The position numbers were made by a program, and so were the translations under genes. Below are positions 1 through 64,000 of a DNA stretch of 64,000 nucleotides, piece after piece; the first letter of the stretch is position 1, and each line of letters starts with the position of its first letter. This DNA comes from Erythrobacter sp. BLCC-B19 (GTDB taxonomy: Bacteria > Pseudomonadota > Alphaproteobacteria > Sphingomonadales > Sphingomonadaceae), in contig NZ_CP117516.1 of assembly GCF_028621955.1 (NCBI RefSeq), positions 434,001 to 498,000 of the forward strand, written 5' to 3'. The notes beneath the pieces were generated by a model. That model saw only the letters and a program-made list of their open reading frames with translations, ran no database searches and was not told where the DNA came from.

Positions 1-479
1 ACGCCGAACTGGGTCAGCTCTTCGGTGATGGCGACATCACCTGCAAGCGCGGCTTGCTCGGGCAGCTCGTATCGGAAGCCGATCCCGGTGTCGAAGGCGC
101 GGAAGCGAACCACCAGCTGCCGGTCGGGGCCGTCGGCAGGCTTGAAGGTGACGGCGAGTTCATTGTGCTGGTCGCGCACCAACCGGCGCTCGCCCCAGGG
201 CTGTTCCCAGGTCGTATCCTTGGCAGCGCGCGCCGATCCGGCGATGGCCAGACCGCGTTCGAAGCCGTGATGTTCGGCAAACAGCATCCCGAGCTTGGAG
301 GGGGCGATCACCTGCTTGCCATCATAGGCGATCGCATAGGTCGCCAGCCCGCCATCATCCTTGACGGTGACGGTAATCCGCCCATCGGGCGAAGCGAGCG
401 TCAGGGTCTCGGCGGCAGCGGGCGCGGCAGCCCACATGATCACGGCGAGCGCCGCGAGCGGTTTCCAGTGCTTGGTCAT
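1..479 (-). CDS. Glycoside hydrolase family 97 enzyme (alpha-glucosidase-like), N-terminal part only
   Basis: This is the first 159 codons of a gene that runs off the left edge. The N-terminus (about residues 1-23, ending AAPAAA) is a signal peptide. The following text (SPDGRITVTVKDDGG, then SKLGMLFAEHHGF and GFRYELPEQ) matches the beta-sandwich N-terminal domain of GH97 enzymes such as SusB, which release glucose from alpha-glucans in the periplasm. The catalytic barrel lies outside the window, so specificity (alpha-glucosidase or alpha-galactosidase) cannot be read directly. The ATG follows a strong AAGGAGAGG site. It starts 38 bases after the upstream GH13 gene ends, so it is very likely the third gene of the transporter-GH13-GH97 operon. 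The alpha-glucosidase role is inferred from these neighbours. Confidence 0.82.
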   Translation of the reverse strand, partial: MTKHWKPLAALAVIMWAAAPAAAETLTLASPDGRITVTVKDDGGLATYAIAYDGKQVIAPSKLGMLFAEHHGFERGLAIAGSARAAKDTTWEQPWGERRLVRDQHNELAVTFKPADGPDRQLVVRFRAFDTGIGFRYELPEQAALAGDVAITEELTQFG

Positions 480-517
480 GCGTCCCTCTCCTTGCAGGCC
501 GATCGGGGCGGCCCGCT

Positions 518-1888
518 TCACTTGGTCTGCGTGTAGATCCGGTAGCCCCAGGCGGGCAGTTCGAGCGTCTCGCCGCCTGCAAAGGTGACGGGGGCACCGG
601 TCAGCGCGTCGTTGTAGGCACCGTGGTGGCGCGCCTGCGCGAAAGTGACAGCTTGCGGCCGGGGCGAGAGGTTGAACACCGCGAAAACCCGCTCGCCCCC
701 CGTGCCGCGGGTGAAGGCATAGACGTCGGCGGTGGCGCTTGTCGGCACCTCGATCATCCCCGCGCCGAAACGCCCGTTGTGGAGCGCCGGGTGGCTGGAC
801 TTGAGCGCGATCAGCGTCTGGAACAGCGCCGAATGCTCGCCTTCCTTCCAGACGATCGGGTCGCGATCGAAGAACTGGAGCTGCCGGTTATTGCCCGCTT
901 CCTGCCCGTTATAGATCAGCGGCATCCCGCCACCCACGAAGGACAGCGCAATCGCCGCCTCATAGGCCGGGCCGTAGATCGCAGCCGCTGGCCCGTCCCA
1001 CGAATTCTGGTCGTGGTTCTCGGTATAGACTATGCGCATCGCCGCATGGGGCCAGGTTTCGGTCTGCTTGGCGTAGTAATCGCGCATTGCGCCCGCCCCG
1101 CTACCGTCCTTCACGAGACGCTGCATCGCCTCCTTCCAACCCCAGCCATAGGTCGCATCGAAGGCGCGGGCGTGGAGATCGCGCTGTTCCCATTCGGCCA
1201 GCATGAAGACCGGCTTGATCGCGTCCAGCTCGGCCCGTGCCGTCTCCCAGAAATCGGTCGGGACGTATCCGGCCACATCGGCGCGGTAGCCATCGATCCC
1301 GTATTCGCGCACCCAGAAAGCGAGGCTCTCGGTCATGTAGCGGCGAAGGCCGGGCTGGCTGTAATCGAAATCGGCAACATCCGACCAGTCGGTGCCGACC
1401 GGGCTCATCAACGCGCCCTCGGGCGTGCGGCTGTACCATTCGGGATGGCTTTGCGTGAGCGGGTTGTCCGTGGCCGAATGGTTGGCGACCCAATCGAGGA
1501 TCACCTTCAGCCCCAACCGATGCGCCTCGTCCACGAAGGCGCGGAAATCGGCCTCGGTGCCCAGCTCGGGATTGACCGCCCGATAGTCGCGCACGGCATA
1601 GGGGCTGCCGAGCGAGCCTTTGCGGTTCGCCTCGCCGATGGGATGAATCGGCATCAGCCAGATGATGTCGACCCCCATCTGCGCGAGCCGCGGCAGTTGC
1701 CTTTGCGCGGCGGTAAAGGTGCCCTCGGGCGTGAACTGGCGCGTGTTGATCTGGTAGATCACCGCATCCGCTGTCCACGCGGCGTTCTTGACCTCGACCA
1801 CATCGCGCGGGGCGTAGTCAGGCGCGGCCAGCGCAGGGGCGGCGGCGGCGAGCGTGGTTGCGAGCAACACAGCGGCAAGGCGCATCAT
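518..1888 (-). CDS. Exported GH13 alpha-amylase family enzyme
   Basis: This 456-residue protein has a signal peptide (about residues 1-22, ending ALAA). It then carries a GH13 barrel with all catalytic landmarks: Asp204 in GYRADVA as nucleophile, Glu232 in LAEWE as acid/base, and Asp293 in ENHDQ as the third carboxylate. ILDWVANHS is conserved region I. It should hydrolyse alpha-1,4-glucan oligosaccharides in the periplasm. At under 460 residues it is compact and lacks large extra domains. The start overlaps the transporter stop by four bases (ATGA), so the two are translationally coupled, and the GH97 gene follows. Two successive ATG codons (1888 and 1885) are possible starts. The exact product (amylase, cyclomaltodextrinase or maltogenic enzyme) cannot be told. 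Confidence 0.9.
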   Translation of the reverse strand: MMRLAAVLLATTLAAAAPALAAPDYAPRDVVEVKNAAWTADAVIYQINTRQFTPEGTFTAAQRQLPRLAQMGVDIIWLMPIHPIGEANRKGSLGSPYAVRDYRAVNPELGTEADFRAFVDEAHRLGLKVILDWVANHSATDNPLTQSHPEWYSRTPEGALMSPVGTDWSDVADFDYSQPGLRRYMTESLAFWVREYGIDGYRADVAGYVPTDFWETARAELDAIKPVFMLAEWEQRDLHARAFDATYGWGWKEAMQRLVKDGSGAGAMRDYYAKQTETWPHAAMRIVYTENHDQNSWDGPAAAIYGPAYEAAIALSFVGGGMPLIYNGQEAGNNRQLQFFDRDPIVWKEGEHSALFQTLIALKSSHPALHNGRFGAGMIEVPTSATADVYAFTRGTGGERVFAVFNLSPRPQAVTFAQARHHGAYNDALTGAPVTFAGGETLELPAWGYRIYTQTK

Positions 1889-3462
1889 GCTTGCCCCGCC
1901 GCCTCACCATCGCTGACAAGCAGCGTCGCGCCCGCCGCCAGCACGAAGCTGACCGCCGCAATCGCCATCGCATAGATCGGCGCGCCGCCGAACAGGTTGG
2001 TCACGAGAAAGCCCAGCAGCGTTGCCGCCAGAAGCTGCGGCACGACGATGAAGACGTTGAACACCCCCATGTAAATGCCCATCTTTTCCGCGGGAACGCA
2101 GCCCGCCAGGATGGCATAGGGCAGCGACACGATCGAGGCCCAGGCGATGCCGATGCCGACCATCGGGATCCACAGCAGCCCCGGGTCGCGGATCAGCAGC
2201 ATCCCGGCAAAGCCCGCCGCGCCCAGCAGCAGGTTGACCGCGTGCAGGCGGCAGCGGTGGAAGCGCGCTGCAACCACAATGAACCCGAGCGCGGCAAGAG
2301 CGGCAAGGCCGTTGCGCACCGATCCCAGCAGGCTCCACCAGTCGGCCGCATCCTGATAGCCGCGGGTCGCAGGGTCGGGCGAGGCGAAGTGGTATTCGGC
2401 AATCGCAGGCGTTCCGTAGATCCACATCGCGAACATCGCGAACCAGCTGAAGAACTGCACCACTGCCAGCTGGCGCATGGTCTTGGGCATGGCGAAGAGA
2501 TCGGACACGACCTCCATGAAGCCGCTGTCGTCCCGGCCCTGCCCGCGCAAGGCCGCCGCGATCAGCTGGATCACCCCGAACCCGGCGAGCAATGCCGCGA
2601 GCACATAGAGATCCTTGGCGAGTTCGATTCCGCCCAGAAATGCCGGGCGGGGATCGCCGCGGGCGACCATCACGAATACCGCAAGAACTGCGCCTGCCGC
2701 GATCCAGCCGATCCCGCCGGCGCGGAATTGTGCGGCGCTGCGCGGCGTGGCGGCAGGCACGGTGCCGGCTGCGCCCAGCGCGTCGCGGCGCGCGTCCTCG
2801 AACCGGGCGAGGTCTTCGGGCGAATACTCCCGCGTTGTCAGCACCGTCCAGGCGACAGCGGCCAGCAGCGCCGCGCCGCCGAGGTAGAAGGCCCAATGCA
2901 CCGTCTGCGGGATCTGCCCTTCTGGCGCGACATTGGAAAGGCCGAGCCAGTTGGTCATCACCCACGGCAAAGCGCCAGCAATCACCGCACCCGCACCGAT
3001 GAAGAAGCTCTGCATCGCATAGCCCATGGTGCGCTGGCGATCGGGCAGATTGTCGCCCACGAAGGCGCGGAACGGCTCCATCGTGATATTGAGCGAGGCG
3101 TCCATCAGCCACAGCGTGCCGGCCGCGATCCAGAGGGCAGGCGAATTGGGCATGATGAACAGCGCAAGGCTCGCCAGCAGCGCGCCGACGAGGAAATAGG
3201 GGCGGCGGCGCGCATAGCCGCTGCCAAAGCGCATCCAGGTCTTGTCGGACAAGTGGCCGATGATCGGCTGCACGATCAGCCCGGTCATCGGCGCGGCAAT
3301 CCACAGAATCGCCAGCTCATCGACCTCGGCGCCCAAGGTCTGGAAGATGCGGCTGACATTGCCGTTCTGGAGATCGAAGCCGATCTGGATTCCGAGAAAG
3401 CCGAAGCTCATGTTCCAGATCTGGCCGGCGCCAAGGCTCGGCTTTTGGCCGCTATGCGTCAT
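1885..3462 (-). CDS. MFS sugar transporter (GPH/SUC-like)
   Basis: A 525-residue polytopic inner-membrane protein with about 12 hydrophobic segments. The loop GHLSDKTW...RFGSGYARRRPYF after the second helix pair is typical of sucrose/maltose:proton symporters of the GPH/SUC2-like branch of the major facilitator superfamily. It probably imports maltose or maltodextrins made by the adjacent amylases; the substrate is inferred from context only. I chose the ATG at 3462 (MTHSGQKPSL), preceded by GAGAGGGATG; an upstream in-frame extension to 3552 is arginine- and proline-rich and implausible. It is first in a minus-strand operon with the GH13 and GH97 genes and diverges from the plus-strand amylase gene across a 312-base promoter region. 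Confidence 0.9.
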   Translation of the reverse strand: MTHSGQKPSLGAGQIWNMSFGFLGIQIGFDLQNGNVSRIFQTLGAEVDELAILWIAAPMTGLIVQPIIGHLSDKTWMRFGSGYARRRPYFLVGALLASLALFIMPNSPALWIAAGTLWLMDASLNITMEPFRAFVGDNLPDRQRTMGYAMQSFFIGAGAVIAGALPWVMTNWLGLSNVAPEGQIPQTVHWAFYLGGAALLAAVAWTVLTTREYSPEDLARFEDARRDALGAAGTVPAATPRSAAQFRAGGIGWIAAGAVLAVFVMVARGDPRPAFLGGIELAKDLYVLAALLAGFGVIQLIAAALRGQGRDDSGFMEVVSDLFAMPKTMRQLAVVQFFSWFAMFAMWIYGTPAIAEYHFASPDPATRGYQDAADWWSLLGSVRNGLAALAALGFIVVAARFHRCRLHAVNLLLGAAGFAGMLLIRDPGLLWIPMVGIGIAWASIVSLPYAILAGCVPAEKMGIYMGVFNVFIVVPQLLAATLLGFLVTNLFGGAPIYAMAIAAVSFVLAAGATLLVSDGEAAGQA

Positions 3463-3588
3463 GCTTGTATCATCCCTCTCCCGTCCGCCGCCCGGCCTCG
3501 CGGGCGTGACGCGGCGCTGCCAAGCGCTAAGCCCTCTGGATCTGGCGTCCATTCATGGCTTGCGCGGCCGCCGCATAGTCTGGACGCC

Positions 3589-3604
3589 TTGCAAAAATTT
3601 GCAA
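3589..3604. promoter_or_regulatory. LacI-type operator candidate
   Basis: The sequence TTGCAAAAATTTGCAA has 7-base inverted arms (TTGCAAA/TTTGCAA) around AA, extended by a flanking C/G pair. LacI-family operators in gammaproteobacterial and alphaproteobacterial sugar loci often have this size and symmetry. It lies in the divergent promoter of the maltodextrin genes, and a LacI-type gene is in the same locus. The same 16 bases recur at 13366. The regulator-operator pairing is inferred. Confidence 0.6.
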
Positions 3605-3722
3605 GAAACTTTCAGCTACCGCGTCAAAATTTCCCGATATCGAGGTAGCGGCTCAAAATTTATATCGGTTTTTTCGAGATTTGACGGACAAAACGGTTGG
3701 TCGCATGGCCCATCACAAAGAT

Positions 3723-3738
3723 TTGCAAAAATTTTCCC
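3723..3738 (+). promoter_or_regulatory. Partial copy of the LacI-type operator
   Basis: The first 12 of 16 bases (TTGCAAAAATTT) match the operator at 3589 exactly; the right arm is degenerate. It ends 36 bases before the amylase start at 3775, a position where binding would block transcription. The centre-to-centre distance to the full site is 134 bases, which could allow a repression loop. Confidence 0.45.
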
Positions 3739-3774
3739 ATGGTGTCACAACTGACGCTGGAGGGAACCTAAATC

Positions 3775-5606
3775 ATGACGCGAATCTTCGTGAGCCTTGC
3801 GGCTGTGCTGTGGGCAGGAACCGCTTTGGCAGGAGGGCCAGTCGCGCCCGAGCCGCCCGCCAAGCCCGCCCCGATTGCCGAGCGGCAGCTCGAAGACGAG
3901 ATCATCTATTTCGTCCTGCCCGACCGATTCGCCAATGGTGATCCGGCAAATGATCGCGGCGGCCTGAAAGGCGGCCCGCTCCAGCACGGCTTCGATCCCG
4001 CGCACAAGGGCTTCTACCACGGCGGCGACCTCAAGGGGTTGACCGCGAAGCTCGACTATATCGAGGGCATGGGCGTCACCGCGATCTGGTTCGCGCCGAT
4101 CTTCAAGAACAAGCCGGTGCAGGGCAAGCCGGGCGAGGAGAGCGCGGGCTATCACGGCTATTGGGTGACCGATTTCACCAGCGTCGACCCGCATTTCGGC
4201 ACCAATGCTGAATTCAAGGCCTTCGTCGATGCCGCCCACGCGCGCGGGATGAAGGTCTATATGGACATCATCATCAACCACACCGCCGATGTGATCGACT
4301 ATGCCGAAGGTGAGGCGACCGGCTATCGCTATCGCAGCAAGGGCGAATACCCCTTTTCGCGCCGCGACGGGAAGGCCGTGAACGACGGCTTCACCGGGGA
4401 TGACAACCCCGATCCGGCAAATTGGGCCAAGCTCACCGATCCCGCCTTCGCCTACACCCCGGTGGTGTCCGAGGCGGAAAAGGACGTGAAGGTGCCCGCC
4501 TGGCTCAATGACGTGACGCTCTACCACAACCGCGGCAATTCGCACTGGATCGGCGAAAGCAGCGTCTATGGCGATTTCTCGGGGCTTGATGACCTTGCGA
4601 CCGAGCACCCGCGGGTTGTCGAAGGGATGATCGATATCTTCGGCCAGTGGATCGACGATTACGGGATCGACGGCTACCGCATCGACACCGCCAAGCACGT
4701 GAACCCCGAATTCTGGCGCGCCTTCACCCCGGCGATCCTGGCCCGCGCCAAGGCCAAGGGGATCGATCACTTCCACATCTTCGGCGAGATCGCCTACGAA
4801 GAACCCACCGCCACCCTCGCCGCGCAGGTGATGGCCGAGAGCCAGCTGCCCTATGCGCTCGACATGGGCTTCGCCAAGGCCGCACAGATGGTTGCCAGCG
4901 GCAAGAGCCCGCCCCGGCTGATGGCCGAATTCCTGCAACAGGATGCGATCTATCCCGGCGGCGCAAAGACCGCGCTGGGCCTGCCGACCTTCCTCGGCAA
5001 CCATGATTTCGGGCGCTTTTCGATGTTCGTGGCGCAGATGAGCGGCAATGCCGACGAGAAGGCGCTGCTCGCGCGCGTCAAGCTCGGCCATGCGATGATG
5101 TTCCTGCTGCGCGGGGTGCCGACGATCTACTACGGCGACGAACAGGGCTTCATCTCCGACGGCAACGACCAGCTGGCGCGCGAGGATATGTTCCCATCGA
5201 AGGTCGATTTCTACAACGACAACAATCTGATCGGCTCGGACGCGACCACGGCTGAGGACAATTTCGACACCAGCCACCCGCTCTACCGCCTGATCGCCGA
5301 TCTCGCGCAGGCGCGCACGGCCAGCCCCGCCCTGCGGCGCGGCCTCAGCACGGTGCGCGCCTTCGAGGAAGCCGCCCCCGGCCTGCTCGCGGTGGAACGC
5401 CACGATCCCGAAACCGGACAGCGCGTGCTGGCGCTGTTCAACACCGGCGATAAGCCACTTTCTCAGGCCGTTGAGGTCAGCTACCGCGCGCGCCGGGTGA
5501 GCGGGCTGGTGGGGCAGTGCCCCGCCGCGCTCGCAGCGCCCGGATCGGTCACGGTCAGCTTGCCCGCCTTCGGCTTTGCCGCCTGCATTCTGGAGACTGA
5601 CGACTA

Positions 5607-5607
<1 letters not shown>
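3775..5607 (+). CDS. Secreted GH13 alpha-amylase / cyclomaltodextrinase-like enzyme
   Basis: A 610-residue protein with a signal peptide (about 1-19, ending GTALA) and a GH13 catalytic domain. Asp304 (GYRIDTAKHVN) is the predicted nucleophile, Glu338 (HIFGEI) the acid/base, and Asp411 (GNHDF) the third carboxylate. IYYGDEQG near residue 455 is the conserved block before the C-terminal beta domain. It should cleave starch, maltodextrin or cyclodextrin outside the cytoplasm. GGAGGGAACC sits 8 bases before the ATG. It is first in a plus-strand operon with an alpha-glucosidase, a LacI regulator and a halogenase-like gene; its stop overlaps the next start (TAATG). Confidence 0.92.
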
Positions 5608-9824
<4,217 letters not shown>

Positions 9825-9848
9825 TCCGCACTGCCGCACAAGCCGCGT

Positions 9849-9864
9849 TGTTCCACGTGGAACA
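9849..9864. promoter_or_regulatory. Candidate parS site (ParB-binding palindrome)
   Basis: TGTTCCACGTGGAACA is a perfect 16-base palindrome and fits the general bacterial parS consensus TGTTNCACGTGNAACA. It sits in the non-coding gap between the convergent halogenase and receptor genes. ParB spreads from such sites during chromosome segregation, and parS sites usually cluster near the origin. No parA or parB gene and no origin is visible in this window. I saw no second copy. Confidence 0.6.
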
Positions 9865-9954
9865 TCGGATGCGCGCGGGCACGGCCCGCTGCCGCCTGCG
9901 CAAAACCTGCTAAGACTTGCGTAAACCCCGGCACGCTTTCGGCCGCCAAAGAGA

Positions 9955-9982
9955 AAGGGCCCGCCATGACTGGCGAGCCCTT
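9955..9982 (-). terminator. Rho-independent terminator of the TonB receptor gene
   Basis: Read on the minus strand, a stem with arms AAGGGCTCGCC and GGCGGGCCCTT closes a short ATGACT-type loop and is followed by a T-rich tail (TCTCTTT). It lies 36 bases beyond the receptor stop codon. The halogenase gene converges on it and may use it in the other direction. Confidence 0.7.
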
Positions 9983-10017
9983 CCTGCAACCCTCAATGCG
10001 ACCCGAGGGCGTGTGGC

Positions 10018-12834
10018 TTAGAAGCTCTTGCGGATCGTGAACTGGAACGTCCGACCGTAGAGCTCGTGGCGGCTCGGGAAGGTGCCGACCACCGCGGTTC
10101 CGGCCGCGTTCTGGAGAACGTTTTCGGTCACGAACGGCTCGTTGGTCAGGTTGAACACTTCGGCGAGCACCTGCACCCCGTTGAGGAAGCTGCCTTCCTT
10201 TTCGAAGGTGTAACCGATCTGCGCGTCGAGGATCGTTTCAGGCTGCGCCCGCGCGCCCGAGAGCGAGCCGTCGAAGTTCTGCACTTCCGACAGGAAGCCG
10301 CTGCGATAGCGGGCTGCCAGCTTGGCGCGGAAGCCGTACTTTTCGTAGAACACGTCGCCCGACCAGGTGACATCCGAATAGCCCGGAATGTCGATCGGAA
10401 CGCTGTTCTGGTTGAGCACCTGCGCATCGGCATAGGTCACGCTGGCAAAGCCGCCGAACCCGTCCAGCGTATCGCTGAAATCGCCGAAGTTGAGGCGCAC
10501 CGTGCCTTCGACCCCGGTGATCGTGCCATCCGAGAAGTTGACCGGCCCGTTGATGATCCCGATCCCGGCGTCGGGATTGCCCTGCAGGATCGACCCGGCA
10601 CCGAAGTTGCGGATCGACTGCGAGATGTCGGCAATCGCGCTGAAGTCGATGATCCAGTCCGACAGATCCTTGTGGAAACCGGCGATGATGATCGCGGTGC
10701 CCGGCGAGAAGTACTTCTCGAACGAGATGTCGTAGGAGGTCGACCGGTAGGGCTGCAGCAGCGGGTTGCCGCCGCTGAGGTTGAAGCACACCTGCGCGGG
10801 CGGGTTGAAGCCGGGCAGCAGCACATCGGGGCGCTGGTCGGCGTTGGTATCGGCACAGGCCAGCGGGTTGAAGCCGATGTTCTGGTTCGCCGTCATCTGA
10901 TCGAGACGTGCGCGGGTCACCGTCTTGGCCGCAGCGATGCGGATGAAGGTGTCGGGCATGATCTCGAAGGAGAGGTTCATGCTCGGCAGCCAGTTGTCAT
11001 AGCTGGTGCTGACCGAGTTGACCCCGCCCGCGATGGTGCCGGTCGAACCCTGTTCGGTATCGGCATAACGCAGGCCGATATTGCCGCGCACCGGCACCGA
11101 ACCCAGATCACCGTCGATATCGGCCTGGATGTAGAAGTTGTGGATCTGCTCTTCGACCACCCACTGGGTGTCAAAGGTGGCCTTCTCGACCAGATAGGTG
11201 CCATCGGTCAGGAAGCTGGCCGGGTTGTAGGCCAGCATATCGAAGCCGAGGTTCTTGGTGTTGGTCGTGCCGACGATGGCATTGGTGGGCACCCGCAGCC
11301 CGTTGCCGAAGGCGGCGGTGGGACGCAGGAAGCTTTCGTTCGAGTCGAAGTCCTTCGACCGGTCGGTGTAGAGCCAGCCCATCGTGATGCGGTCGATGAA
11401 GCCGCCATCGAACTGCCAATAGGTTTCCGCGCGCAGCTGGTGCAGCTCGTCATTGATCTGCGGCTGCTTGATGAAGCCGACCTGGCCCCACCCGCCCGGA
11501 TCGGTGAGCAGCACGTTGGCCGGGTTGGTGTAATCGAGCTGGGTGTCGATCGAATACTGCCCATCAGGCGCAAAGGTGAAGACCATGCGGTCTTGCGGCC
11601 CCGAACGCGCGCGGCCGGTGCCGGCGTAGCTTTCGTAGTCGATGTCGTTGCGATCGAGCGTCGAGTAACCGTAGTCGAGCACGAAGCCGAGGTTGTCGGT
11701 CGCCTGCCATTCAAGGTTGCCGCCGAGCGCGAAGATTTCAGCCTCGCTGCCTTCGGTGTCGGTGCGCAGGATCGGCACGACGCCCGAATAGGTCGCGCTG
11801 GTGGCGAAGGAATCGCGGGTGCCGGTCGCGCCCTGGAAGGTCGCGCCGCTCCACGAGGCGATCGGGGTTTCGCTGCCGCGGAAGATGCCGCTGTCGCTGG
11901 TGTCGGTGTAGAAGCCGTCGAGGGTCAGCTGGAAGCGGTCGGTCGGCTCGAACTGGAGGCTCCCGGCAACCGAGGTGCGCTCGAAGCTGCGGCTGACCAC
12001 GCCCTGACGCGGGTTGTCGGCGGGGTAGAACACGCCATTGGCATCACGGCGCACCTGCCCGACGAGGTTGGTGCGGTCGTTGTTGTCGCGGTTGTCCTGG
12101 GTCTTCAGCTCGCGGCTGATGAACTGGGTCGGCACCGACTGCACAGTGACGCCGAGCGACCAGCCGACCGTGCCGGCTTCGTTCTGGTCGATGTAGCTGC
12201 CGAAGAAGCGGTAGCCATCGGCGGCGAAATCGGGGTTCAGCGAACCGCTGTCATTGATGGTGTAGGTGCCCGAGACGGTCAGCTGACGCTTGTTCGAATC
12301 GAGCGGCTTGACGGTGCGCAGGTCGACCGCGCCGGCAATGCCGATGGCGGCGAGCTGGGCGTCACCGGTCTTGTAGACCACGCCCGTGCCAATCAGTTCG
12401 GACGGGAACTGGTCGAACTCGATCCCGCGGTTGTTGCCCGCCGAGACGATTTCGCGGCCATTGAGCAGCGAGAGCGAGAAGTCCGGGCCGAGGCCGCGGA
12501 TCGAGACCTGCTGCGAACGGCCGCGCACGCGCTGGGCGGTCACGCCGGGCAGGCGGGCGAGGGTGTCGGCGATCGACAGGTCGGGCAGCAGGCCGAGGTC
12601 TTCGGCGGTGATCACTTCGACGATCGAGGTGGCTTCGCGCTTGGCATCGAGCGAGGACTGGATCGACTGGCGGATACCGGTGACGACAATCGCCTCACCT
12701 TCGGCCTCACCCTCGACCGCGGCCGGCTCTTCCGCGTCCTGCGCCATCACCGGCGCGCCGGTTACCGCGAGCGCCAGAAAGGTAGCGGCCCCGCAGAGCA
12801 GACGCGCGCTTGCATTGATCCCGTTCGTTTTCAT
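10018..12834 (-). CDS. TonB-dependent outer-membrane receptor (carbohydrate type)
   Basis: A 938-residue outer-membrane protein. The signal peptide runs to about residue 31 (PVMAQ). An acidic linker and a TonB box-like EAIVVTGIRQS follow at about 47-57, then a plug domain (SIADTLARLPGV, VSIRGLGPDFSLSLLNGREI), and then a long beta-barrel ending in the terminal phenylalanine IRKSF. Receptors of this size and plug type import oligosaccharides in alphaproteobacteria. With amylases and a sugar transporter alongside, maltodextrin is the likely ligand, which is an inference. The gene is transcribed alone, converging on the halogenase operon and diverging from the DUF6445 gene. A stable leader hairpin ends directly at its ribosome-binding site. 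Confidence 0.93.
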   Translation of the reverse strand: MKTNGINASARLLCGAATFLALAVTGAPVMAQDAEEPAAVEGEAEGEAIVVTGIRQSIQSSLDAKREATSIVEVITAEDLGLLPDLSIADTLARLPGVTAQRVRGRSQQVSIRGLGPDFSLSLLNGREIVSAGNNRGIEFDQFPSELIGTGVVYKTGDAQLAAIGIAGAVDLRTVKPLDSNKRQLTVSGTYTINDSGSLNPDFAADGYRFFGSYIDQNEAGTVGWSLGVTVQSVPTQFISRELKTQDNRDNNDRTNLVGQVRRDANGVFYPADNPRQGVVSRSFERTSVAGSLQFEPTDRFQLTLDGFYTDTSDSGIFRGSETPIASWSGATFQGATGTRDSFATSATYSGVVPILRTDTEGSEAEIFALGGNLEWQATDNLGFVLDYGYSTLDRNDIDYESYAGTGRARSGPQDRMVFTFAPDGQYSIDTQLDYTNPANVLLTDPGGWGQVGFIKQPQINDELHQLRAETYWQFDGGFIDRITMGWLYTDRSKDFDSNESFLRPTAAFGNGLRVPTNAIVGTTNTKNLGFDMLAYNPASFLTDGTYLVEKATFDTQWVVEEQIHNFYIQADIDGDLGSVPVRGNIGLRYADTEQGSTGTIAGGVNSVSTSYDNWLPSMNLSFEIMPDTFIRIAAAKTVTRARLDQMTANQNIGFNPLACADTNADQRPDVLLPGFNPPAQVCFNLSGGNPLLQPYRSTSYDISFEKYFSPGTAIIIAGFHKDLSDWIIDFSAIADISQSIRNFGAGSILQGNPDAGIGIINGPVNFSDGTITGVEGTVRLNFGDFSDTLDGFGGFASVTYADAQVLNQNSVPIDIPGYSDVTWSGDVFYEKYGFRAKLAARYRSGFLSEVQNFDGSLSGARAQPETILDAQIGYTFEKEGSFLNGVQVLAEVFNLTNEPFVTENVLQNAAGTAVVGTFPSRHELYGRTFQFTIRKSF

Positions 12835-12846
12835 CAGAAGTCCCCT

Positions 12847-12880
12847 CCTGCAAGCGCCCCTGAGCGTGCGCTTTTGCAGG
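12847..12880 (-). promoter_or_regulatory. Leader hairpin adjoining the receptor ribosome-binding site
   Basis: On the minus strand the arms CCTGCAAAAGCGC and GCGCTTGCAGG pair around a 10-base loop. The 3' arm runs straight into AGGGG, so the AGG of the Shine-Dalgarno AGGAGGGG lies in or against the stem, 12 bases before the receptor ATG. Such a structure could control translation of the receptor. Confidence 0.5.
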
Positions 12881-12940
12881 TTTTTTCATAGACCAACCTG
12901 AACCTCAGGTAAACGGGCAAATGACAGAACCGTCGAGGGA

Positions 12941-12969
12941 TCGACATTCCGCAACATTTTTGATATACT
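12941..12969 (+). promoter_or_regulatory. Candidate sigma-70 promoter for the DUF6445-halogenase pair
   Basis: TCGACA (12941-12946) and TATACT (12964-12969) are separated by exactly 17 bases, close to the housekeeping consensus TTGACA-17-TATAAT. Transcription would run right, giving a leader of about 230 bases before the ATG at 13207. The 12835-13206 interval otherwise has no gene. It also contains a CCTGA/TCAGG inverted pair at 12897-12909 and a GCAAGG/CCTTGC pair at 12996-13014, which would lie at the start of this transcript. Confidence 0.5.
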
Positions 12970-13206
12970 TCAATGCCTTGAGTGACACGATTGCCGCAAG
13001 GACGAACGCCTTGCCGCGACTTGTGCACCAGATTGTGGCTGGATTGACACAGTTTTCCCCTGCCCGCGTGCGTTGTCAGGCGCGCCAGCAGCGCCACAGT
13101 CCGGATCGCTCCCTCGAATCCCGAGCGCCGGATTTTTTCACGCTTATAAACAACGCACTATGTAATCCTCGTGGACTGTGGAACGCGATTTGATAGGCTC
13201 CCGTTC

Positions 13207-13941
13207 ATGGCCGCCACCCCCGCCTCGCCCCCTCACGCGCCCCTTGCGGGGTGGGAAATTGCGCTCGCTTCTGCGCGGGTCGAGCGGTTTTCATCGCACA
13301 ATCATACGCTTGTGAATGTCGATGGCTTCCTCGAATCTCCGGAGACCGCAATCTCCGCTGCGGTTTTGCAAAAATTTGCAAAAATCACGCCGCAATATCC
13401 GGGCGAGCGTGCCCCGCTTGATCCGGGGGTGTGCCGGATGTGGCTGGCCCAGCTTGCGCCGCTGCTCGACCAGTGGTTCGGCCCCTATGGCCGCCCGTGG
13501 GAGATGCAGGCGTGGTATTCGCTCGTCACCACGCCGCCCGCCGATCTCCTCCCGATCCAGCGCCTGCCCCATGTCGACGGCACCGATCCGACCCAGATCG
13601 CGATGATGCTCTACCTCCACACCACCGGTCACGGCGGCACGGCGTTCTTCCGCCATCAGAGCACCGGGCTGGAGGCGCTGACAGCGGCCGATTTCCCGCG
13701 CTATGCCAGCGCCTTGCAGGCCGATGTCGCCAAGACCGGCCTGCCGCCCGCGGCCTACACCACCGATGGCGCGCCGCATTTCGCGCGCACCCATGTGGTG
13801 CCGGGGCACTTCAACCAGGCGGTGTTCTACCGCGGGAACATCCTGCATAGCGGGGTGATCGACAACCACACGCCACTGAGCGCCGATCCGCGCGCGGGGC
13901 GGCTGACGATCAATGCCTTCTTCCGCCCGGCGGCGGGATAG
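13207..13941 (+). CDS. DUF6445 family protein (2-oxoglutarate oxygenase-like fold)
   Basis: A 244-residue cytosolic protein. RLPHVDGTDP, HTTGHGGTAFF and FYRGNILHSGVIDN resemble the His-x-Asp...His iron-binding layout of prolyl-hydroxylase-like oxygenases and match what I know of DUF6445. Proteins of this type accompany TonB receptors and halogenase-like flavoproteins in sphingomonad sugar loci; their substrate is unknown. I chose the ATG at 13207 over a GTG at 13171 because the extra 12 residues are not conserved-looking. No strong Shine-Dalgarno is visible. The gene is followed after 23 bases by the second halogenase gene. Oddly, a perfect copy of the operator-like 16-mer lies inside its reading frame. 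Confidence 0.78.
   Translation: MAATPASPPHAPLAGWEIALASARVERFSSHNHTLVNVDGFLESPETAISAAVLQKFAKITPQYPGERAPLDPGVCRMWLAQLAPLLDQWFGPYGRPWEMQAWYSLVTTPPADLLPIQRLPHVDGTDPTQIAMMLYLHTTGHGGTAFFRHQSTGLEALTAADFPRYASALQADVAKTGLPPAAYTTDGAPHFARTHVVPGHFNQAVFYRGNILHSGVIDNHTPLSADPRAGRLTINAFFRPAAG
13366..13381. promoter_or_regulatory. Intragenic copy of the LacI-type operator
   Basis: TTGCAAAAATTTGCAA is identical to the site at 3589 in all 16 bases but lies inside the DUF6445 gene, encoding part of AVLQKFAKI. It is about 160 bases after the start codon and about 530 bases upstream of the divergent receptor start. An AT-only core in such GC-rich coding sequence is unusual. It could act as a roadblock or as a looping site for the receptor promoter. 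Confidence 0.5.
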
Positions 13942-13964
13942 CGCGCAGACAAGGGACACAGAGG

Positions 13965-15488
13965 ATGGAGCGGCCAGAAGTCAGGAAGCTGGTAATCGTC
14001 GGCGGCGGCACCGCGGGGTGGATCACGGCGGCGGCCTTTGCCCGCCTGCTGGGCGAGCGACTCAGCATCGAACTGGTCGAGAGCGAGGCGATCGGCACGG
14101 TCGGCGTGGGCGAGGCGACGATCCCGCAGATCATCCGGCTGAACGCGATCCTCGGCCTCGACGAGAACGAATTCCTGCGCGCGACCTCGGGCACCTTCAA
14201 GCTCGGGATCGAGTTCGTCGACTGGGGGCGCAAGGGCAGCCGCTATCTCCACACCTTCGGCGACACGGGGATGACCCTCGGCAATGTCGCCTTCCACCAC
14301 TATTGGCGGCGCCATGCCGGGGATGCGGGCGATCCCAAGGGGCTGTGGGATTTCTCGCTGCACCAGCTGGCGGCGGATCAGGCGCGCTTCGGCAAGCTCG
14401 ACCGGGTGGGCAACACCGCGATGACGGGGCTGGCCTATGCCTACCACTTCGACGCCAGCCGCTACGCCTTGTTCCTGCGCGCCTATGCCGAAGGGCGCGG
14501 GGTGACGCGCACCGAGGGGATCGTCGAAAGCGTCGCGCGCGATGGGGAAAGCGGAGATATCACCGCGATCACCCTCAAGGGCGGCACAGTGGTCGCGGGC
14601 GATTTCTTCATCGACTGCACGGGCTTTCGCAGCCTGCTGCTGGGCGAGACGCTGGGGGTGGGCTACGACGACTGGTCGAAATGGCTCCCCTGCGACCGCG
14701 CGCTGGCGGTGCCCTCCGAGCGGCTGCCGACCCTTGTCCCCTACACCCGCGCTACCGCGAGGGATGCCGGCTGGCAGTGGCGCATCCCGCTCCAGCACCG
14801 CACGGGCAACGGGCACGTCTATTCCTCAGGCTTTACCACCGACGACGCGGCGGCCGATGTGCTGATGGCGGGGCTCGACACCAAGGCGCTGGGCGATCCG
14901 CGGCCGATCCGCTTTACCACCGGGCGGCGGCAGGCGTTCTGGGCGCACAATTGCGTCGCCATCGGCCTTTCGAGCGGCTTTCTCGAACCGCTCGAATCGA
15001 CCTCGATCCACCTCATCCAGTCCCATGTCAGCCGGCTGATCCAGCTCTTCCCGCGCCGCGGCGAGCCTTCGGCGATGCGCGATGAATACAACCGGCGCTG
15101 CGCGGCGGAATTTGCCCAGATCCGCGACTTCCTGATCCTGCATTACCATCAGACCGCGCGCGAGGACTCGGAATTCTGGCGCTATTGCAAGCACATGGAC
15201 GTGCCCGACAGCCTCACGGCCAAGATCGCGCTGTTCGCCGCGTCAGGCAGGGTTGGGCGCGATGTCGATGATCTGTTCCGCGATGCGAGCTGGGTGCAGG
15301 TGATGCTGGGGCAAGGCGTGATGCCAGCCGATTACGACCCGATGGCCGATCAGATCGCGCCCGCGCAGCTCAATGAATTCCTTGCCAACCTCAAGACGCT
15401 GATCACCCGCGCCGTCGCCAGCCTTCCGACCCACGAGCAATATCTCGCCCGCCACTGCCCGGTCGACGAACGCCTGCTGGCTGCCTGA
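13965..15488 (+). CDS. Tryptophan-halogenase-like flavoprotein (copy 2)
   Basis: A 507-residue paralogue of the protein at 8301, of the same length. It has GGGTAG (residues 13-18) for FAD, Lys79 in [12 protein letters not shown], the [10 protein letters not shown] motif, and GFLEPLESTSIH. The two copies share most motifs word for word but differ in the rest, so they are old duplicates rather than a recent repeat. It follows the DUF6445 gene by 23 bases with an AGAGG site before the ATG and ends at a strong terminator. The reaction in the glucan context is unknown; halogenation of tryptophan is not implied. Confidence 0.88.
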   Translation: MERPEVRKLVIVGGGTAGWITAAAFARLLGERLSIELVESEAIGTVGVGEATIPQIIRLNAILGLDENEFLRATSGTFKLGIEFVDWGRKGSRYLHTFGDTGMTLGNVAFHHYWRRHAGDAGDPKGLWDFSLHQLAADQARFGKLDRVGNTAMTGLAYAYHFDASRYALFLRAYAEGRGVTRTEGIVESVARDGESGDITAITLKGGTVVAGDFFIDCTGFRSLLLGETLGVGYDDWSKWLPCDRALAVPSERLPTLVPYTRATARDAGWQWRIPLQHRTGNGHVYSSGFTTDDAAADVLMAGLDTKALGDPRPIRFTTGRRQAFWAHNCVAIGLSSGFLEPLESTSIHLIQSHVSRLIQLFPRRGEPSAMRDEYNRRCAAEFAQIRDFLILHYHQTAREDSEFWRYCKHMDVPDSLTAKIALFAASGRVGRDVDDLFRDASWVQVMLGQGVMPADYDPMADQIAPAQLNEFLANLKTLITRAVASLPTHEQYLARHCPVDERLLAA

Positions 15489-15518
15489 CGCGCGGCCTAG
15501 AGACGCGGCAAGAGAAAA

Positions 15519-15548
15519 GGGCGGCGCAAGGAAACCCTTGCGCCGCCC
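15519..15548. terminator. Strong bidirectional terminator
   Basis: A 13-base perfect stem (GGGCGGCGCAAGG / CCTTGCGCCGCCC) closes a 4-base loop. On the minus strand it is followed by TTTTCTCTT, so it ends the cytochrome c transcript, 25 bases past its stop. On the plus strand it lies 30 bases after the halogenase stop. Confidence 0.8.
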
Positions 15549-15573
15549 CGTTCACGCCCGAAGGCGGTGAAGC

Positions 15574-16071
15574 TTACTTCTTGGTGCTGGCGAGATAGGC
15601 CACCAGGTTCGCGCGATCCTGATCGCCCTTGACGCCCGGGAACGCCATCTTGGTGCCCGGCATGAAGCCCTTGGGGTCCTTGAGGTATTCGAACAGGACT
15701 TCCTCGGTCCAGGTCACGCCGCTCGCCTTGTTGGCGTCCGAATAGGCGAAGCCTGCAACCGAGCCCGACTTGCGGCCGACGACGTTGTAGAGCGACGGGC
15801 CGACGCGGTTCACGCCTTCGTCGAGGACGTGGCACGAACGGCACAGCGCGAACACCTTTTCGCCCGCAGCGACATCGGTGGTGAAGCTGGCATATTCGAC
15901 CTTGGCACCGGCGTCAGCCGCCGCAGCCGGGGTCTCGGCAGCCGCCGGTTCGGCAGCCGCGGTTTCGGTCGCAGCCGGAGCCGCCGGCTCTTCAGCCTTC
16001 TTGCCACCGCACGCCGAAAGAGTAGCGAGTGCCGCCAGCGCGGCCGCGCCCATCAGGAAATTACGCTTCAT
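15574..16071 (-). CDS. Membrane-anchored class I cytochrome c (lipoprotein)
   Basis: A 165-residue c-type cytochrome. LSACGG at residues 18-23 is a lipobox with Cys21 as the acylated residue. An Ala/Glu/Pro-rich linker (about 24-56) follows, then a mono-haem domain with CRSCH at 77-81 and the axial Met142 in PGTKMAFPG. The spacing resembles cytochrome c2/c552-type electron carriers tethered to the inner membrane, which feed terminal oxidases. The ATG at 16071 has AGAGGAC upstream; a longer frame to 16662 is not credible. The gene stands alone, with its own terminator at 15519. Confidence 0.9.
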   Translation of the reverse strand: MKRNFLMGAAALAALATLSACGGKKAEEPAAPAATETAAAEPAAAETPAAAADAGAKVEYASFTTDVAAGEKVFALCRSCHVLDEGVNRVGPSLYNVVGRKSGSVAGFAYSDANKASGVTWTEEVLFEYLKDPKGFMPGTKMAFPGVKGDQDRANLVAYLASTKK

Positions 16072-16296
16072 AGTCGTTTGTCCTCTGAACAACTTGTTCC
16101 TCCCGCATCCCAGCGGGCCATAACCGAGATTCTGGGGCGTGGAAAGCGGGACTTCATGCATTTGCGCCGCCCTCTCCCCAACTCCGCCAACCCTTCCAAC
16201 GCAGATGACCCAAAAGGGTTTCCGCCGAAATTGCCTCAGCCTGCAATGTGCGTCTGCAATGATTGCCATGACGAGACCGGACGCTATGCTTGGCGC

Positions 16297-17109
16297 ATGA
16301 TGACCTTGCCCAAGCACACCAAACTCGTCCTCGCCCTGCTGGCCTTCCTGCCGGTGTTCTTCGTGATCGCCGCCTTCGGCACCAAGCTCGGCATCTGGAG
16401 CTGGCAGTTCGGCCTGCTCACCCTGACCTTTACAGGCGGCATGATCGTGCTGGGGGTCACTGCACTTGCAGCGCTTGTCTCGCTGATCCTCGCCGCGCGG
16501 GCCAAGCCGCGCACCAATGCGCCGATCGCGGCAGCAATCCTCGGGCTTGCGGTGCCGGGCGCGGCGCTGGTGATGTTCATGAGCGCTGGCGGCAAGGCGG
16601 GCGAAAACCCGATCAGCGACATTGCCACCGACACCGGCAACCCGCCGGTCTTTTCCGCCCAAGTCATGGCCGAACGCACCAAGAGCGGGGCCAATCCGGT
16701 CAATGATTATCAGACCCCGCTTGGCCAGATCGAGCCGTACAAGGAGCGGGTCTCGGACGAGCTGAAGGTCAAGAGCCTCGCCCAGATCATCACCGCCAAG
16801 CCCGACCGCCCGGCCCCGCTGCCGCTCGGCGGCGCAGGCAAGGCGGAAGGCATCGTTGCGGTCAAGGCGGCGATGACGGCGATGGGCCTTACCGACATCC
16901 GCACCGACGAAGCCGCCGGCACGGTCGAGGGCGTGGCCGAGACCTTCTGGTTCGGTTTCAAGGACGATATCGTGGCGCGCGTCGGCGAGACGCAGATCGA
17001 CTTCCGCTCGGTCAGCCGGGTGGGCGTGAGCGACATCGGCGCCAACACCGCGCGCATCAACGATCTGCGCAACCGCACCGAAACCTTGCTGGGAACGGCT
17101 AGCCGCTAA
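16297..17109 (+). CDS. DUF1499 membrane protein
   Basis: A 270-residue protein with three hydrophobic N-terminal segments (about residues 9-30, 38-62, 72-95). A soluble C-terminal DUF1499 domain follows (about 140-265, with GTVEGVAETFWFGFKDDIVARV and IDFRSVSRVGVSDIGANTARI). DUF1499 proteins have no established function. ATG codons at 16297 and 16300 are both possible. It diverges from the cytochrome c gene across a 225-base gap in which I see no clear signal. Its last 11 bases overlap the convergent phosphatidyltransferase gene. Confidence 0.82.
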   Translation: MMTLPKHTKLVLALLAFLPVFFVIAAFGTKLGIWSWQFGLLTLTFTGGMIVLGVTALAALVSLILAARAKPRTNAPIAAAILGLAVPGAALVMFMSAGGKAGENPISDIATDTGNPPVFSAQVMAERTKSGANPVNDYQTPLGQIEPYKERVSDELKVKSLAQIITAKPDRPAPLPLGGAGKAEGIVAVKAAMTAMGLTDIRTDEAAGTVEGVAETFWFGFKDDIVARVGETQIDFRSVSRVGVSDIGANTARINDLRNRTETLLGTASR

Positions 17110-17704
17110 AGTCGCGCGCCGCCATCGCGCTGCGCTGGAACACGGTCAGCACGCACAGGCCCGCATAGGCATAGGCGATCCAGCCGAACGATGCGGGCCA
17201 CAGGCACATGGCGATGAACACGGCGATGGTCTCGGCGCCTTCGGCCAGCCCCGTGGAATAGAAGAAGCTCTTGCGCCCATGCGCCTCGGTGCTCGCCCCG
17301 CGCTTGGCGGCGATCACCGCGAAGGCGAGGAAGCTCACCCCGGTCAGCACGAAACTGGCGACCAGCACCAGCGCAGGCAGCGTGTTGGCGGGATTGAGGA
17401 TGCCGAAACCGAGCGGCACCGCGACATAAAAAGCGAAATCCGCGACAATATCGAAATAGCCGCCAAGGTCGGATGGCCCGCGCGCCCGTGCCACCGCTCC
17501 GTCGAGCCCGTCGAGCAGCCGGTTGGCGATGATCAGCGCCAGCCCCCAGCCGATGTGGCCCAGCGCAATCGCCCCCGCGCCCGTCAGCCCCAGCGCAAGC
17601 CCGGTGAAGGTCAGCGCATTGGCGGTCACGCCCGCCCGCGCCAGCGCCGCGCCTGCGCGGTTGAGCGGCGGGTCGATCAGGGGGCGCAGGCGGGCATCAA
17701 GCAT
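17099..17704 (-). CDS. CDP-alcohol phosphatidyltransferase family protein
   Basis: A 201-residue integral membrane enzyme. The family signature is intact in DGLDGAVARARGPSDLGG followed by DIVAD, supplying the metal-binding aspartates that transfer a phosphatidyl group from CDP-diacylglycerol to an alcohol. Several hydrophobic helices flank it. The acceptor alcohol (glycerol phosphate, inositol or other) cannot be deduced. It is last in a four-gene minus-strand operon, starting 6 bases after the nucleoside transporter stop. Confidence 0.88.
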   Translation of the reverse strand: MLDARLRPLIDPPLNRAGAALARAGVTANALTFTGLALGLTGAGAIALGHIGWGLALIIANRLLDGLDGAVARARGPSDLGGYFDIVADFAFYVAVPLGFGILNPANTLPALVLVASFVLTGVSFLAFAVIAAKRGASTEAHGRKSFFYSTGLAEGAETIAVFIAMCLWPASFGWIAYAYAGLCVLTVFQRSAMAARDFSG

Positions 17705-17710
17705 GGCGTC

Positions 17711-18985
17711 TCACCATGTCACCAGCCCGATCCACGCCCCCGTCATGGCGCTGGCGAGGTTGCCGCTGATCCAGCTCTTCATCCCCAGCCCCGCGGCCTC
17801 GGCCCGGCGTTCGGGGCACAGGGTGCCGATGGTCGAGACCAGCAGGCCGACGCTGGCAAGGTTCGCCACCCCGCACAGGGCATAGGTGACGATCAGCGTC
17901 GCGCGCGGCCCCAGCGTGCCTGCGGGCAGCGCGGCGAGTTCGAGATAGGCGACATATTCGTTGAGCACCGCCTTGGTGCCCATCAGTGCGCCTGCCGCCT
18001 GCGCCTCGCCCCAGGGGACGCCCAGCAGCCACATGACGGGCGCAAGCCCCCAGCCCAGCATCCGCTTGAGCGTGAGCGGTGCGCCCTCCACGGAGGGCAC
18101 CAGCGCGGCGAGCATCCCGTCGACCAGCGCCACCAGCGCGAAGACGGTGATGATCACCGCTATCACCGCAAGGAACAGCTGCATCCCGTCCATCGTGCCC
18201 TTGACGATGGCATCGATCGCGCCTTCGTAGCGAAGGCCGGGGTCTTCCTGCTCCACCTCGGTCGCACTGTCGCCCTGCGCCGGGGGCACCATCAGCCGCG
18301 CGATCAGCAGCGCGGCGGGAAGCGAGATCAGCGAGGCGGCAATCATGTGGCCGACCGCATCGGGGACGGTCGCCTTGAGGGTGGTCGCATAGAGGATCAG
18401 GATCGCGCCCGAGATGGTCGCCATCGTCAGGGTCATGATCTGGAACAGCTCGCTACGCGAGACGCGGGCGAAATAGGCGCGGGTCACCAGCGGCGCCTCG
18501 ACCACGCCGAGAAACACGCTCGCCCCGCCCGACAGGCCGACCACGCCCGACACGCCAAGGCTGCGGCGCAGCAGGAAGCTGAGGCCGTTCACCATCCAGC
18601 GCAGCACGCCCCAGTGCCACAGCAGCGCCGACAGGGCGGAAAACACGATCACCAGCGGCAGGATCTGGAAGGCGATCACCAGCGGCGGCTGCGCGCCCGG
18701 CTTCAGCGCAAAGGGCAGCTCCGCCCCGCCGAGATAGCCGAACATATAGGCCGAGCCCTTGAGCGTCGCTGCCTCAACCGCGCTCACCGCATTGTTCACG
18801 AGGCCGACCGCCTCCCACACAATGGGTACGCGCACGATCAGCAGCGCCAGCAACCCCTGCAAGGCGAGCGCGCCTGCCATCCAGCGCCAGCCGGGATGGC
18901 CCTTGCGGTTCTCGCTGATCGCCCATGCCGCCAGCATCAAGGCGGCAATGCCGATCGCGCCGCGCAACTGGTCGAACAGCTCCAT
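17711..18985 (-). CDS. Concentrative nucleoside transporter (CNT/NupC family)
   Basis: A 424-residue inner-membrane protein with a hydrophobic core throughout. The CNT signatures FGYLGG (after the first helices), GLSGGASVFLGVVEAPL, and the C-terminal GAL MGTKAVLNEYVAYLEL / ALCGVANLASVG blocks are present. The family imports nucleosides with sodium or protons. I chose the ATG at 18985 (MELFDQLRG) because the upstream in-frame sequence overlaps the neighbouring gene. It starts 4 bases after the stop of the TVP38-reductase gene. Confidence 0.9.
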   Translation of the reverse strand: MELFDQLRGAIGIAALMLAAWAISENRKGHPGWRWMAGALALQGLLALLIVRVPIVWEAVGLVNNAVSAVEAATLKGSAYMFGYLGGAELPFALKPGAQPPLVIAFQILPLVIVFSALSALLWHWGVLRWMVNGLSFLLRRSLGVSGVVGLSGGASVFLGVVEAPLVTRAYFARVSRSELFQIMTLTMATISGAILILYATTLKATVPDAVGHMIAASLISLPAALLIARLMVPPAQGDSATEVEQEDPGLRYEGAIDAIVKGTMDGMQLFLAVIAVIITVFALVALVDGMLAALVPSVEGAPLTLKRMLGWGLAPVMWLLGVPWGEAQAAGALMGTKAVLNEYVAYLELAALPAGTLGPRATLIVTYALCGVANLASVGLLVSTIGTLCPERRAEAAGLGMKSWISGNLASAMTGAWIGLVTW

Positions 18986-18989
18986 CGCG

Positions 18990-21131
18990 TCAGCCGCGCA
19001 TCCAACCGTGATAGCGCTCGACCCAGCGCAGCAGGCCTTCGGGCTTGTGCGCCTTCTTCCAGTTGCCCGCGGCAAACTTGTTGGCCTCCACCATCGTGGG
19101 ATAGGCGTGGATCGTGCCGAGGATCTTGTTGAGGCCCAGCCCGTGCTTCATCGCCAGCACATATTCGGCGAGCAATTCGCCCGCACCCGCGCCCACAATG
19201 GTCACGCCCAGCACCGTGTCCTTGCCGCCTGCCGGGGTGAGGATCTTGACGAAGCCCTTGGTCTCGCTCTCGGCGATCGCGCGGTCGAGATCGTCGAGGT
19301 CATAGCGGGTGACTTCGACCGCGATGCCCTGCTCTGCCGCCTCGCGCTCGTTAAGGCCGACGCGCGCGACTTCGGGATCGAGGAAGGTGACGGCGGGGAT
19401 CACGCGGTAATCGGCCTTGAACTTGCGGAAGGTGCCGAACAGCGCGTTGACGCTCGCATACCACGCCTGATGGCTGGCGGTGTGGGTGAACTGATACGGC
19501 CCGGCGACATCGCCTGCGGCAAAGATATTGGGGAACTTGGTGGCGAGGAATTCGTCGGTCACCACGGTCTTGGCCGTGTCCACGCCCAAATCTTCCAGCC
19601 CGAAGCCCGTCAGCCGCGCCTTGCGGCCCACCGCCACGATCAGCGCGTCAAAGGGCACGCGCACCTCCTGCCCGCCAGCCTCGGCAATCAGCGTGCGGTC
19701 TTCGATCCGCAGCGCCTTGTGCCCCGTCAGCACCCGCACGCCCGATTCTTCGAGCGCCGCCCGCGCGAGCGCGCTGACATCGTCGTCCTCGCGCGCCAGC
19801 ACCCGCGCGCCGCGCTCGATCTGCGTGACCTCACTGCCGAGCCGCGCAAAGGCCTGCGACAATTCGCACCCGATCGGCCCGCCGCCCAGCACCGCAATCC
19901 GGCGCGGGGCTTCGTCCATCTGCGCGAAGGTGGTCCACAGCGTCTCGCTGGTGACATAGCCGCTGGCCTCGATCCCCGGAATGTCGGGCACCACCGGCTC
20001 TGCGCCCGACGCGATCACGATGGAGCGCGTCGTCAGCCGCTGGGTGCCGCCATCATTGCGGGCGATTTCGACCGTCCAGGGGTCGATGATCCGCGCATAG
20101 CCCTCGACCACATCGACGCCGAGGCCGGTGTAGCGTTCGACGCTGTCGTGCGGCTCGATGGTCTTGATCGCCTCCAGCACCCGCGCCATCACCGCCTTGA
20201 GCGGCACTTGCGGAGCGGTGGCGGCAAGGCCATACTTGTCGGCATGGCGCATCTGGTGCGCGATCTTGGCGCTCTTGATGATCGCCTTGGACGGCACGCA
20301 GCCGGTGTTGAGGCAATCGCCGCCCATCTGATGCGCCTCGACCAGCGTCACCTTGGCCTTCACCGTCGCCGCGATCAGCGCCGAGACCAGCCCCGCCGAG
20401 CCTGCGCCGATCACCACCATGTTGCGATCGAACTTTGCGGGCCGCTTGAACCCGGCATAGACCCGGCGGCGCTTGATTACCCCGATGATGCCCTTGGCGA
20501 TCCACGGCACGATGCCGAGCGCCACGAAGCTGCCGATCAGCGTGGGCGACAGCAGCCCGCTGGTGCTTTCGATCCGGGCAAGCTGCGTGCCCGCATTCAC
20601 ATAGGCCGCCGTTCCCAGCAGCATCCCCAACTGGCTGACCCACACGAAGGTCAGCGTGCGGATGCGGGTGAGGCCCATCACCAGATTGACCATGAAGAAC
20701 GGGAAGGCCGGGATCATCCGCAAGCTGAACAGATAGAACGCCCCGTCACGCTCAAGCCCGGCGTTGATCGCCTTCAGCCGCTCGCCGAACCGCGCCTCGA
20801 TGCTGTCGCGCAGCACATAGCGCGAGGACAGGAAGGCCAGGGTCGCGCCGATGGTCGAGGCGAAGGAGACGATTACAGTCCCCCACAGCACCCCGAACAG
20901 CGCGCCTGCCGCCAGCGTCAGGATCGCAGCGCCCGGCAGCGATGCGCCGGTGACCGCGACATAGATCGCAAAGAACCCCGCCGCCACCGCCAGCGGATTG
21001 TCCTGCTGGATCGCGGCAGCCTGCGCAGCGACCGCCTTGATCCCCGCAATCGAGAGATATTGGCCCAGGCCAAGCGCAAAATAGGCGATGACCAGCGCGG
21101 CCAGAACGGCGATGATGGCGAGCTTTTTCAC
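18990..21131 (-). CDS. TVP38/TMEM64 membrane domain fused to a mercuric-reductase-like flavoprotein
   Basis: A 713-residue fusion. About residues 1-225 form a TVP38/TMEM64 (SNARE-associated, DedA-like) domain with several helices and the LPGAAILTLAAGALFG and RMIPAFPFFMVN blocks. From about residue 235 a pyridine nucleotide-disulphide reductase follows: FAD GAGSAG at 242-247, redox disulphide Cys273/Cys278 (GGDCLNTGCVPS), an NAD motif GGGPIGCE, and a C-terminal catalytic His-Glu pair in HAYPTMVE. The substrate is unknown; mercuric ion is not implied because the extra cysteine pair of MerA is not seen. I prefer a GTG start at 21131, with GGGATCGGGA upstream; ATG at 21161 is the alternative. It lies in an operon with another FAD enzyme. 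Confidence 0.87.
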   Translation of the reverse strand: MKKLAIIAVLAALVIAYFALGLGQYLSIAGIKAVAAQAAAIQQDNPLAVAAGFFAIYVAVTGASLPGAAILTLAAGALFGVLWGTVIVSFASTIGATLAFLSSRYVLRDSIEARFGERLKAINAGLERDGAFYLFSLRMIPAFPFFMVNLVMGLTRIRTLTFVWVSQLGMLLGTAAYVNAGTQLARIESTSGLLSPTLIGSFVALGIVPWIAKGIIGVIKRRRVYAGFKRPAKFDRNMVVIGAGSAGLVSALIAATVKAKVTLVEAHQMGGDCLNTGCVPSKAIIKSAKIAHQMRHADKYGLAATAPQVPLKAVMARVLEAIKTIEPHDSVERYTGLGVDVVEGYARIIDPWTVEIARNDGGTQRLTTRSIVIASGAEPVVPDIPGIEASGYVTSETLWTTFAQMDEAPRRIAVLGGGPIGCELSQAFARLGSEVTQIERGARVLAREDDDVSALARAALEESGVRVLTGHKALRIEDRTLIAEAGGQEVRVPFDALIVAVGRKARLTGFGLEDLGVDTAKTVVTDEFLATKFPNIFAAGDVAGPYQFTHTASHQAWYASVNALFGTFRKFKADYRVIPAVTFLDPEVARVGLNEREAAEQGIAVEVTRYDLDDLDRAIAESETKGFVKILTPAGGKDTVLGVTIVGAGAGELLAEYVLAMKHGLGLNKILGTIHAYPTMVEANKFAAGNWKKAHKPEGLLRWVERYHGWMRG

Positions 21132-21182
21132 GAGCAGTCCCGATCCCTTTTGGCAGGCCATTCGCCCCGGCACGGCGGCTGG

Positions 21183-22319
21183 TTACACTGTGCCTGTGAC
21201 AGCAGCGTATTGCGCAATCCAGCCTTTGTCGATCCGATGCTTGAGGGCAAGCACCCATGCCCCTTGCGCTGCGAGCGGGCCATAGCTGAGGATTGCAGAG
21301 CCATCGCCGGTGTTGAGCAGGTAAAGGCTGTGGCGGCGCGGGCGATAGGCACGCGCGGGGGCGCGGCCTGTCAGCACGCTGCGCAGGTTCGCAGCGAGCA
21401 CCGGCCCCGTCATCACCGCATGAACGCCCGCATGGGCGAGCGGGCGATCGCGGCGGGCAGCGACGTCGCCGACCGCGAAGATATGCGGGTGGGAGAGCGA
21501 TTGCTGGCGCGCATCGACGGCGATGAAGCCGTCAGGATCGACCGCCAGTCCGCTTGCCCGCGCCCATTGCGGCGCTGCGCTGCCGATTGCGGCGATGATG
21601 GCATCGGCAGGTTCGAGGCTCTGCCCGCCCGCCATCAACGCGCCATGCGCGAAGCGGGCTGGCCCCGCTATCTGGACAATGCCCTGCCGCACAAGCGCTG
21701 CCGCCGCGCGGCGCTGGACGCTGGCGGCAAAGCCGGGGAGCAGCCCGCCCGTGCCCGTCACCAGCCTGACGTCGGGCCGCACCGCTGCGCCGGCAAGGTT
21801 GCGAAGGGCGAAGGCCAGCTCCACGCCTGCCGCTCCGCCGCCGACCACGACCACACGGGCAAGCCCCGCACGCCGGGCCGCGACCTGATCGACAAAGGCG
21901 CCGATCGGGCGCACGTCGATGAGGCGCGGGTCATCCCCCAGCACCGCGGCGGCGCGCCCGATCCCGCCGGTATCGACACTGGCATGGTCGAAAGCGATCC
22001 GCGCGCCGCTGGCGGTCGTCACCACCCGCGCCTCGGGATCGAGCGCAGCGCAGCGGTCGGCGATCAAGGTCACATCGGCACGGGCGGCGAGCGCTGCCAG
22101 ATCGACCCGCCCTTCTCGCGGGCCGTGCTGCCCTGCCAGCCAGCCGGGCACCATTCCGGAATAGCGCAGGTGCCGGTCAGGAGTGAGCAGCAGCGTGCGC
22201 ACCCCCGGCGGCGGCCCTGCCCTTGCCCAGTCGGCCAGCACCGCAACATGGGCGTGCCCGCCGCCGACCAGCAGCAGCGTTCGGGTGTCGGTTGCATTTT
22301 CTGCGCTGCGCGGTGCCAT
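21183..22319 (-). CDS. FAD-dependent NADH-dehydrogenase-like oxidoreductase
   Basis: A 378-residue protein with an N-terminal dinucleotide-binding motif LLVGGGHAHV, a second one, VVVGGGAAGVELA, in the middle, and the terminal FAD block HPHIFAVGDVAARRDRP. The GGHAHV start resembles the flavoprotein domain that precedes SelD in some organisms and type II NADH dehydrogenases. No SelD domain is attached. The electron acceptor is unknown. It is the first gene of the minus-strand operon with the TVP38-reductase fusion, nucleoside transporter and phosphatidyltransferase. The 271-base gap upstream contains an inverted pair TTGCA/TGCAA near 22504-22518 but no clear promoter. Confidence 0.85.
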   Translation of the reverse strand: MAPRSAENATDTRTLLLVGGGHAHVAVLADWARAGPPPGVRTLLLTPDRHLRYSGMVPGWLAGQHGPREGRVDLAALAARADVTLIADRCAALDPEARVVTTASGARIAFDHASVDTGGIGRAAAVLGDDPRLIDVRPIGAFVDQVAARRAGLARVVVVGGGAAGVELAFALRNLAGAAVRPDVRLVTGTGGLLPGFAASVQRRAAAALVRQGIVQIAGPARFAHGALMAGGQSLEPADAIIAAIGSAAPQWARASGLAVDPDGFIAVDARQQSLSHPHIFAVGDVAARRDRPLAHAGVHAVMTGPVLAANLRSVLTGRAPARAYRPRRHSLYLLNTGDGSAILSYGPLAAQGAWVLALKHRIDKGWIAQYAAVTGTV

Positions 22320-22590
22320 GGGAGGCGCATCATCGCGGTTGGTTCAGCTATCCGCAAGCTTTGCGCGCTAACGGGGCTGCAACACGACATTGCCTCGCAA
22401 TAGCTTCTGATAGCTATGCATCTTCAAGAAGTTGCAGGTATTCTTCCGGCGCTGGAACCGCAGGGCCGCTGGATGATTAATCGCTTGCGGCGCGGCAATG
22501 TTGCACACAATGCAAAGCGGCTCCCACCTCCGGCATCCGGCCGAAGGGGGCGAACCGCGCAAACACAGGTTTGGCAACGGAAAGGCTGTC

Positions 22591-24318
22591 ATGGCAGGCG
22601 AAGGCCAGAGTTACGGGTCGCAGATCAGCCTCGTGAAATTCTTCAGGATTTTCTTCGACATCCTGAAGCCCGAGGCGAATTTCTACTGGCTCGCGGCGGT
22701 CTATGGCATCGGCATCAGCCTGCTTTCGCTGGCGACACCGATTTCGGTGCAGATGCTGATCAACACCATCGCCAACACCGCACTCACCGCGCCGCTGGTG
22801 GTGCTGGCGCTGACATTGTTCGGCCTCCTGTTCATCTCCAGCATGATCTACGCCTTGCGCGTCCACCTCATGGAGCTGTTCGCCCGCCGTTTCTACGCGC
22901 GCATGGTGGCCGAGATTTCGCTGATCGCGGTCTATGCCCAGAACCCTTTCTTCTCCGACGCCAAGAAGGGCGCGCTGTTCAACCGCTATTTCGATGTGGT
23001 CTATGTCCAGACCGCAATCCCGATCCTGTTCATCGGCGGCTTTACCGTGCTGTTGCAGATCGCGGTCGGGTTCGTGCTGGTGAGCCTCTATCACCCCTAT
23101 TTCCTCGGCTTCACGCTGGTGATGATCGCGCTGATCTGGGTGGTCTGGCTGGCATGGGGCAGCCGCGCGCTGCGCACCGGGGTCGACCTCAGCCATGCCA
23201 AGCACGCGACGGCGGCGTGGCTGGATACGCTCGGCAGCTCGAACGGCTTCTTCAAGTCGCAGCGCCGGATCGACTACGCGCTCGACAAGACCGACGATTA
23301 CACCGCCTCCTACATCAAGGATCGCAAGCGGCACTTCCGCCACCTGTTCTCGCAGACCATCGCCTTCCTGCTGATGTATGCTGCCGCCAGCGCGGCGCTG
23401 CTGGGGCTGGGCGGGTGGCTGGTGATCCAGAACCAGCTGACGCTGGGCCAGCTGGTCGCGGCCGAGCTGGTGCTGTCGGCCGCCTTTGCCGGGGTTGCGC
23501 AGCTCGGCAGCTACCTCGGCTATTTCTACGACTTGTTCGCCGCGGTCGAGGAAATCTCGCAGTTCTACGATGTCGAGCAGGAACAGCCCAAGGGCGCCGA
23601 TCCCTTCGACGGGCCGGATCACACCATCGTGATGAAGGGCGTGCGTGGGCGCGCCCGGCACGAGGAGGTGCAGTTCGATCTCGAAATCCCGAGCGGCTCG
23701 ATCATCATGGCCGCCGCCAGCCAGCACGGCATCCAGCGATTGTTCACCAACCTGCTGAAGCTCCATGTCTTGCCCGAAGGCGGGATCGCGACGCTGGGCG
23801 GCATCGACATGAAGGCGATCGAGCCGCACCACCTGCGCAAGAATGTCCACGTGCTCGACCGCCCGAGCACGGTGGAAATGACGATCCGCGAATATCTCGC
23901 CCTGTCCTGCCCCGACACTGCCCCGCAGCGGATGATCGGCGCGCTGGAAACGGTTGGCCTTGCCGACATGATCGCCACGCTCGACAAGGGTCTCGACACC
24001 CCGCTCGCCTCGACCGGCTATCCGCTCTCGGCGGTCGAATTGCAGCAGCTGAAGCTCGCCAATGCGCTGCTCGAACGCCCGCGCATTCTGGTGCTCAGCC
24101 GCCTGTTCGACCTGCTCGATCCCGAACCCATCGCCCGCGCGGTCAACGAACTGCGCGCGCAGGCCTATACGACCGTGATCTACTTCTCCAACCGCCGCAC
24201 CGATCTGGGCTTCGACCGCTTCCTCTATCTTGAGGCCAGCCGCCAGCGCGTGTTCACCAACTTCGACCAGTTCGCCGCCGCCACTGCCGGCCGCCTGCTC
24301 ACCACGGGAGGCGAATGA
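22591..24318 (+). CDS. ABC exporter-like protein with a degenerate ATPase domain
   Basis: A 575-residue protein. Residues about 1-310 form a type I ABC exporter membrane domain with six helices. Residues about 330-560 align in order with an ABC ATPase domain, but every functional motif is lost. The Walker A position reads AAASQHGIQR, the signature LSGGQ reads LSAVELQQ, Walker B reads ILVLSRLFDLLD without the catalytic acidic residue, and the switch histidine region reads YFSNRR. ATP hydrolysis is therefore unlikely. I chose the ATG at 22591 with GGAAAGG upstream. The stop overlaps the HlyD-like gene (ATGA) and a TolC-like gene follows, giving a complete type-I-secretion-like set with an inactive motor. 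Confidence 0.88.
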   Translation: MAGEGQSYGSQISLVKFFRIFFDILKPEANFYWLAAVYGIGISLLSLATPISVQMLINTIANTALTAPLVVLALTLFGLLFISSMIYALRVHLMELFARRFYARMVAEISLIAVYAQNPFFSDAKKGALFNRYFDVVYVQTAIPILFIGGFTVLLQIAVGFVLVSLYHPYFLGFTLVMIALIWVVWLAWGSRALRTGVDLSHAKHATAAWLDTLGSSNGFFKSQRRIDYALDKTDDYTASYIKDRKRHFRHLFSQTIAFLLMYAAASAALLGLGGWLVIQNQLTLGQLVAAELVLSAAFAGVAQLGSYLGYFYDLFAAVEEISQFYDVEQEQPKGADPFDGPDHTIVMKGVRGRARHEEVQFDLEIPSGSIIMAAASQHGIQRLFTNLLKLHVLPEGGIATLGGIDMKAIEPHHLRKNVHVLDRPSTVEMTIREYLALSCPDTAPQRMIGALETVGLADMIATLDKGLDTPLASTGYPLSAVELQQLKLANALLERPRILVLSRLFDLLDPEPIARAVNELRAQAYTTVIYFSNRRTDLGFDRFLYLEASRQRVFTNFDQFAAATAGRLLTTGGE

Positions 24319-25376
24319 TCATGGCAACGCGCAAGGAAGACATGGCGCATTTCACCACGCTGGCGTCGATCAAGACGCCGCGGGTGATGCGGGCGGTGTT
24401 CGTGATGCTGCTGGCCGCGATCGTCATCGCGGTTGCCTTTCTGCTCTATGTGCCCTGGGTGCAGACCACCTCGGGCCGGGGCGTGGTGACGACATTGAGC
24501 CCGAACGAGCGGCGGCAGGATATCAACGCGCTGGTGCCGGGCCGGATCGAGGAATGGTATGTCCGCGATGGCTCTTCGGTGAAGAAGGGCGATCCCATCG
24601 TCCGCATCGCCGACATCGACCCCAATCTGCTCGATCGCCTGCGCGCCGAACGCGCGCAGATGGAACTGCAACTGGCTGCCGCCCAGTCCGCGCTCGCCAC
24701 CGCCCAGATTGACGAACGCCGCAGCCGCGAACTGTTCGAGGCGGGGCTCGCTGCAAGGCGCGATTACGAGCTGGCGCAGATCAAGGTCGCCGATATGCAG
24801 GGCAAGGTCGCCGCCGCGCAGGCCGATTTGAACCGCGCCGATGTCAACATCGCGCGCCAGTCCGAACAGATCGTGCGCGCCCCGCGCGATGGCTTCATCC
24901 AGAGCCTCAATGCCGGCGATGCCGCGACCTTCATCAAGGCCGGCGATGTGCTGGCGACCTTCGTGCCCGACGGGGCCGAGCGCGTGATCGAAATCTTCAT
25001 CGACGGGCGCGATGTCGCGCTGGTGCGACCGGGCGACAAGGCCCGCATCCAGTTCGAAGGCTGGCCCGCGGTGCAGTTTTCCGGCTGGCCCTCGGTCGCG
25101 GTCGGCACCTTCGGCGGCAAGGTCATCGCGGTCGACCAGTCGGCGCAGGTCAATGGCCGCTTCCGCGTGCTGATCGCCGAGGAAAAGCTCGACGGCTATG
25201 GCTGGCCGGAAGAACGCTACGTCCGCTTTGGCGCGGTGGTGCAGGCCTGGGTGCTGCTGGAGACGGTGCCGGTCGGCTACGAGATCTGGCGTCAGCTCAA
25301 CAACTTCCCGCCCGAACTTCCCGCGCCTTCCAGCACGGCCAGCGCCAGCGGCAGCAGCAGCGGATCGGCCAACTGA
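24315..25376 (+). CDS. HlyD-family periplasmic adaptor protein
   Basis: A 353-residue membrane fusion protein. One N-terminal transmembrane helix (about 24-46) is followed by a biotinyl-lipoyl-like half (LVPGRIEEWYVRDGSSVKKGDPI), a coiled-coil hairpin (about 95-180, rich in Ala/Glu/Arg), the returning lipoyl half (IVRAPRDGFIQSLNAGD) and a beta-barrel domain. Such adaptors link an inner-membrane exporter to a TolC channel. It starts inside the exporter stop codon, and the TolC-like gene starts 2 bases after its stop. A Ser/Ala/Gly-rich tail ends the protein. Confidence 0.9.
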   Translation: MIMATRKEDMAHFTTLASIKTPRVMRAVFVMLLAAIVIAVAFLLYVPWVQTTSGRGVVTTLSPNERRQDINALVPGRIEEWYVRDGSSVKKGDPIVRIADIDPNLLDRLRAERAQMELQLAAAQSALATAQIDERRSRELFEAGLAARRDYELAQIKVADMQGKVAAAQADLNRADVNIARQSEQIVRAPRDGFIQSLNAGDAATFIKAGDVLATFVPDGAERVIEIFIDGRDVALVRPGDKARIQFEGWPAVQFSGWPSVAVGTFGGKVIAVDQSAQVNGRFRVLIAEEKLDGYGWPEERYVRFGAVVQAWVLLETVPVGYEIWRQLNNFPPELPAPSSTASASGSSSGSAN

Positions 25377-25378
25377 CG

Positions 25379-26875
25379 ATGCGCCGAAGTCCTGCCTTGC
25401 GGCGGCCGGGCGCCCTGCTCGCCGCCTGCGCCCTGCTGGCGCTGACGCTGGCGAGCGGCGCGCCCGCGGTCGCGCAGAATATCGAGCCGGTGGGAGACCC
25501 GCTCGACGTGGCGCTCACCACCGGGCCGCTGCTGCCTGAAGAAGTGCTGCGCTCCTCGGCCCTCACCTTCCCGCAGGTGCTCGAAGCCTTCGAACGCGAG
25601 GCCGCCGCCCGCGCCGACCAGCTCGGCGCCGACGGCGCCTTCGACCTGATGCTCAAGGGCGAATATTATGATCGCCTGACCGGTTACTATTCGGGCGGGT
25701 TCGGCAAGGTCGAAGCGCGCCAGCCGCTGATGCCCTTTGGCGCGGAAGTGTTCGGCTCCTACCGCGTCTCCTCGGGCGACTTCCCGACTTACGAGAACTA
25801 CAACTACACCAACGCGCTGGGCGAGGTGAAGGTCGGCGCGCTGTTCTCGCTGCTGCGCAACCGCGACATCGACAGCCGCCGCTTCGCGCTCGAGGACACG
25901 CGCCTTGCCGCATCGCAGGCCCAGCTCGATGTGCTGCTGGTGCAATTGAACGTCCAGCACGAAGCGCTGCGCGCCTATTGGCGCTGGGTCGCGGCGGGCG
26001 AGGAAATCCGGGTGTTCGAGGAACTGCTCGAAATCGCCGAAGCGCGCCAGATCGGCCTCACCCGCGAGGTGAACGAAGGCGCGCGCGCACGCATCGCGCT
26101 GACCGAGAACGAGCAGAACCTGCTCGCCCGCCGCTCGCTGCTGGAAGAGGCCAAGCGCAACTTCACCACCGCCGCCAATTCGCTGGGGTTCTATATCCGT
26201 GGGTCGGACGGGCGGATGATCGTGCCGACCCGTGAAATGCTGCCCGACATGGCGCGCTTCCGCGAGATTTCCCCGGCGGACAAGCTCGCCGCGCTGCCGC
26301 TCAGCGAGATGATCCAGAACCGGCCCGAACTCCAGACCTTCAAACTCGCGCTCGAACGCGCGACCAACAAGGTCGCCTTGCGCGAAAACGACCTCAAGCC
26401 ATCGCTCAACGCCTCGGTCGAGCTGTCGCGCGATTTTGGCCAGATCGGCCCCGGCGGCCCGGGGTTCGATTCGACCGATACGGTGGTGGGCCTGACCTTT
26501 TCGGTCCCGCTCCAGCGCCGCACCGCGCGCGGTGCCTTGCAGCGCGCCGAGGCCGAGCTGCGCGAGACCGAACTGCGCCAGCGCCGGATCGCCGACCAGA
26601 TCACCACCGATGTCGGCAACATCCTTGCCAACCTGTCGGCCGCGCTGCGCCTTGCCGACCTTGCCGATGCCGAGGTCAAGCAGGCCAATGCGATGGTGCA
26701 GGCCGAACGCACCCGGTTCCGGCTGGGGGCGGGCGACTTCTTCTTCGTCAACCAGCGCGAGGAAACCGCCGCCAACGCCCAGATCAAGGCGATCCGCGCC
26801 GAGCTTGCCGGCCGGCTGGCCGAAGCAAGCTACAACGCGGCCACGATGAACCTTACTGCGCTGGGGCTGGAGTAG
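25379..26875 (+). CDS. TolC-family outer-membrane channel protein
   Basis: A 498-residue protein with a signal peptide (about 1-34, ending PAVAQ) and two long helical repeats typical of outer-membrane efflux proteins. Recognisable blocks are LRAYWRWVAAGEEIRVFEELLEIAEARQ in the first half and VGLTFSVPLQRRTARGALQRAEAELRE in the second. With the HlyD-like adaptor and the exporter-like protein it forms a tripartite system. The last 23 bases overlap the convergent gene at 26853. Confidence 0.9.
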   Translation: MRRSPALRRPGALLAACALLALTLASGAPAVAQNIEPVGDPLDVALTTGPLLPEEVLRSSALTFPQVLEAFEREAAARADQLGADGAFDLMLKGEYYDRLTGYYSGGFGKVEARQPLMPFGAEVFGSYRVSSGDFPTYENYNYTNALGEVKVGALFSLLRNRDIDSRRFALEDTRLAASQAQLDVLLVQLNVQHEALRAYWRWVAAGEEIRVFEELLEIAEARQIGLTREVNEGARARIALTENEQNLLARRSLLEEAKRNFTTAANSLGFYIRGSDGRMIVPTREMLPDMARFREISPADKLAALPLSEMIQNRPELQTFKLALERATNKVALRENDLKPSLNASVELSRDFGQIGPGGPGFDSTDTVVGLTFSVPLQRRTARGALQRAEAELRETELRQRRIADQITTDVGNILANLSAALRLADLADAEVKQANAMVQAERTRFRLGAGDFFFVNQREETAANAQIKAIRAELAGRLAEASYNAATMNLTALGLE

Positions 26876-27842
26876 GCGCAGCCGCGGCGGCGGCGGCAGC
26901 AGCCTCCGCCTCGGCCTTGGCCCGCGCCTCTTCCTGTGCCAACCGCGCGGCCTCGGCTTCGGCCTTGGCCTTGGCTTCCGCCTCGGCCAGCCCGACGAGA
27001 TCAATCGGCACGTCGCGGTTATAGGCCAGCACCCCCGGCACCGGCGGGATCCGCCCGACCAGCGCGTTGAGGAAATTGTTGCGTTTGCCCGCCGCGCGCA
27101 GATCGGCCTTCACGACCGTGTATTTGGCAAGGCTCTCCGGCGTGCTCCAGTCGGTCGGCACGGCGGGGCGATCGGGCATCAGCTCGCGCTGGAAGGTCGA
27201 AGCTTCCAGCGCCTTGCGATCCGCCCAGCCGAGGCTGAGGAAATCGCCGAGCGAGGTGATCTGCCCCGGTTTGGCCTCGAACTTGACCGAGCCCATGCAA
27301 TAGCACTGCCCCCCGGTCGCGGCGCCGGGCAGATAGAGGATCGGGCCGAACCACGTATATTCGCCCGGCTCGACCTCGATGAGATAGGAGAAGCTCTTGG
27401 CGGGCGCCTCGGTCTTGTCGAACACGAATTGCGGGCCGAAGGGCACGATCATGCGCAGGTCGATATCCGCGATGGCGAAGTTTTCCTCGGTCGGCTCGAC
27501 CGGCTTGTTCTTGAGCGGGCGGCCGGTCTGCTTGGAGGCGTTGTAGGTCGCCAGCTTCTTGGGATAGTCCTCCTTGGCCTCCTCGAATTCCTCGCGCCAC
27601 TTGGCCTCGTAATTGGCGATTTCCGCGGCATTGGGCGTCTTCAGGAACACGCCATAGGTGCGGTTCTGGGGGCTCTTGATGTAGATATAGGCCTTGGCCG
27701 GATCGATCTTGGCCTTGCCCGAGGCAAGGTTCTTCAATTCGATCGCCTTGTATTCGGCGACATCGGGCTTGAGCTTTTCCGCCGCCGCGGGGGTCGCCGC
27801 CAGCGCCAGCGCGCCTGCGATCAGGGTGATGATGCGCTTCAT
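26853..27842 (-). CDS. Exported protein of unknown function with Ala/Glu-rich C-terminus
   Basis: A 329-residue protein with a signal peptide (about 1-21, ending TPAAA). The central region holds an extended domain with IYIKSPQNRTYGVFLKT and a Cys-x-Cys pair (GQCYCMGSV). Residues about 275-329 are almost pure Ala/Glu/Lys/Arg and should form a long helix ending in an Ala-Pro tail. I do not recognise the family. It is coupled to the upstream gene by an ATGA overlap, and its 3' end overlaps the tolC-like gene on the other strand. Convergence with the secretion-like operon is suggestive, but a functional link is not shown. Confidence 0.75.
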   Translation of the reverse strand: MKRIITLIAGALALAATPAAAEKLKPDVAEYKAIELKNLASGKAKIDPAKAYIYIKSPQNRTYGVFLKTPNAAEIANYEAKWREEFEEAKEDYPKKLATYNASKQTGRPLKNKPVEPTEENFAIADIDLRMIVPFGPQFVFDKTEAPAKSFSYLIEVEPGEYTWFGPILYLPGAATGGQCYCMGSVKFEAKPGQITSLGDFLSLGWADRKALEASTFQRELMPDRPAVPTDWSTPESLAKYTVVKADLRAAGKRNNFLNALVGRIPPVPGVLAYNRDVPIDLVGLAEAEAKAKAEAEAARLAQEEARAKAEAEAAAAAAAAAPTPAPAQ

Positions 27843-28435
27843 GGTTCGAGCACCTCCAGCTTGGGCTTGGGGCCGGAGGCGACGCGCGCCTGCTTCATCA
27901 GCGCGGCCTCCCGATCCTTGGCGTTTTCGCGGCTGAGGCCTTCTTCGAAATGGAACGCCTGCCACAGCTCCTTTTCCAGGCCGTAGCGGTCATAACCCTT
28001 GTAGAACATACAGTTGCGCAGGTTGATCCGCTTGATCCGGCGACGTTCGGCGCTGCCGAAGATCGCGTCGGCCATCAGCCCGCCAATCGCCCCGCCGATC
28101 CCGCCGGCGAGCACGCCGTACTGGCTCATCGCCGAACTGATCGCGGCGCTATCGGCGCCCATGTAGAAGTTGATCCCGCTCGCGAGCGAATCGCATTCGG
28201 TGATGTCGAAATAGGCCTGATCGAAGCTGGTATCGGCGCGGTGGAAGAAGAAATACTTGTCGAAATCCGCCGCGATCGTGGGATCGGGGGTGTAGGCCAG
28301 ATCGGGCATCGCCACCGCTTCGATCTCGGCAGCAGTGAACACCTTCATCGGCGGTTCGGTCTTGATCGCCTGCGCGCCTGCTACCGATGGCACTGCCGCC
28401 ATCAGCGCAAGCGCTGCATAATGCAGCAACTTCAT
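27839..28435 (-). CDS. Exported protein of unknown function with glycine-zipper segment
   Basis: A 198-residue protein with a signal peptide (about 1-22, ending AGAQA). It has a hydrophobic glycine-zipper-like stretch near residues 108-127 (VLAGGIGGAIGGLMADAIFG) and a C-terminal charged helix. Glycine zippers of this kind insert in membranes or oligomerise. I do not recognise the family. ATG 28435 is the natural start, giving a clean signal peptide. The gene is first in a two-gene unit with the protein at 26853. Confidence 0.75.
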   Translation of the reverse strand: MKLLHYAALALMAAVPSVAGAQAIKTEPPMKVFTAAEIEAVAMPDLAYTPDPTIAADFDKYFFFHRADTSFDQAYFDITECDSLASGINFYMGADSAAISSAMSQYGVLAGGIGGAIGGLMADAIFGSAERRRIKRINLRNCMFYKGYDRYGLEKELWQAFHFEEGLSRENAKDREAALMKQARVASGPKPKLEVLEP

Positions 28436-28517
28436 GGTAAATGCGCCCCTCTCGTTTGACCCTGAGCGGCAACCTGACAGAGCCATTTGCACGCTGCAAG
28501 CGGGAATTTTCCCGCGC

Positions 28518-28973
28518 CTAGATCCTGCCCCTGAGCGCCTGATAGGCCGCCGCCGACACGGTGTTGGCAAGGTTCAGCGAACGGATCACCTCGCTGCGCA
28601 TCGGCAGCTTGAACAGGCGCCCTTCATGCCGCGCGAGGATCGCTTGCGGGATGCCCTTGGTCTCCTGCCCGAACACCAGAAAGGCGTCCTCCGGGTAATC
28701 GGGCTCGTAGAATGACCGCGCGCCGAACTCCTCGAACAGGAACACCTGATCCTCCCGCGGCGCGCGGGCGGCCAGGAATGCGTCCCAGCTGGCATATTCG
28801 GCGAGGCGCACGTGCGGCCAGTAATCGAGGCCCGAGCGCTTCACCCGCTTGTCCGAGATCTCGAAGCCGAGCGGGTGGATCAGGATCAGCTCCATGTCGA
28901 GCGCCACGCAGGTGCGCCCCACCGCCCCGGTGTTGCCGGGAATTTCGGGCTGGACGAGGACGATTGCGGTCAT
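28518..28973 (-). CDS. trmL: tRNA (cytidine(34)-2'-O)-methyltransferase
   Basis: A 151-residue SPOUT-class methyltransferase, the usual size for TrmL. It begins IVLVQPEIPGNTGAVGRTC, has HPLGF and the knot-forming C-terminal blocks LVFGQETKGIP and PMRSEVIRSLNLANTVS. It methylates the ribose of the wobble base in tRNA-Leu isoacceptors, using S-adenosylmethionine. It is the last gene of the long minus-strand array, 28 bases after the AraC regulator. Confidence 0.95.
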   Translation of the reverse strand: MTAIVLVQPEIPGNTGAVGRTCVALDMELILIHPLGFEISDKRVKRSGLDYWPHVRLAEYASWDAFLAARAPREDQVFLFEEFGARSFYEPDYPEDAFLVFGQETKGIPQAILARHEGRLFKLPMRSEVIRSLNLANTVSAAAYQALRGRI

Positions 28974-29001
28974 GCCCCGCCGCCTAGCCCGCGCGCGGCG
29001 G

Positions 29002-29874
29002 CTAGGCCAGAGGCAGGTAGAGATCGGTCACCATCTCGCCTTCCGGGATGCCGGGGCCGAAATTGCTGCGCTCGGCAAACAGCGGAAAGTCGCGCAAGCC
29101 CTCGCCGCTGGCGGGCAGCCATTCGCGGTAGAGCCAGTTGGCAGGCGCCTCCAGATCATCGGCCGGGCCGGTGAGGCGCAACCTTGCGCAGCGTCCGCCG
29201 GGGATCACGCCCTCGCCCATCCCCTCGCCCGGTGCGAGGCCGGGAATGCGCGAGCAGGCGAGCGTCACTTGCGGCTCGCCCTCACCATCGCTGGCGAAGA
29301 TGTTGAAGGTGCGCGTCTTCTGCGGCCCCGCGCCATTGGCCTTGCGCCAGGCGATAAAGCGCCCGATGCTCGCTCCCAGCAGATGCGGCGGGCCATCGTG
29401 GCGCAGGGTCACGACGGGGACGGCGGCTAAGGTGGCGATAGTGACATCCTCGGCGGCGAATTGCGGCATGGCGTATTTCCTTGCTTGGGTCTGCGGCAGG
29501 ATCGCCGCGTGCCACGCGTTCCAGTCCGGCGCGCGCCGAAAGGCGCTGGGGCTGACCCCGAAGGCCTTGCGGAACACCCGCGCAAAGGCATCCGGGCTGT
29601 CATAGCCCGCCTCCAGCGCGACCGCGATCACCGGCATCTCTGCCCGATTGGCGAGCTGAAACGCCGCGCGCTTGAGACGCGAGAGGCTGACATAGGCTTG
29701 CACCGAAAGGCCGAAGGTGGCGGCGAACTGGCGATGGAAGTGAAACTTGCTGAACGCCGCCACCCCGGCCAGCGCGGCCAGCGAGAGGTCGCCGTCGGGG
29801 TGCCGGTCAATATGATCCAGCACCCGCGTCATGCGCCTTGCGTAATTGGTGGCGGCGGTCTCGTTCATTTCCAT
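29002..29874 (-). CDS. AraC-family regulator with GyrI-like effector domain
   Basis: A 290-residue protein. Residues about 12-110 are an AraC double helix-turn-helix (DLSLAALAGVAAFSKFHFHRQF and AVALEAGYDSPDAFARVFRKAFGVSPSAFR). Residues about 135-290 resemble the GyrI/SoxS-effector-binding fold (PVVTLRHDGPP, YLPLA at the end). Such regulators sense small hydrophobic compounds, as Rob and BmrR do. Starts at 29874 and 29868 are both possible. The target is unknown; it lies between the hydrolase gene and trmL. Confidence 0.88.
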   Translation of the reverse strand: MEMNETAATNYARRMTRVLDHIDRHPDGDLSLAALAGVAAFSKFHFHRQFAATFGLSVQAYVSLSRLKRAAFQLANRAEMPVIAVALEAGYDSPDAFARVFRKAFGVSPSAFRRAPDWNAWHAAILPQTQARKYAMPQFAAEDVTIATLAAVPVVTLRHDGPPHLLGASIGRFIAWRKANGAGPQKTRTFNIFASDGEGEPQVTLACSRIPGLAPGEGMGEGVIPGGRCARLRLTGPADDLEAPANWLYREWLPASGEGLRDFPLFAERSNFGPGIPEGEMVTDLYLPLA

Positions 29875-29935
29875 CCCTTCGTTGCAGGGGATGGCTAGAA
29901 CGCCAAGCGGCAGCGCGCCCGACCGATCTTGCGGT

Positions 29936-30682
29936 TCACGCCGGGAGGCGCGCGAGATAGTGCCGCAGGGTCGAAAAATGCGAGAGGCCGTCGATCAGTG
30001 CGACCTGCGGGCGCTGCGGCAGAGCGGCGGCGAGCGCTTCGGCCATCGCCGGCGGTGTCCAGTCGTCTTCGCGCCCCTGCCAGATGCTGACCGGTTGCGG
30101 CACCCGCGCCAGATCATCGCGCCAATCGGCAACATAGGCGCGGATCTCGGCAGCATAGGCAGCGCGGCTGTCGAGCAGGCTGTGGCGCAGCGATTGCGCG
30201 AGGCTCGCAATGAAGCGCGGATCGGCGGCGAGATCGCGGTCTGCGCCGCGGGCCTTGGCCATCAGGGCAGCAGCCATCCGTTCGGGCGCAAGGCGGGCGA
30301 CCTGCGCCTGCGCAACGGTCAGCGCCGCAAAGGGCACGGCCCCCGCCAGCGCCGCGCGGAACACCGGCGCGCCGGCCATGCCGGAGAGAAAATCGCCCAG
30401 CTGGAGCGGCGCTGCGGGGGAGACGAGGTCGATCCGTGCCACCCGCTCGCCCAGCAGGGGTGCGACCCGCAAGGCGGCGTGCGCGCCCAGCGAAAAGCCG
30501 ACAAGGTGCAGCGGACCGTCGGGCAAGCGGGCCGCGATCGCTTCGGCAAGCCGCGCGAAATTTCCGCCCCGCGCCGCCACATGGAACCCCGCCGCCTGTG
30601 CGGCGATCTCGGGACCGAAGCCCGCCAGCTCCGCCGCCGATCCGGGCAGGCCGTGGAAATAGAGGGTCTGCGCGGCAGCCAT
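29936..30682 (-). CDS. Alpha/beta-hydrolase
   Basis: A 248-residue hydrolase-fold protein. FHGLPGS is the oxyanion region and GFSLGAH is the nucleophile elbow with the catalytic serine. An aspartate lies in WQGREDDWTPP, and the C-terminal histidine lies in GLSHFSTLRHY. No signal peptide is visible. The substrate is unknown. It begins 4 bases after the stop of the membrane-protein gene at 30687, so it is co-transcribed with it. Confidence 0.85.
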   Translation of the reverse strand: MAAAQTLYFHGLPGSAAELAGFGPEIAAQAAGFHVAARGGNFARLAEAIAARLPDGPLHLVGFSLGAHAALRVAPLLGERVARIDLVSPAAPLQLGDFLSGMAGAPVFRAALAGAVPFAALTVAQAQVARLAPERMAAALMAKARGADRDLAADPRFIASLAQSLRHSLLDSRAAYAAEIRAYVADWRDDLARVPQPVSIWQGREDDWTPPAMAEALAAALPQRPQVALIDGLSHFSTLRHYLARLPA

Positions 30683-30686
30683 GGCG

Positions 30687-31379
30687 CTAGACCAGCTCGA
30701 TCCGGGTGTGGCGGGCGATCAGCCGGTGATCGCTCACCTGCTGGCTCCCGTCCCATGCGACCTCGCAGAGCAGCTTGGAAAACCGCTTCCACCATTGGCG
30801 CTCGTCATTGCGCGCACCTTGTGCCGCGAGCCGGGCGACATTGCGCGCGGCGACCGCCTCGGCAAGGCTGCCGAGCGTTGCCCAGTCCCCGCTCCAGCCC
30901 CCACGGTCGAACAGCACCACCAGCACCGCAAGCGGCCACAAGGCGAGCCAATCGCCCGAGCCCTGCCACAGCGCCAACACGGCCCCGCCCGCAAGCAGTG
31001 CGAGCGCAAGCGCGCAGCCCGCGCCGCTGATGACCTTGGCGGGCGCGGCCAGCCCGAGGTCACGCTCGATCATCGCCGCCACCCGGCGGGGCGAAGGCAA
31101 GCCCTGCCCCTTGAGCGCCGTCTGCGGCGCGGCGGCGGGATCAAGGCCCAGGTTCACCAGCAGTCGCCGCAGACGGTAGAACGCCATCTGCGTATCGCAC
31201 CGCTCTCCCGCACCATCGGGGGTGCGGCAACGCAAAATCTCGTCAAACAGCGCGCCTGCCGTCTGCACATGACGCAGATCTTGCGGCAGTGTGACGGCAA
31301 ACGACGCCTCGACCTCAGGGATCAGATCGGCGAGGTCGTCCCCGTCAACCCGCACCGCATCGAGAGGCGTCCCCGCCAT
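30687..31379 (-). CDS. Membrane protein of unknown function
   Basis: A 230-residue protein I do not recognise. The N-terminal 80 residues (LIPEVEASFAVTLPQDLRHV, GALFDEILRC) vaguely resemble an acyl-carrier-protein helix bundle, though without a DSL phosphopantetheine site. Two hydrophobic segments follow near residues 117-150. The C-terminal part is charged (RQWWKRFSKLLCEV). The ATG at 31379 overlaps the gatB stop (TGATG), so expression is coupled to gatB; a GTG three bases upstream is an alternative start. Confidence 0.7.
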   Translation of the reverse strand: MAGTPLDAVRVDGDDLADLIPEVEASFAVTLPQDLRHVQTAGALFDEILRCRTPDGAGERCDTQMAFYRLRRLLVNLGLDPAAAPQTALKGQGLPSPRRVAAMIERDLGLAAPAKVISGAGCALALALLAGGAVLALWQGSGDWLALWPLAVLVVLFDRGGWSGDWATLGSLAEAVAARNVARLAAQGARNDERQWWKRFSKLLCEVAWDGSQQVSDHRLIARHTRIELV

Positions 31380-32875
31380 CACCCCAGCTTGCCCTTGAGC
31401 AACTGGTTCACGAGCTGCGGGTTCGCCTTGCCCTGCATCGCCTTCATCGTCTGGCCGACGAAGAAGCCGAACAGCGCTTCCTTGCCGGCGCGGTACTGCT
31501 CGACCTTGTCGGCATTGGCGGCGATGATCGCGTCCACGGCGGCTTCGATCGCGCCGGTGTCGGACACCTGCTTCAGCCCCTCGGCCTCGGCGATTTCAGC
31601 AGGATCGCGGCCAGTCTTGAGGACGATTTCGAAGATCTCCTTGGCCTGCCCGCCGCTGATCTCGGCCTTGTCGGCCATCGCGAGGATGCTCGCCTGCGCG
31701 GCGGCAGTGGCGTTGGCGGGGTCGCCCTCGTCACCCAGCGCCTTCAGCACCCCCGGCGCGACCGAGAGCGACCAGTTGGCGACCTGCGTGGCGACCGCGG
31801 CCTCATCCTTGCCGGTGGCTTTCGCAGTCTCGGCCAGCAGCGTCTCGAACCGCGCGAAGGTTTCCACTTCGGCGGTCAGCTCGCGCGCGTTGTAGGGGGT
31901 GAGGCCAAGCACCTCGACATAGCGCTTGCGCTTGGCGTCGGGCAGTTCGGGGAGCGAGGCGCGGCACTCGGCGAGGAAGTCCTCCTCCAGCACCAGCGGC
32001 AGCAGATCGGGATCGGGGAAGTAGCGGTAATCGTGCGCGTCTTCCTTTGACCGCATCGTGCGCGTGGTGCCGGTGCCCGGGTCGAACAGACGCGTCTCCT
32101 GCACGATGCTCCCGCCGCTTTCGAGCACATCGACCTGCCGCATCGCCTCATGCTCGATCGCCTGCATGACGAAGCGCACCGAGTTGACGTTCTTGGTCTC
32201 GGTGCGGGTGCCGAAGGGCTCGCCGACCTTGCGCACCGAGACGTTGACGTCGGCGCGCATCGAGCCTTCTTCCATGTTTCCATCGCACGAGCCGACATAG
32301 CGCAGGATCGCCCGCAGCTTCCTCAGGTAAGCCCCTGCCTCGGCGGGCGAACGCATATCCGGGCGGCTGACGATCTCCATCAGCGCCACGCCCGAGCGGT
32401 TGAGGTCGACATAGGACATGGTCGGGTGCTGATCGTGCATCAGCTTGCCCGCATCCTGCTCGACATGGATGCGCTCGATCCCGATCACCTTGTCTTCCGG
32501 AATCCCCGCCTTCTCGTCGGCCTCGATCAGCAGCGAGCCTTCGCCCACAAGCGGATGATAAAGCTGGCTGATCTGGTAGCCCTGCGGCAGATCGGCGTAG
32601 AAGTAGTTCTTGCGGTCGAAGCGGCTCCACGCGTTGATCTGCGCCTCAATCGCCATGCCGGTGCGCACGGCCTGACGGATGCATTCGCGGTTGGGCACGG
32701 GCAGCATCCCCGGCATCGCGGCATCGACGAGGCTGACCTGCGCGTTCGGCTCCGCCCCGAAGGCGGTCGCCGCGCCGCTGAACAGCTTGGCGTTGGAGGT
32801 GACCTGCGCGTGGACTTCAAGGCCGATCACGACCTCCCATTCACCCGTGGCACCCTGAATGCGGTAGTTGCTCAT
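31379..32875 (-). CDS. gatB: Asp-tRNA(Asn)/Glu-tRNA(Gln) amidotransferase subunit B
   Basis: A 498-residue GatB of normal length. It begins [21 protein letters not shown], continues with [16 protein letters not shown], and has the kinase-like cradle [12 protein letters not shown] and [17 protein letters not shown]. The C-terminal YqeY/tail domain ends [14 protein letters not shown]. It activates mischarged Glu-tRNA(Gln) or Asp-tRNA(Asn) with ATP for amidation. ATG 32875 fits the family start (MSNYRIQG) and overlaps the upstream stop by four bases. Unusually, it is separated from gatA by three unrelated genes. Confidence 0.97.
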
Positions 32876-33156
32876 TGCTCTGTGGTCCTGATCAAACAAT
32901 CTTCCGTGTCCGTGTGACGGACATACACAAACCGATCCCGGTCGGGACGACGCTCTTCATCCGGTACGAAGTTTTCCCAGACTTCGACAAGATAGCCCGC
33001 GATCCGCCTCGTCTTCCGGGTCCGGTAATATTGCTCTTTCTTCAGCTCTGCCGCGATGGCTTGGTGCGTGGCGCAGTTGGCACCATTGTCCTGCCGCGCA
33101 TTTTCGACCGCTGCCACTGAAGGCATGGCGGCAAGGACGTGCAAGAGCATCAGCAT
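32872..33156 (-). CDS. Small exported protein of unknown function
   Basis: A 94-residue protein with an N-terminal hydrophobic stretch that looks like a signal peptide ([18 protein letters not shown]). A basic-acidic mature part has two cysteines (NGANCATHQ and TEDCLIRT) that could form a disulphide. The family is not recognised. Its stop overlaps the gatB start (ATGA), so ribosomes finishing it can start gatB. No strong ribosome-binding site precedes ATG 33156, which is 3 bases after the stop of the 54-residue gene. Confidence 0.65.
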
Positions 33157-33159
33157 GGG

Positions 33160-33324
33160 CTACGCATCGCGCTTGTTCTCGTCCTCGATCACCTTGCCAT
33201 CCGGCCCGAAGCGCATCTCGCCGTGATCGACGTTCTTGCGCACCCAGTTGGCGACCATGAAGGTCACCGGCACCGCCAGCATGATGCCGATTCCGGCAAG
33301 CCAGAGGGGGGTGTCGGCGATCAT
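33160..33324 (-). CDS. 54-residue single-pass membrane protein of unknown function
   Basis: A small gene on the minus strand whose ATG overlaps the acyltransferase stop (ATGA). The predicted product starts MIADTPLWLAGIGIMLAVPV, so one transmembrane helix occupies about residues 5-24. A charged cytoplasmic tail with HGEMRFGPDGKVIEDENKRD ends the protein. The four-base overlap, clean topology and position between two coupled genes support a real gene. The family is unknown. Confidence 0.7.
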   Translation of the reverse strand: MIADTPLWLAGIGIMLAVPVTFMVANWVRKNVDHGEMRFGPDGKVIEDENKRDA

Positions 33325-34439
33325 TGCGCGCCCGCTCCGCTTGCGGGTTTCGGCTCGGCCGCAAGCAGGCGCCGCGACAAGGCCTGCCCGGGCTTCTCGA
33401 CCAGCGAATAGGTGACATAAGCCGCGCCGACCACAAGGGCCAGCATTGCCAGCGTGATAGCGTCGGCAACCAGCGGCGATCCTTCAAGGAAGGTGCGCCC
33501 AGCCCCATCGACCCGGATCGCGACGATCTTGGTGATCTGCAGGACTTCCCCGACCCGTCCCTGTATGAAGGTGTGGATCATGTAGATCGAATAGCTCGTC
33601 AGACCGAGGAACTGGAAGCTGCGACGCTTGAGCACCTGCGAGACACCCCCGTTCTGGCTCGCAAGGACGAACACGACGCTGCCGAACACCACGGGCGCAA
33701 GAAAGGTCAGCGCCCCTTCGGCAAAAGAGACGAAGATGATGCTGACCAGCACCGCGGCAATTTCCGCTGCGCTGCCGCCTGACCCGCCAAAGCGCCGGAA
33801 CAGGTGATAGGTCACCACACCCAGCCCGAAGCCGAAGATGCAGCGCAGAATGCCGCCCTGGAAGGTCACATCGAGATCAGGCGAATAGGACATCAGGGCC
33901 AGCAGCGCGACCACAGCCAGCACACCGCTGGCAAGCGCACTGCGGCCCTTGCTGACGACAAAGACCAGCGCAAACACCAGATAGGTCCACATCTCGGCAG
34001 CAATGCTCCACGCGGGCACATTCCAACCCACCGCCTTGCCGATACCGAAGGTCTGGAACAGGAACAGGTTCTGAATCAGCGCCTCGATCCCGCGCGAACC
34101 GGTGAAGGGCTCGCGCGAGACATAGCGTCCAATCGTATCGCCCCCCAGCACCAGCAGCATTTCCAGCGAGACGAAACCGAGCAGCACGAACAGATGCAGC
34201 GGATAGATCCGCCCCATCCGCAGCCCCATGAAGCGCGCAACCGAAATCCGCCCTTCCGTAAGCCGGGTGCCATAGGAATGAGCGATGACAAAGCCGCTCA
34301 GCACGAAGAAATAATCGACGAACAGCCACCCGTTCTGCACGATCGGCAGCTGCGCAAGGTAGCCGTTCGAGTTGAAATGGAAGAGCACCACCAGCAGCGC
34401 GCAGATACCGCGCAGGGCGTCCAGCACCTCAAAGCGCAT
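33321..34439 (-). CDS. Acyltransferase family 3 membrane protein
   Basis: A 372-residue integral membrane acyltransferase of the OafA/NodX type. The N-terminus has LDALRGICALLVVLFHF with the conserved Arg and His, then FFVLSGFVIAHSYG and RMGRIYPLHL. About ten hydrophobic segments follow, with SYSIYMIHTF near the end. Such enzymes O-acetylate surface polysaccharides, peptidoglycan or lipid. I chose ATG 34439 with AGGAG upstream; an extension to 34748 is basic and overlaps gatA. It lies 29 bases after the gatA stop, inserted between gatA and gatB. Confidence 0.9.
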   Translation of the reverse strand: MRFEVLDALRGICALLVVLFHFNSNGYLAQLPIVQNGWLFVDYFFVLSGFVIAHSYGTRLTEGRISVARFMGLRMGRIYPLHLFVLLGFVSLEMLLVLGGDTIGRYVSREPFTGSRGIEALIQNLFLFQTFGIGKAVGWNVPAWSIAAEMWTYLVFALVFVVSKGRSALASGVLAVVALLALMSYSPDLDVTFQGGILRCIFGFGLGVVTYHLFRRFGGSGGSAAEIAAVLVSIIFVSFAEGALTFLAPVVFGSVVFVLASQNGGVSQVLKRRSFQFLGLTSYSIYMIHTFIQGRVGEVLQITKIVAIRVDGAGRTFLEGSPLVADAITLAMLALVVGAAYVTYSLVEKPGQALSRRLLAAEPKPASGAGAQ

Positions 34440-34468
34440 CGTTGCTCCTGCGGGCGGCGCGGCGGCGG

Positions 34469-35950
34469 TCACCACCACTTCTCCGGCTTGGCGGTGAAGC
34501 CTGCCCTTTGCTGGATCGCGAGGCCGGCGTTGAGCACGCCCTGCTCGTCGAAGGGCTTGCCGACCAGCTGGAGACCGAGCGGCAGGCCATCGGCGTTGAT
34601 CGTCGCGGGGACGCTCATTGCGGGCAGGCCTGCGAGGCTGGCGGGGACCGCGAAGACGTCGTTGAGATACATCGTCAGCGGGTCTTCGTTCATCGACCCC
34701 AATGGGAAGCTCGCGGTCGGCGTGGTCGGCGCGAGGATCACGTCGCACTCTTCGAAAGCGCGGGCGAAATCGCGGGCGACCAGCGCGCGGACCTTCTGCG
34801 CCTGGGTGTAATAGGCATCGTAGAAGCCCGCCGAGAGCACATAGGTGCCGATCAGGATGCGGCGCTTGACCTCGTCGCCGAAGCCAGCGGCACGGGTGGC
34901 GGCGTACATATCCTGCAGGCCCACCCCGTCGGGCAGATCGCGCAGGCCATAGCGCACCCCGTCATAGCGGGCGAGGTTGCTCGAAGCCTCGGCGGGGGCG
35001 ACGATGTAATAGGCGGGCAGCGCATATTTGGTGTGCGGCAGCGAGACGTCGACGATCTCGGCGCCCGCGTCCTTCAGCCATGCCTTGCCCTGCTCCCACG
35101 AATCGAGGATCGCCTGATCGGTGCCCTCCATCCGGTATTCGCGCGGAATGCCGACCTTCTTGCCGCGCAGGTCGGCGTTGAGCGCCGCTTCCCAATCGGG
35201 CACGTCCATCTGGAGACTGGTCGAATCCTTGGGATCGAACCCCGCCATCGCGCCGAGCATGATCGCGCAATCCTCCACCGAACGCGCCATCGGCCCGGCC
35301 TGATCGAGCGAAGAGGCAAAGGCGACGATGCCCCAGCGCGAGCAGCGTCCATAGGTCGGCTTGATCCCGCAGATGCCGGTGAAGGCGGCGGGCTGGCGGA
35401 TCGAGCCGCCGGTGTCGGTGCCGGTCGCGGCGGGCGCGATGCGCGCGGCCACCGCAGCGGAGGAACCGCCCGAGGAACCGCCCGGCGACATGGCGGCGTT
35501 GCTGCCCGCCTTCTTCCACGGCGAGGTGACATTGCCGAAATAGGAGGTCTCATTCGACGAGCCCATCGCGAACTGGTCGAGGTTGAGCTTCCCCAGCATC
35601 CCCGCGCCCGCGTCCCACAATTTCTGGGAGACGGTCGATTCGTAGCGGGGGGTGAAGCCTTCGAGGATGTGGCTCGCGGCCGTAGTCTGAACGCCGTGGG
35701 TGGCGAACAGGTCCTTCATGCCGATCGGCACGCCCGCCATCGCGCCCAGCGCCTCGCCAGCCGCGCGGGCTGCATCCACCTTGTCGGCAGCGGCGAGCGC
35801 GTGGTCGGGGGTGGTGACGATGAAGGCGTTGAGGCTCGCGGCCTCGGCGACCGCAGCGTTGAAGGCTTCTGCCACTTCGCGCGCGGTGAATTCGCCCTTG
35901 GCGACACCGTCGCGGATGTCCTTGACGCCGAGAGAGGTAAGGTCAGTCAC
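34469..35950 (-). CDS. gatA: Asp-tRNA(Asn)/Glu-tRNA(Gln) amidotransferase subunit A
   Basis: A 493-residue amidase-signature enzyme that hydrolyses glutamine and passes ammonia to GatB. The catalytic Ser-cisSer-Lys set is visible: Lys79 (GVPIGMKD), a serine in PGGSSGGSS (near 159), and Ser183 in [10 protein letters not shown]. The start is a GTG at 35950 with GGAG 7 bases upstream; no ATG fits. It follows gatC, but a repeat element sits in the 115-base gap between them. Confidence 0.96.
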
Positions 35951-35959
35951 TAGCAAACT

Positions 35960-36051
35960 CCGTTCGTGCTGAGCTTGTCGAAGCACCGCCCTTCGTCTTC
36001 GACCGCAGCACTGAAAGAAAAGCGGCCCTTCGACAAGCTCAGGGCGAACGG
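35960..36051. repeat. Interspersed inverted repeat, copy A
   Basis: Two 24-base arms (beginning CCGTTCGTGCTGAGCTTGT and ending GCTCAGGGCGAACGG) face each other across 44 bases and match with two mismatches. The same arms recur at 41464. I associate this sequence with intergenic repeats abundant in sphingomonad genomes. It lies between gatC and gatA, 9 bases upstream of the gatA start codon, so its hairpin would be in the polycistronic message. Confidence 0.85.
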
Positions 36052-36065
36052 GGAGAGGGCTCTCC

Positions 36066-36368
36066 CTATTCGATCACCTTGGGCACGCCGAAGAAGCCGT
36101 GTTCAGCCGCGGGCGCATTGGCGAGCACGTCGTCGCGCTTGCCGCCGCCCGTCAGCGGGTCGGCATCGACCACGTCCTCGCGCAGGCGCAGGGTGTTGGG
36201 GATCACCGCCGCCATCGGCTCGATCCCCGTCACATCGACCTCGCCCAGCTGCTCGACCCATTGGAGGATGCCGTTCAGTTCGGGCACCATCTGTTCGAGC
36301 GCCGCATCATCCATGCGGATGCGCGCCAGCGAAGCGATTTTGGCGACGGTTGCCTTGTCCACCGACAT
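36066..36368 (-). CDS. gatC: Asp-tRNA(Asn)/Glu-tRNA(Gln) amidotransferase subunit C
   Basis: A 100-residue GatC of the usual size. It starts [19 protein letters not shown], with the conserved helices [14 protein letters not shown] and the extended strand [21 protein letters not shown], ending in the FFGVPKVIE tail. It stabilises GatA against GatB. It starts 15 bases after the FKBP stop and precedes gatA across the repeat element. Confidence 0.96.
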
Positions 36369-36383
36369 GAGCCCCGCTGCCCC

Positions 36384-37043
36384 TTACTGGCCCGGAACAA
36401 CCTGCGGCGCGCCCTGCGGGGCCGCAGCCGCCGGAGCCTCGCCCGCTGCTGCCGCGCCATCAGGCGCACCGCCCGGAGCCGCGCCGCCCGGAGCCGCGCC
36501 GCCAGCTGCACCCATCTGCTGCTGCATGGTCTGCTGGAGCACCTGGATCTTGCGCTCCACCGAGGCGCGGGTGGTGATTTCAACCACTTCAATCTCGAAT
36601 TCGAGATCGGCATTGGCCGGAATGCCCGCGGTCGGCGGCGGGGTTGCGCCGTAGCCGAGTTCGGCGGGGATGAAGATCTTGTACTTGCCGCCCTTCTGCA
36701 CCTGCTGCAGCGCCTGCAGGAAGCCGGGGATCATCGCGCCTTCTTCGAGCAGGAAGGGCGTGCCGTCGGGGAACAGACCCGGCACCGGGAAGGGGCTGGT
36801 CTGCGCGTCCTCGAACACCGTTCCATCGGCCGCAAGGATGCCCTTGTACTTCACGAAGACGACCTCGCCCTGCTTCGGGTTGGGGCCGGTGCCCGCCTGA
36901 ATGACGTCAATATCCAGACCCTTGGGCACCGCCGCCCAGGCAAGGCCCGCGCCGACCAGCACGGCGAGGATCACCCCGATCCACAGCTTGGTCAGCGAGC
37001 CCTTGGCGACGGGCTGGATGGGAACGCGGGTAATCTCGGTCAT
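36384..37043 (-). CDS. Membrane-anchored FKBP-type peptidyl-prolyl isomerase
   Basis: A 219-residue protein. A single N-terminal membrane anchor (about residues 18-38) is followed by an FKBP domain (about 48-158) with VFVKYKGILAADGTVFEDAQ, PGFLQALQQVQKGGKYKIFIP, ELGYGATPP and IPANADLEFEIEVVEI. The tail (about 175-219) is Ala/Gly/Pro-rich. It should assist folding of exported proteins. ATG 37043 gives MTEITRVPIQ. It is first in the gatC-gatA array, downstream of the rpsU terminator. Confidence 0.92.
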   Translation of the reverse strand: MTEITRVPIQPVAKGSLTKLWIGVILAVLVGAGLAWAAVPKGLDIDVIQAGTGPNPKQGEVVFVKYKGILAADGTVFEDAQTSPFPVPGLFPDGTPFLLEEGAMIPGFLQALQQVQKGGKYKIFIPAELGYGATPPPTAGIPANADLEFEIEVVEITTRASVERKIQVLQQTMQQQMGAAGGAAPGGAAPGGAPDGAAAAGEAPAAAAPQGAPQVVPGQ

Positions 37044-37094
37044 GGTCTTGTCCTGCTGGGCCGCGCGCAATGAGGCGGGCGAATGACGACAAAA

Positions 37095-37118
37095 GGGCGC
37101 GGGTTTGATGCCGCGCCC
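37095..37118 (-). terminator. Rho-independent terminator of rpsU
   Basis: On the minus strand GGGCGCGG and CCGCGCCC form an 8-base stem with an 8-base loop followed by TTTTGTC. It lies about 65 bases past the rpsU stop and separates rpsU from the FKBP gene. Confidence 0.75.
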
Positions 37119-37182
37119 TGATGGCTGATCGGAAAGGGTGTTTCAAGCGGTTCCGATAGCGGAGGCGCGCCTGACGACGGGA

Positions 37183-37389
37183 TTATTTGCTCCCGTCACG
37201 CTCCATCCGCTTGCGCTCCATCTTGCGGGCGCGGCGCACGGCGGCGGCCTTTTCGCGGGCGCGCTTTTCCGAGGGCTTTTCGTAGTGACGACGCAGCTTC
37301 ATTTCGCGATAAACGCCCTCGCGCTGCAGCTTCTTCTTGAGCGCGCGCAGGGCCTGATCGACATTGTTATCGCGAACCATGATTTGCAT
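37183..37389 (-). CDS. rpsU: 30S ribosomal protein S21
   Basis: A 68-residue basic protein with the canonical S21 text [40 protein letters not shown] and a lysine/arginine-rich C-terminal helix. It is in the small subunit platform near the anti-Shine-Dalgarno helix. It is monocistronic with its own terminator at 37095. The 218-base region upstream to crcB holds a 7-base inverted pair (ACGGGCG 37470-37476 / CGCCCGT 37492-37498) in its leader; I see no other signal. Confidence 0.97.
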
Positions 37390-37607
37390 AAACGACGACT
37401 ACCTCATGTCCAAACGCCAGAGCCCTGCATGATTCTGCGCAGGGTTACGCGGTGAATTTCCATTGAAATACGGGCGATTCCCAAGGGGGACCGCCCGTGA
37501 AACGCCGCCCCGATAGTCCAACATCGGCAAAATGGCAAGCCGCCAGAGTGCATTCGCGTAAGGCAGCCCCGCTATGCAGAGCGCCAGCGGCTCGCTAAAG
37601 GCGGCGG

Positions 37608-38024
37608 ATGGACGGTGTGATCTCCCCTATCAAGGCAAGTCTGCTGGTCGCTGCGGGCGGCGCTGTGGGCTCGGTGCTGCGCTATCATGCGGGGCGGATC
37701 GTGAGCGATCTGGCGGGTGCGGGCAATGCCTTTCCGTGGGGCACGCTGGCGGTGAATGTCGCGGGCAGCCTGCTGATGGGCGCGCTGGTCGGGTGGTATG
37801 CGCGCGGCGCGCCGAGCGAAGCGGCGGCAGAGACCGCGCGGCTGCTGCTGGGCGTGGGCCTCTTGGGCGGCTTCACCACCTTCAGCGCCTTTTCCGCCGA
37901 GCTGGTCACCCTGCTCCACCGCGGGCAGGCGGGGCTGGCGGCGGGCTATGCCGCAGCCTCGCTGATCGCGGGCGCGGCGGCGGTGATCATCGGCCTTGTC
38001 GCCGTGCAGGGAGGCCCGCGATGA
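37608..38024 (+). CDS. crcB: Fluoride ion exporter CrcB/Fluc
   Basis: A 138-residue four-helix membrane protein. It has GGAVGSVLRYHAGR near the N-terminus, PWGTLAVNVAGSLLMG, and the fluoride-channel signature GGFTTFSAFSAE. Fluc channels work as dual-topology dimers that expel fluoride. No fluoride riboswitch was recognised upstream. It opens a six-gene operon in which every junction overlaps; its stop overlaps the pseudouridine synthase start by four bases. Confidence 0.94.
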   Translation: MDGVISPIKASLLVAAGGAVGSVLRYHAGRIVSDLAGAGNAFPWGTLAVNVAGSLLMGALVGWYARGAPSEAAAETARLLLGVGLLGGFTTFSAFSAELVTLLHRGQAGLAAGYAAASLIAGAAAVIIGLVAVQGGPR

Positions 38025-39232
38025 CCGAGACCCCCACCGATAACGTGCGCCAGTTCACCGTCAGCGCGGATGATAACGACATCCGGCTCGACCGCTGGTT
38101 CAAGCGCAATCTGCCGCAGATCGGCTTTGCCACCGTCTCGCGCTGGGCGCGCACCGGGCAGATCCGGGTCGATGGCAAGCGGGTGAAGCCGGAAGATCGC
38201 CTCGCTGCCGGGCAAGTGCTGCGCGTGCCGCCGGGCGGGGACGATCAACCCCGCGCACCCGCCAAGCCGCGCGCGCGCCCGCTCACCGACGAACAGATCG
38301 CCGAGGCCCGCGACATGGTGATCCGCGAGACGCCCGCGGCCATCGTCCTCAACAAGCCCCCCGGCCTTGCCACGCAAGGCGGGAGCAAGACCACCAAGCA
38401 CGTCGACGGGTTGCTCGATGCCTTCGTCGAGAACGAGCGCCAGCCCCGCCCGCGGCTTGTCCACCGGCTCGACAAGGACACCTCGGGCGTGTTGCTGATC
38501 GCCCGCACACCGGGCAGCGCGGCGAGTTTCTCCAAGCGCTTTGCGAGCCGCTCTGCGCGCAAGGTCTATTGGGCGCTGGTGGTGGGCAAGCCGCAATTGT
38601 CCGAAGGGGTGATCGATGCGCCGCTCGCCAAGCAGCCGGGCACGGGCGGCGAAAAGATGCATATCGACGAGGAAAACGGCGCGGCGGCCAAGACCCGCTA
38701 CCGCGTGGTCGACAGCGCCGGACAGCGCGCCTCGTGGGTGGAACTGGAGCCGCTGACGGGGCGCACCCACCAGCTGCGCGTCCACATGGCGGCGATCGGC
38801 CACCCGATCGTGGGCGACGGCAAGTATGGCGGGCCGGATGCGTTCCTGACCGGCGCGGTCAGCCGCAAGATGCACCTCCACGCCCGCCGGTTGATCATCA
38901 CCGAGCCCAAGGCGGGTGAGGGAACGGGCGGCAAGCTGGACGTGACCGCCGAACTCCCCCCGCACTTCGCCGCGAGCATGGAAGTGCTGGGCTTCGATCC
39001 GTCGCTGTCGGACGCATCGCCCTTGCGCGAGGAAACGCCCGAGAAGACCCCCGAAGAGAAGAAGCAGGCCGCCCGCCGCCATTTCAAGCAGGCGCGCAAG
39101 GAAGAACGCGCACCCCGCCGCGCGCGCGGGGCCGCGAACAAGGCGTCCAAGCCCAAGGCGGGGGGCAAGCCTAAGGCCAAGAGCAAGCCCAAGGCAGGGG
39201 GCAAGCCCTCCGGCAAAAGACCGACCCGCTGA
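38021..39232 (+). CDS. RluC-type 23S rRNA pseudouridine synthase with basic tail
   Basis: A 403-residue enzyme. An S4-like RNA-binding domain spans about 15-72 (IRLDRWFKRNLPQIGFATVSR). A RluA-family catalytic domain follows with Asp151 in HRLDKDTSG as nucleophile and the RTHQLRVHMAAIGHPIVGD block. From about residue 340 the protein continues as an unusually long Lys/Arg/Ala/Pro tail containing repeats like KPKAGGKPKAKSKPKAGGKP. It probably modifies 955/2504/2580-type uridines, inferred from family. ATG 38021 overlaps the crcB stop, and its stop overlaps the next start by one base (TGATG). Confidence 0.92.
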   Translation: MTETPTDNVRQFTVSADDNDIRLDRWFKRNLPQIGFATVSRWARTGQIRVDGKRVKPEDRLAAGQVLRVPPGGDDQPRAPAKPRARPLTDEQIAEARDMVIRETPAAIVLNKPPGLATQGGSKTTKHVDGLLDAFVENERQPRPRLVHRLDKDTSGVLLIARTPGSAASFSKRFASRSARKVYWALVVGKPQLSEGVIDAPLAKQPGTGGEKMHIDEENGAAAKTRYRVVDSAGQRASWVELEPLTGRTHQLRVHMAAIGHPIVGDGKYGGPDAFLTGAVSRKMHLHARRLIITEPKAGEGTGGKLDVTAELPPHFAASMEVLGFDPSLSDASPLREETPEKTPEEKKQAARRHFKQARKEERAPRRARGAANKASKPKAGGKPKAKSKPKAGGKPSGKRPTR

Positions 39233-39843
39233 TGCACCCCAATCCCGCCTTCCGTTCGGACGACCACGATCTTTTCGCTGCCCTGATCCGGGAAAGCGGC
39301 TTTGGCATGGTGTTCCTGACCACGCCCGAAGGGCCGCGCGTCGCCCATGTGCCGCTGCTGCTCACCGACGCGGGAACGCTGCGCTTCCATCTGGCCCGCG
39401 GCAACGCCCTGACGCGCCATCTGGACGGCGCCAAGGCGCTGGCGGTGGTCAACGGGCCGGAAGGCTACATCTCGGCCCGCTGGTATGCCGACCCGGATCA
39501 GGTGCCGACCTGGAACTACCTTGCCCTCGAAATGGAAGGCACGGTGCGCCGCATGGATTGGGACGGGCTGCTGGCGCTGCTCGAAGACGTCTCGGCGCAC
39601 CATGAAGCGCGGGTGGCGCAGGGCGCGGCATGGACGATGGACAAGATGGACACCGCCAAGCGCGACCGGATGATGGACATGATCGTGGGCTTCGAACTCA
39701 CGATCGAGGCGTGGCGGCCGACCGTCAAGCTTTCGCAGAACAAGCCTGCGGCGGAGCGGGACCGCCTTGTCGCCGGGCTCAAGGATGAAGGACACCTTGC
39801 GCTCGCGGCCGCGATGGAGCGGCTGGCGAAGGGGGCCGCATGA
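39232..39843 (+). CDS. FMN-binding PaiB-like protein
   Basis: A 203-residue protein of the FMN-binding, PaiB-type split barrel family. It begins MHPNPAFRSDD and has GPEGYISARWYADPDQVPTWNY, the family signature. It ends in a helical part with IVGFELTIEAWRPTVKLSQNKP. PaiB represses sporulation and protease genes in Bacillus; in proteobacteria the function is not established. It is the third gene of the crcB operon. Confidence 0.93.
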   Translation: MHPNPAFRSDDHDLFAALIRESGFGMVFLTTPEGPRVAHVPLLLTDAGTLRFHLARGNALTRHLDGAKALAVVNGPEGYISARWYADPDQVPTWNYLALEMEGTVRRMDWDGLLALLEDVSAHHEARVAQGAAWTMDKMDTAKRDRMMDMIVGFELTIEAWRPTVKLSQNKPAAERDRLVAGLKDEGHLALAAAMERLAKGAA

Positions 39844-40514
39844 CCCGCCCCCCCGTGCGCCTTGCCGTGTTCGATTGCGACGGCACCCTCGTGGACGGGC
39901 AGGCCGATGTCTGCTGGGCGATGGCGCGCGCCTTTGCCCGCGCGGGGCTGGAAGCGCCCGAAACCAGCGCCGTGCGCCGGATCGTCGGCCTCAGCCTGCC
40001 CGCCGCCGTGCGCGCGCTCGCTCCACAGCTGAGCGAGGACCAGAACCGCTCTGTCACCGAATTCTACCGCTCGAGCTTCCGGGCGCGGCGCGAGGAAGGC
40101 CTGCTCGACGAGCCGCTCTATGATGGCATCGCCGAATTGCTGCGGGCCCTCCACGCAGATGGCTGGCAACTGGCCGTCGCCACCGGCAAGTCCGACCGTG
40201 GCCTCGCCGCCTGCCTTGCCACGCATGGCATCGCCGACCTGTTCGTCTCGCTCCAGACCGCCGACCGCCACCCTTCCAAGCCCCATCCCGCGATGCTTGA
40301 AGCGGCGATGTTCGAAGCGGGCGCGGGCCGGGATCAAACCGTGATGATCGGCGACACCAGCTTCGATATGCTCATGGCGCGCTCCATCGGGGTCGCGGCC
40401 ATTGGCGTGGGCTGGGGCTATCACGCGGCGGGCGAACTGACCGCCAGCGGCGCCGAGCGCGTGGTCGAGACCGCCGCAGCGCTGGGCGATGCACTTGCGG
40501 AGTTGCTGCCATGA
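39840..40514 (+). CDS. HAD-superfamily hydrolase (phosphoglycolate phosphatase-like)
   Basis: A 224-residue phosphatase of HAD subfamily IA. The nucleophile motif FDCDGTLVDG supplies Asp12 and Asp14, VATGKSDRG is motif II, and MIGDTSFDMLMARSIG is motif IV, with KPHPAM as motif III. A helical cap lies between motifs I and II. The substrate is unknown. It overlaps both neighbours by four bases. Confidence 0.92.
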   Translation: MTRPPVRLAVFDCDGTLVDGQADVCWAMARAFARAGLEAPETSAVRRIVGLSLPAAVRALAPQLSEDQNRSVTEFYRSSFRARREEGLLDEPLYDGIAELLRALHADGWQLAVATGKSDRGLAACLATHGIADLFVSLQTADRHPSKPHPAMLEAAMFEAGAGRDQTVMIGDTSFDMLMARSIGVAAIGVGWGYHAAGELTASGAERVVETAAALGDALAELLP

Positions 40515-40756
40515 GCCCCTCGCCCTCCCCCCGCCAGCAGGCCGAAGTGCAGGCGCGCAATCGCTTCATCGTCATCACTGCCCTGCGCTTTGGCGGGGTG
40601 GGGCTGGTGATGCTCGGCTTTGCCATCGCCCGGGGCGCTTTCGATCTGCCGTGGATCGTGGGGGCGGGTGTGGCGCTGGTCGGCTTTCTCGATTTCTTCT
40701 TCGTGCCCTGGCTGCTCGCGCGCCAATGGAAAAAGCAGGACGCACGCCGCCGATGA
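40511..40756 (+). CDS. Small two-helix membrane protein of unknown function
   Basis: An 81-residue protein with two predicted transmembrane helices (about residues 20-40 and 47-68) and charged ends (RQWKKQDARRR at the C-terminus). The family is not recognised. Overlaps with the HAD gene and the ATP12 gene (both ATGA) support it as a real gene. Confidence 0.75.
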   Translation: MSPSPSPRQQAEVQARNRFIVITALRFGGVGLVMLGFAIARGAFDLPWIVGAGVALVGFLDFFFVPWLLARQWKKQDARRR

Positions 40757-41457
40757 TCCGCCGCTTTTACAAGGATGTAACGCTCGCCAGCCAAGCGGGC
40801 GGGTTTCAGGTGATGCTGGATGCACGCGGCGTGAAGACCGTGGGCGGCGCACCCCAGATCGTCCCCACCCGTGCTTTGGCCGAGGCAATGGCAGCGGAAT
40901 GGGCGCGGCAGGGCGATAAGATCGACACTGCCAGTCTGCCGCTGCGGGATATGGCGGACTACGCCATCGACATCGTCGCTGCCGACCCGGCCAACGTGGC
41001 CGAGGGTCTGATCGCCTATGCCGAAACCGATACGCTGTGCTACCGCGCCGACCCGGACGAGCCGCTCCACGCGCGCCAGCAGGCCGTGTGGGAGCCGCTG
41101 CTGGCGGGTTTCGAGGCCGCCCACGGCATCACGCTGGTGCGGGTCAGCGGTGTCCTCCACCGCCCGCAGCCGCCCGAAAGCCTTGATGTGCTGCGCGCGC
41201 GGCTGCTGACGCTGCCACCTTTCGTGCTGGCAGGGGTCGAGGCGATGACCAAGCTGGCCGCCTCGCTGGTCACAGCGCTCGCCGCGCTCGATGCTGCGCT
41301 CGAGGATGAACCGCGCGCCTTGTGGCAGGCGGTGTGCCTCGAAGAAGAATGGCAGGCTGACCTGTGGGGCCGCGACTGGGAGGCCGAGGAACGCCGCGAA
41401 CGGCGCGAGGCGGATTTCCTGCGCGCCTGTGCCTTTGCGCGGTTGGCGAAAACCTAG
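40753..41457 (+). CDS. ATP12-family F1-ATPase assembly chaperone
   Basis: A 234-residue protein matching the ATP12 chaperone family. It starts RRFYKDVTLASQAGGFQVMLD, has TRALAEAMAAEWARQGDKID and DTLCYRADPDEPLHARQQAVWEPLL, and ends in an acidic-basic helix. In mitochondria ATP12 binds F1 alpha subunits before assembly; alphaproteobacteria carry a homologue. ATG 40753 overlaps the preceding stop. It is the last gene of the crcB operon and ends just before repeat copy B. Confidence 0.92.
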   Translation: MIRRFYKDVTLASQAGGFQVMLDARGVKTVGGAPQIVPTRALAEAMAAEWARQGDKIDTASLPLRDMADYAIDIVAADPANVAEGLIAYAETDTLCYRADPDEPLHARQQAVWEPLLAGFEAAHGITLVRVSGVLHRPQPPESLDVLRARLLTLPPFVLAGVEAMTKLAASLVTALAALDAALEDEPRALWQAVCLEEEWQADLWGRDWEAEERRERREADFLRACAFARLAKT

Positions 41458-41463
41458 AAACAT

Positions 41464-41582
41464 CCGTTCGTGCTGAGCTTGTCGAAGCACTGCACTGATT
41501 GACCGGAGCGGTCAGGCCAAAAGGAAGAACAGCCGTTGACGCTGCGCGTCAGCTTCGCTTCCGACAAGCTCAGGGCGAACGG
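41464..41582. repeat. Interspersed inverted repeat, copy B
   Basis: A second copy of the element at 35960. The left arm (41464-41487) is identical to copy A over 24 bases. The right arm (41558-41582) is the same with one inserted base. The 70-base interior differs from copy A and contains its own small hairpin (GACGC/GCGTC). It sits between the convergent ATP12 and lipoprotein genes. Confidence 0.85.
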
Positions 41583-41591
41583 ATTTGAGAG

Positions 41592-42197
41592 CTAACCCCC
41601 CGCCACCCAATCCGCCACTTCGCCTGCGACCTTGTTCGCCGCCGTGTTGAGCGCCGCGCCGACCGCGCGGGTATCAGCCGTTACACCGCCCTCGCGCGCT
41701 TCAAAGCGGCGCGTGGCGACCTTGCCGTCCTTATCGATCCGAACCGCATCGAACCGCACCACCGCTTCGGAGGTCTGCGCTTCATAGCCCATCTCGATCA
41801 GCGTGCCGCGCACCGTCACGCTTGCAAGGGTTGCGGTGCTGTCGCCATCGACCACCATCGCGCCTCCGCGCGCCCGGATCGTCTCGCCCACCAGACGGCG
41901 GAACAGGCGGGCGGGCTTTTCGACCCAGAAGGCCTCGGCCAGATAGGCGAGTTCGGTATCGCTCACCGCGACCGGCACGCGCAGCACATCGAGCTTGGCC
42001 GGGGTGTCGAAGCTGAGCACCGCGATCACGGGCTGATCGGCGCTGCCGGGGCCGGGGCCGGCGGGTGCGCTGGCGGTGGGGCTCAAGGTCAAAAGGCTCG
42101 CGGGCGGCTCTCCGCCGAGGCTGATGCAGCCCGATAGCGCCAGCATGGGGGCCAGCAGCAGCGGGGCGATGATGAGGGGCCGTTTGGTCATGCGCAT
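41592..42197 (-). CDS. ABC-transport auxiliary lipoprotein (PqiC/MlaD-associated)
   Basis: A 201-residue lipoprotein with lipobox LSGC (Cys24). It has the auxiliary-component fold (VIAVLSFDTPAKLDVLRVPVAV, ELAYLAEAFWVEKPARLFRRL). Such proteins partner MCE systems, probably at the outer membrane. ATG 42197 is preceded by GGACAATG and comes 4 bases after the MCE gene stop, so it is the last gene of the lipid-transport operon. Confidence 0.88.
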   Translation of the reverse strand: MRMTKRPLIIAPLLLAPMLALSGCISLGGEPPASLLTLSPTASAPAGPGPGSADQPVIAVLSFDTPAKLDVLRVPVAVSDTELAYLAEAFWVEKPARLFRRLVGETIRARGGAMVVDGDSTATLASVTVRGTLIEMGYEAQTSEAVVRFDAVRIDKDGKVATRRFEAREGGVTADTRAVGAALNTAANKVAGEVADWVAGG

Positions 42198-42201
42198 CGC
42201 A

Positions 42202-43158
42202 TCATTGTCCTTTGGGCTTGTAGTCGGGCAGCGACTTGCCGCCCACCAGCGCACCGGCGCCTTCGCTTTCGAGCTTTTCGGTGATCGAACGCAGCGCCCG
42301 GCTGGTGGCGCGCAGGTCTTCCAATGTCGCTTCGGCGGCAGGCAGCGTGGTGGTGCGCAGCTGGCGTGCGGCAGGCCGCGTGTCCTCCAGCGTCGCCGAA
42401 AGCGAGGCGAGCGCGGCATTGGCGCTCTTCATCGTCTCGCGCAGCTCCTTGGCCAGCGGCTCGCCTTCCTTCTTGAGCAGGCCGTCCGTGGTCGCTGCCA
42501 GCTTTTCATAGGCGTCGAGCGCCTCGTTGAATTCCGTCATGGTGGTGCGGAATTCCTTGAGATTGGCGGTCAGTTCGGGCGTCGCATCGGCCAGCCCGCC
42601 GGTCAGGCGGTTGGTGTTCTTGAGGATGCCTGCCAGCTCCTCCTGATTTTCCGGGCCGAGGATGGTGTTCAATTGCTCGGTCAGGGTCGCAAGGCGTTCC
42701 AGCAGCAGCGGCGCGTTGGCGACGATCTCGCCAAAGCCGCCGCGTCCCGGCGGGATCACCGGGCGGCCTTCGGGGCAGGCGGTGGTCTCGCAGGTGATCG
42801 GCGGATTATCCTTGCGCGCGCCATCGAGCAGGATGGTCGACACACCGGTAAAGCTCGCCTGAATGGTCGCCTGCGTGCCGACGAGGATCGGCACATCATC
42901 CTTCACCTTGATCCGCACGCGCACGAATTCGGGGTTGCCCTTGGCCAGCGCGATCTCGGTCACCTGCCCCACCGGCACCCCGGCAAAGCTGACCTGGCTG
43001 CCATTGGCGAGCCCTGAGACCGACTGGTTGTAGAAGATGTCGTATTCGTCCTTCGCGCCTTCACCAAGGCGCGCGATCCAGACGATGAAGGCCGCCAGCA
43101 TCGCCAGCAGCACCAGCGTTACCGCACCGACCCACAGATGATTGGCTCTGGTTTCCAT
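42202..43158 (-). CDS. MCE/MlaD-family lipid-transport substrate-binding protein
   Basis: A 318-residue protein with one N-terminal membrane helix (about 9-30). The MCE domain (about 38-115) includes FYNQSVSGLANGSQVSFAGVPVGQV. A long helical region (about 145-300) could form the hydrophobic tunnel of a hexamer. This matches MlaD-type proteins that carry phospholipids between membranes, with a longer C-terminus than E. coli MlaD. It is the third gene of the operon. Confidence 0.92.
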   Translation of the reverse strand: METRANHLWVGAVTLVLLAMLAAFIVWIARLGEGAKDEYDIFYNQSVSGLANGSQVSFAGVPVGQVTEIALAKGNPEFVRVRIKVKDDVPILVGTQATIQASFTGVSTILLDGARKDNPPITCETTACPEGRPVIPPGRGGFGEIVANAPLLLERLATLTEQLNTILGPENQEELAGILKNTNRLTGGLADATPELTANLKEFRTTMTEFNEALDAYEKLAATTDGLLKKEGEPLAKELRETMKSANAALASLSATLEDTRPAARQLRTTTLPAAEATLEDLRATSRALRSITEKLESEGAGALVGGKSLPDYKPKGQ

Positions 43159-43209
43159 GTGCGTGTCCCTATGCCGCCGCCCGGGCGGATGTGTCCAACA
43201 TTATCCGGC

Positions 43210-44016
43210 TCATGGCACATCCCTGAGGTGCGAGGCATGGGCGGCGCGGCCGCGCGGGCCGTTGAAATATTCCTCGATCCACGGGTGCCCGGTGGCGATC
43301 AGTTCGGGGATGGTGCCGACGGCAATGATGCGCTTGTCGGCGATCACCGCCACCCGGTCGCAGATTTCGTAAAGCGTATCGAGATCGTGGGTGATGAGGA
43401 ACACTGTGAGGCCCAGCGTCTCCTTCAGGTCGCGGGTCAGCCGGTCGAACTTGGCCGCGCCGATCGGGTCGAGGCCCGCGGTCGGCTCGTCAAGGAACAG
43501 CAGCTCCGGATCGAGCGCCAGCGCGCGTGCCAGCCCGGCGCGCTTCTTCATCCCGCCCGACAATTCGGATGGATATTTCGCCACCGCCTCTTCCGGCAGG
43601 CCGGTGAGGATCACCTTGTAGCGCGCGATCTCGGCGCGCAGCTGGGGGGAGAGGTCGGGGTAATATTTCTTGAGCGGCACCTCGACATTCTCGCCCACCG
43701 TCAGGGTCGAAAACAGCGCCCCGCCCTGAAACAGCACGCCCCAGCGCCGCCTGACGCCGATGCCCTGTTCGAGGTCGCTTTCGGTGATGCAGCGCCCCAG
43801 CACGTCGATCCGCCCGGCCTCGGGCCGCTGGAGCCCGATGATCGAGCGCATCAGCACCGATTTGCCCGTCCCCGACCCGCCGACCACGCCGAGGATCTCG
43901 CCCCGGCGCACGGTGAGGTCGAGCCCGTCGTGCACGGCAATATCGCCGAAGCGGTTGACCAGCCCCTCGATCACGATGGGCGGCGTATCGTCGTCGGGAT
44001 GGTCAAAGACGCGCAT
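43210..44016 (-). CDS. MlaF-like ABC transporter ATPase
   Basis: A 268-residue ATPase with all motifs: Walker A GGSGTGKS (46-53), signature LSGGMKKR, Walker B LLFLDEPTAGLD and switch histidine in LITHDLD. The DEPTAGLDPI text and phospholipid-type Q-loop region FQGGALFSTLTV are typical of MlaF. It energises phospholipid trafficking. It starts 3 bases after the permease stop. Confidence 0.94.
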   Translation of the reverse strand: MRVFDHPDDDTPPIVIEGLVNRFGDIAVHDGLDLTVRRGEILGVVGGSGTGKSVLMRSIIGLQRPEAGRIDVLGRCITESDLEQGIGVRRRWGVLFQGGALFSTLTVGENVEVPLKKYYPDLSPQLRAEIARYKVILTGLPEEAVAKYPSELSGGMKKRAGLARALALDPELLFLDEPTAGLDPIGAAKFDRLTRDLKETLGLTVFLITHDLDTLYEICDRVAVIADKRIIAVGTIPELIATGHPWIEEYFNGPRGRAAHASHLRDVP

Positions 44017-44019
44017 CGC

Positions 44020-45132
44020 TCAGCCCCACCCGATTTCGGTGAAGAACACCGCGAAGAAGGCGTCGAGCACGATCACTGCAAAGATCGCCGAGACCACCGC
44101 CATGGTGGTGCGCCGCCCGACCTCTTCGGAATTGCCGCGCACCTGCAGGCCGTTGAAGCAGCCCGCCAGCGCCACGATCAGCCCGAACACCGGCGCCTTG
44201 ATCAGCCCCACCCACAGGTCATGTTCGGGCACCACTTCCTGAATCCGCGACAGGAACGTCCAGAACGGGATATTGAGCGTGAGGTCGCCCACCACCGCCC
44301 CGCCGATGATCGCCATCAGCGAGGAATAGAAGCCCAGCAGCACCATCATGAAGGTCGCCGCCAGGATGCGCGGGATCACCAGCACCTCGATGGGAGAGAT
44401 GCCGATGGTGCGCATCGCGTCGATCTCTTCGGTCAGCTTCATCGTGCCGAGCTGCGCGGCAAAGGCGCTGCCCGATCGACCGGCGACCATGATCGCGGTC
44501 ATCAGCACGCCGAGTTCGCGCAAGGTGATGCGCCCGACGAGGTTCACCGTCAGCGCCTCGGCCCCGAACTGCTCGAGCTGCACCGAGCCCTGCTGGGCAA
44601 TGACGATGCCGATCAGGAAGCTCATCAAGCCGATGATCGGCAGCGCGGTGACGCCGACCAGCTCCATCTGGTGCACCAGCGCTTTGATCGGAAAACGCGA
44701 GGGATGGCGCAGCAGGCTGCCGCAGCCGATCAGGATCTGCCCGAAGAAGCCGACCACGCGGTAGATCCCGCCGCGCGCGCCGAACACCTTTTCGCCCACC
44801 GCAAGCGGCACGCGCTCCCACACCGGCGGGCGATCCGGGTGCATGGGGCCATCGGCATCGATCCCGCGCACGGCTTCGAGCAGCCGCTCGGCCGCTGGGC
44901 TTGCGCCGGTGATCTCGCTGTCATGCTGATGCGCCAGGCGGCACACGACCCAGGCGCCGACCGTGTCGATTTCATCCACGGCGGCGATGTCGACGCTGCC
45001 GAGCGGCTCGGCGATCGCCTTCAACTGCGGTTCGATGGCGGCGATGCTGGCCAGGGTCAGCTGTCCTGACAGCACCAGCCGCGCGGCCCCTTCCCCTGCT
45101 GGCTCCAGCGAATATTGCGCGGCTTGCTGCAT
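44020..45132 (-). CDS. MlaE-like permease with N-terminal STAS domain
   Basis: A 370-residue permease. Residues about 1-95 form a STAS-like domain ([20 protein letters not shown]). The rest is an MlaE permease with [58 protein letters not shown] and the motif [14 protein letters not shown] 45132 is the natural start. In E. coli the STAS protein MlaB is separate; here it is fused. It is first in the lipid-transport operon, diverging from valS by 119 bases. Confidence 0.93.
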
Positions 45133-45251
45133 CGGGATCAGGCTATGGGGTGATTTTCCGCCGCCGACAAGGCTCTCGCGGCCAGTTGCAGGCGCGCCTT
45201 GCTCGCGCCGTCGCTCTCTCAATCACATTGCATCGCAACAAGGGTGCTGGC

Positions 45252-47999
45252 ATGGCGCGGCCTATCATGAGCGACACCTTGCCCACCACTTTCGACCCCG
45301 CTGCCATCGAAGCGCGCTGGTATTCCCACTGGGAGACGAACGGCCTGTTCCGGCCCGATCGCCCCGAGGCGGAGGCCTATACCATCGTCAACCCGCCGCC
45401 CAACGTGACGGGGAGCCTCCACATCGGCCACGCGCTCGACAACACGCTGCAGGACGTGGTGATCCGCTATGAGCGCCTGCGCGGGAAAGACGCGCTGTGG
45501 GTCGTGGGCACCGACCACGCAGGCATCGCGACCCAGATGGTGGTCGAGCGCCAGATGGAGGCACGGCAGGACAAGCGCACCAACTACTCGCGCGAGGCCT
45601 TTGTCGAGAAGGTGTGGGAGTGGAAGGCCGAAAGCGGCGGCACCATCACCAACCAGCTGCGCCGCTTGGGCTGCTCGATGGACTGGAGCCGCGAGCAGTT
45701 CACGATGGACCCGCACTTTACCAAGGCGGTGATCAAGACCTTCGTCGACCTCTACAATGATGGCCTCATCTACCGCGACAAGCGGCTGGTGAACTGGGAC
45801 CCGAAACTCAAGACCGCGATCAGCGACCTTGAGGTGGAAACCCAGACCATCGCGGGGAGCTTCTGGCACTTCAAATACCCGCTCGCCGACGGCGCAACCC
45901 TGCCCGATGGCCGCGATTATCTCGAAGTCGCCACCACTCGCCCCGAGACGATGCTCGCCGACATGGCGGTGGCGGTGAACCCGGCTGATCCGCGTTATCA
46001 GAGCGTGGTCGGCAAGTTCGTTGTGCTGCCGCTCACCGGCCGCCGCATCCCGGTGATCGCGGACGAGCACGCCGACCCCGAGTTGGGGAGCGGCTGCGTC
46101 AAGATCACGCCGGGGCACGATTTCAATGACTTCGAAGTGGGCAAGCGCGCCGGGATAGCGGCTGGCGAAATGCTCAATATGCTCGATGCCGAGGCCAACG
46201 TCTGCCAGACCGCTGACGGGCTGGTGCCGGAAGAGTTCCTCGGCCTCCACCGCTTCAAGCGCGACGGCTTGGACGGCGCGCGCGAGCTGGTGGTCGCGCG
46301 GATGAAGGCGCTTGGCCTCCTGATCCCGCACATCACCAAGGACAAGGAAGGCAACCCCGTCGAGCACGACGCCGAACCGCGCCAGATCGCCACCCCCTTC
46401 GGCGACCGCGGCGGCGTGGTGATCGAGCCGTGGCTCACCGACCAGTGGTATGTGAACGCCGCGGAACTCGCCAAGAAGCCGATCGAAGCGGTGCGCAGCG
46501 GCGACATCCAGATCGTGCCCAAGACGTGGGAGAAGACCTTCTTCAACTGGATGGAGAACATCCAGCCGTGGTGCGTCTCGCGCCAGCTGTGGTGGGGGCA
46601 CCGGATTCCGGCGTGGTTTGCCGATGATGGCCGCTGCTTCGTCGCCGAAACCGCCGAGGCCGCGCAGGCGCTCGCTGGCGAAGGCGTGGCGCTGCGTCAG
46701 GACGAGGACGTGCTCGACACCTGGTTCTCCAGCGCCCTGTGGCCCTTCGCCACGCTGGGGTGGCCGGAGAACGGCGCGCCGCTCCTCACAAAACACTTCC
46801 CCAACAGCCTCCTCATCTCCGGCTTCGACATCCTGTTCTTCTGGGATGCGCGGATGATGATGATGGGCTTCTACAACATGGGCCAGAAGCCCTGGGACAC
46901 GCTCTACCTCCACGGCCTCGTGCGCGCGGCCGATGGCGCGAAGATGTCGAAGTCCAAGGGCAATGTGGTCGATCCGCTCGGCCTGATCGACCAATACGGG
47001 GCCGATGCGCTGCGCTTCTTCATGGCGGCAATGGAGAGCCAGGGCCGCGACATCAAGATGGATGAAAAGCGGGTCGAGGGTTACCGCAACTTTGCCACCA
47101 AGCTGTGGAACGCGGCGCGCTTCTGCCAGTCGAACGGGATCGGTGCGTCCGACACGGTCAAGGCTCCCACGGCCCGTCTCGCCGCCAACCAGTGGATCAT
47201 CGGCGAAGTCGCGGCCTGCGTTGCCGAGATCGAAAAGGCGATGGCCGACCTGCGCTTCGACGCGGCGGCCAATGCGATCTACCAGTTCACGTGGAGCAAG
47301 TTCTGCGACTGGTATCTGGAGCTGATCAAGCCGGTCTTCGCGGGTGACGCCGACAGCCCGCCGGCGGTGGAAACCCGTGCGGTCGCCGGGTGGGCACTCG
47401 ACCAGATCCTCGTCATGCTCCACCCCTTCATGCCCTTCATCACCGAAGAGCTGTGGCACAAGCTGGGCGCGCGCGATTACGAGCTGATCGTGGCGCAGTG
47501 GCCCAAGCCGGAAGCTGAGGTGAGCAAGGAAGCGACCGACGCGATCGACTGGGTGATCGACCTCACCACCAGCACCCGCAGCGCCAAGAACGAACTCGGC
47601 ATCGCCCCGGGTGCGAAGCTGGCGGCGTGGCTGGCGGCACCTTCCGATGTGGCGGCACGCACCATCGAGCGCTCGTCAGCGGCCATCGAGCGCCTCGCGC
47701 GCCTCACCCCCGTGCACCTAGGCGAAGCACCCGCTGGCCCCGCGATGCAGGTGACCGCGGGCGAGGATGTTTTCGTGATTCCCTTGGAAGGGATCGTCGA
47801 CATCGCGGCGGAGAAGGCGCGGCTCGAAAAGGCGCTGGCGACCAGCACCAAGGAAGCCAAGAGCCTCGAAGGCCGCCTGTCCAACCCCGCCTTCGCCGAG
47901 AAGGCCAAGCCCGAAGCCGTCGAGAAGGCCCGCGCCGATCTCGCCCATCACAAGGGCGAGGTCGAAAGGCTGACGGCAGCACTGGCGCGGCTGGGGTAG
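45252..47999 (+). CDS. valS: Valyl-tRNA synthetase
   Basis: A 915-residue class I synthetase. It has the HIGH-type motif LHIGHALDN (about 56-64), an editing domain around [11 protein letters not shown] and [31 protein letters not shown] at 564 onward, an anticodon-binding domain, and a C-terminal coiled coil ([21 protein letters not shown]). I chose ATG 45252 with AAGGGTGCTGG upstream; ATG 45267 is possible. It is monocistronic; a GC-rich hairpin follows at 48022. Confidence 0.97.
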
Positions 48000-48021
48000 C
48001 TTTACGCGCAATCCAAGCCAT

Positions 48022-48059
48022 CGCCCGGCCCAACGTCCGCTTTCAGGACAGGCCGGGCG
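48022..48059 (+). terminator. Possible valS terminator hairpin
   Basis: CGCCCGGCC and GGCCGGGCG form a 9-base stem, with an inner GTCC/GGAC pair, 22 bases past the valS stop. No T-run follows, so factor-independent termination is uncertain. Confidence 0.4.
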
Positions 48060-48110
48060 GTAGCGCCGTGACGGCAGATGGGTGGTTGGCTGCCGCCCAC
48101 CCTCGTCGTC

Positions 48111-48190
48111 TCCCCGGACTTGATCCGGGGCCCCGCTGCCTTTTTCCCGGTCGGCGTGCAAAAAAGCGGGGTCCCGGGTCAAGCCCGGGA
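48111..48190. repeat. Palindromic intergenic repeat in the valS-queE gap
   Basis: Two arms, TCCCCGGACTTGATCCGGGG (48111-48130) continuing CCCCGCT, and AGCGGGGTCCCGGGTC (48165-48180) continuing AAGCCCGGGA, can pair over about 25 bases around a 27-base interior. Each arm is itself partly palindromic. The core GTCAAGCCCGGG recurs near 59519, which marks it as an interspersed element. The 478-base gap 48000-48477 has no gene that I can support. Confidence 0.7.
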
Positions 48191-48408
48191 AGGCGGAGAG
48201 CAATGACCACTTCGAGGTCGTTTCCCGAACGGCAGCTTTCGGCAGAAAGCCCTCCTGCGCCGCCGTCGCCAGATCCATGGGCCGTGCAAATTTCCTACGC
48301 CGGCAAATCGTGGCATAGGCCGGATATGTCTTGTCGCTTCATCCCTCTTTCCGCGCGCACAGATTTTGTCCGTCCGCTTCGCAATTTCTTGACCAAGAAT
48401 CTGATTTT

Positions 48409-48451
48409 CAACAGGTTTCAAGCCTGTTGGGAAGGTGACACCGTGTCACCT
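48409..48451. promoter_or_regulatory. Double palindrome upstream of queE
   Basis: CAACAGG (48409-48415) and CCTGTTG (48424-48430) form one inverted repeat. Five bases later GGTGACACCGTGTCACC (48435-48451) is a 17-base palindrome with 8-base perfect arms. A further TTGTCAC follows at 48454-48460. TTGACC at 48389-48394 could be a -35 element. The second palindrome ends 26 bases before the queE ATG, a position that suggests an operator. Confidence 0.45.
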
Positions 48452-48477
48452 TTGTCACGCTTATTGCAGGCCGGCCA

Positions 48478-49212
48478 ATGAACCTCGCCCTTGCCACCGA
48501 CGACACCGGCGGGCCGGAGATTTTCGCCTCGCTTCAGGGTGAAGGGCCGAGCATGGGCGTCCCGGTCGCCTTTGTGCGGCTGTCGCGCTGCAACCTTGCC
48601 TGCACTTGGTGCGACACGGCCTATACTTGGCGTTTCGAGGGCGATAACCGGCCGCACCGCGATGGCGTGGCCTATGACCGCAAGGCCAATCAGGTGACGC
48701 TCTCGCCCGTAGAAACGGCGGAGCGGATCGCGGCGCTGGGCCAGACACGCCTTGTCATCACCGGGGGCGAGCCGCTGCTTCAGGCAGGCGCCTTGGCCGA
48801 AATGCTGGCGCACTTGCCCGATATCGCGGTGGAGATCGAAACCAACGGCACGGTCGCCCCGCCCGCCCGGCTCGATGTGCGGGTCGATCAGTACAATGTC
48901 AGCCCCAAGCTCTCGCACAGCGGCAACCCCGCCGATCTGGCGCTGATCCCCGAAAGGCTCGACGCATGGGCGAGCGAGCCGCGCGCCTTCCTCAAGTTCG
49001 TGATCGCCGCGCCGGCAGATGTGGACGAGGTGCTCGCCCTCCACGCCCGCTACCGCTTCCGGCCCGAACGCGTGTTCCTGATGGCCGAGGGGACGGACAG
49101 CGAAACGCTGCGGGCGCGGCAGGCGTGGCTATCGGACCTGTGCCTGAAGCACGGCTTCCGCATGAGCGACCGGATGCATATTCATTTGTATGGCGATACG
49201 CGAGGCACCTGA
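48478..49212 (+). CDS. queE: 7-carboxy-7-deazaguanine synthase
   Basis: A 244-residue radical-SAM enzyme of queuosine biosynthesis. The iron-sulphur cluster motif CNLACTWC gives Cys38, Cys42 and Cys45. EIFASLQGEGPSMGVPVAFVRLSRC, TGGEPLL and EIETNGT match QueE. It converts 6-carboxytetrahydropterin to 7-carboxy-7-deazaguanine. No other queuosine genes are adjacent. It ends 5 bases before a large palindromic element shared with the convergent ATPase gene. Confidence 0.95.
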   Translation: MNLALATDDTGGPEIFASLQGEGPSMGVPVAFVRLSRCNLACTWCDTAYTWRFEGDNRPHRDGVAYDRKANQVTLSPVETAERIAALGQTRLVITGGEPLLQAGALAEMLAHLPDIAVEIETNGTVAPPARLDVRVDQYNVSPKLSHSGNPADLALIPERLDAWASEPRAFLKFVIAAPADVDEVLALHARYRFRPERVFLMAEGTDSETLRARQAWLSDLCLKHGFRMSDRMHIHLYGDTRGT

Positions 49213-49217
49213 CAGGC

Positions 49218-49302
49218 CCACCCCCGACCCCTCCCGCAAGCGGGAGGGGAGGATCAGCGCCACCCAGTCCCCCTCCCGCTTGCGGGAGGGGTTAGGGGTG
49301 GG
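49218..49302. repeat. Large nested palindrome between queE and the HerA-like gene
   Basis: Two 34-base arms (49218-49251 and 49269-49302) pair with few mismatches. Each arm contains its own hairpin (CTCCCGCAAGCGGGAG and CTCCCGCTTGCGGGAG), so it could form one long stem or a cruciform with two stems. It fills almost the whole gap between the convergent genes and probably ends both transcripts. Similar elements are common in alphaproteobacterial genomes. Confidence 0.75.
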
Positions 49303-49305
49303 AAC

Positions 49306-51003
49306 TTACCCTTGCGATCTCCAGCGCATCACCACGCGGTCGACCAATTCTTCCTCGCCGCCGTCCTTGCTCCACAATTCGACGAAGCTCGGGTCTTCGG
49401 AGGCCGGGCGCTTGTGTTCTTCCAGCGCATCGAAGCTGACGCGGATCGGGATCGCCACGCCTTCGCCGCAAATGATGCATTCGCGGTTGCGCAGCGCCGG
49501 GATCGAATCGAGGAACCCGCGCGCGCCTTCGGGCATCGCCGCGCGCACGAAGGCCTGGTCGCGGTCGTTGTTGAGGCGCATCGAAATGATCGTGCCGCAC
49601 TGCGACAGCACGCCTTCGGCAAGGTCTGAGGGACGCTGGGTGATGAGGCCCAGCGAAATGCCGTATTTGCGCCCTTCCTTTGCGATGCGGCTCAAGATCT
49701 TGCCGACCGACGAGCCATCGGCGTTCTTCTCGTTGGGGACGTAGCGGTGCGCTTCCTCGCACACCAGCAGCACGGGCCGGGTCTTTTCCTCGCGGCCCCA
49801 GATGGCAAAGTCGAACACCAGGCGCGAAAGCACCGCGACCACCGTCGAGGTGATGTCCGAGGGCACGCCCGAGACGTCGATGATCGAGATCGGCTTGCCA
49901 TAGCCGGGCATCCGGAAGATCTTGGCGATGAACTCCACCATCGTGTCGCCCACCAGCATCCCGGAAAACATGAACTGGTAACGCGGATCGGCCTTCAGCT
50001 CATCGAGCTTCTGCTTGATCCGCATATAGGGCGCCGACGAGGTTGCCTTGTCGAGGCGGCCCATTTCGTCCTGCAGGATATTGCTGAAATCGGACAGCAG
50101 ATAGGGGATCGGGCTGTCCACCGTGATCTTGCCCATGGTCTGCGCCAACCGGCTTTTCGAGCGTGCGGCGAGCAGCACCTTGGCGAGAATGTCGCTGTCG
50201 GTCTGGCGGTCATTGCCGCTGCTCGACAGCAGCACTTCGCAATGTTCCTCGAAGTTCATCAGCCAGTAGGGCATCTGGAGGTTCGAGACGTCGAGGATCT
50301 GCCCCGTGGTGCGGAATGCGGCCGAATATTCGCCATGGGGGTCGATCATCACGATGTGACCCTTGGGCGCGGCCTCGCAGATGCGGTGCAGGATCAGCGC
50401 GGCGCTGGTCGACTTGCCGGTACCGGTCGATCCGAGCAGCGCGAAGTGCTTGCCAAGCATGGCGTCGATATAGAGCCCCGCACGGATGTCCTTGGTCGGG
50501 AACACCTTGCCGATGGTGATGCTGGCGCGCCCGTCGCTGGCGTAGATCTGTTCAAGGTCGCGCGTGGTGCAGGGATAGATCATCGCGCCGGGAATGGGGT
50601 AACGGGTGACCCCGCGCTTGAAACCGTGGATGTTCCCGGTCAGCTTTTCCTCGCCGCCTTCGCCGAGGAAGTCGATATGGGCGATGATCCCGCCTTCGGT
50701 GCGGCGATCCTTGCGCTGGTCGCGCACGTTGGCGAGCAGCCAGGCATCGCCCACGCGGATCTTGATCTGGCTGCCGACCTGCCCGGCCATCGCGACCGAG
50801 GCATCGGGATCCTTCATACATTCATTGATGCGCTGCAAATCGAGCGCGATCTGCGAGCCCGAACCGGAGATCTCCAGCACCACCCCGATCGGCAGGCGCG
50901 CATTGTCATGCCCGCTGCGGGCATTGGCCGGGGCGTGCTCTTCCTCGCCGACCGGATTGGGGCCGGTGAAGCGCTCGAAATCCTGCCTTGCGTGATCGGT
51001 CAT
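49306..51003 (-). CDS. HerA-like ATPase (DUF87 helicase family)
   Basis: A 565-residue HerA/FtsK-type ATPase. A beta-barrel-like N-terminal region (about 36-160) precedes Walker A GSTGTGKST (191-199). Walker B VLLVCEEAHRYV and the arginine/QRPSDL region (LITQRPSDLAEGVLSQCGTII) follow. HerA hexamers translocate DNA and usually work with the NurA nuclease in end resection, but no nurA is adjacent here. ATG 51003 has AGGGAAAGG upstream. The role is unassigned. Confidence 0.88.
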   Translation of the reverse strand: MTDHARQDFERFTGPNPVGEEEHAPANARSGHDNARLPIGVVLEISGSGSQIALDLQRINECMKDPDASVAMAGQVGSQIKIRVGDAWLLANVRDQRKDRRTEGGIIAHIDFLGEGGEEKLTGNIHGFKRGVTRYPIPGAMIYPCTTRDLEQIYASDGRASITIGKVFPTKDIRAGLYIDAMLGKHFALLGSTGTGKSTSAALILHRICEAAPKGHIVMIDPHGEYSAAFRTTGQILDVSNLQMPYWLMNFEEHCEVLLSSSGNDRQTDSDILAKVLLAARSKSRLAQTMGKITVDSPIPYLLSDFSNILQDEMGRLDKATSSAPYMRIKQKLDELKADPRYQFMFSGMLVGDTMVEFIAKIFRMPGYGKPISIIDVSGVPSDITSTVVAVLSRLVFDFAIWGREEKTRPVLLVCEEAHRYVPNEKNADGSSVGKILSRIAKEGRKYGISLGLITQRPSDLAEGVLSQCGTIISMRLNNDRDQAFVRAAMPEGARGFLDSIPALRNRECIICGEGVAIPIRVSFDALEEHKRPASEDPSFVELWSKDGGEEELVDRVVMRWRSQG

Positions 51004-51093
51004 TGGCGCCTTTCCCTGCGCAGCGTCGAAACCCGGCAAGGATTACGGCCAATGAGGTTAAGAACGGGTCAACGCGTCCGGCTCAGTTGCCTG

Positions 51094-51870
51094 TCAGTTG
51101 CGGGCGAACAGGCGTCCGGCGAGCCACCCCATCGCCAGCGAAAGCGCAATGGCGCCAAGGCCATAGAAAAACGACCAGCGCTGGGCGGCGGTCACCACCT
51201 GCCCTTCGAGCCCGGCCTTGACCACCTCGATCCGCGCGGTCGCGCTCGCCAGCACCCGGCCGCGCGCGATGGCGAAGGTTTCGGCGGTGTAGCGCCCGGT
51301 GGTGACGTTGGAGGGCAGATCGATGCGCGCCTGATAGAGCACCTTTTCGCTGATCTTCACCCCGCCCGGGCTCTCCTTGAACAAGCCCTGCCGCCGGCGC
51401 AGTTCGACCAGACCATGGGCAAACCGGGCCTGCTCCTCCGGCTCGATCTGGCCGGAAGGGGACAGCTGGATGAAATCGGTGCCGAGTTCGTAGATCGCGG
51501 CGGTGCGCTCATCGACGATCTCCTTGATCGGGCGCGAAGACGCGACGGCGAAAAAGGCAGGGGCGGAGCGGAAATCGCTCGACCCGGCATTGGCCCAGAT
51601 GCCGATGATGCGTTCCTTCTCGCGGATACGGATCGCCTCCGTCGGCCCCTTCAGCACCACGACGATGTCGTAATCCTCGGCGTTCGCGCCCGCTCCGGCG
51701 GGGTCGATCACCGCGCCGTAGAGCAGCAGCCGCGCGCCGGTGAAACCCTGCCGCACCTCGATCCGCGACTGGCTGACGGCGGGCACCAGCACCGGCTCGC
51801 GCTGCGCCAAAGCTGGCGGCGCGGACACGGCGAGCCATCCCAGCAGGAGGAGGAGCGCGATCCGCTTCAC
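51094..51870 (-). CDS. TIGR02186-type membrane-anchored protein
   Basis: A 258-residue protein with a signal peptide (about 1-22, ending ALAQ), a beta-rich periplasmic part (RIEVRQGFTGARLLLYGAV, VVLKGPTEAIRIREKERIIGIW), and a C-terminal membrane helix (about 233-255). I recognise it as the family usually found next to TauE/SafE permeases. The function is unknown; an export accessory role is inferred from that pairing. It starts 10 bases after the permease stop. Confidence 0.85.
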   Translation of the reverse strand: MKRIALLLLLGWLAVSAPPALAQREPVLVPAVSQSRIEVRQGFTGARLLLYGAVIDPAGAGANAEDYDIVVVLKGPTEAIRIREKERIIGIWANAGSSDFRSAPAFFAVASSRPIKEIVDERTAAIYELGTDFIQLSPSGQIEPEEQARFAHGLVELRRRQGLFKESPGGVKISEKVLYQARIDLPSNVTTGRYTAETFAIARGRVLASATARIEVVKAGLEGQVVTAAQRWSFFYGLGAIALSLAMGWLAGRLFARN

Positions 51871-51880
51871 GCAGCGGCCA

Positions 51881-52795
51881 TCACAGCGGCACCACGGTGT
51901 AGATCTCGTCCGGCTGCACCCCGAGGCCGTAGAGCATCCGCAGCGCGATCAGCAGCACCAGCGCGGCCAGCGCAAGGCGGAGATATTCGGGCCGCGCCTT
52001 CAAGGCGATCTGCGTCCCGAACTGCGCGCCCAGCACCGATCCCAGCAGCAGCAGCGCGGCGAGCACCAGATCGACCGCCTTGGTCGTCAGCGCATGGGTC
52101 ATGGTGGTGACCATCGTCACGAACAGGATCTGGAACAGCGATGTGCCGACCACGACATTGCCGCTCATCCCGAGGATATAGAGCATCGCGGGCACCAGCA
52201 GGAACCCGCCGCCCACCCCCATCAGCATGGTGAGGATGCCGACCAGCATCCCGAGGATCGCCGGGGCGAGCGGCGAGATGTAGAGGCCCGAGGCGTAGAA
52301 CCGCCAACGGTAGGGCAGGCTCGCGACCAGCGGGTGGTGGCGGCGCTTCCGCACCTGCGGCCCCTTGCCCAGCAGGCCCGGGCGCAGGGTGCTCACCGCC
52401 TCGCGCATCATCAGCGTCCCGATCGAGCCGAGCATCAGCACGTAGAGAATATTGATGACGATATCGATCTGGCCGAGCGTTTGCAGCACGCTGAACAAGG
52501 CGCCGCCGATCAGCGCGCCGACAATCCCGCCGCCGACCATCACCGCGCCCATGCGATAGTCCACGCCCTTGCGGCGCGAATGGGCCAGCACGCCCGAAAC
52601 GCTCGCCCCTGTCACCTGCGTCGCGGCAGAAGCCGCAGCGACCGTCGGCGGGATGCCGTAGAAGATCAAAAGCGGCGTCGTCAGGAAACCGCCGCCGACT
52701 CCGAACAGGCCCGACAGAATGCCGGTCAGCCCGCCCAGCAGCACGATAAACAGCCCGTTGACCGAAAGATTCGCGATGGGCAGGTAGACGTCCAT
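51881..52795 (-). CDS. Sulfite exporter TauE/SafE family permease
   Basis: A 304-residue membrane protein of the TSUP family. Two half-repeats each begin with a glycine-rich signature: GGLTGILSGLFGVGGGFLTTPLL and MLVGILTMLMGVGGGFLLVPAM. A cytoplasmic linker with KRRHHPLVASLPYRW separates them. The family exports sulphite, sulphoacetate or related anions; the substrate is not known here. It is paired with the TIGR02186-type gene. Confidence 0.92.
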   Translation of the reverse strand: MDVYLPIANLSVNGLFIVLLGGLTGILSGLFGVGGGFLTTPLLIFYGIPPTVAAASAATQVTGASVSGVLAHSRRKGVDYRMGAVMVGGGIVGALIGGALFSVLQTLGQIDIVINILYVLMLGSIGTLMMREAVSTLRPGLLGKGPQVRKRRHHPLVASLPYRWRFYASGLYISPLAPAILGMLVGILTMLMGVGGGFLLVPAMLYILGMSGNVVVGTSLFQILFVTMVTTMTHALTTKAVDLVLAALLLLGSVLGAQFGTQIALKARPEYLRLALAALVLLIALRMLYGLGVQPDEIYTVVPL

Positions 52796-52900
52796 GACGC
52801 GCAGGCTAGCCGAGGCGGCGGGGGGATGAAAGGCAGGCGAGGCCCGTATCCTCGGGGTTTTTTGGGAGCCTTGTCCTCTGCCCTTCGCCGCGGGGCTGCG

Positions 52901-54019
52901 CTAAAACCCGGTTGCCAGCGTCACCGCCACTCCGGAACGCGGCGCTGCATCGCCTGCGACCTGCTGGCGCCAGTCGATACTGATGCGCGCGGGCACCTCG
53001 CCGAGCGTGACATCGAGCCGCAAGGTCGGCCCGATGTCGATGCGCTGCGCATCCTTCTGCGCGCCCCCCCATATGCCCGCACCAAGGCTCAGCCGCGCCG
53101 CATCCCCCGTAAGGCGCGCGACCGGCGGCAGCTCGCGGGTGATGCTCGCCTGCCCGTCGGCAAAGGCCGTGGGCTGCGTCCCCCCGACCCAGCCCGCCTG
53201 ACCATAGGCCTCAAGCTGCGCTTCATAGGGAAGCGCGACCGGGGCGATTTCCGTGACCACATAGGCGGCCGGACGCCACTGGTTGCTGAAGGCCGCATCG
53301 GTGTAGCGCACCTCCGCCGCGGCGCGCAGCGGGACGCGTCCGAAGGGGCGCAGCGACGCGCCCAGCGCCAGTTCGTTCTCACCCTGCCGCACCATCGCCC
53401 GGTAGGCGCGGGCATAGAGCCGCGGGTCGATCACTGCCTCGGGGGCGATGCGATATTGCAGCACGCCGCCCACCTGACTTGCCCCATAGATCGGCACGCG
53501 CCCTTGCGAGACCGGCGCGGCATTCGATCCCTGTCGCCAGAAGGCCCAGGCATCGAAGGTCCAGCGCCCGGCCGGAGCCTGCCGCGCGGCGGGGAGAGGC
53601 GGCAGGAATGGGGGCGGCACCTCGCGCGGGGTCGCAACCGGCGGATCCGGCGCGGCGCTTGCCAGACCGGTTGCAGGCGTTCCCCCCAGCAAGGGATCGT
53701 GCAGCGCGGCGCGTTGCAGCATCCGGCGCGCCGCCGAAAGGCGTGGATCGCTTGCGGCGCGGGCGGGCGCGCCATGCGGCCCGGCGGCGCGCGCCAGGGG
53801 CAGGGTCGCCGGAACGAACGAGGCGGGCTGAGGGGCCGCGCGCGTCACCTCGGCCAGCGCCGCGCGCTGCAGGTCGAGCGCGTTCGCCATCGGGGCAAAG
53901 GGGCTTTCCCACCACACCGCCCGCGCCGTGCTCCATCCGGCGAGCAGCAGCACCAGCATCACCAGCGGCCCGCCCCGCCGCCTGCTGCGCTCCGAGATCC
54001 GATGCGCGGCGATGGTCAC
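52901..54019 (-). CDS. NfrA C-terminal-like outer-membrane protein
   Basis: A 372-residue protein. The N-terminal hydrophobic stretch (about residues 18-34) serves as signal or anchor. An Ala/Pro-rich linker (about 55-145) follows, and then a beta-barrel-like domain (GGVLQYRIAPEAVIDPRLYARAYRA, VRYTDAAFSNQWRPAAYVV) ending in phenylalanine (ATLATGF). It resembles only the C-terminal barrel of the phage N4 receptor NfrA and lacks the TPR part. Its ATG overlaps the glycosyltransferase stop. It probably exports the polymer made by that enzyme; this is inferred from pairing. Confidence 0.72.
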   Translation of the reverse strand: MTIAAHRISERSRRRGGPLVMLVLLLAGWSTARAVWWESPFAPMANALDLQRAALAEVTRAAPQPASFVPATLPLARAAGPHGAPARAASDPRLSAARRMLQRAALHDPLLGGTPATGLASAAPDPPVATPREVPPPFLPPLPAARQAPAGRWTFDAWAFWRQGSNAAPVSQGRVPIYGASQVGGVLQYRIAPEAVIDPRLYARAYRAMVRQGENELALGASLRPFGRVPLRAAAEVRYTDAAFSNQWRPAAYVVTEIAPVALPYEAQLEAYGQAGWVGGTQPTAFADGQASITRELPPVARLTGDAARLSLGAGIWGGAQKDAQRIDIGPTLRLDVTLGEVPARISIDWRQQVAGDAAPRSGVAVTLATGF

Positions 54020-55467
54020 GGGCGCTGCGCTCCGGCAAGCGCGAGTTGCCCCCTCAGGCGCGCGCCGAGCTCTGCGGGATGCGTGTCATGGTCGGTCTTG
54101 TCCCACACGGCAGACCGCCCCGCCAGCGTGCGCGCATAGGCAAACACCGCGCGCCGCCCGGCGATGATCGCGATGACATTGGCCAGCGGCAGGCGCAGCA
54201 CCGCGAACAGGCCTTCTGCCACGCCATGCTCGCGCGCGGTGAAGGCAAAACGCCAGACGATCCGCCAGCCGAAGGCGACCGCGTTGGCATAGAGCACCGC
54301 GCGCAGCACCGGGCTCAGTGGCACAGGTTCGGACAGGCCGGTGACCACCATCACACCCATCACGCCCGTCAGCAGCACCAGCACATAGCCCACCAGCAGG
54401 ACCAGCGCCGTGAGCGGCCCGCGCCGGTCGCGCGCGCGCATCCAGAATTCCGTGATCCCGCCCGACCAGCCCACCCTGTCCCAGCCCAGCAGCGAAATCC
54501 CGAGCACCCAGCGCGCCTTCTGGCGCACCACCGCGTCGAAGGCGTGGGGAAAGAAGGCGCGGGTGGCGATCAGGCGGCCATCCTCGCCCCGCGCGCGCAC
54601 GAACCGGCAGCGCCCGCCCGCGGCCGCGACGGCGAGGCCAAGCTCGTAATCCTCGGTCAGCGAATCGCTGGCGAACGGCAAGCCCGCCGCTCCGCCATCC
54701 CCCTCGCGCCGCACCAGCCAGTCGAGCGCCCGGCGCGATACCGCGCAGCCCACGCCCGCGCCCGGCAGCCCCGCCCCCAGCGCATCACGCACCACCATCG
54801 CCTTGCCATGCGCCTCGGCAAATTCCTCGCAATAATGCGCGCCGATATGCCGCGCGGCAAAGTCGCGGTGATGCGGCACCAGCGGCTCGACCGGCAGCTG
54901 CACGAAATCCGCCCCGCCCGCGATGCATTCGTCCAGCAGGCCGAGCGCCGCCGGATCGACCATGTCCTCGGCATCGTGGAACACCACCGTGGCAAAGCGC
55001 CGCCCGCTGCGCGCTTCATCCAGCAGCAGGGCTGCGTGCAGCCGGTTGAGGCAGTCGGCCTTGGTGGTCGGCCCGTCACGGTCGAGGATCACCAGCCGCA
55101 GCCGAGGATCGCCGCGGGCCGCGGCAATCGCCGCCCCGAGGGTCGCAGGGTCATTGCGATAGCAGCCGATATAGAGGCGCAGGGTGGCGTGCGGCCAGGT
55201 GTCGAGCAGGTGGCGCAGTGTCTGCCCGATCACCGCCGCTTCCCGCCAGGCCGGGATCAGCACCGCGACCGGCCCCGACAGCGGCCGCGCGCGCAAGGCT
55301 TCGCGGCCACGCCGCGCGGTGCGCGCCCGCCCACTGACCTTGAGCCACAGCCAGATTCCATCGACTGCCAGATCGTCCAGCGCGCCGATCAGAAAGAAGA
55401 CGCCGGCAAACAGCAGCAATTCGTGCTGTAGCAGGACAAGACCCCGCCACAGCTCAGGCGCAAACAT
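54016..55467 (-). CDS. NfrB-like family 2 glycosyltransferase
   Basis: A 483-residue inner-membrane glycosyltransferase. After an N-terminal helix (about 14-38), the GT2 core has VAVLIPAWREAAVIGQTLRHL, the metal motif DAED (165-168), TED (271-273) and QKARW (316-320). C-terminal helices lie at about 335-360 and 370-400. This is the NfrB arrangement, but the c-di-GMP-binding C-terminal domain of E. coli NfrB is absent. I chose ATG 55467 with GAAGGGGG upstream; a TTG 24 bases earlier is an alternative. It is coupled to the NfrA-like gene. Confidence 0.87.
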   Translation of the reverse strand: MFAPELWRGLVLLQHELLLFAGVFFLIGALDDLAVDGIWLWLKVSGRARTARRGREALRARPLSGPVAVLIPAWREAAVIGQTLRHLLDTWPHATLRLYIGCYRNDPATLGAAIAAARGDPRLRLVILDRDGPTTKADCLNRLHAALLLDEARSGRRFATVVFHDAEDMVDPAALGLLDECIAGGADFVQLPVEPLVPHHRDFAARHIGAHYCEEFAEAHGKAMVVRDALGAGLPGAGVGCAVSRRALDWLVRREGDGGAAGLPFASDSLTEDYELGLAVAAAGGRCRFVRARGEDGRLIATRAFFPHAFDAVVRQKARWVLGISLLGWDRVGWSGGITEFWMRARDRRGPLTALVLLVGYVLVLLTGVMGVMVVTGLSEPVPLSPVLRAVLYANAVAFGWRIVWRFAFTAREHGVAEGLFAVLRLPLANVIAIIAGRRAVFAYARTLAGRSAVWDKTDHDTHPAELGARLRGQLALAGAQRP

Positions 55468-55593
55468 GGACAAGGCGACCCCCTTCCCCAAAAACGCCTG
55501 TAAATTACATTACATAACCAAGCCGTGCAACTGTCGCCCAATTTTTAATGGTTTAGATCGGGTTTATTTCACCCGCTCCGAAAAGAAGGTTGC

Positions 55594-56031
55594 TTACCAG
55601 CTACCGATATTGGGCAAGCTCACCCACGGCTCGGCCGGCTCGAGATAGCCTTCCTGGAGCAATTCGATCGAAATGCCGTCGGGCGATTTGACGAAGGCCA
55701 TGTGTCCATCGCGCGGGGGACGGTGCAGGGTGTGACCGGCATCGACGAGGCGCTGGCAGGTCTCGTAGATGTTCTCGACCCGGTAGGCGAGGTGCCCGAA
55801 ATTGCGCCCGCCGGTATATTCCTCCGCCGGGGCGCCGTCTTCGGGCGGCCAGTTGTAGGTCAGTTCGACCTCGGCCAGCCCTTCCTGTCCCGGCGCGGCG
55901 AGGAAGATCAGGGTAAAGCGGCCCTGTTCGCTGTCGAAGCGGCGCACTTCCCTGAGGCCGATCAGTTCGAAAAACGCGACCGTGGCGGCGGGGTCAGCGA
56001 CGCGGATCATCGAGTGAAGATATTTCACCAT
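55594..56031 (-). CDS. VOC-family protein (lactoylglutathione-lyase-like)
   Basis: A 145-residue glyoxalase-fold protein. KYLHSMIRVADPAATVAFFELIGL starts the first half, and FGHLAYRVENIYETCQRLVDAG starts the second. Possible metal ligands are His6, a glutamate in EVELTYNW, His in GHLAYRV and Glu in ISIELLQ, as in glyoxalase I. Methylglyoxal detoxification is likely but unproven. I chose ATG 56031 (MVKYLHS), the usual family start, over ATG 56043. Confidence 0.85.
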   Translation of the reverse strand: MVKYLHSMIRVADPAATVAFFELIGLREVRRFDSEQGRFTLIFLAAPGQEGLAEVELTYNWPPEDGAPAEEYTGGRNFGHLAYRVENIYETCQRLVDAGHTLHRPPRDGHMAFVKSPDGISIELLQEGYLEPAEPWVSLPNIGSW

Positions 56032-56108
56032 GGCACATTCCATTCAAAAACGGTTCATCGACGATGATGCACAACTCATCGCATCAACTCTTTCACGGGG
56101 AACATGGT

Positions 56109-56861
56109 ATGAGCGGCGATGATGTGCAACCGGCGAATTCGGCGAACGGTGTTCTGCGCGAGCCGGCTGCGCTGCGCTGGTTCGGCACGGCAGCGATCCT
56201 GTCGATCGGCATGATCGCAGGCGGGTATCTGCTGGGCGACGGGCTGCTGCGCGCCAAGGATGCCGAGCGCGCGGTCACCGTGCGCGGCCTTGCCGAACGC
56301 AACGTCACCGCCGACCTTGCGACCTGGACGATCAGCTATTCCGCATCCTCCACCAGCCTTGCCGAAGCGCAGGGCAAGGTGCGTGCCGATACCGCCGCGA
56401 TCGAGGCCTTCTTCAAGGATCTGGGCTTTCCCGCAGACGCGCTCCAGCCGACCGGCGCCAATGTCACCAGCTTCACCAATGAAGGCGTGACCACCTACAC
56501 GGTGCGCCAGCGGCTTGCCCTGCGCACCGAAGACATCACCCGCGCGCAGAAGGCGGTCGCGCGGCAGTTCGATCTGGTCGGGCGCGGGGTGTTTCTGGAG
56601 GAGGGCTCGGGCATGGCCTATACCTTCACCAAGCTCAACGCGATCAAGCCGGAAATGGTCGCCGAAGCCACCAAGGACGCGCGCGCGGCCGCCGAACAAT
56701 TCGCCAAGGATTCCGGATCGGGCGTCGGCAAGATCAGGGACGCAACCCAGGGCTATTTCGAGATCGAGGCGCGTGACGGCGAAGCGGGCGGCTGGGGCAG
56801 CGCCGACAGCCCCTACAAGAAGGTGCGCGTGGTCACGACCGTGAGCTTCACGCTCGACTGA
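56109..56861 (+). CDS. SIMPL-domain (DUF541) periplasmic protein
   Basis: A 250-residue protein with one N-terminal membrane anchor (about 26-45) and a SIMPL domain (about 55-250). It contains AVTVRGLAERNVTADLATWTI and repeats TDTRAIEAFFKDLGF-like and YTVRQRLALRTEDITRA text. SIMPL proteins form periplasmic oligomers; their function is uncertain, though some relate to oxidative stress. ATG 56109 has GGGGAAC upstream; a frame start at 56064 is less likely. Confidence 0.85.
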   Translation: MSGDDVQPANSANGVLREPAALRWFGTAAILSIGMIAGGYLLGDGLLRAKDAERAVTVRGLAERNVTADLATWTISYSASSTSLAEAQGKVRADTAAIEAFFKDLGFPADALQPTGANVTSFTNEGVTTYTVRQRLALRTEDITRAQKAVARQFDLVGRGVFLEEGSGMAYTFTKLNAIKPEMVAEATKDARAAAEQFAKDSGSGVGKIRDATQGYFEIEARDGEAGGWGSADSPYKKVRVVTTVSFTLD

Positions 56862-57054
56862 CGCGGGCGGGCCAAGGGACTCTACCGGGCCACTGGGCGA
56901 CAATTTCGCACCATTGGTCGATAGGAGCGGAGGGTTTGTTGCAGCCTTGCGTTGAGGGGCGTATGCGCTCCGAGCTTGTCCGGGCGCGCGACATAACAGC
57001 AATCCGCCGCCTCGCCCTTCGTCAGGGTCGCACAACCGGAAATTTGAAAAGCTC

Positions 57055-57861
57055 ATGCTTCAGCGATTGCGCGAACTGTTTGCTCCCCCTCCCCCGGCAA
57101 TCATGCCGAGCGTGCCAAGCGGCACCCGTTACTATGCAATCGGCGACATTCATGGCCGGCTTGACCTCTATGAGGCGCTGATTGCCGCGATCGAGGGCGA
57201 AATCGCCGCCGCTCCGGGGATCGAACACCGCATCATCGTGCTGGGCGATCTGGTTGACCGCGGCCCCGACAGCGCGGGCGTGGTCGAACGCACGCGGGTG
57301 TGGCAGCAGTCGCGCAATGTCCGGGTGCTGGCGGGCAACCACGAGGAAATGTTCCTCGCCGCCTTCGAAAAGCCCGAAGCCTTGCGCCACTTCCTCAAGC
57401 ATGGCGGGCGCGAGACGGTGCTGAGCTATGGCTTCTCCTCGCGCCAGTTGTGGGATCTGACGCTGGAGGAAATCTTCGAGCGCCTGCCGCAGGTCGTCCC
57501 GCAGGATGTGCGCGATTACATCGCCAGCTTCGAGACGATGATCCGCGCGGGCGACTATGTCTTCGTTCACGCCGGGGTCGATCCCACGCGCCCGCTCGGC
57601 GAGCAGAAGCGCAGCGACCTGCTGTGGATCCGCGACCGCTTTCTCAGCCACGAAGGCCCGCTCGAAAAGGTGGTCGTCCACGGTCATACGATCTTCGACC
57701 ACGTGATGGATTGCGGCAACCGGATCGGGATTGATACCGGCGCGTTCCGGTCAGGCGTGCTGACGGCGCTGGTGCTCGAAGGCGATCAGCGGCGCATCCT
57801 TCAGGCGCGCAGTGGCGACGGCGAGCCGCTGGCGGTGTTCCACGGCGACCGGCCGCACTGA
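57055..57861 (+). CDS. Metallophosphoesterase (serine/threonine phosphatase-like)
   Basis: A 268-residue calcineurin-like phosphoesterase. The dinuclear metal motifs are GDIHG (30-34), GDLVDRG (64-70) and GNHEE (94-98), followed by VFVHAGVDP and VVHGHTIF. This is the bacterial PPP-type phosphatase layout related to lambda phosphatase. The substrate is unknown. It ends 4 bases before the convergent pentapeptide gene. Confidence 0.92.
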   Translation: MLQRLRELFAPPPPAIMPSVPSGTRYYAIGDIHGRLDLYEALIAAIEGEIAAAPGIEHRIIVLGDLVDRGPDSAGVVERTRVWQQSRNVRVLAGNHEEMFLAAFEKPEALRHFLKHGGRETVLSYGFSSRQLWDLTLEEIFERLPQVVPQDVRDYIASFETMIRAGDYVFVHAGVDPTRPLGEQKRSDLLWIRDRFLSHEGPLEKVVVHGHTIFDHVMDCGNRIGIDTGAFRSGVLTALVLEGDQRRILQARSGDGEPLAVFHGDRPH

Positions 57862-57865
57862 ACCG

Positions 57866-59431
57866 TCAGTCGGGGCGCGGCGATAGGTCGATCCCGCTAT
57901 CGAAGGCGGCCCGCGCGCCGCAGCTGATGACATCGCCCACTTCCTCGGGCGTGTCGCCAAGGTTCCCGCTGTAACGGAAATGGATGCGGCGGCCATCAAG
58001 GCGCAGCAGCGGCAGCATCGCACCCTCCGTCCCGCGCAGGCTCCACCACCCGCTCGCCGGGTCGAACCGCAGCCCCAGCGCGTTGAGGTCGCACATGTGG
58101 GCATTGCCGCCGATGGCATCGCCCACCGCGTCGATGGTGCCGTCCTTGCCGCCGGTCAGCGTCACCCGCTGGTAGCTGCCATCGATCAACACCGGGATGA
58201 TGCGCGCATACAGGTCGCCATGCCGCGCCGCATCGGGCAGGGGCAGGAGATCGGTGTGGTAGCTGACTGTTTCCCCCGGCTTGAGGGTGATACCGGGGCC
58301 AAGCAGCCCGCGCAGCTGGGCCAGCCGGGCCTCGTAGCGGTCGACAAGGCAGGTCTCGTCCTTGCACTGCCCCCTTGCCGCAAGCCAGCGGCGCTGGGCG
58401 GCGAGATCGCCCTTGCCGGCAGCGCGCACCTCGCCCCACACCTCGGCCAGATCACGGTCGAGGCTGCGCAGATACTCGGCAAATTGCCCGCAGATCAGTT
58501 TTTCGACGGGCGTTCCGGCCTTGGCGCAATCGAAGCTGGGGCGGTCGGGCGGGCTGACGACCGAAAGGCTCGCGGCGATCAGGCTGCGGGCTTCATCAGG
58601 GGTGATGTCGACCCGCAGGCGCTCGCCCCCGCCCTCGCCCTCATCCTCGCTTTCGTAGGTGGGGGTGAAATAGTTCGCCAGTCGCACCGGGCCGATGATG
58701 CGCGCGCCGCCCAGTCGCGGCAGGGAACGCGGGGCGATGGTGGTGTTGTCGATCACCGCGCCCTCGTGCATCGCCGCATCCCACAGCCCCAGCCCGCTGA
58801 GATCGGCGCCGGTGAGGTCGGCCCCGGTCAGGTCGGGGGTGGCGTTGATGCACCATTCGTCGACCGTGATCCCGCAGGCAAAGCTTGCGTCCCTGAGGTT
58901 GGCCCCGGCAAAGCTGGTGCTGCCGAACCCCGCGCCCTGATAGGCCGATACGAAGCGCATCCCCGACAGATCGGCGCGGGAGAAATCCGCCCCTTCGATA
59001 TCCACGCCGCGGGTGCGCAGCCCCGGCCAGCGCGCGCGGGCGAGTTTGGCCTCGCGCAAGGATGTGCGCACCAGTTGCAGCTGCGGGATCTGGGTTGCCT
59101 CCCAATTGCTGCCTTCGAGGTTCATGTCGACGAGGCAGGCATTTGCCAGCCCGTCGGCGACAACCCGCATATCCGCCTTGGGAAACTCACCACCAAGGAT
59201 CACGATCCGCTTGCCCTCAGGCAGAGCGCGCAGCAGCGCGGCATGGATCGCGACGGGCGAGGTCATGGCGCGCGCGTCGATGATCGACCAGCCTGCGCGT
59301 TCCTCGGCGCGGCTTTCGTAATCGGCGGCGCAATCATCGAGCCGGTCGAAATCAGCCTCGCCAAGCGGCGCGGGCGGCTCCTGCGCGGCAAGACCAAGGG
59401 CAGCGGCGACGAGGGCGGCGAGTGTCAGCAT
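57866..59431 (-). CDS. Exported pentapeptide-repeat protein with LprI-like domain
   Basis: A 521-residue protein with a signal peptide (about 1-17). A pentapeptide-repeat helix (about 95-225) reads LEGSNWEATQ, GADFSRADLSGM, GADLTGADLSGLGL. A lysozyme-inhibitor LprI-like (DUF1311) domain follows at about 300-395, with SFDCAKAGTPVEKLICGQ, DLAEVWGEV and RGQCKDETCLVDRYEARL. A C-terminal domain (about 400-510) is of unknown type. The combination suggests a periplasmic protein that may bind peptidoglycan-related enzymes; this is inference. Confidence 0.85.
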   Translation of the reverse strand: MLTLAALVAAALGLAAQEPPAPLGEADFDRLDDCAADYESRAEERAGWSIIDARAMTSPVAIHAALLRALPEGKRIVILGGEFPKADMRVVADGLANACLVDMNLEGSNWEATQIPQLQLVRTSLREAKLARARWPGLRTRGVDIEGADFSRADLSGMRFVSAYQGAGFGSTSFAGANLRDASFACGITVDEWCINATPDLTGADLTGADLSGLGLWDAAMHEGAVIDNTTIAPRSLPRLGGARIIGPVRLANYFTPTYESEDEGEGGGERLRVDITPDEARSLIAASLSVVSPPDRPSFDCAKAGTPVEKLICGQFAEYLRSLDRDLAEVWGEVRAAGKGDLAAQRRWLAARGQCKDETCLVDRYEARLAQLRGLLGPGITLKPGETVSYHTDLLPLPDAARHGDLYARIIPVLIDGSYQRVTLTGGKDGTIDAVGDAIGGNAHMCDLNALGLRFDPASGWWSLRGTEGAMLPLLRLDGRRIHFRYSGNLGDTPEEVGDVISCGARAAFDSGIDLSPRPD

Positions 59432-59604
59432 TGGCGGCGGTTCCTCCCGTGCGCGAGGTTACGCGATGGGGCAACGCGCACCAACCCCTTGTTAGCGGGG
59501 GAGCCAGCGGGGCGACGGGTCAAGCCCGGGGCGGGGTATGGAAGGTGTCAATATCGCAATGATCCGGCCCGGCACGGGCCGCGAGCGCACGCGCGCGAGC
59601 CGCA

Positions 59605-59664
59605 GGTGCTCGATCCCGCAGGGATCGAAACAGCACCGAGGACGCTCGCCCGGAGGGGCGAGCG
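59605..59664. other. Two hairpins downstream of RNase P RNA
   Basis: GGTGCT-CGATCCC and GGGATCG-AAAC-AGCACC (59605-59637) form a 13-pair stem with a 4-base bulge. CGCTCGCC and GGGCGAGCG (59643-59664) form a second stem. They lie 16 to 75 bases beyond the predicted RNase P RNA 3' end on the minus strand. They may act in termination or 3' processing. No T-run follows. The rest of 59432-59679 shows nothing I can name. Confidence 0.45.
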
Positions 59665-59679
59665 CAACACATACATCAT

Positions 59680-60112
59680 ATCAGGGGGCCATCATAAGCC
59701 GGGTTCTGTCTCCCGAGGCGGTATCCCTTGCGGGACGGGCCTCAGGTGGCAGCCATTCATCTGGGCCGGCGATTGCTCGACGGCTCTAGCAGCCAACCCG
59801 GGCCGCTCAGGGCGAAACACCCCTACCCATCTGGCGATGGGCGCGCGGCCCCTATTCGGCCTTGCTCCGGGTGGGGTTTGCCATGCGGTTGCTGTTGCCA
59901 GCCCCCCGGTGCGCTTTTACCGCACCCTTTCACCCTTGCCTGTGCGCCCTTTCGGGTCGCCATCGGCGGTTTGCTCTCTGTGGCACTTTCCCTTGCGCCC
60001 CATGCGGAAGCGCCGGCGGGCGTTACCCGCCACCCTTGTTTCGTGGAGCCCGGACTTTCCTCGCGCCCGAAAGCACGCGGCTGCCTCAGGCCCCCTGACC
60101 GGGCGGCCTATA
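59680..60112 (-). ncRNA. rnpB: RNase P RNA (bacterial class A)
   Basis: The catalytic RNA of ribonuclease P, which matures tRNA 5' ends. On the minus strand the universally conserved GAGGAAAGTCCGGGCTCC lies at 60062-60045 and ACAGAACCCGGCTTA at 59709-59695. The terminal helix P1 is formed by TCAGGGGGCC near the 5' end and GGCCCCCTGAT at the 3' end. The length of about 430 bases is normal for alphaproteobacteria. The exact ends are set by P1 pairing and are approximate to about 10 bases. Open reading frames across it are shadows. Confidence 0.93.
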
Positions 60113-60200
60113 GGGGCAAGCGCCGAGAATAGCAAAACTAGCGTCCTTTGTGGTCGCATCGCTGAAGCTGAAAACCGGTTCCCACTTTTCAGCGCGATGC

Positions 60201-60923
60201 TTACCGCGTCCGCCCCTGATCGCGGTCGAGGAGCAGCTGCCACAGGATCGCGGCCACCTCGCCATCGGGGACGCCGGTGATCCGCTCGGGCCGCCAGCGA
60301 CGCTCGAAGGCCTCGACCGCCTTGGCCTGATCGGTGATGTCGTAACCGAAGCGTTCCAGCGCGAGGAAGAAGCTGCCCCAATTGTGGAACGGATTGCCCG
60401 CCGCAAGGCATTCGGGCTTGGGCAGGCACAGCTTGTGCTGCGCGAGGCGATCCCACGGGAAGAGCTCGCCCGGATCGACCTTGCGCATCGGCGCGACATC
60501 GGAATGGCCGACCACATTGGCGCGCGGGATGTCATACTGCCTGACGATCCGCGCCAGCAGCGGGATCAGCGCGTCGATCTGCGCTTCGGCAAAGCCGCGA
60601 TAGCCGCCGTTTTCGGGGGCGTGGCCGGGATGATCCAATTCGATCCCGATGCTCGCCGAATTGACGTCAGGTATCCCGCGCCAATAGCTTGCGCCCGCGT
60701 GCCAGGCGCGGCGGTCTTCGGGCACGAGACGGATCACCTCGCCTTCCTCGGTGATGCAGTAATGCGCGCTGACGCTGGCGGCAGGATCGCACATCCGCGC
60801 GAGCGCCGTCTCGACCGGCTTCATCTCGGTATAGTGGATCACCACCATCGAGACGGGCGCGGTGCGCTCGCCATGATTGGGCGAGGGGAGTTCGCGGTGA
60901 ATGAGTTCATCGCCCCCCGACAC
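60201..60923 (-). CDS. N-acetylmuramoyl-L-alanine amidase (AmpD/Amidase_2 family)
   Basis: A 240-residue zinc amidase. His30 (VIHYTE), His140 (GHSDVAP) and Asp150 (KVDPGELFPW) are the expected zinc ligands. AWHAGASYWRG and SIGIELDHPG belong to the family core. Residues about 185-238 form a small peptidoglycan-binding-like helix domain (AVEAFERRWRPERITG). No signal peptide is seen, as in AmpD, so it may recycle anhydro-muropeptides in the cytoplasm. The start appears to be GTG at 60923, 10 bases after the chpT stop. Confidence 0.9.
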   Translation of the reverse strand: MSGGDELIHRELPSPNHGERTAPVSMVVIHYTEMKPVETALARMCDPAASVSAHYCITEEGEVIRLVPEDRRAWHAGASYWRGIPDVNSASIGIELDHPGHAPENGGYRGFAEAQIDALIPLLARIVRQYDIPRANVVGHSDVAPMRKVDPGELFPWDRLAQHKLCLPKPECLAAGNPFHNWGSFFLALERFGYDITDQAKAVEAFERRWRPERITGVPDGEVAAILWQLLLDRDQGRTR

Positions 60924-60933
60924 GCGCGCGGCC

Positions 60934-61587
60934 CTAGCCGATCATGCCTTCGGGCTCGGGCAGCACCGCGCCCAAGACCAGCGCCCCGTCACCCAGCTTG
61001 TACTGGAGCCCGCCCTCCATCTCCTCGGCGAGCACCGCGATCATGTGGGCAGCAGCCGTGCGGCTGGTGATCTCGGCCTCGTCGAGATCGCCCTGCAGCG
61101 CGCGGCCGATGGTCTCGTCGAAGGCGATCCGGTCACCGCGGGCGCGCGCGACAATCTCCACCGCCCCGTCACGCCGTTCCGCCCCGATGTCGAGCGTCCC
61201 GCCGCGCACCAGCGCGTCCAGCGCGATCTGCGCAAGGTTGAGCAGCACCTTGACCGCGGGCTTGGGCAGGCTCGGTTCGGCAATCGCCCAATTGACCTCG
61301 ACCCGCTTGGCATCGCCCGCCAGCGCGTCGATCACGCTGCGCGCCTCGTCGACCGGGATCGCCTCGCCAAAACCGCCCGCGGCCCCGAAGGCGAGGCGGA
61401 AGAACTTCAGCTTGTCGGTGCTGATGCGGGCGGACTGTTCGAGCAGCTCCATGCAGCGCGCGCGCATCTGCGGGTCTTGTTCGTCGGCCAGCAGCTCCAG
61501 CCCGTTGGCGAGCGCGCCGACCGGCGAGAGCATATCATGGCACAGGCGCGAGCACAGCATCGCGGCGAGATCGGTCTGGGAAATCAT
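60934..61587 (-). CDS. chpT: Histidine phosphotransferase ChpT
   Basis: A 217-residue protein. The N-terminal four-helix-bundle segment LCSRLCHDMLSPVGALANGLELL carries the phosphorylated His17 followed by Asp18. The C-terminal half is a degenerate ATPase-like fold without ATP motifs, as in Caulobacter ChpT. ChpT passes phosphate from CckA to CtrA and CpdR, controlling the cell cycle and, in sphingomonads, motility and gene transfer functions. ATG 61587 (MISQTDLAAM) is the family start. It lies 10 bases after the JAMM gene stop. Confidence 0.92.
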   Translation of the reverse strand: MISQTDLAAMLCSRLCHDMLSPVGALANGLELLADEQDPQMRARCMELLEQSARISTDKLKFFRLAFGAAGGFGEAIPVDEARSVIDALAGDAKRVEVNWAIAEPSLPKPAVKVLLNLAQIALDALVRGGTLDIGAERRDGAVEIVARARGDRIAFDETIGRALQGDLDEAEITSRTAAAHMIAVLAEEMEGGLQYKLGDGALVLGAVLPEPEGMIG

Positions 61588-61597
61588 GCTCGCTGCT

Positions 61598-61993
61598 CTA
61601 ACCATCGATCCGGCATAAGGGAAGTGCGACAAACCCTTGTTTGCCGTCCTGCCAGAACCTTGTGTCGTCCTGACTGATGATGGCCCAGACCTTGCCGTCT
61701 CCGGCGGCGCAGGCGCGGTCGGTGGCGGAGGGTTCTGCCGGGCCGCGGGGATGCGAGTGGTAATAGCCGATAACCTGCACGCCCCCACCCCGCGCGGCGC
61801 GGTGCGCGTCGATCAATGCTTGCGGGTCGATCTCGAAATGGGTGCGGGGCGCGGGGTGGACATTGCGGGCGGCGCGCGCCTCGGTTATCCGCTCGCCCTC
61901 CCCCAGCAGGATGCCGCACGCCTCCTGCGGATGGGCAGCGGCGGCATGGGCGCGCATGGCGGCGAGCGCTTGGCTTGTCACAGCGAGTTCCAT
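61598..61993 (-). CDS. JAMM/MPN-domain metalloprotease-like protein
   Basis: A 131-residue Mov34/MPN-family protein. The JAMM zinc signature is complete: Glu24 in EACGILLG, then His79-Ser-His81 (GYYHSHPRG), Ser89 and Asp92 (SATD). Bacterial members act on protein tags or cleave sulphur-carrier proteins such as ThiS/MoaD-like partners; the substrate here is unknown. No ubiquitin-like gene is adjacent. ATG 61993 (MELAVTSQ) is preferred. It diverges from rluD with only 16 bases between start codons. Confidence 0.9.
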   Translation of the reverse strand: MELAVTSQALAAMRAHAAAAHPQEACGILLGEGERITEARAARNVHPAPRTHFEIDPQALIDAHRAARGGGVQVIGYYHSHPRGPAEPSATDRACAAGDGKVWAIISQDDTRFWQDGKQGFVALPLCRIDG

Positions 61994-62009
61994 CCCGCAT
62001 GGCCATAGC

Positions 62010-62963
62010 ATGGCCGACAGCGAAATCATCACCGGCACCATCGAAGCCCCCGCCCGTCTCGACAAGGCGCTGGCCGAAGCCACCGGCCTGTCGCGCGCGC
62101 GTGTTCAGAATCTGATCGACGAGGGCCGCGTCGATGTCGCGGGCAAGACTGCCACCTCCGCCTCGATGAAGGTTGCGGGCGGTACCGCGTTCCGCATCAT
62201 CCTGGCCGCCGCCATGCCCGCCGCAGCCCAGCCAGAGGACATCGCGCTCACCATCGCCTACGAGGACGCGCATCTGATCGTGGTCGACAAGCCTGCGGGC
62301 ATGGTCGTCCACCCGGCGGTGGGCAACATCACCGGCACGCTGGTCAACGCCCTGCTGCACCACTGCCGGGGCAACCTGTCGGGTATCAACGGGGTCGCGC
62401 GGCCCGGGATCGTCCACCGGATCGACAAGGACACCTCGGGCCTGCTCGTCGTCGCCAAGTCCGATGCCGCGCATGAGGGGCTGGCGGTGCAGTTCGCCGC
62501 GCACACCGTCCACCGCCGCTACATCGCGGTCACCGCCGGACACCCCAGCCCGCCCGAGGGCACCATCGACGCGCGCGTCGGCCGGTCGGACGCGGACCGA
62601 AAGAAAATGACGGTGCTGCCCAACAATTCCTCGCGCGGCAAAACGGCGATCACCCATTACAAGACCCTCGAACGGCTGGACGATGCCGCCGTGATCGAGT
62701 GCCGGCTGGAAACCGGTCGCACCCACCAGGTGCGCGTTCACTGTGCGTCAATCGGCCATCCTTTATTGGGAGACCCTGCCTATGGCCGCACACCCAAATC
62801 CCTGCGCCCCCTGCTCGAACGACTCGGCTTTTCGCGGCAGGCGCTCCATGCGGCCGAGCTGGGCTTCCAGCACCCCATCACCGGGGAAACCGTGCAATTT
62901 CGGAGCGATCTCCCATCTGACATGATGGAACTGATCGACCAACTGAGATGTTCTGATCGATGA
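62010..62963 (+). CDS. rluD: 23S rRNA pseudouridine synthase RluD
   Basis: A 317-residue RluA-family synthase. An S4 domain (about 15-65) precedes the catalytic HRIDKDTSGLLVVAK with nucleophile Asp139. RTHQVRVHCASIGHPLLGDPAYG and the RluD-type end HAAELGFQHP follow. It should modify uridines 1911, 1915 and 1917 in helix 69 of 23S rRNA. ATG 62010 is only 16 bases from the divergent JAMM start. Confidence 0.93.
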   Translation: MADSEIITGTIEAPARLDKALAEATGLSRARVQNLIDEGRVDVAGKTATSASMKVAGGTAFRIILAAAMPAAAQPEDIALTIAYEDAHLIVVDKPAGMVVHPAVGNITGTLVNALLHHCRGNLSGINGVARPGIVHRIDKDTSGLLVVAKSDAAHEGLAVQFAAHTVHRRYIAVTAGHPSPPEGTIDARVGRSDADRKKMTVLPNNSSRGKTAITHYKTLERLDDAAVIECRLETGRTHQVRVHCASIGHPLLGDPAYGRTPKSLRPLLERLGFSRQALHAAELGFQHPITGETVQFRSDLPSDMMELIDQLRCSDR

Positions 62964-63079
62964 AACGCGCATACATCTGAGCGATTTTCGCGTATATCCG
63001 TAACCCGTGGCCCAAGCGCGACGGATGCCCATCAGGGGTCTTCGCCAAGCGGTCGACGCTAGAAAGGTTAGGTAATCCA

Positions 63080-63985
63080 GTGACCAAGTCAAAAGCCTCG
63101 TCGATGCCGGCGTTGAGCGGTGAGCAGAGCCTCAACCGCTATCTCGCCGAAATCCGCAAGTTCCCGGTGCTGACCGCCGAGCAGGAATATATGCTCGCCA
63201 AGCGCTATCAGGAACACGAAGACCCTGAGGCCGCCGCCCAGCTCGTCTCCAGCCACCTGCGGCTCGTCGCGAAGATCGCGATGGGGTACCGCGGCTATGG
63301 CCTGCCCGTCGCCGACCTCATTTCGGAAGGCAACGTGGGCCTGATGCAGGGCGTCAAGAAGTTCGAACCCGATCGCGGCTTCCGCCTCGCGACCTACGCG
63401 ATGTGGTGGATCAAGGCCTCGATCCAGGAGTATATCCTGCGTTCGTGGAGCCTCGTGAAGATGGGCACCACCGCCGCGCAGAAGAAGCTGTTCTTCAACC
63501 TGCGCCGGATGAAGAAGAACCTCGATGCCTATGAAGACACCGATCTTCACCCCGACGATGTGACCAAGATCGCGACCGACCTCGGCGTGCCCGAGCAGGA
63601 AGTGGTCAACATGAACCGCCGGATGATGATGGGCGGCGACGGCTCGCTCAACACCCCGATGCGCGGGGGCGAGGAAGGCTCGGGCGAATGGCAGGACTGG
63701 CTGACGGATGACCGTCCGCTGCAGGACGAAACCGTCGCCGAGGCGGAGGAATCGCAGCTGCGCATGGAAATGCTCGGCGAGGCGATGAACAGCCTCAACG
63801 AGCGTGAGCGTCACATCCTCACCGAACGCCGGTTGACCGACAAGCCCCAGACGCTGGAAGAACTCAGCCAGGAATACGACGTCAGCCGCGAACGCATCCG
63901 CCAGATCGAGGTGCGCGCTTTCGAAAAGCTGCAAAAGGCAATGCAGCGGATCGCGGGCGAACGGCTGCTGCCGGGGATCGCCTGA
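63080..63985 (+). CDS. rpoH: RNA polymerase heat-shock sigma factor RpoH
   Basis: A 301-residue sigma-32 protein. It has region 2 with the promoter-melting text FEPDRGFRLATYAMWWIKASI, the RpoH box (QKKLFFNLRR), and region 4 with TLEELSQEYDVSRERIRQIE. It directs transcription of chaperone and protease genes. The start is a GTG at 63080 with AGGTTAGG upstream. The 116-base gap after rluD contains its likely promoter, but no clear -35/-10 pair was found. Confidence 0.96.
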   Translation: MTKSKASSMPALSGEQSLNRYLAEIRKFPVLTAEQEYMLAKRYQEHEDPEAAAQLVSSHLRLVAKIAMGYRGYGLPVADLISEGNVGLMQGVKKFEPDRGFRLATYAMWWIKASIQEYILRSWSLVKMGTTAAQKKLFFNLRRMKKNLDAYEDTDLHPDDVTKIATDLGVPEQEVVNMNRRMMMGGDGSLNTPMRGGEEGSGEWQDWLTDDRPLQDETVAEAEESQLRMEMLGEAMNSLNERERHILTERRLTDKPQTLEELSQEYDVSRERIRQIEVRAFEKLQKAMQRIAGERLLPGIA

Positions 63986-64000
63986 CGGATCGCGTAAGCG

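What the first reader, a model, noticed from the sequence alone, without database searches (positions are those of the whole stretch)
22591..26875. Type-I-secretion-like operon whose ABC motor has lost all ATPase motifs
The exporter-like protein keeps the six-helix membrane domain and the full-length ATPase fold in order. Walker A, the signature, the Walker B acidic residue and the switch histidine are all replaced (AAASQHGIQR, LSAVELQQ, ILVLSRLF, YFSNRR). It remains coupled by ATGA to an HlyD-like adaptor and then a TolC-like channel, so it is maintained rather than decaying. Either another ATPase powers it, it uses a different energy source, or it is a structural or regulatory trans-envelope complex. 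This is my leading candidate for an undescribed system.
Basis: partly seen in the sequence, partly recalled or inferred. Interest (0 to 1): 0.85.

Follow-up and report, generated by a model that had tools for sequence, protein, structure and literature searches.

The report
Exporter that lost its ATP engine
A three-part bacterial envelope exporter is built on an ABC-pump protein whose ATP-burning site has been replaced in every close relative examined, so it probably works by some other means, and relatives that kept parts of the site still exist for comparison.

Summary
ORF 22591-24318 has an ABC-exporter fold (AF2 pLDDT 83; Foldseek top hits TmrAB, HlyB/D, PCAT1) with A-loop, Walker A, Q-loop, LSGGQ, Walker B and H-loop replaced. 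It is no local pseudogene: all 73 locus proteins and the 120 best database hits (own copy included in each) lack the Walker A Lys, Q-loop Gln and Walker B Asp, and NBD dN/dS (0.16) is close to that of membrane domain, adaptor and channel (0.14-0.17). Pseudo-ABC and adaptor occur in the same 46 of 100 genomes; the three genes are adjacent in 36 of 39 loci read. A membrane-domain tree puts it in one clade, apart from canonical exporters, with relatives that keep part of the site. In that clade the membrane domain, not the NBD, is the better conserved; a TM6 glutamate (E292) is universal in the sets examined; adaptor hairpins are 46 residues shorter per arm where the site is largely gone. Best explanation: an ATP-independent tripartite exporter, probably ion-gradient driven as SbmA is. 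Energy source, substrate and oligomeric state are inferred, not shown. Paper searches listed no such system.

The parts
22591..24318 (+). Pseudo-ABC exporter, 575 aa: six-helix membrane domain (about residues 14-326) plus a complete NBD fold (about 338-565) with every nucleotide motif replaced
23464..23466 (+). Codon for E292 in TM6, a glutamate found in 360 of 360 listed database hits (own copy included) and 27 of 27 sampled rows of the all-lost clade, absent from 24 of 24 canonical exporters
23710..23739 (+). Former Walker A (AAASQHGIQR, residues 374-383); modelled as a strand to residue 376 followed by a helix from 379
24025..24048 (+). Former LSGGQ signature (LSAVELQQ, residues 479-486); Gln replaced by E483
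24085..24108 (+). Former Walker B (ILVLSRLF, residues 499-506); Asp-Glu replaced by S503-R504
24181..24198 (+). Former switch histidine region (YFSNRR, residues 531-536); His replaced by N534
24315..25376 (+). HlyD/MacA-type periplasmic adaptor, 353 aa (start possibly 24321), with a short alpha-hairpin (helices 105-142 and 148-183)
25379..26875 (+). TolC-like outer membrane factor (OEP), 498 aa

Best explanation
This is a conserved, self-contained three-gene trans-envelope exporter whose inner-membrane part is an ABC exporter that lost its nucleotide site. The pseudo-ABC is presumed to form a homodimer. The NBD fold is kept as a scaffold: at the two sides of the former ATP sandwich a basic residue (R383, old Walker A Ser) and an acidic one (E483, old signature Gln) could pair across the dimer in place of ATP (inferred). 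Transport is done by the membrane domain, presumably by alternating access driven by the proton or another ion gradient, as in SbmA, with the TM6 glutamate E292 the candidate ion site (inferred). A short adaptor and a TolC-like channel pass the substrate to the outside. LysR neighbours in several lineages, plasmid carriage and the short adaptor point to small-molecule efflux rather than protein secretion (inferred). Shown: motif loss and its spread, purifying selection, gene linkage, predicted fold, graded relatives, no associated partner exporter. Inferred: homodimer, energy source, substrate.
For: Motif loss in 57 of 57 distinct proteins at 39-100% identity (own copy included) and, by column, in 73 and 120. 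Several replacements are conserved widely: in the 73, Q382 65, R383 64, D423 63, E483 72; S503 (46), R504 (43) and N534 (53) less so. dN/dS medians over 210 pairs of 21 genomes: membrane domain 0.138, NBD 0.162, adaptor 0.163, channel 0.170; NBD/membrane ratio 1.16. Pseudo-ABC and adaptor in the same 46 of 100 genomes, own included. Three genes adjacent in 36 of 39 loci read. Membrane-domain tree: 47 atypical rows apart from 24 canonical (100/100); all-lost 26 rows one group (98/99). NBD is the better conserved half in 260 of 276 canonical pairs but in 0 of 351, 0 of 105 and 0 of 210 pairs of three subgroups of the clade. E292 in 68 of 68 sampled clade rows, 0 of 24 canonical. R or K at 383 with E at 483 in 68 of 73. 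Hairpin shorter by 46+46 residues in 27 of 30 adaptors; long in the three from partly intact relatives. LysR neighbours. Precedent: SbmA, proton-driven and proposed to derive from ABC exporters that lost the NBD (PMC13316013, abstract and passages).
Against: No transport, binding or energy data. E292 is equally universal in relatives that still have Walker A, Asp, Glu and His, so it predates the loss and is not specific evidence for ion coupling. It is not at the LmrA E314 position: that residue lies 74 before the Walker A Lys (numbers), E292 lies 90 before. SbmA uses a ladder of several glutamates; here I see one conserved acidic residue that looks membrane-embedded. The inverted conservation also holds in relatives with a mostly intact site, and inside one canonical subfamily the NBD leads in only 33 of 45 pairs. 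The R383/E483 idea rests on columns that may have changed only once each, and on no dimer model; five of 73 do not fit. The window operon itself has no adjacent LysR seen.
Confidence: 0.5

Rival explanations
1. The trio is a passive, gated or structural/regulatory conduit: the pseudo-ABC anchors adaptor and channel, or senses something, without active transport.
For: No energy-coupling motif was recognised in the three proteins by Pfam or NCBIfam beyond the degenerate ABC match; pseudoenzymes often take such roles (general knowledge).
Against: The membrane domain is the better-conserved half of the clade, and the exporter fold with a TolC-like exit is kept, which suggests substrate passage.
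Confidence: 0.25
2. It is the degenerate half of a heterodimer whose other half is an intact ABC exporter encoded elsewhere.
For: Heterodimeric exporters with one degenerate site are well known (PMC7756269, passages). The genome holds two other PF00664 proteins, L003 and L002. Over all 100 genomes L002-like matches are somewhat commoner with the operon (16 of 46 against 10 of 54, p=0.072).
Against: Within the genus L002-like (over 440 bits) is present in 16 of 38 genomes with and 10 of 23 without the operon (p=1); L003 in 37 of 38 and 23 of 23, so nearly universal; an LssB-like exporter in 4 of 38 and 3 of 23. No intact exporter beside the operon in the 39 loci read; the only convincing ABC neighbour is a 222-aa ATPase that looks like FtsE. 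In the review passages seen, the one Walker A change described is Lys to Arg (ABCG5/G8), far milder than here.
Confidence: 0.12
3. The NBD still binds a nucleotide or another ligand in a non-canonical way and remains a switch.
For: Several replaced positions are conserved and the NBD is under purifying selection close to the other parts.
Against: Walker A Lys and Ser, the A-loop aromatic, Walker B Asp and Q-loop Gln are all gone; the model runs the former P-loop into a helix (the modelling alignment also held partly intact relatives).
Confidence: 0.1
4. It is a decaying pseudogene or a sequencing artefact.
For: All catalytic motifs are lost; one metagenome bin (L057/L075) has the gene in two frames.
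Against: Open frames and the same loss in dozens of genomes, dN/dS about 0.14-0.17.
Confidence: 0.01

Closest known systems
Type I secretion ABC exporters / PCAT family (HlyB, LssB-type, PCAT1)
   Same: Same exporter fold and adaptor-channel operon logic; best NCBIfam hits are TIGR01846 (HlyB) and TIGR03375 (LssB); HlyB/D and PCAT1 are Foldseek ranks 2 and 3
   Different: Scores far below those models' cut-offs (95 vs 726 and 89 vs 693 bits); no ATP motifs; no N-terminal C39-like domain; short adaptor hairpin; no substrate gene seen
ABC exporters with one degenerate site (TmrAB, TM287/288, BmrCD and others)
   Same: Loss of catalytic residues in an NBD that keeps its fold
   Different: Those keep one working site; here the whole motif set is lost and no associated partner exporter was found
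SbmA / SLiPT transporters
   Same: ABC-exporter-like membrane domain without ATP use; proposed to descend from full ABC exporters (PMC13316013, abstract and passages)
   Different: SbmA lost the NBD and coupling helices, has TM0 and a ladder of glutamates, and imports; here the NBD fold is kept, one membrane glutamate is evident, and adaptor and channel imply export
LmrA and its NBD-less form LmrA-MD
   Same: Ion-coupled transport by an ABC membrane domain, with an essential TM6 glutamate (PMC6155054, passages)
   Different: LmrA has a working NBD; its E314 is not the E292 position
MacAB-TolC / AcrAB-TolC / EmrAB-TolC tripartite pumps
   Same: Adaptor model is closest to MacA, AcrA and EmrA; same three-layer design
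   Different: Inner-membrane component belongs to a different family

Membership tests
Type I secretion ABC exporter (HlyB/LssB/PCAT) | ABC exporter membrane-domain fold fused to an NBD fold | tested here: met
   (predicted model)
Type I secretion ABC exporter (HlyB/LssB/PCAT) | Intact Walker A, Walker B, LSGGQ, Q-loop and H-loop | tested here: not met
Type I secretion ABC exporter (HlyB/LssB/PCAT) | Adjacent HlyD-type adaptor and a TolC-type channel | tested here: met
Type I secretion ABC exporter (HlyB/LssB/PCAT) | N-terminal C39 or C39-like domain (HlyB, PCAT) | tested here: not met
   the first modelled membrane helix starts at residue 14; N-terminal extensions are seen in relatives such as L111 and L100
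Type I secretion ABC exporter (HlyB/LssB/PCAT) | Scores above NCBIfam TIGR01846 or TIGR03375 cut-off | tested here: not met
   95 and 89 bits against 726 and 693
Type I secretion ABC exporter (HlyB/LssB/PCAT) | Secreted protein substrate encoded nearby | tested here: inconclusive
   no neighbour shared by the distant loci beyond the trio and LysR was noticed; no direct substrate search done
Exporter with one degenerate site (heterodimer) | Partner half-exporter with a canonical site | tested here: inconclusive
   no linked partner in 39 loci and no association within the genus, but a near-universal partner such as L003 is not excluded
Exporter with one degenerate site (heterodimer) | Degenerate NBD still able to bind ATP (Walker A largely kept) | tested here: not met
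   Walker A Lys 0 of 73 and 0 of 120; binding itself not assayed
SbmA/SLiPT | No NBD and no coupling helices | tested here: not met
   NBD fold present, aligned over 235 residues at 2.7 A with the TAP1 NBD
SbmA/SLiPT | Ladder of several membrane glutamates | tested here: not met
   one conserved acidic residue well inside a membrane helix, E292; the others lie at helix ends or extensions by the modelled helix limits
SbmA/SLiPT | Proton-driven transport | not testable with these tools
   needs transport assays
Tripartite efflux pump adaptor (MacA/AcrA type) | Lipoyl, beta-barrel and alpha-hairpin domains | tested here: met

The most novel reading that the evidence does not exclude
A living evolutionary series in which an ATP-driven tripartite ABC exporter was converted, motif by motif, into an ion-gradient-driven exporter without shedding its NBD: the Q-loop Gln and a signature glycine went first, then the switch His and catalytic Glu, then Walker A and B, while an inter-protomer charge pair (R383/E483) replaced ATP as the glue of the NBD dimer and the adaptor hairpin was trimmed symmetrically by 46 residues per arm.
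Probability: 0.3. Interest if true: 0.9.

Novelty: new variant of a known kind. Interest (0 to 1): 0.72.

Why it matters
ABC exporters are defined by ATP. A conserved, still-tripartite lineage with no ATP site, plus relatives that hold intermediate stages, would make it directly testable how a primary pump can change its energy source, whether the NBD is needed for anything beyond ATP, and whether SbmA-like secondary transporters are a repeated outcome. It also warns annotators: several of these genes are labelled 'ABC transporter ATP-binding protein' in public records.

Tried and rejected
Pseudogene or frameshift: rejected. A linked second ABC exporter: not seen in the 39 loci read (ORFs of 80 aa or more, BLAST with five canonical exporters); the 222-aa ATPase in L146 sits beside a 336-aa ORF and looks like FtsE-FtsX (recall, not tested); long ORFs in L088 and L090 with a roughly 100-residue ABC match look like UvrA (recall, not tested). 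Partner elsewhere in the genome: no association within the genus, p=0.072 for L002 over all 100 genomes. Anti-phage defence: no PADLOC match for the three proteins. Conserved substrate gene: none noticed (ORFs chosen by length, so GC-rich loci are unreliable). Equivalence of E292 with LmrA E314: rejected by spacing. Promoter/terminator scan: nothing above shuffles. A single loss of the whole site is not certain: L112-L116 group with the Walker-A-keeping rows at 84/80, but one clade with the all-lost rows is not rejected (p-AU 0.236), so one or two losses are possible. The motif columns of L099 and L114-L116 are poorly aligned and should not be leaned on. The regex count miscounted 'DE' in many rows (it took a later D-E pair); one search replaces it. 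In one search the 'stem', 'Walker-A-kept' and 'dead' database sets are the 120 best listed hits, not random samples, and each search scored only the candidates sharing most words. The class and phylum scans scored at most 3 first-look candidates per genome, so they can miss members. Nine paper searches listed no description of such a lineage; I saw the top rows of each listing only, and most subscription papers are not in that library.
Full report

THE LOSS IS COMPLETE AND SHARED. In 57 distinct proteins from loci (own copy included), 39-100% identical to the query, none keeps Walker A, the Q-loop Gln, LSGGQ or the Walker B Asp. By alignment column, Walker A Lys is present in 0 of 73 locus proteins and 0 of the 120 best of 2734 database hits, against 26 of 26 canonical exporters; Walker B Asp 0/73, 0/120, 26/26; catalytic Glu 4/73, 0/120, 26/26; H-loop His 2/73, 0/120, 26/26. 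The 73 and the 120 include the window's own copy, and the 73 hold one gene twice (L058/L103). The substitutes are partly conserved: in the 120 closest, Q382 120, R383 119, E483 120, S503 119, R504 118, N534 107, but these are 85-100% identical proteins; in the wider 73, Q382 65, R383 64, D423 63, E483 72, while S503 46, R504 43 and N534 53 vary more.

IT IS MAINTAINED. Over 210 pairs of 21 genomes the median dN/dS is 0.138 (membrane domain), 0.162 (NBD), 0.163 (adaptor) and 0.170 (channel). In 100 genomes (own included) the pseudo-ABC and the adaptor occur in the same 46. In the 39 loci read for context (of those held, chosen for flank length) the order pseudo-ABC, adaptor, channel is found in 36, two of them with the channel cut by a contig end; in three (L148-L150) only the first two are seen (L058 and L154 look like the same contig). 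Copies at 45-50% identity sit on 15 of 72,556 plasmid records (Novosphingobium, Sphingobium, Sphingomonas, Croceicoccus, Sphingopyxis). Of five regions that I opened, four annotate all three genes as transporter parts; in the fifth the adaptor is called biotin/lipoyl-binding protein.

HOW FAR IT REACHES. Besides 46 of 100 close genomes, it is rare in wider samples: 3 of 385 in the class and 11 of 398 in the phylum at E<=1e-45, own genome included in both, 6 of 59 in one family (f195) of another class. In the order of G803, 5 of 100 passed E<=1e-30; two of these, at 109 bits, have canonical motifs. In the class of G803, 19 of 369 genomes passed E<=1e-40 with 21 places; seven places under 155 bits have canonical motifs, so 14 of 369 genomes carry atypical members.

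A GRADED SERIES. A search from an outlying member (L095) listed a group, with Methylobacillus, Nitrosomonas and Methylotenera among the names, in which Walker A Lys is kept in 120 of 120 and Walker B Asp in 113, but the catalytic Glu in only 6 and the switch His in 0 (Arg in 117). A second search (L111 with L100) listed a broader group, with Methylotuvimicrobium, Methylobacter, a Prosthecobacter and an Isosphaeraceae bin among the names, with Walker A Lys in 107, Asp in 119, Glu in 31 and His in 11 of 120. Nine of them keep Walker A, Asp, Glu and His together, all nine without the Q-loop Gln and with only the second signature glycine; another row (P0336) keeps LSGGQ but not the Glu. Both sets are the best-scoring 120 hits, not random samples. 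In a tree of the membrane domain alone (71 rows, 70 different), 24 canonical rows are on one side (100/100) and all 47 atypical rows on the other; within these the 26 all-lost rows are one group (98/99) and the 15 Walker-A-keepers another (99/94). The stem is long (2.74), several rows have long branches, and the tool warned that such joins may be false. Whether the partly decayed L112-L116 share the loss with the all-lost group is open (84/80 for another placement; p-AU 0.236 for a shared clade).

WHAT CHANGED WITH IT. Among mixed canonical exporters the NBD is the better conserved half in 260 of 276 pairs, and in one canonical subfamily in 33 of 45; in the atypical clade it never is (0 of 351, 0 of 105, 0 of 210 pairs in three subgroups). 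As this also holds for relatives with a mostly intact site, weight shifted to the membrane domain before the site was fully lost. Clade hallmarks are E292 and Y313 (68 of 68 sampled clade rows, 0 of 24 canonical each), W210, K204, S201 and Q255. E292 is in all 360 listed database hits. The adaptor's hairpin lacks 46 columns in each arm in 27 of 30 adaptors; those of L095 and L145 (same genome as L111) have them, and that of L152 (same as L100) has about 32 per arm; these three pseudo-ABCs keep part of the site. The short adaptors of L146-L148 belong to partly decayed rows. The window's adaptor models best on MacA, AcrA and EmrA.

WHO POWERS IT. The complete genome has three PF00664 proteins: this one, L003 (Atm1/MsbA-like by recall, matched in 94 of 100 genomes at E<=1e-100) and L002. 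In the genus L002-like (over 440 bits) is in 16 of 38 genomes with the operon and 10 of 23 without (p=1; over all 100 genomes 16 of 46 and 10 of 54, p=0.072); L003 in 37 of 38 and 23 of 23; an LssB-like exporter in 4 of 38 and 3 of 23. No intact exporter lies beside the operon in the loci read. So a dedicated partner of exporter type is unlikely; a near-universal one is not excluded, and other ATPases were not searched for.

HOW IT PROBABLY WORKS (inference). SbmA shows that an ABC-exporter membrane domain can be proton-driven and has been proposed to descend from full ABC exporters (PMC13316013, abstract and passages). LmrA without its NBD was reported as a secondary transporter, with an essential TM6 Glu (PMC6155054, passages), though at another position (74 against 90 residues before the Walker A Lys position). 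I therefore think an ion gradient is the likeliest driver and E292 the first residue to test. R or K at the old Walker A Ser together with E at the old signature Gln occurs in 68 of 73; in canonical dimers these face each other across ATP (established knowledge), so a direct charge pair could close the NBD dimer without ATP. This is a proposal; no dimer was modelled. LysR-type regulators lie beside the operon in several lineages: nine of the 26 loci share such a neighbour, three of these tested and confirmed by Pfam, and two of five plasmid regions annotate one. Together with the short adaptor this favours small-molecule efflux. The window itself has divergent oxidoreductase genes upstream instead.

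RESULTS AGAINST MY READING. E292 predates the loss of ATP motifs. One membrane glutamate is less than the SbmA ladder. Nothing identifies a substrate. A passive or structural role remains possible. Five of 73 do not fit the charge pair.

LITERATURE. Nine paper searches listed no description of a tripartite ABC lineage without ATP motifs; I saw only the top rows of each listing. Read in passages: PMC8277102, PMC7756269, PMC13316013, PMC6155054. Most subscription papers and preprints are outside that library.

Noticed in passing
window 18990-21173, - strand: Fusion of a VTT (DedA-like) membrane domain with a complete pyridine nucleotide-disulphide oxidoreductase; upstream of the operon, with hits in 7 of the other loci compared.
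   Followed up: partly
window 21183-22319, - strand: Stand-alone oxidoreductase closest to TIGR03169 (274.6 bits, below that model's cut-off of 310), divergent from the pseudo-ABC.
   Followed up: no
window 26853-27965 and 27839-28570, - strand: Two hypothetical proteins facing the operon, with no Pfam match at E<=0.1 and no NCBIfam match at E<=0.01.
   Followed up: no
L148, L149, L150: Members with an even more eroded, shorter NBD (513-515 aa proteins), an adaptor but no recognised channel gene within the 13.5 kb read; L148 has 35% GC.
   Followed up: partly
L100 and L111 (L152, L145): Partly intact relatives with an N-terminal extension that looks like a C39-like domain (recall; Pfam gave none for L100; the top database hit for L111 is named peptidase domain-containing ABC transporter).
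   Followed up: partly
L159, 1362-3914: On a Sphingobium plasmid a DUF2309 gene lies directly upstream of the pseudo-ABC, with a carbonic anhydrase gene nearby; DUF2309 is recalled as DabA of inorganic-carbon uptake.
   Followed up: no
L057 / L075 (G014): In one metagenome bin the pseudo-ABC lies in two frames (residues 1-255 and 276-561); could be an assembly error.
   Followed up: no
L002 (G000:C1:769538-771205): Intact single ABC exporter of patchy distribution at high score, next to a 435-aa ORF that looks like a nucleotidyltransferase of peptide-product clusters (recall).
   Followed up: partly
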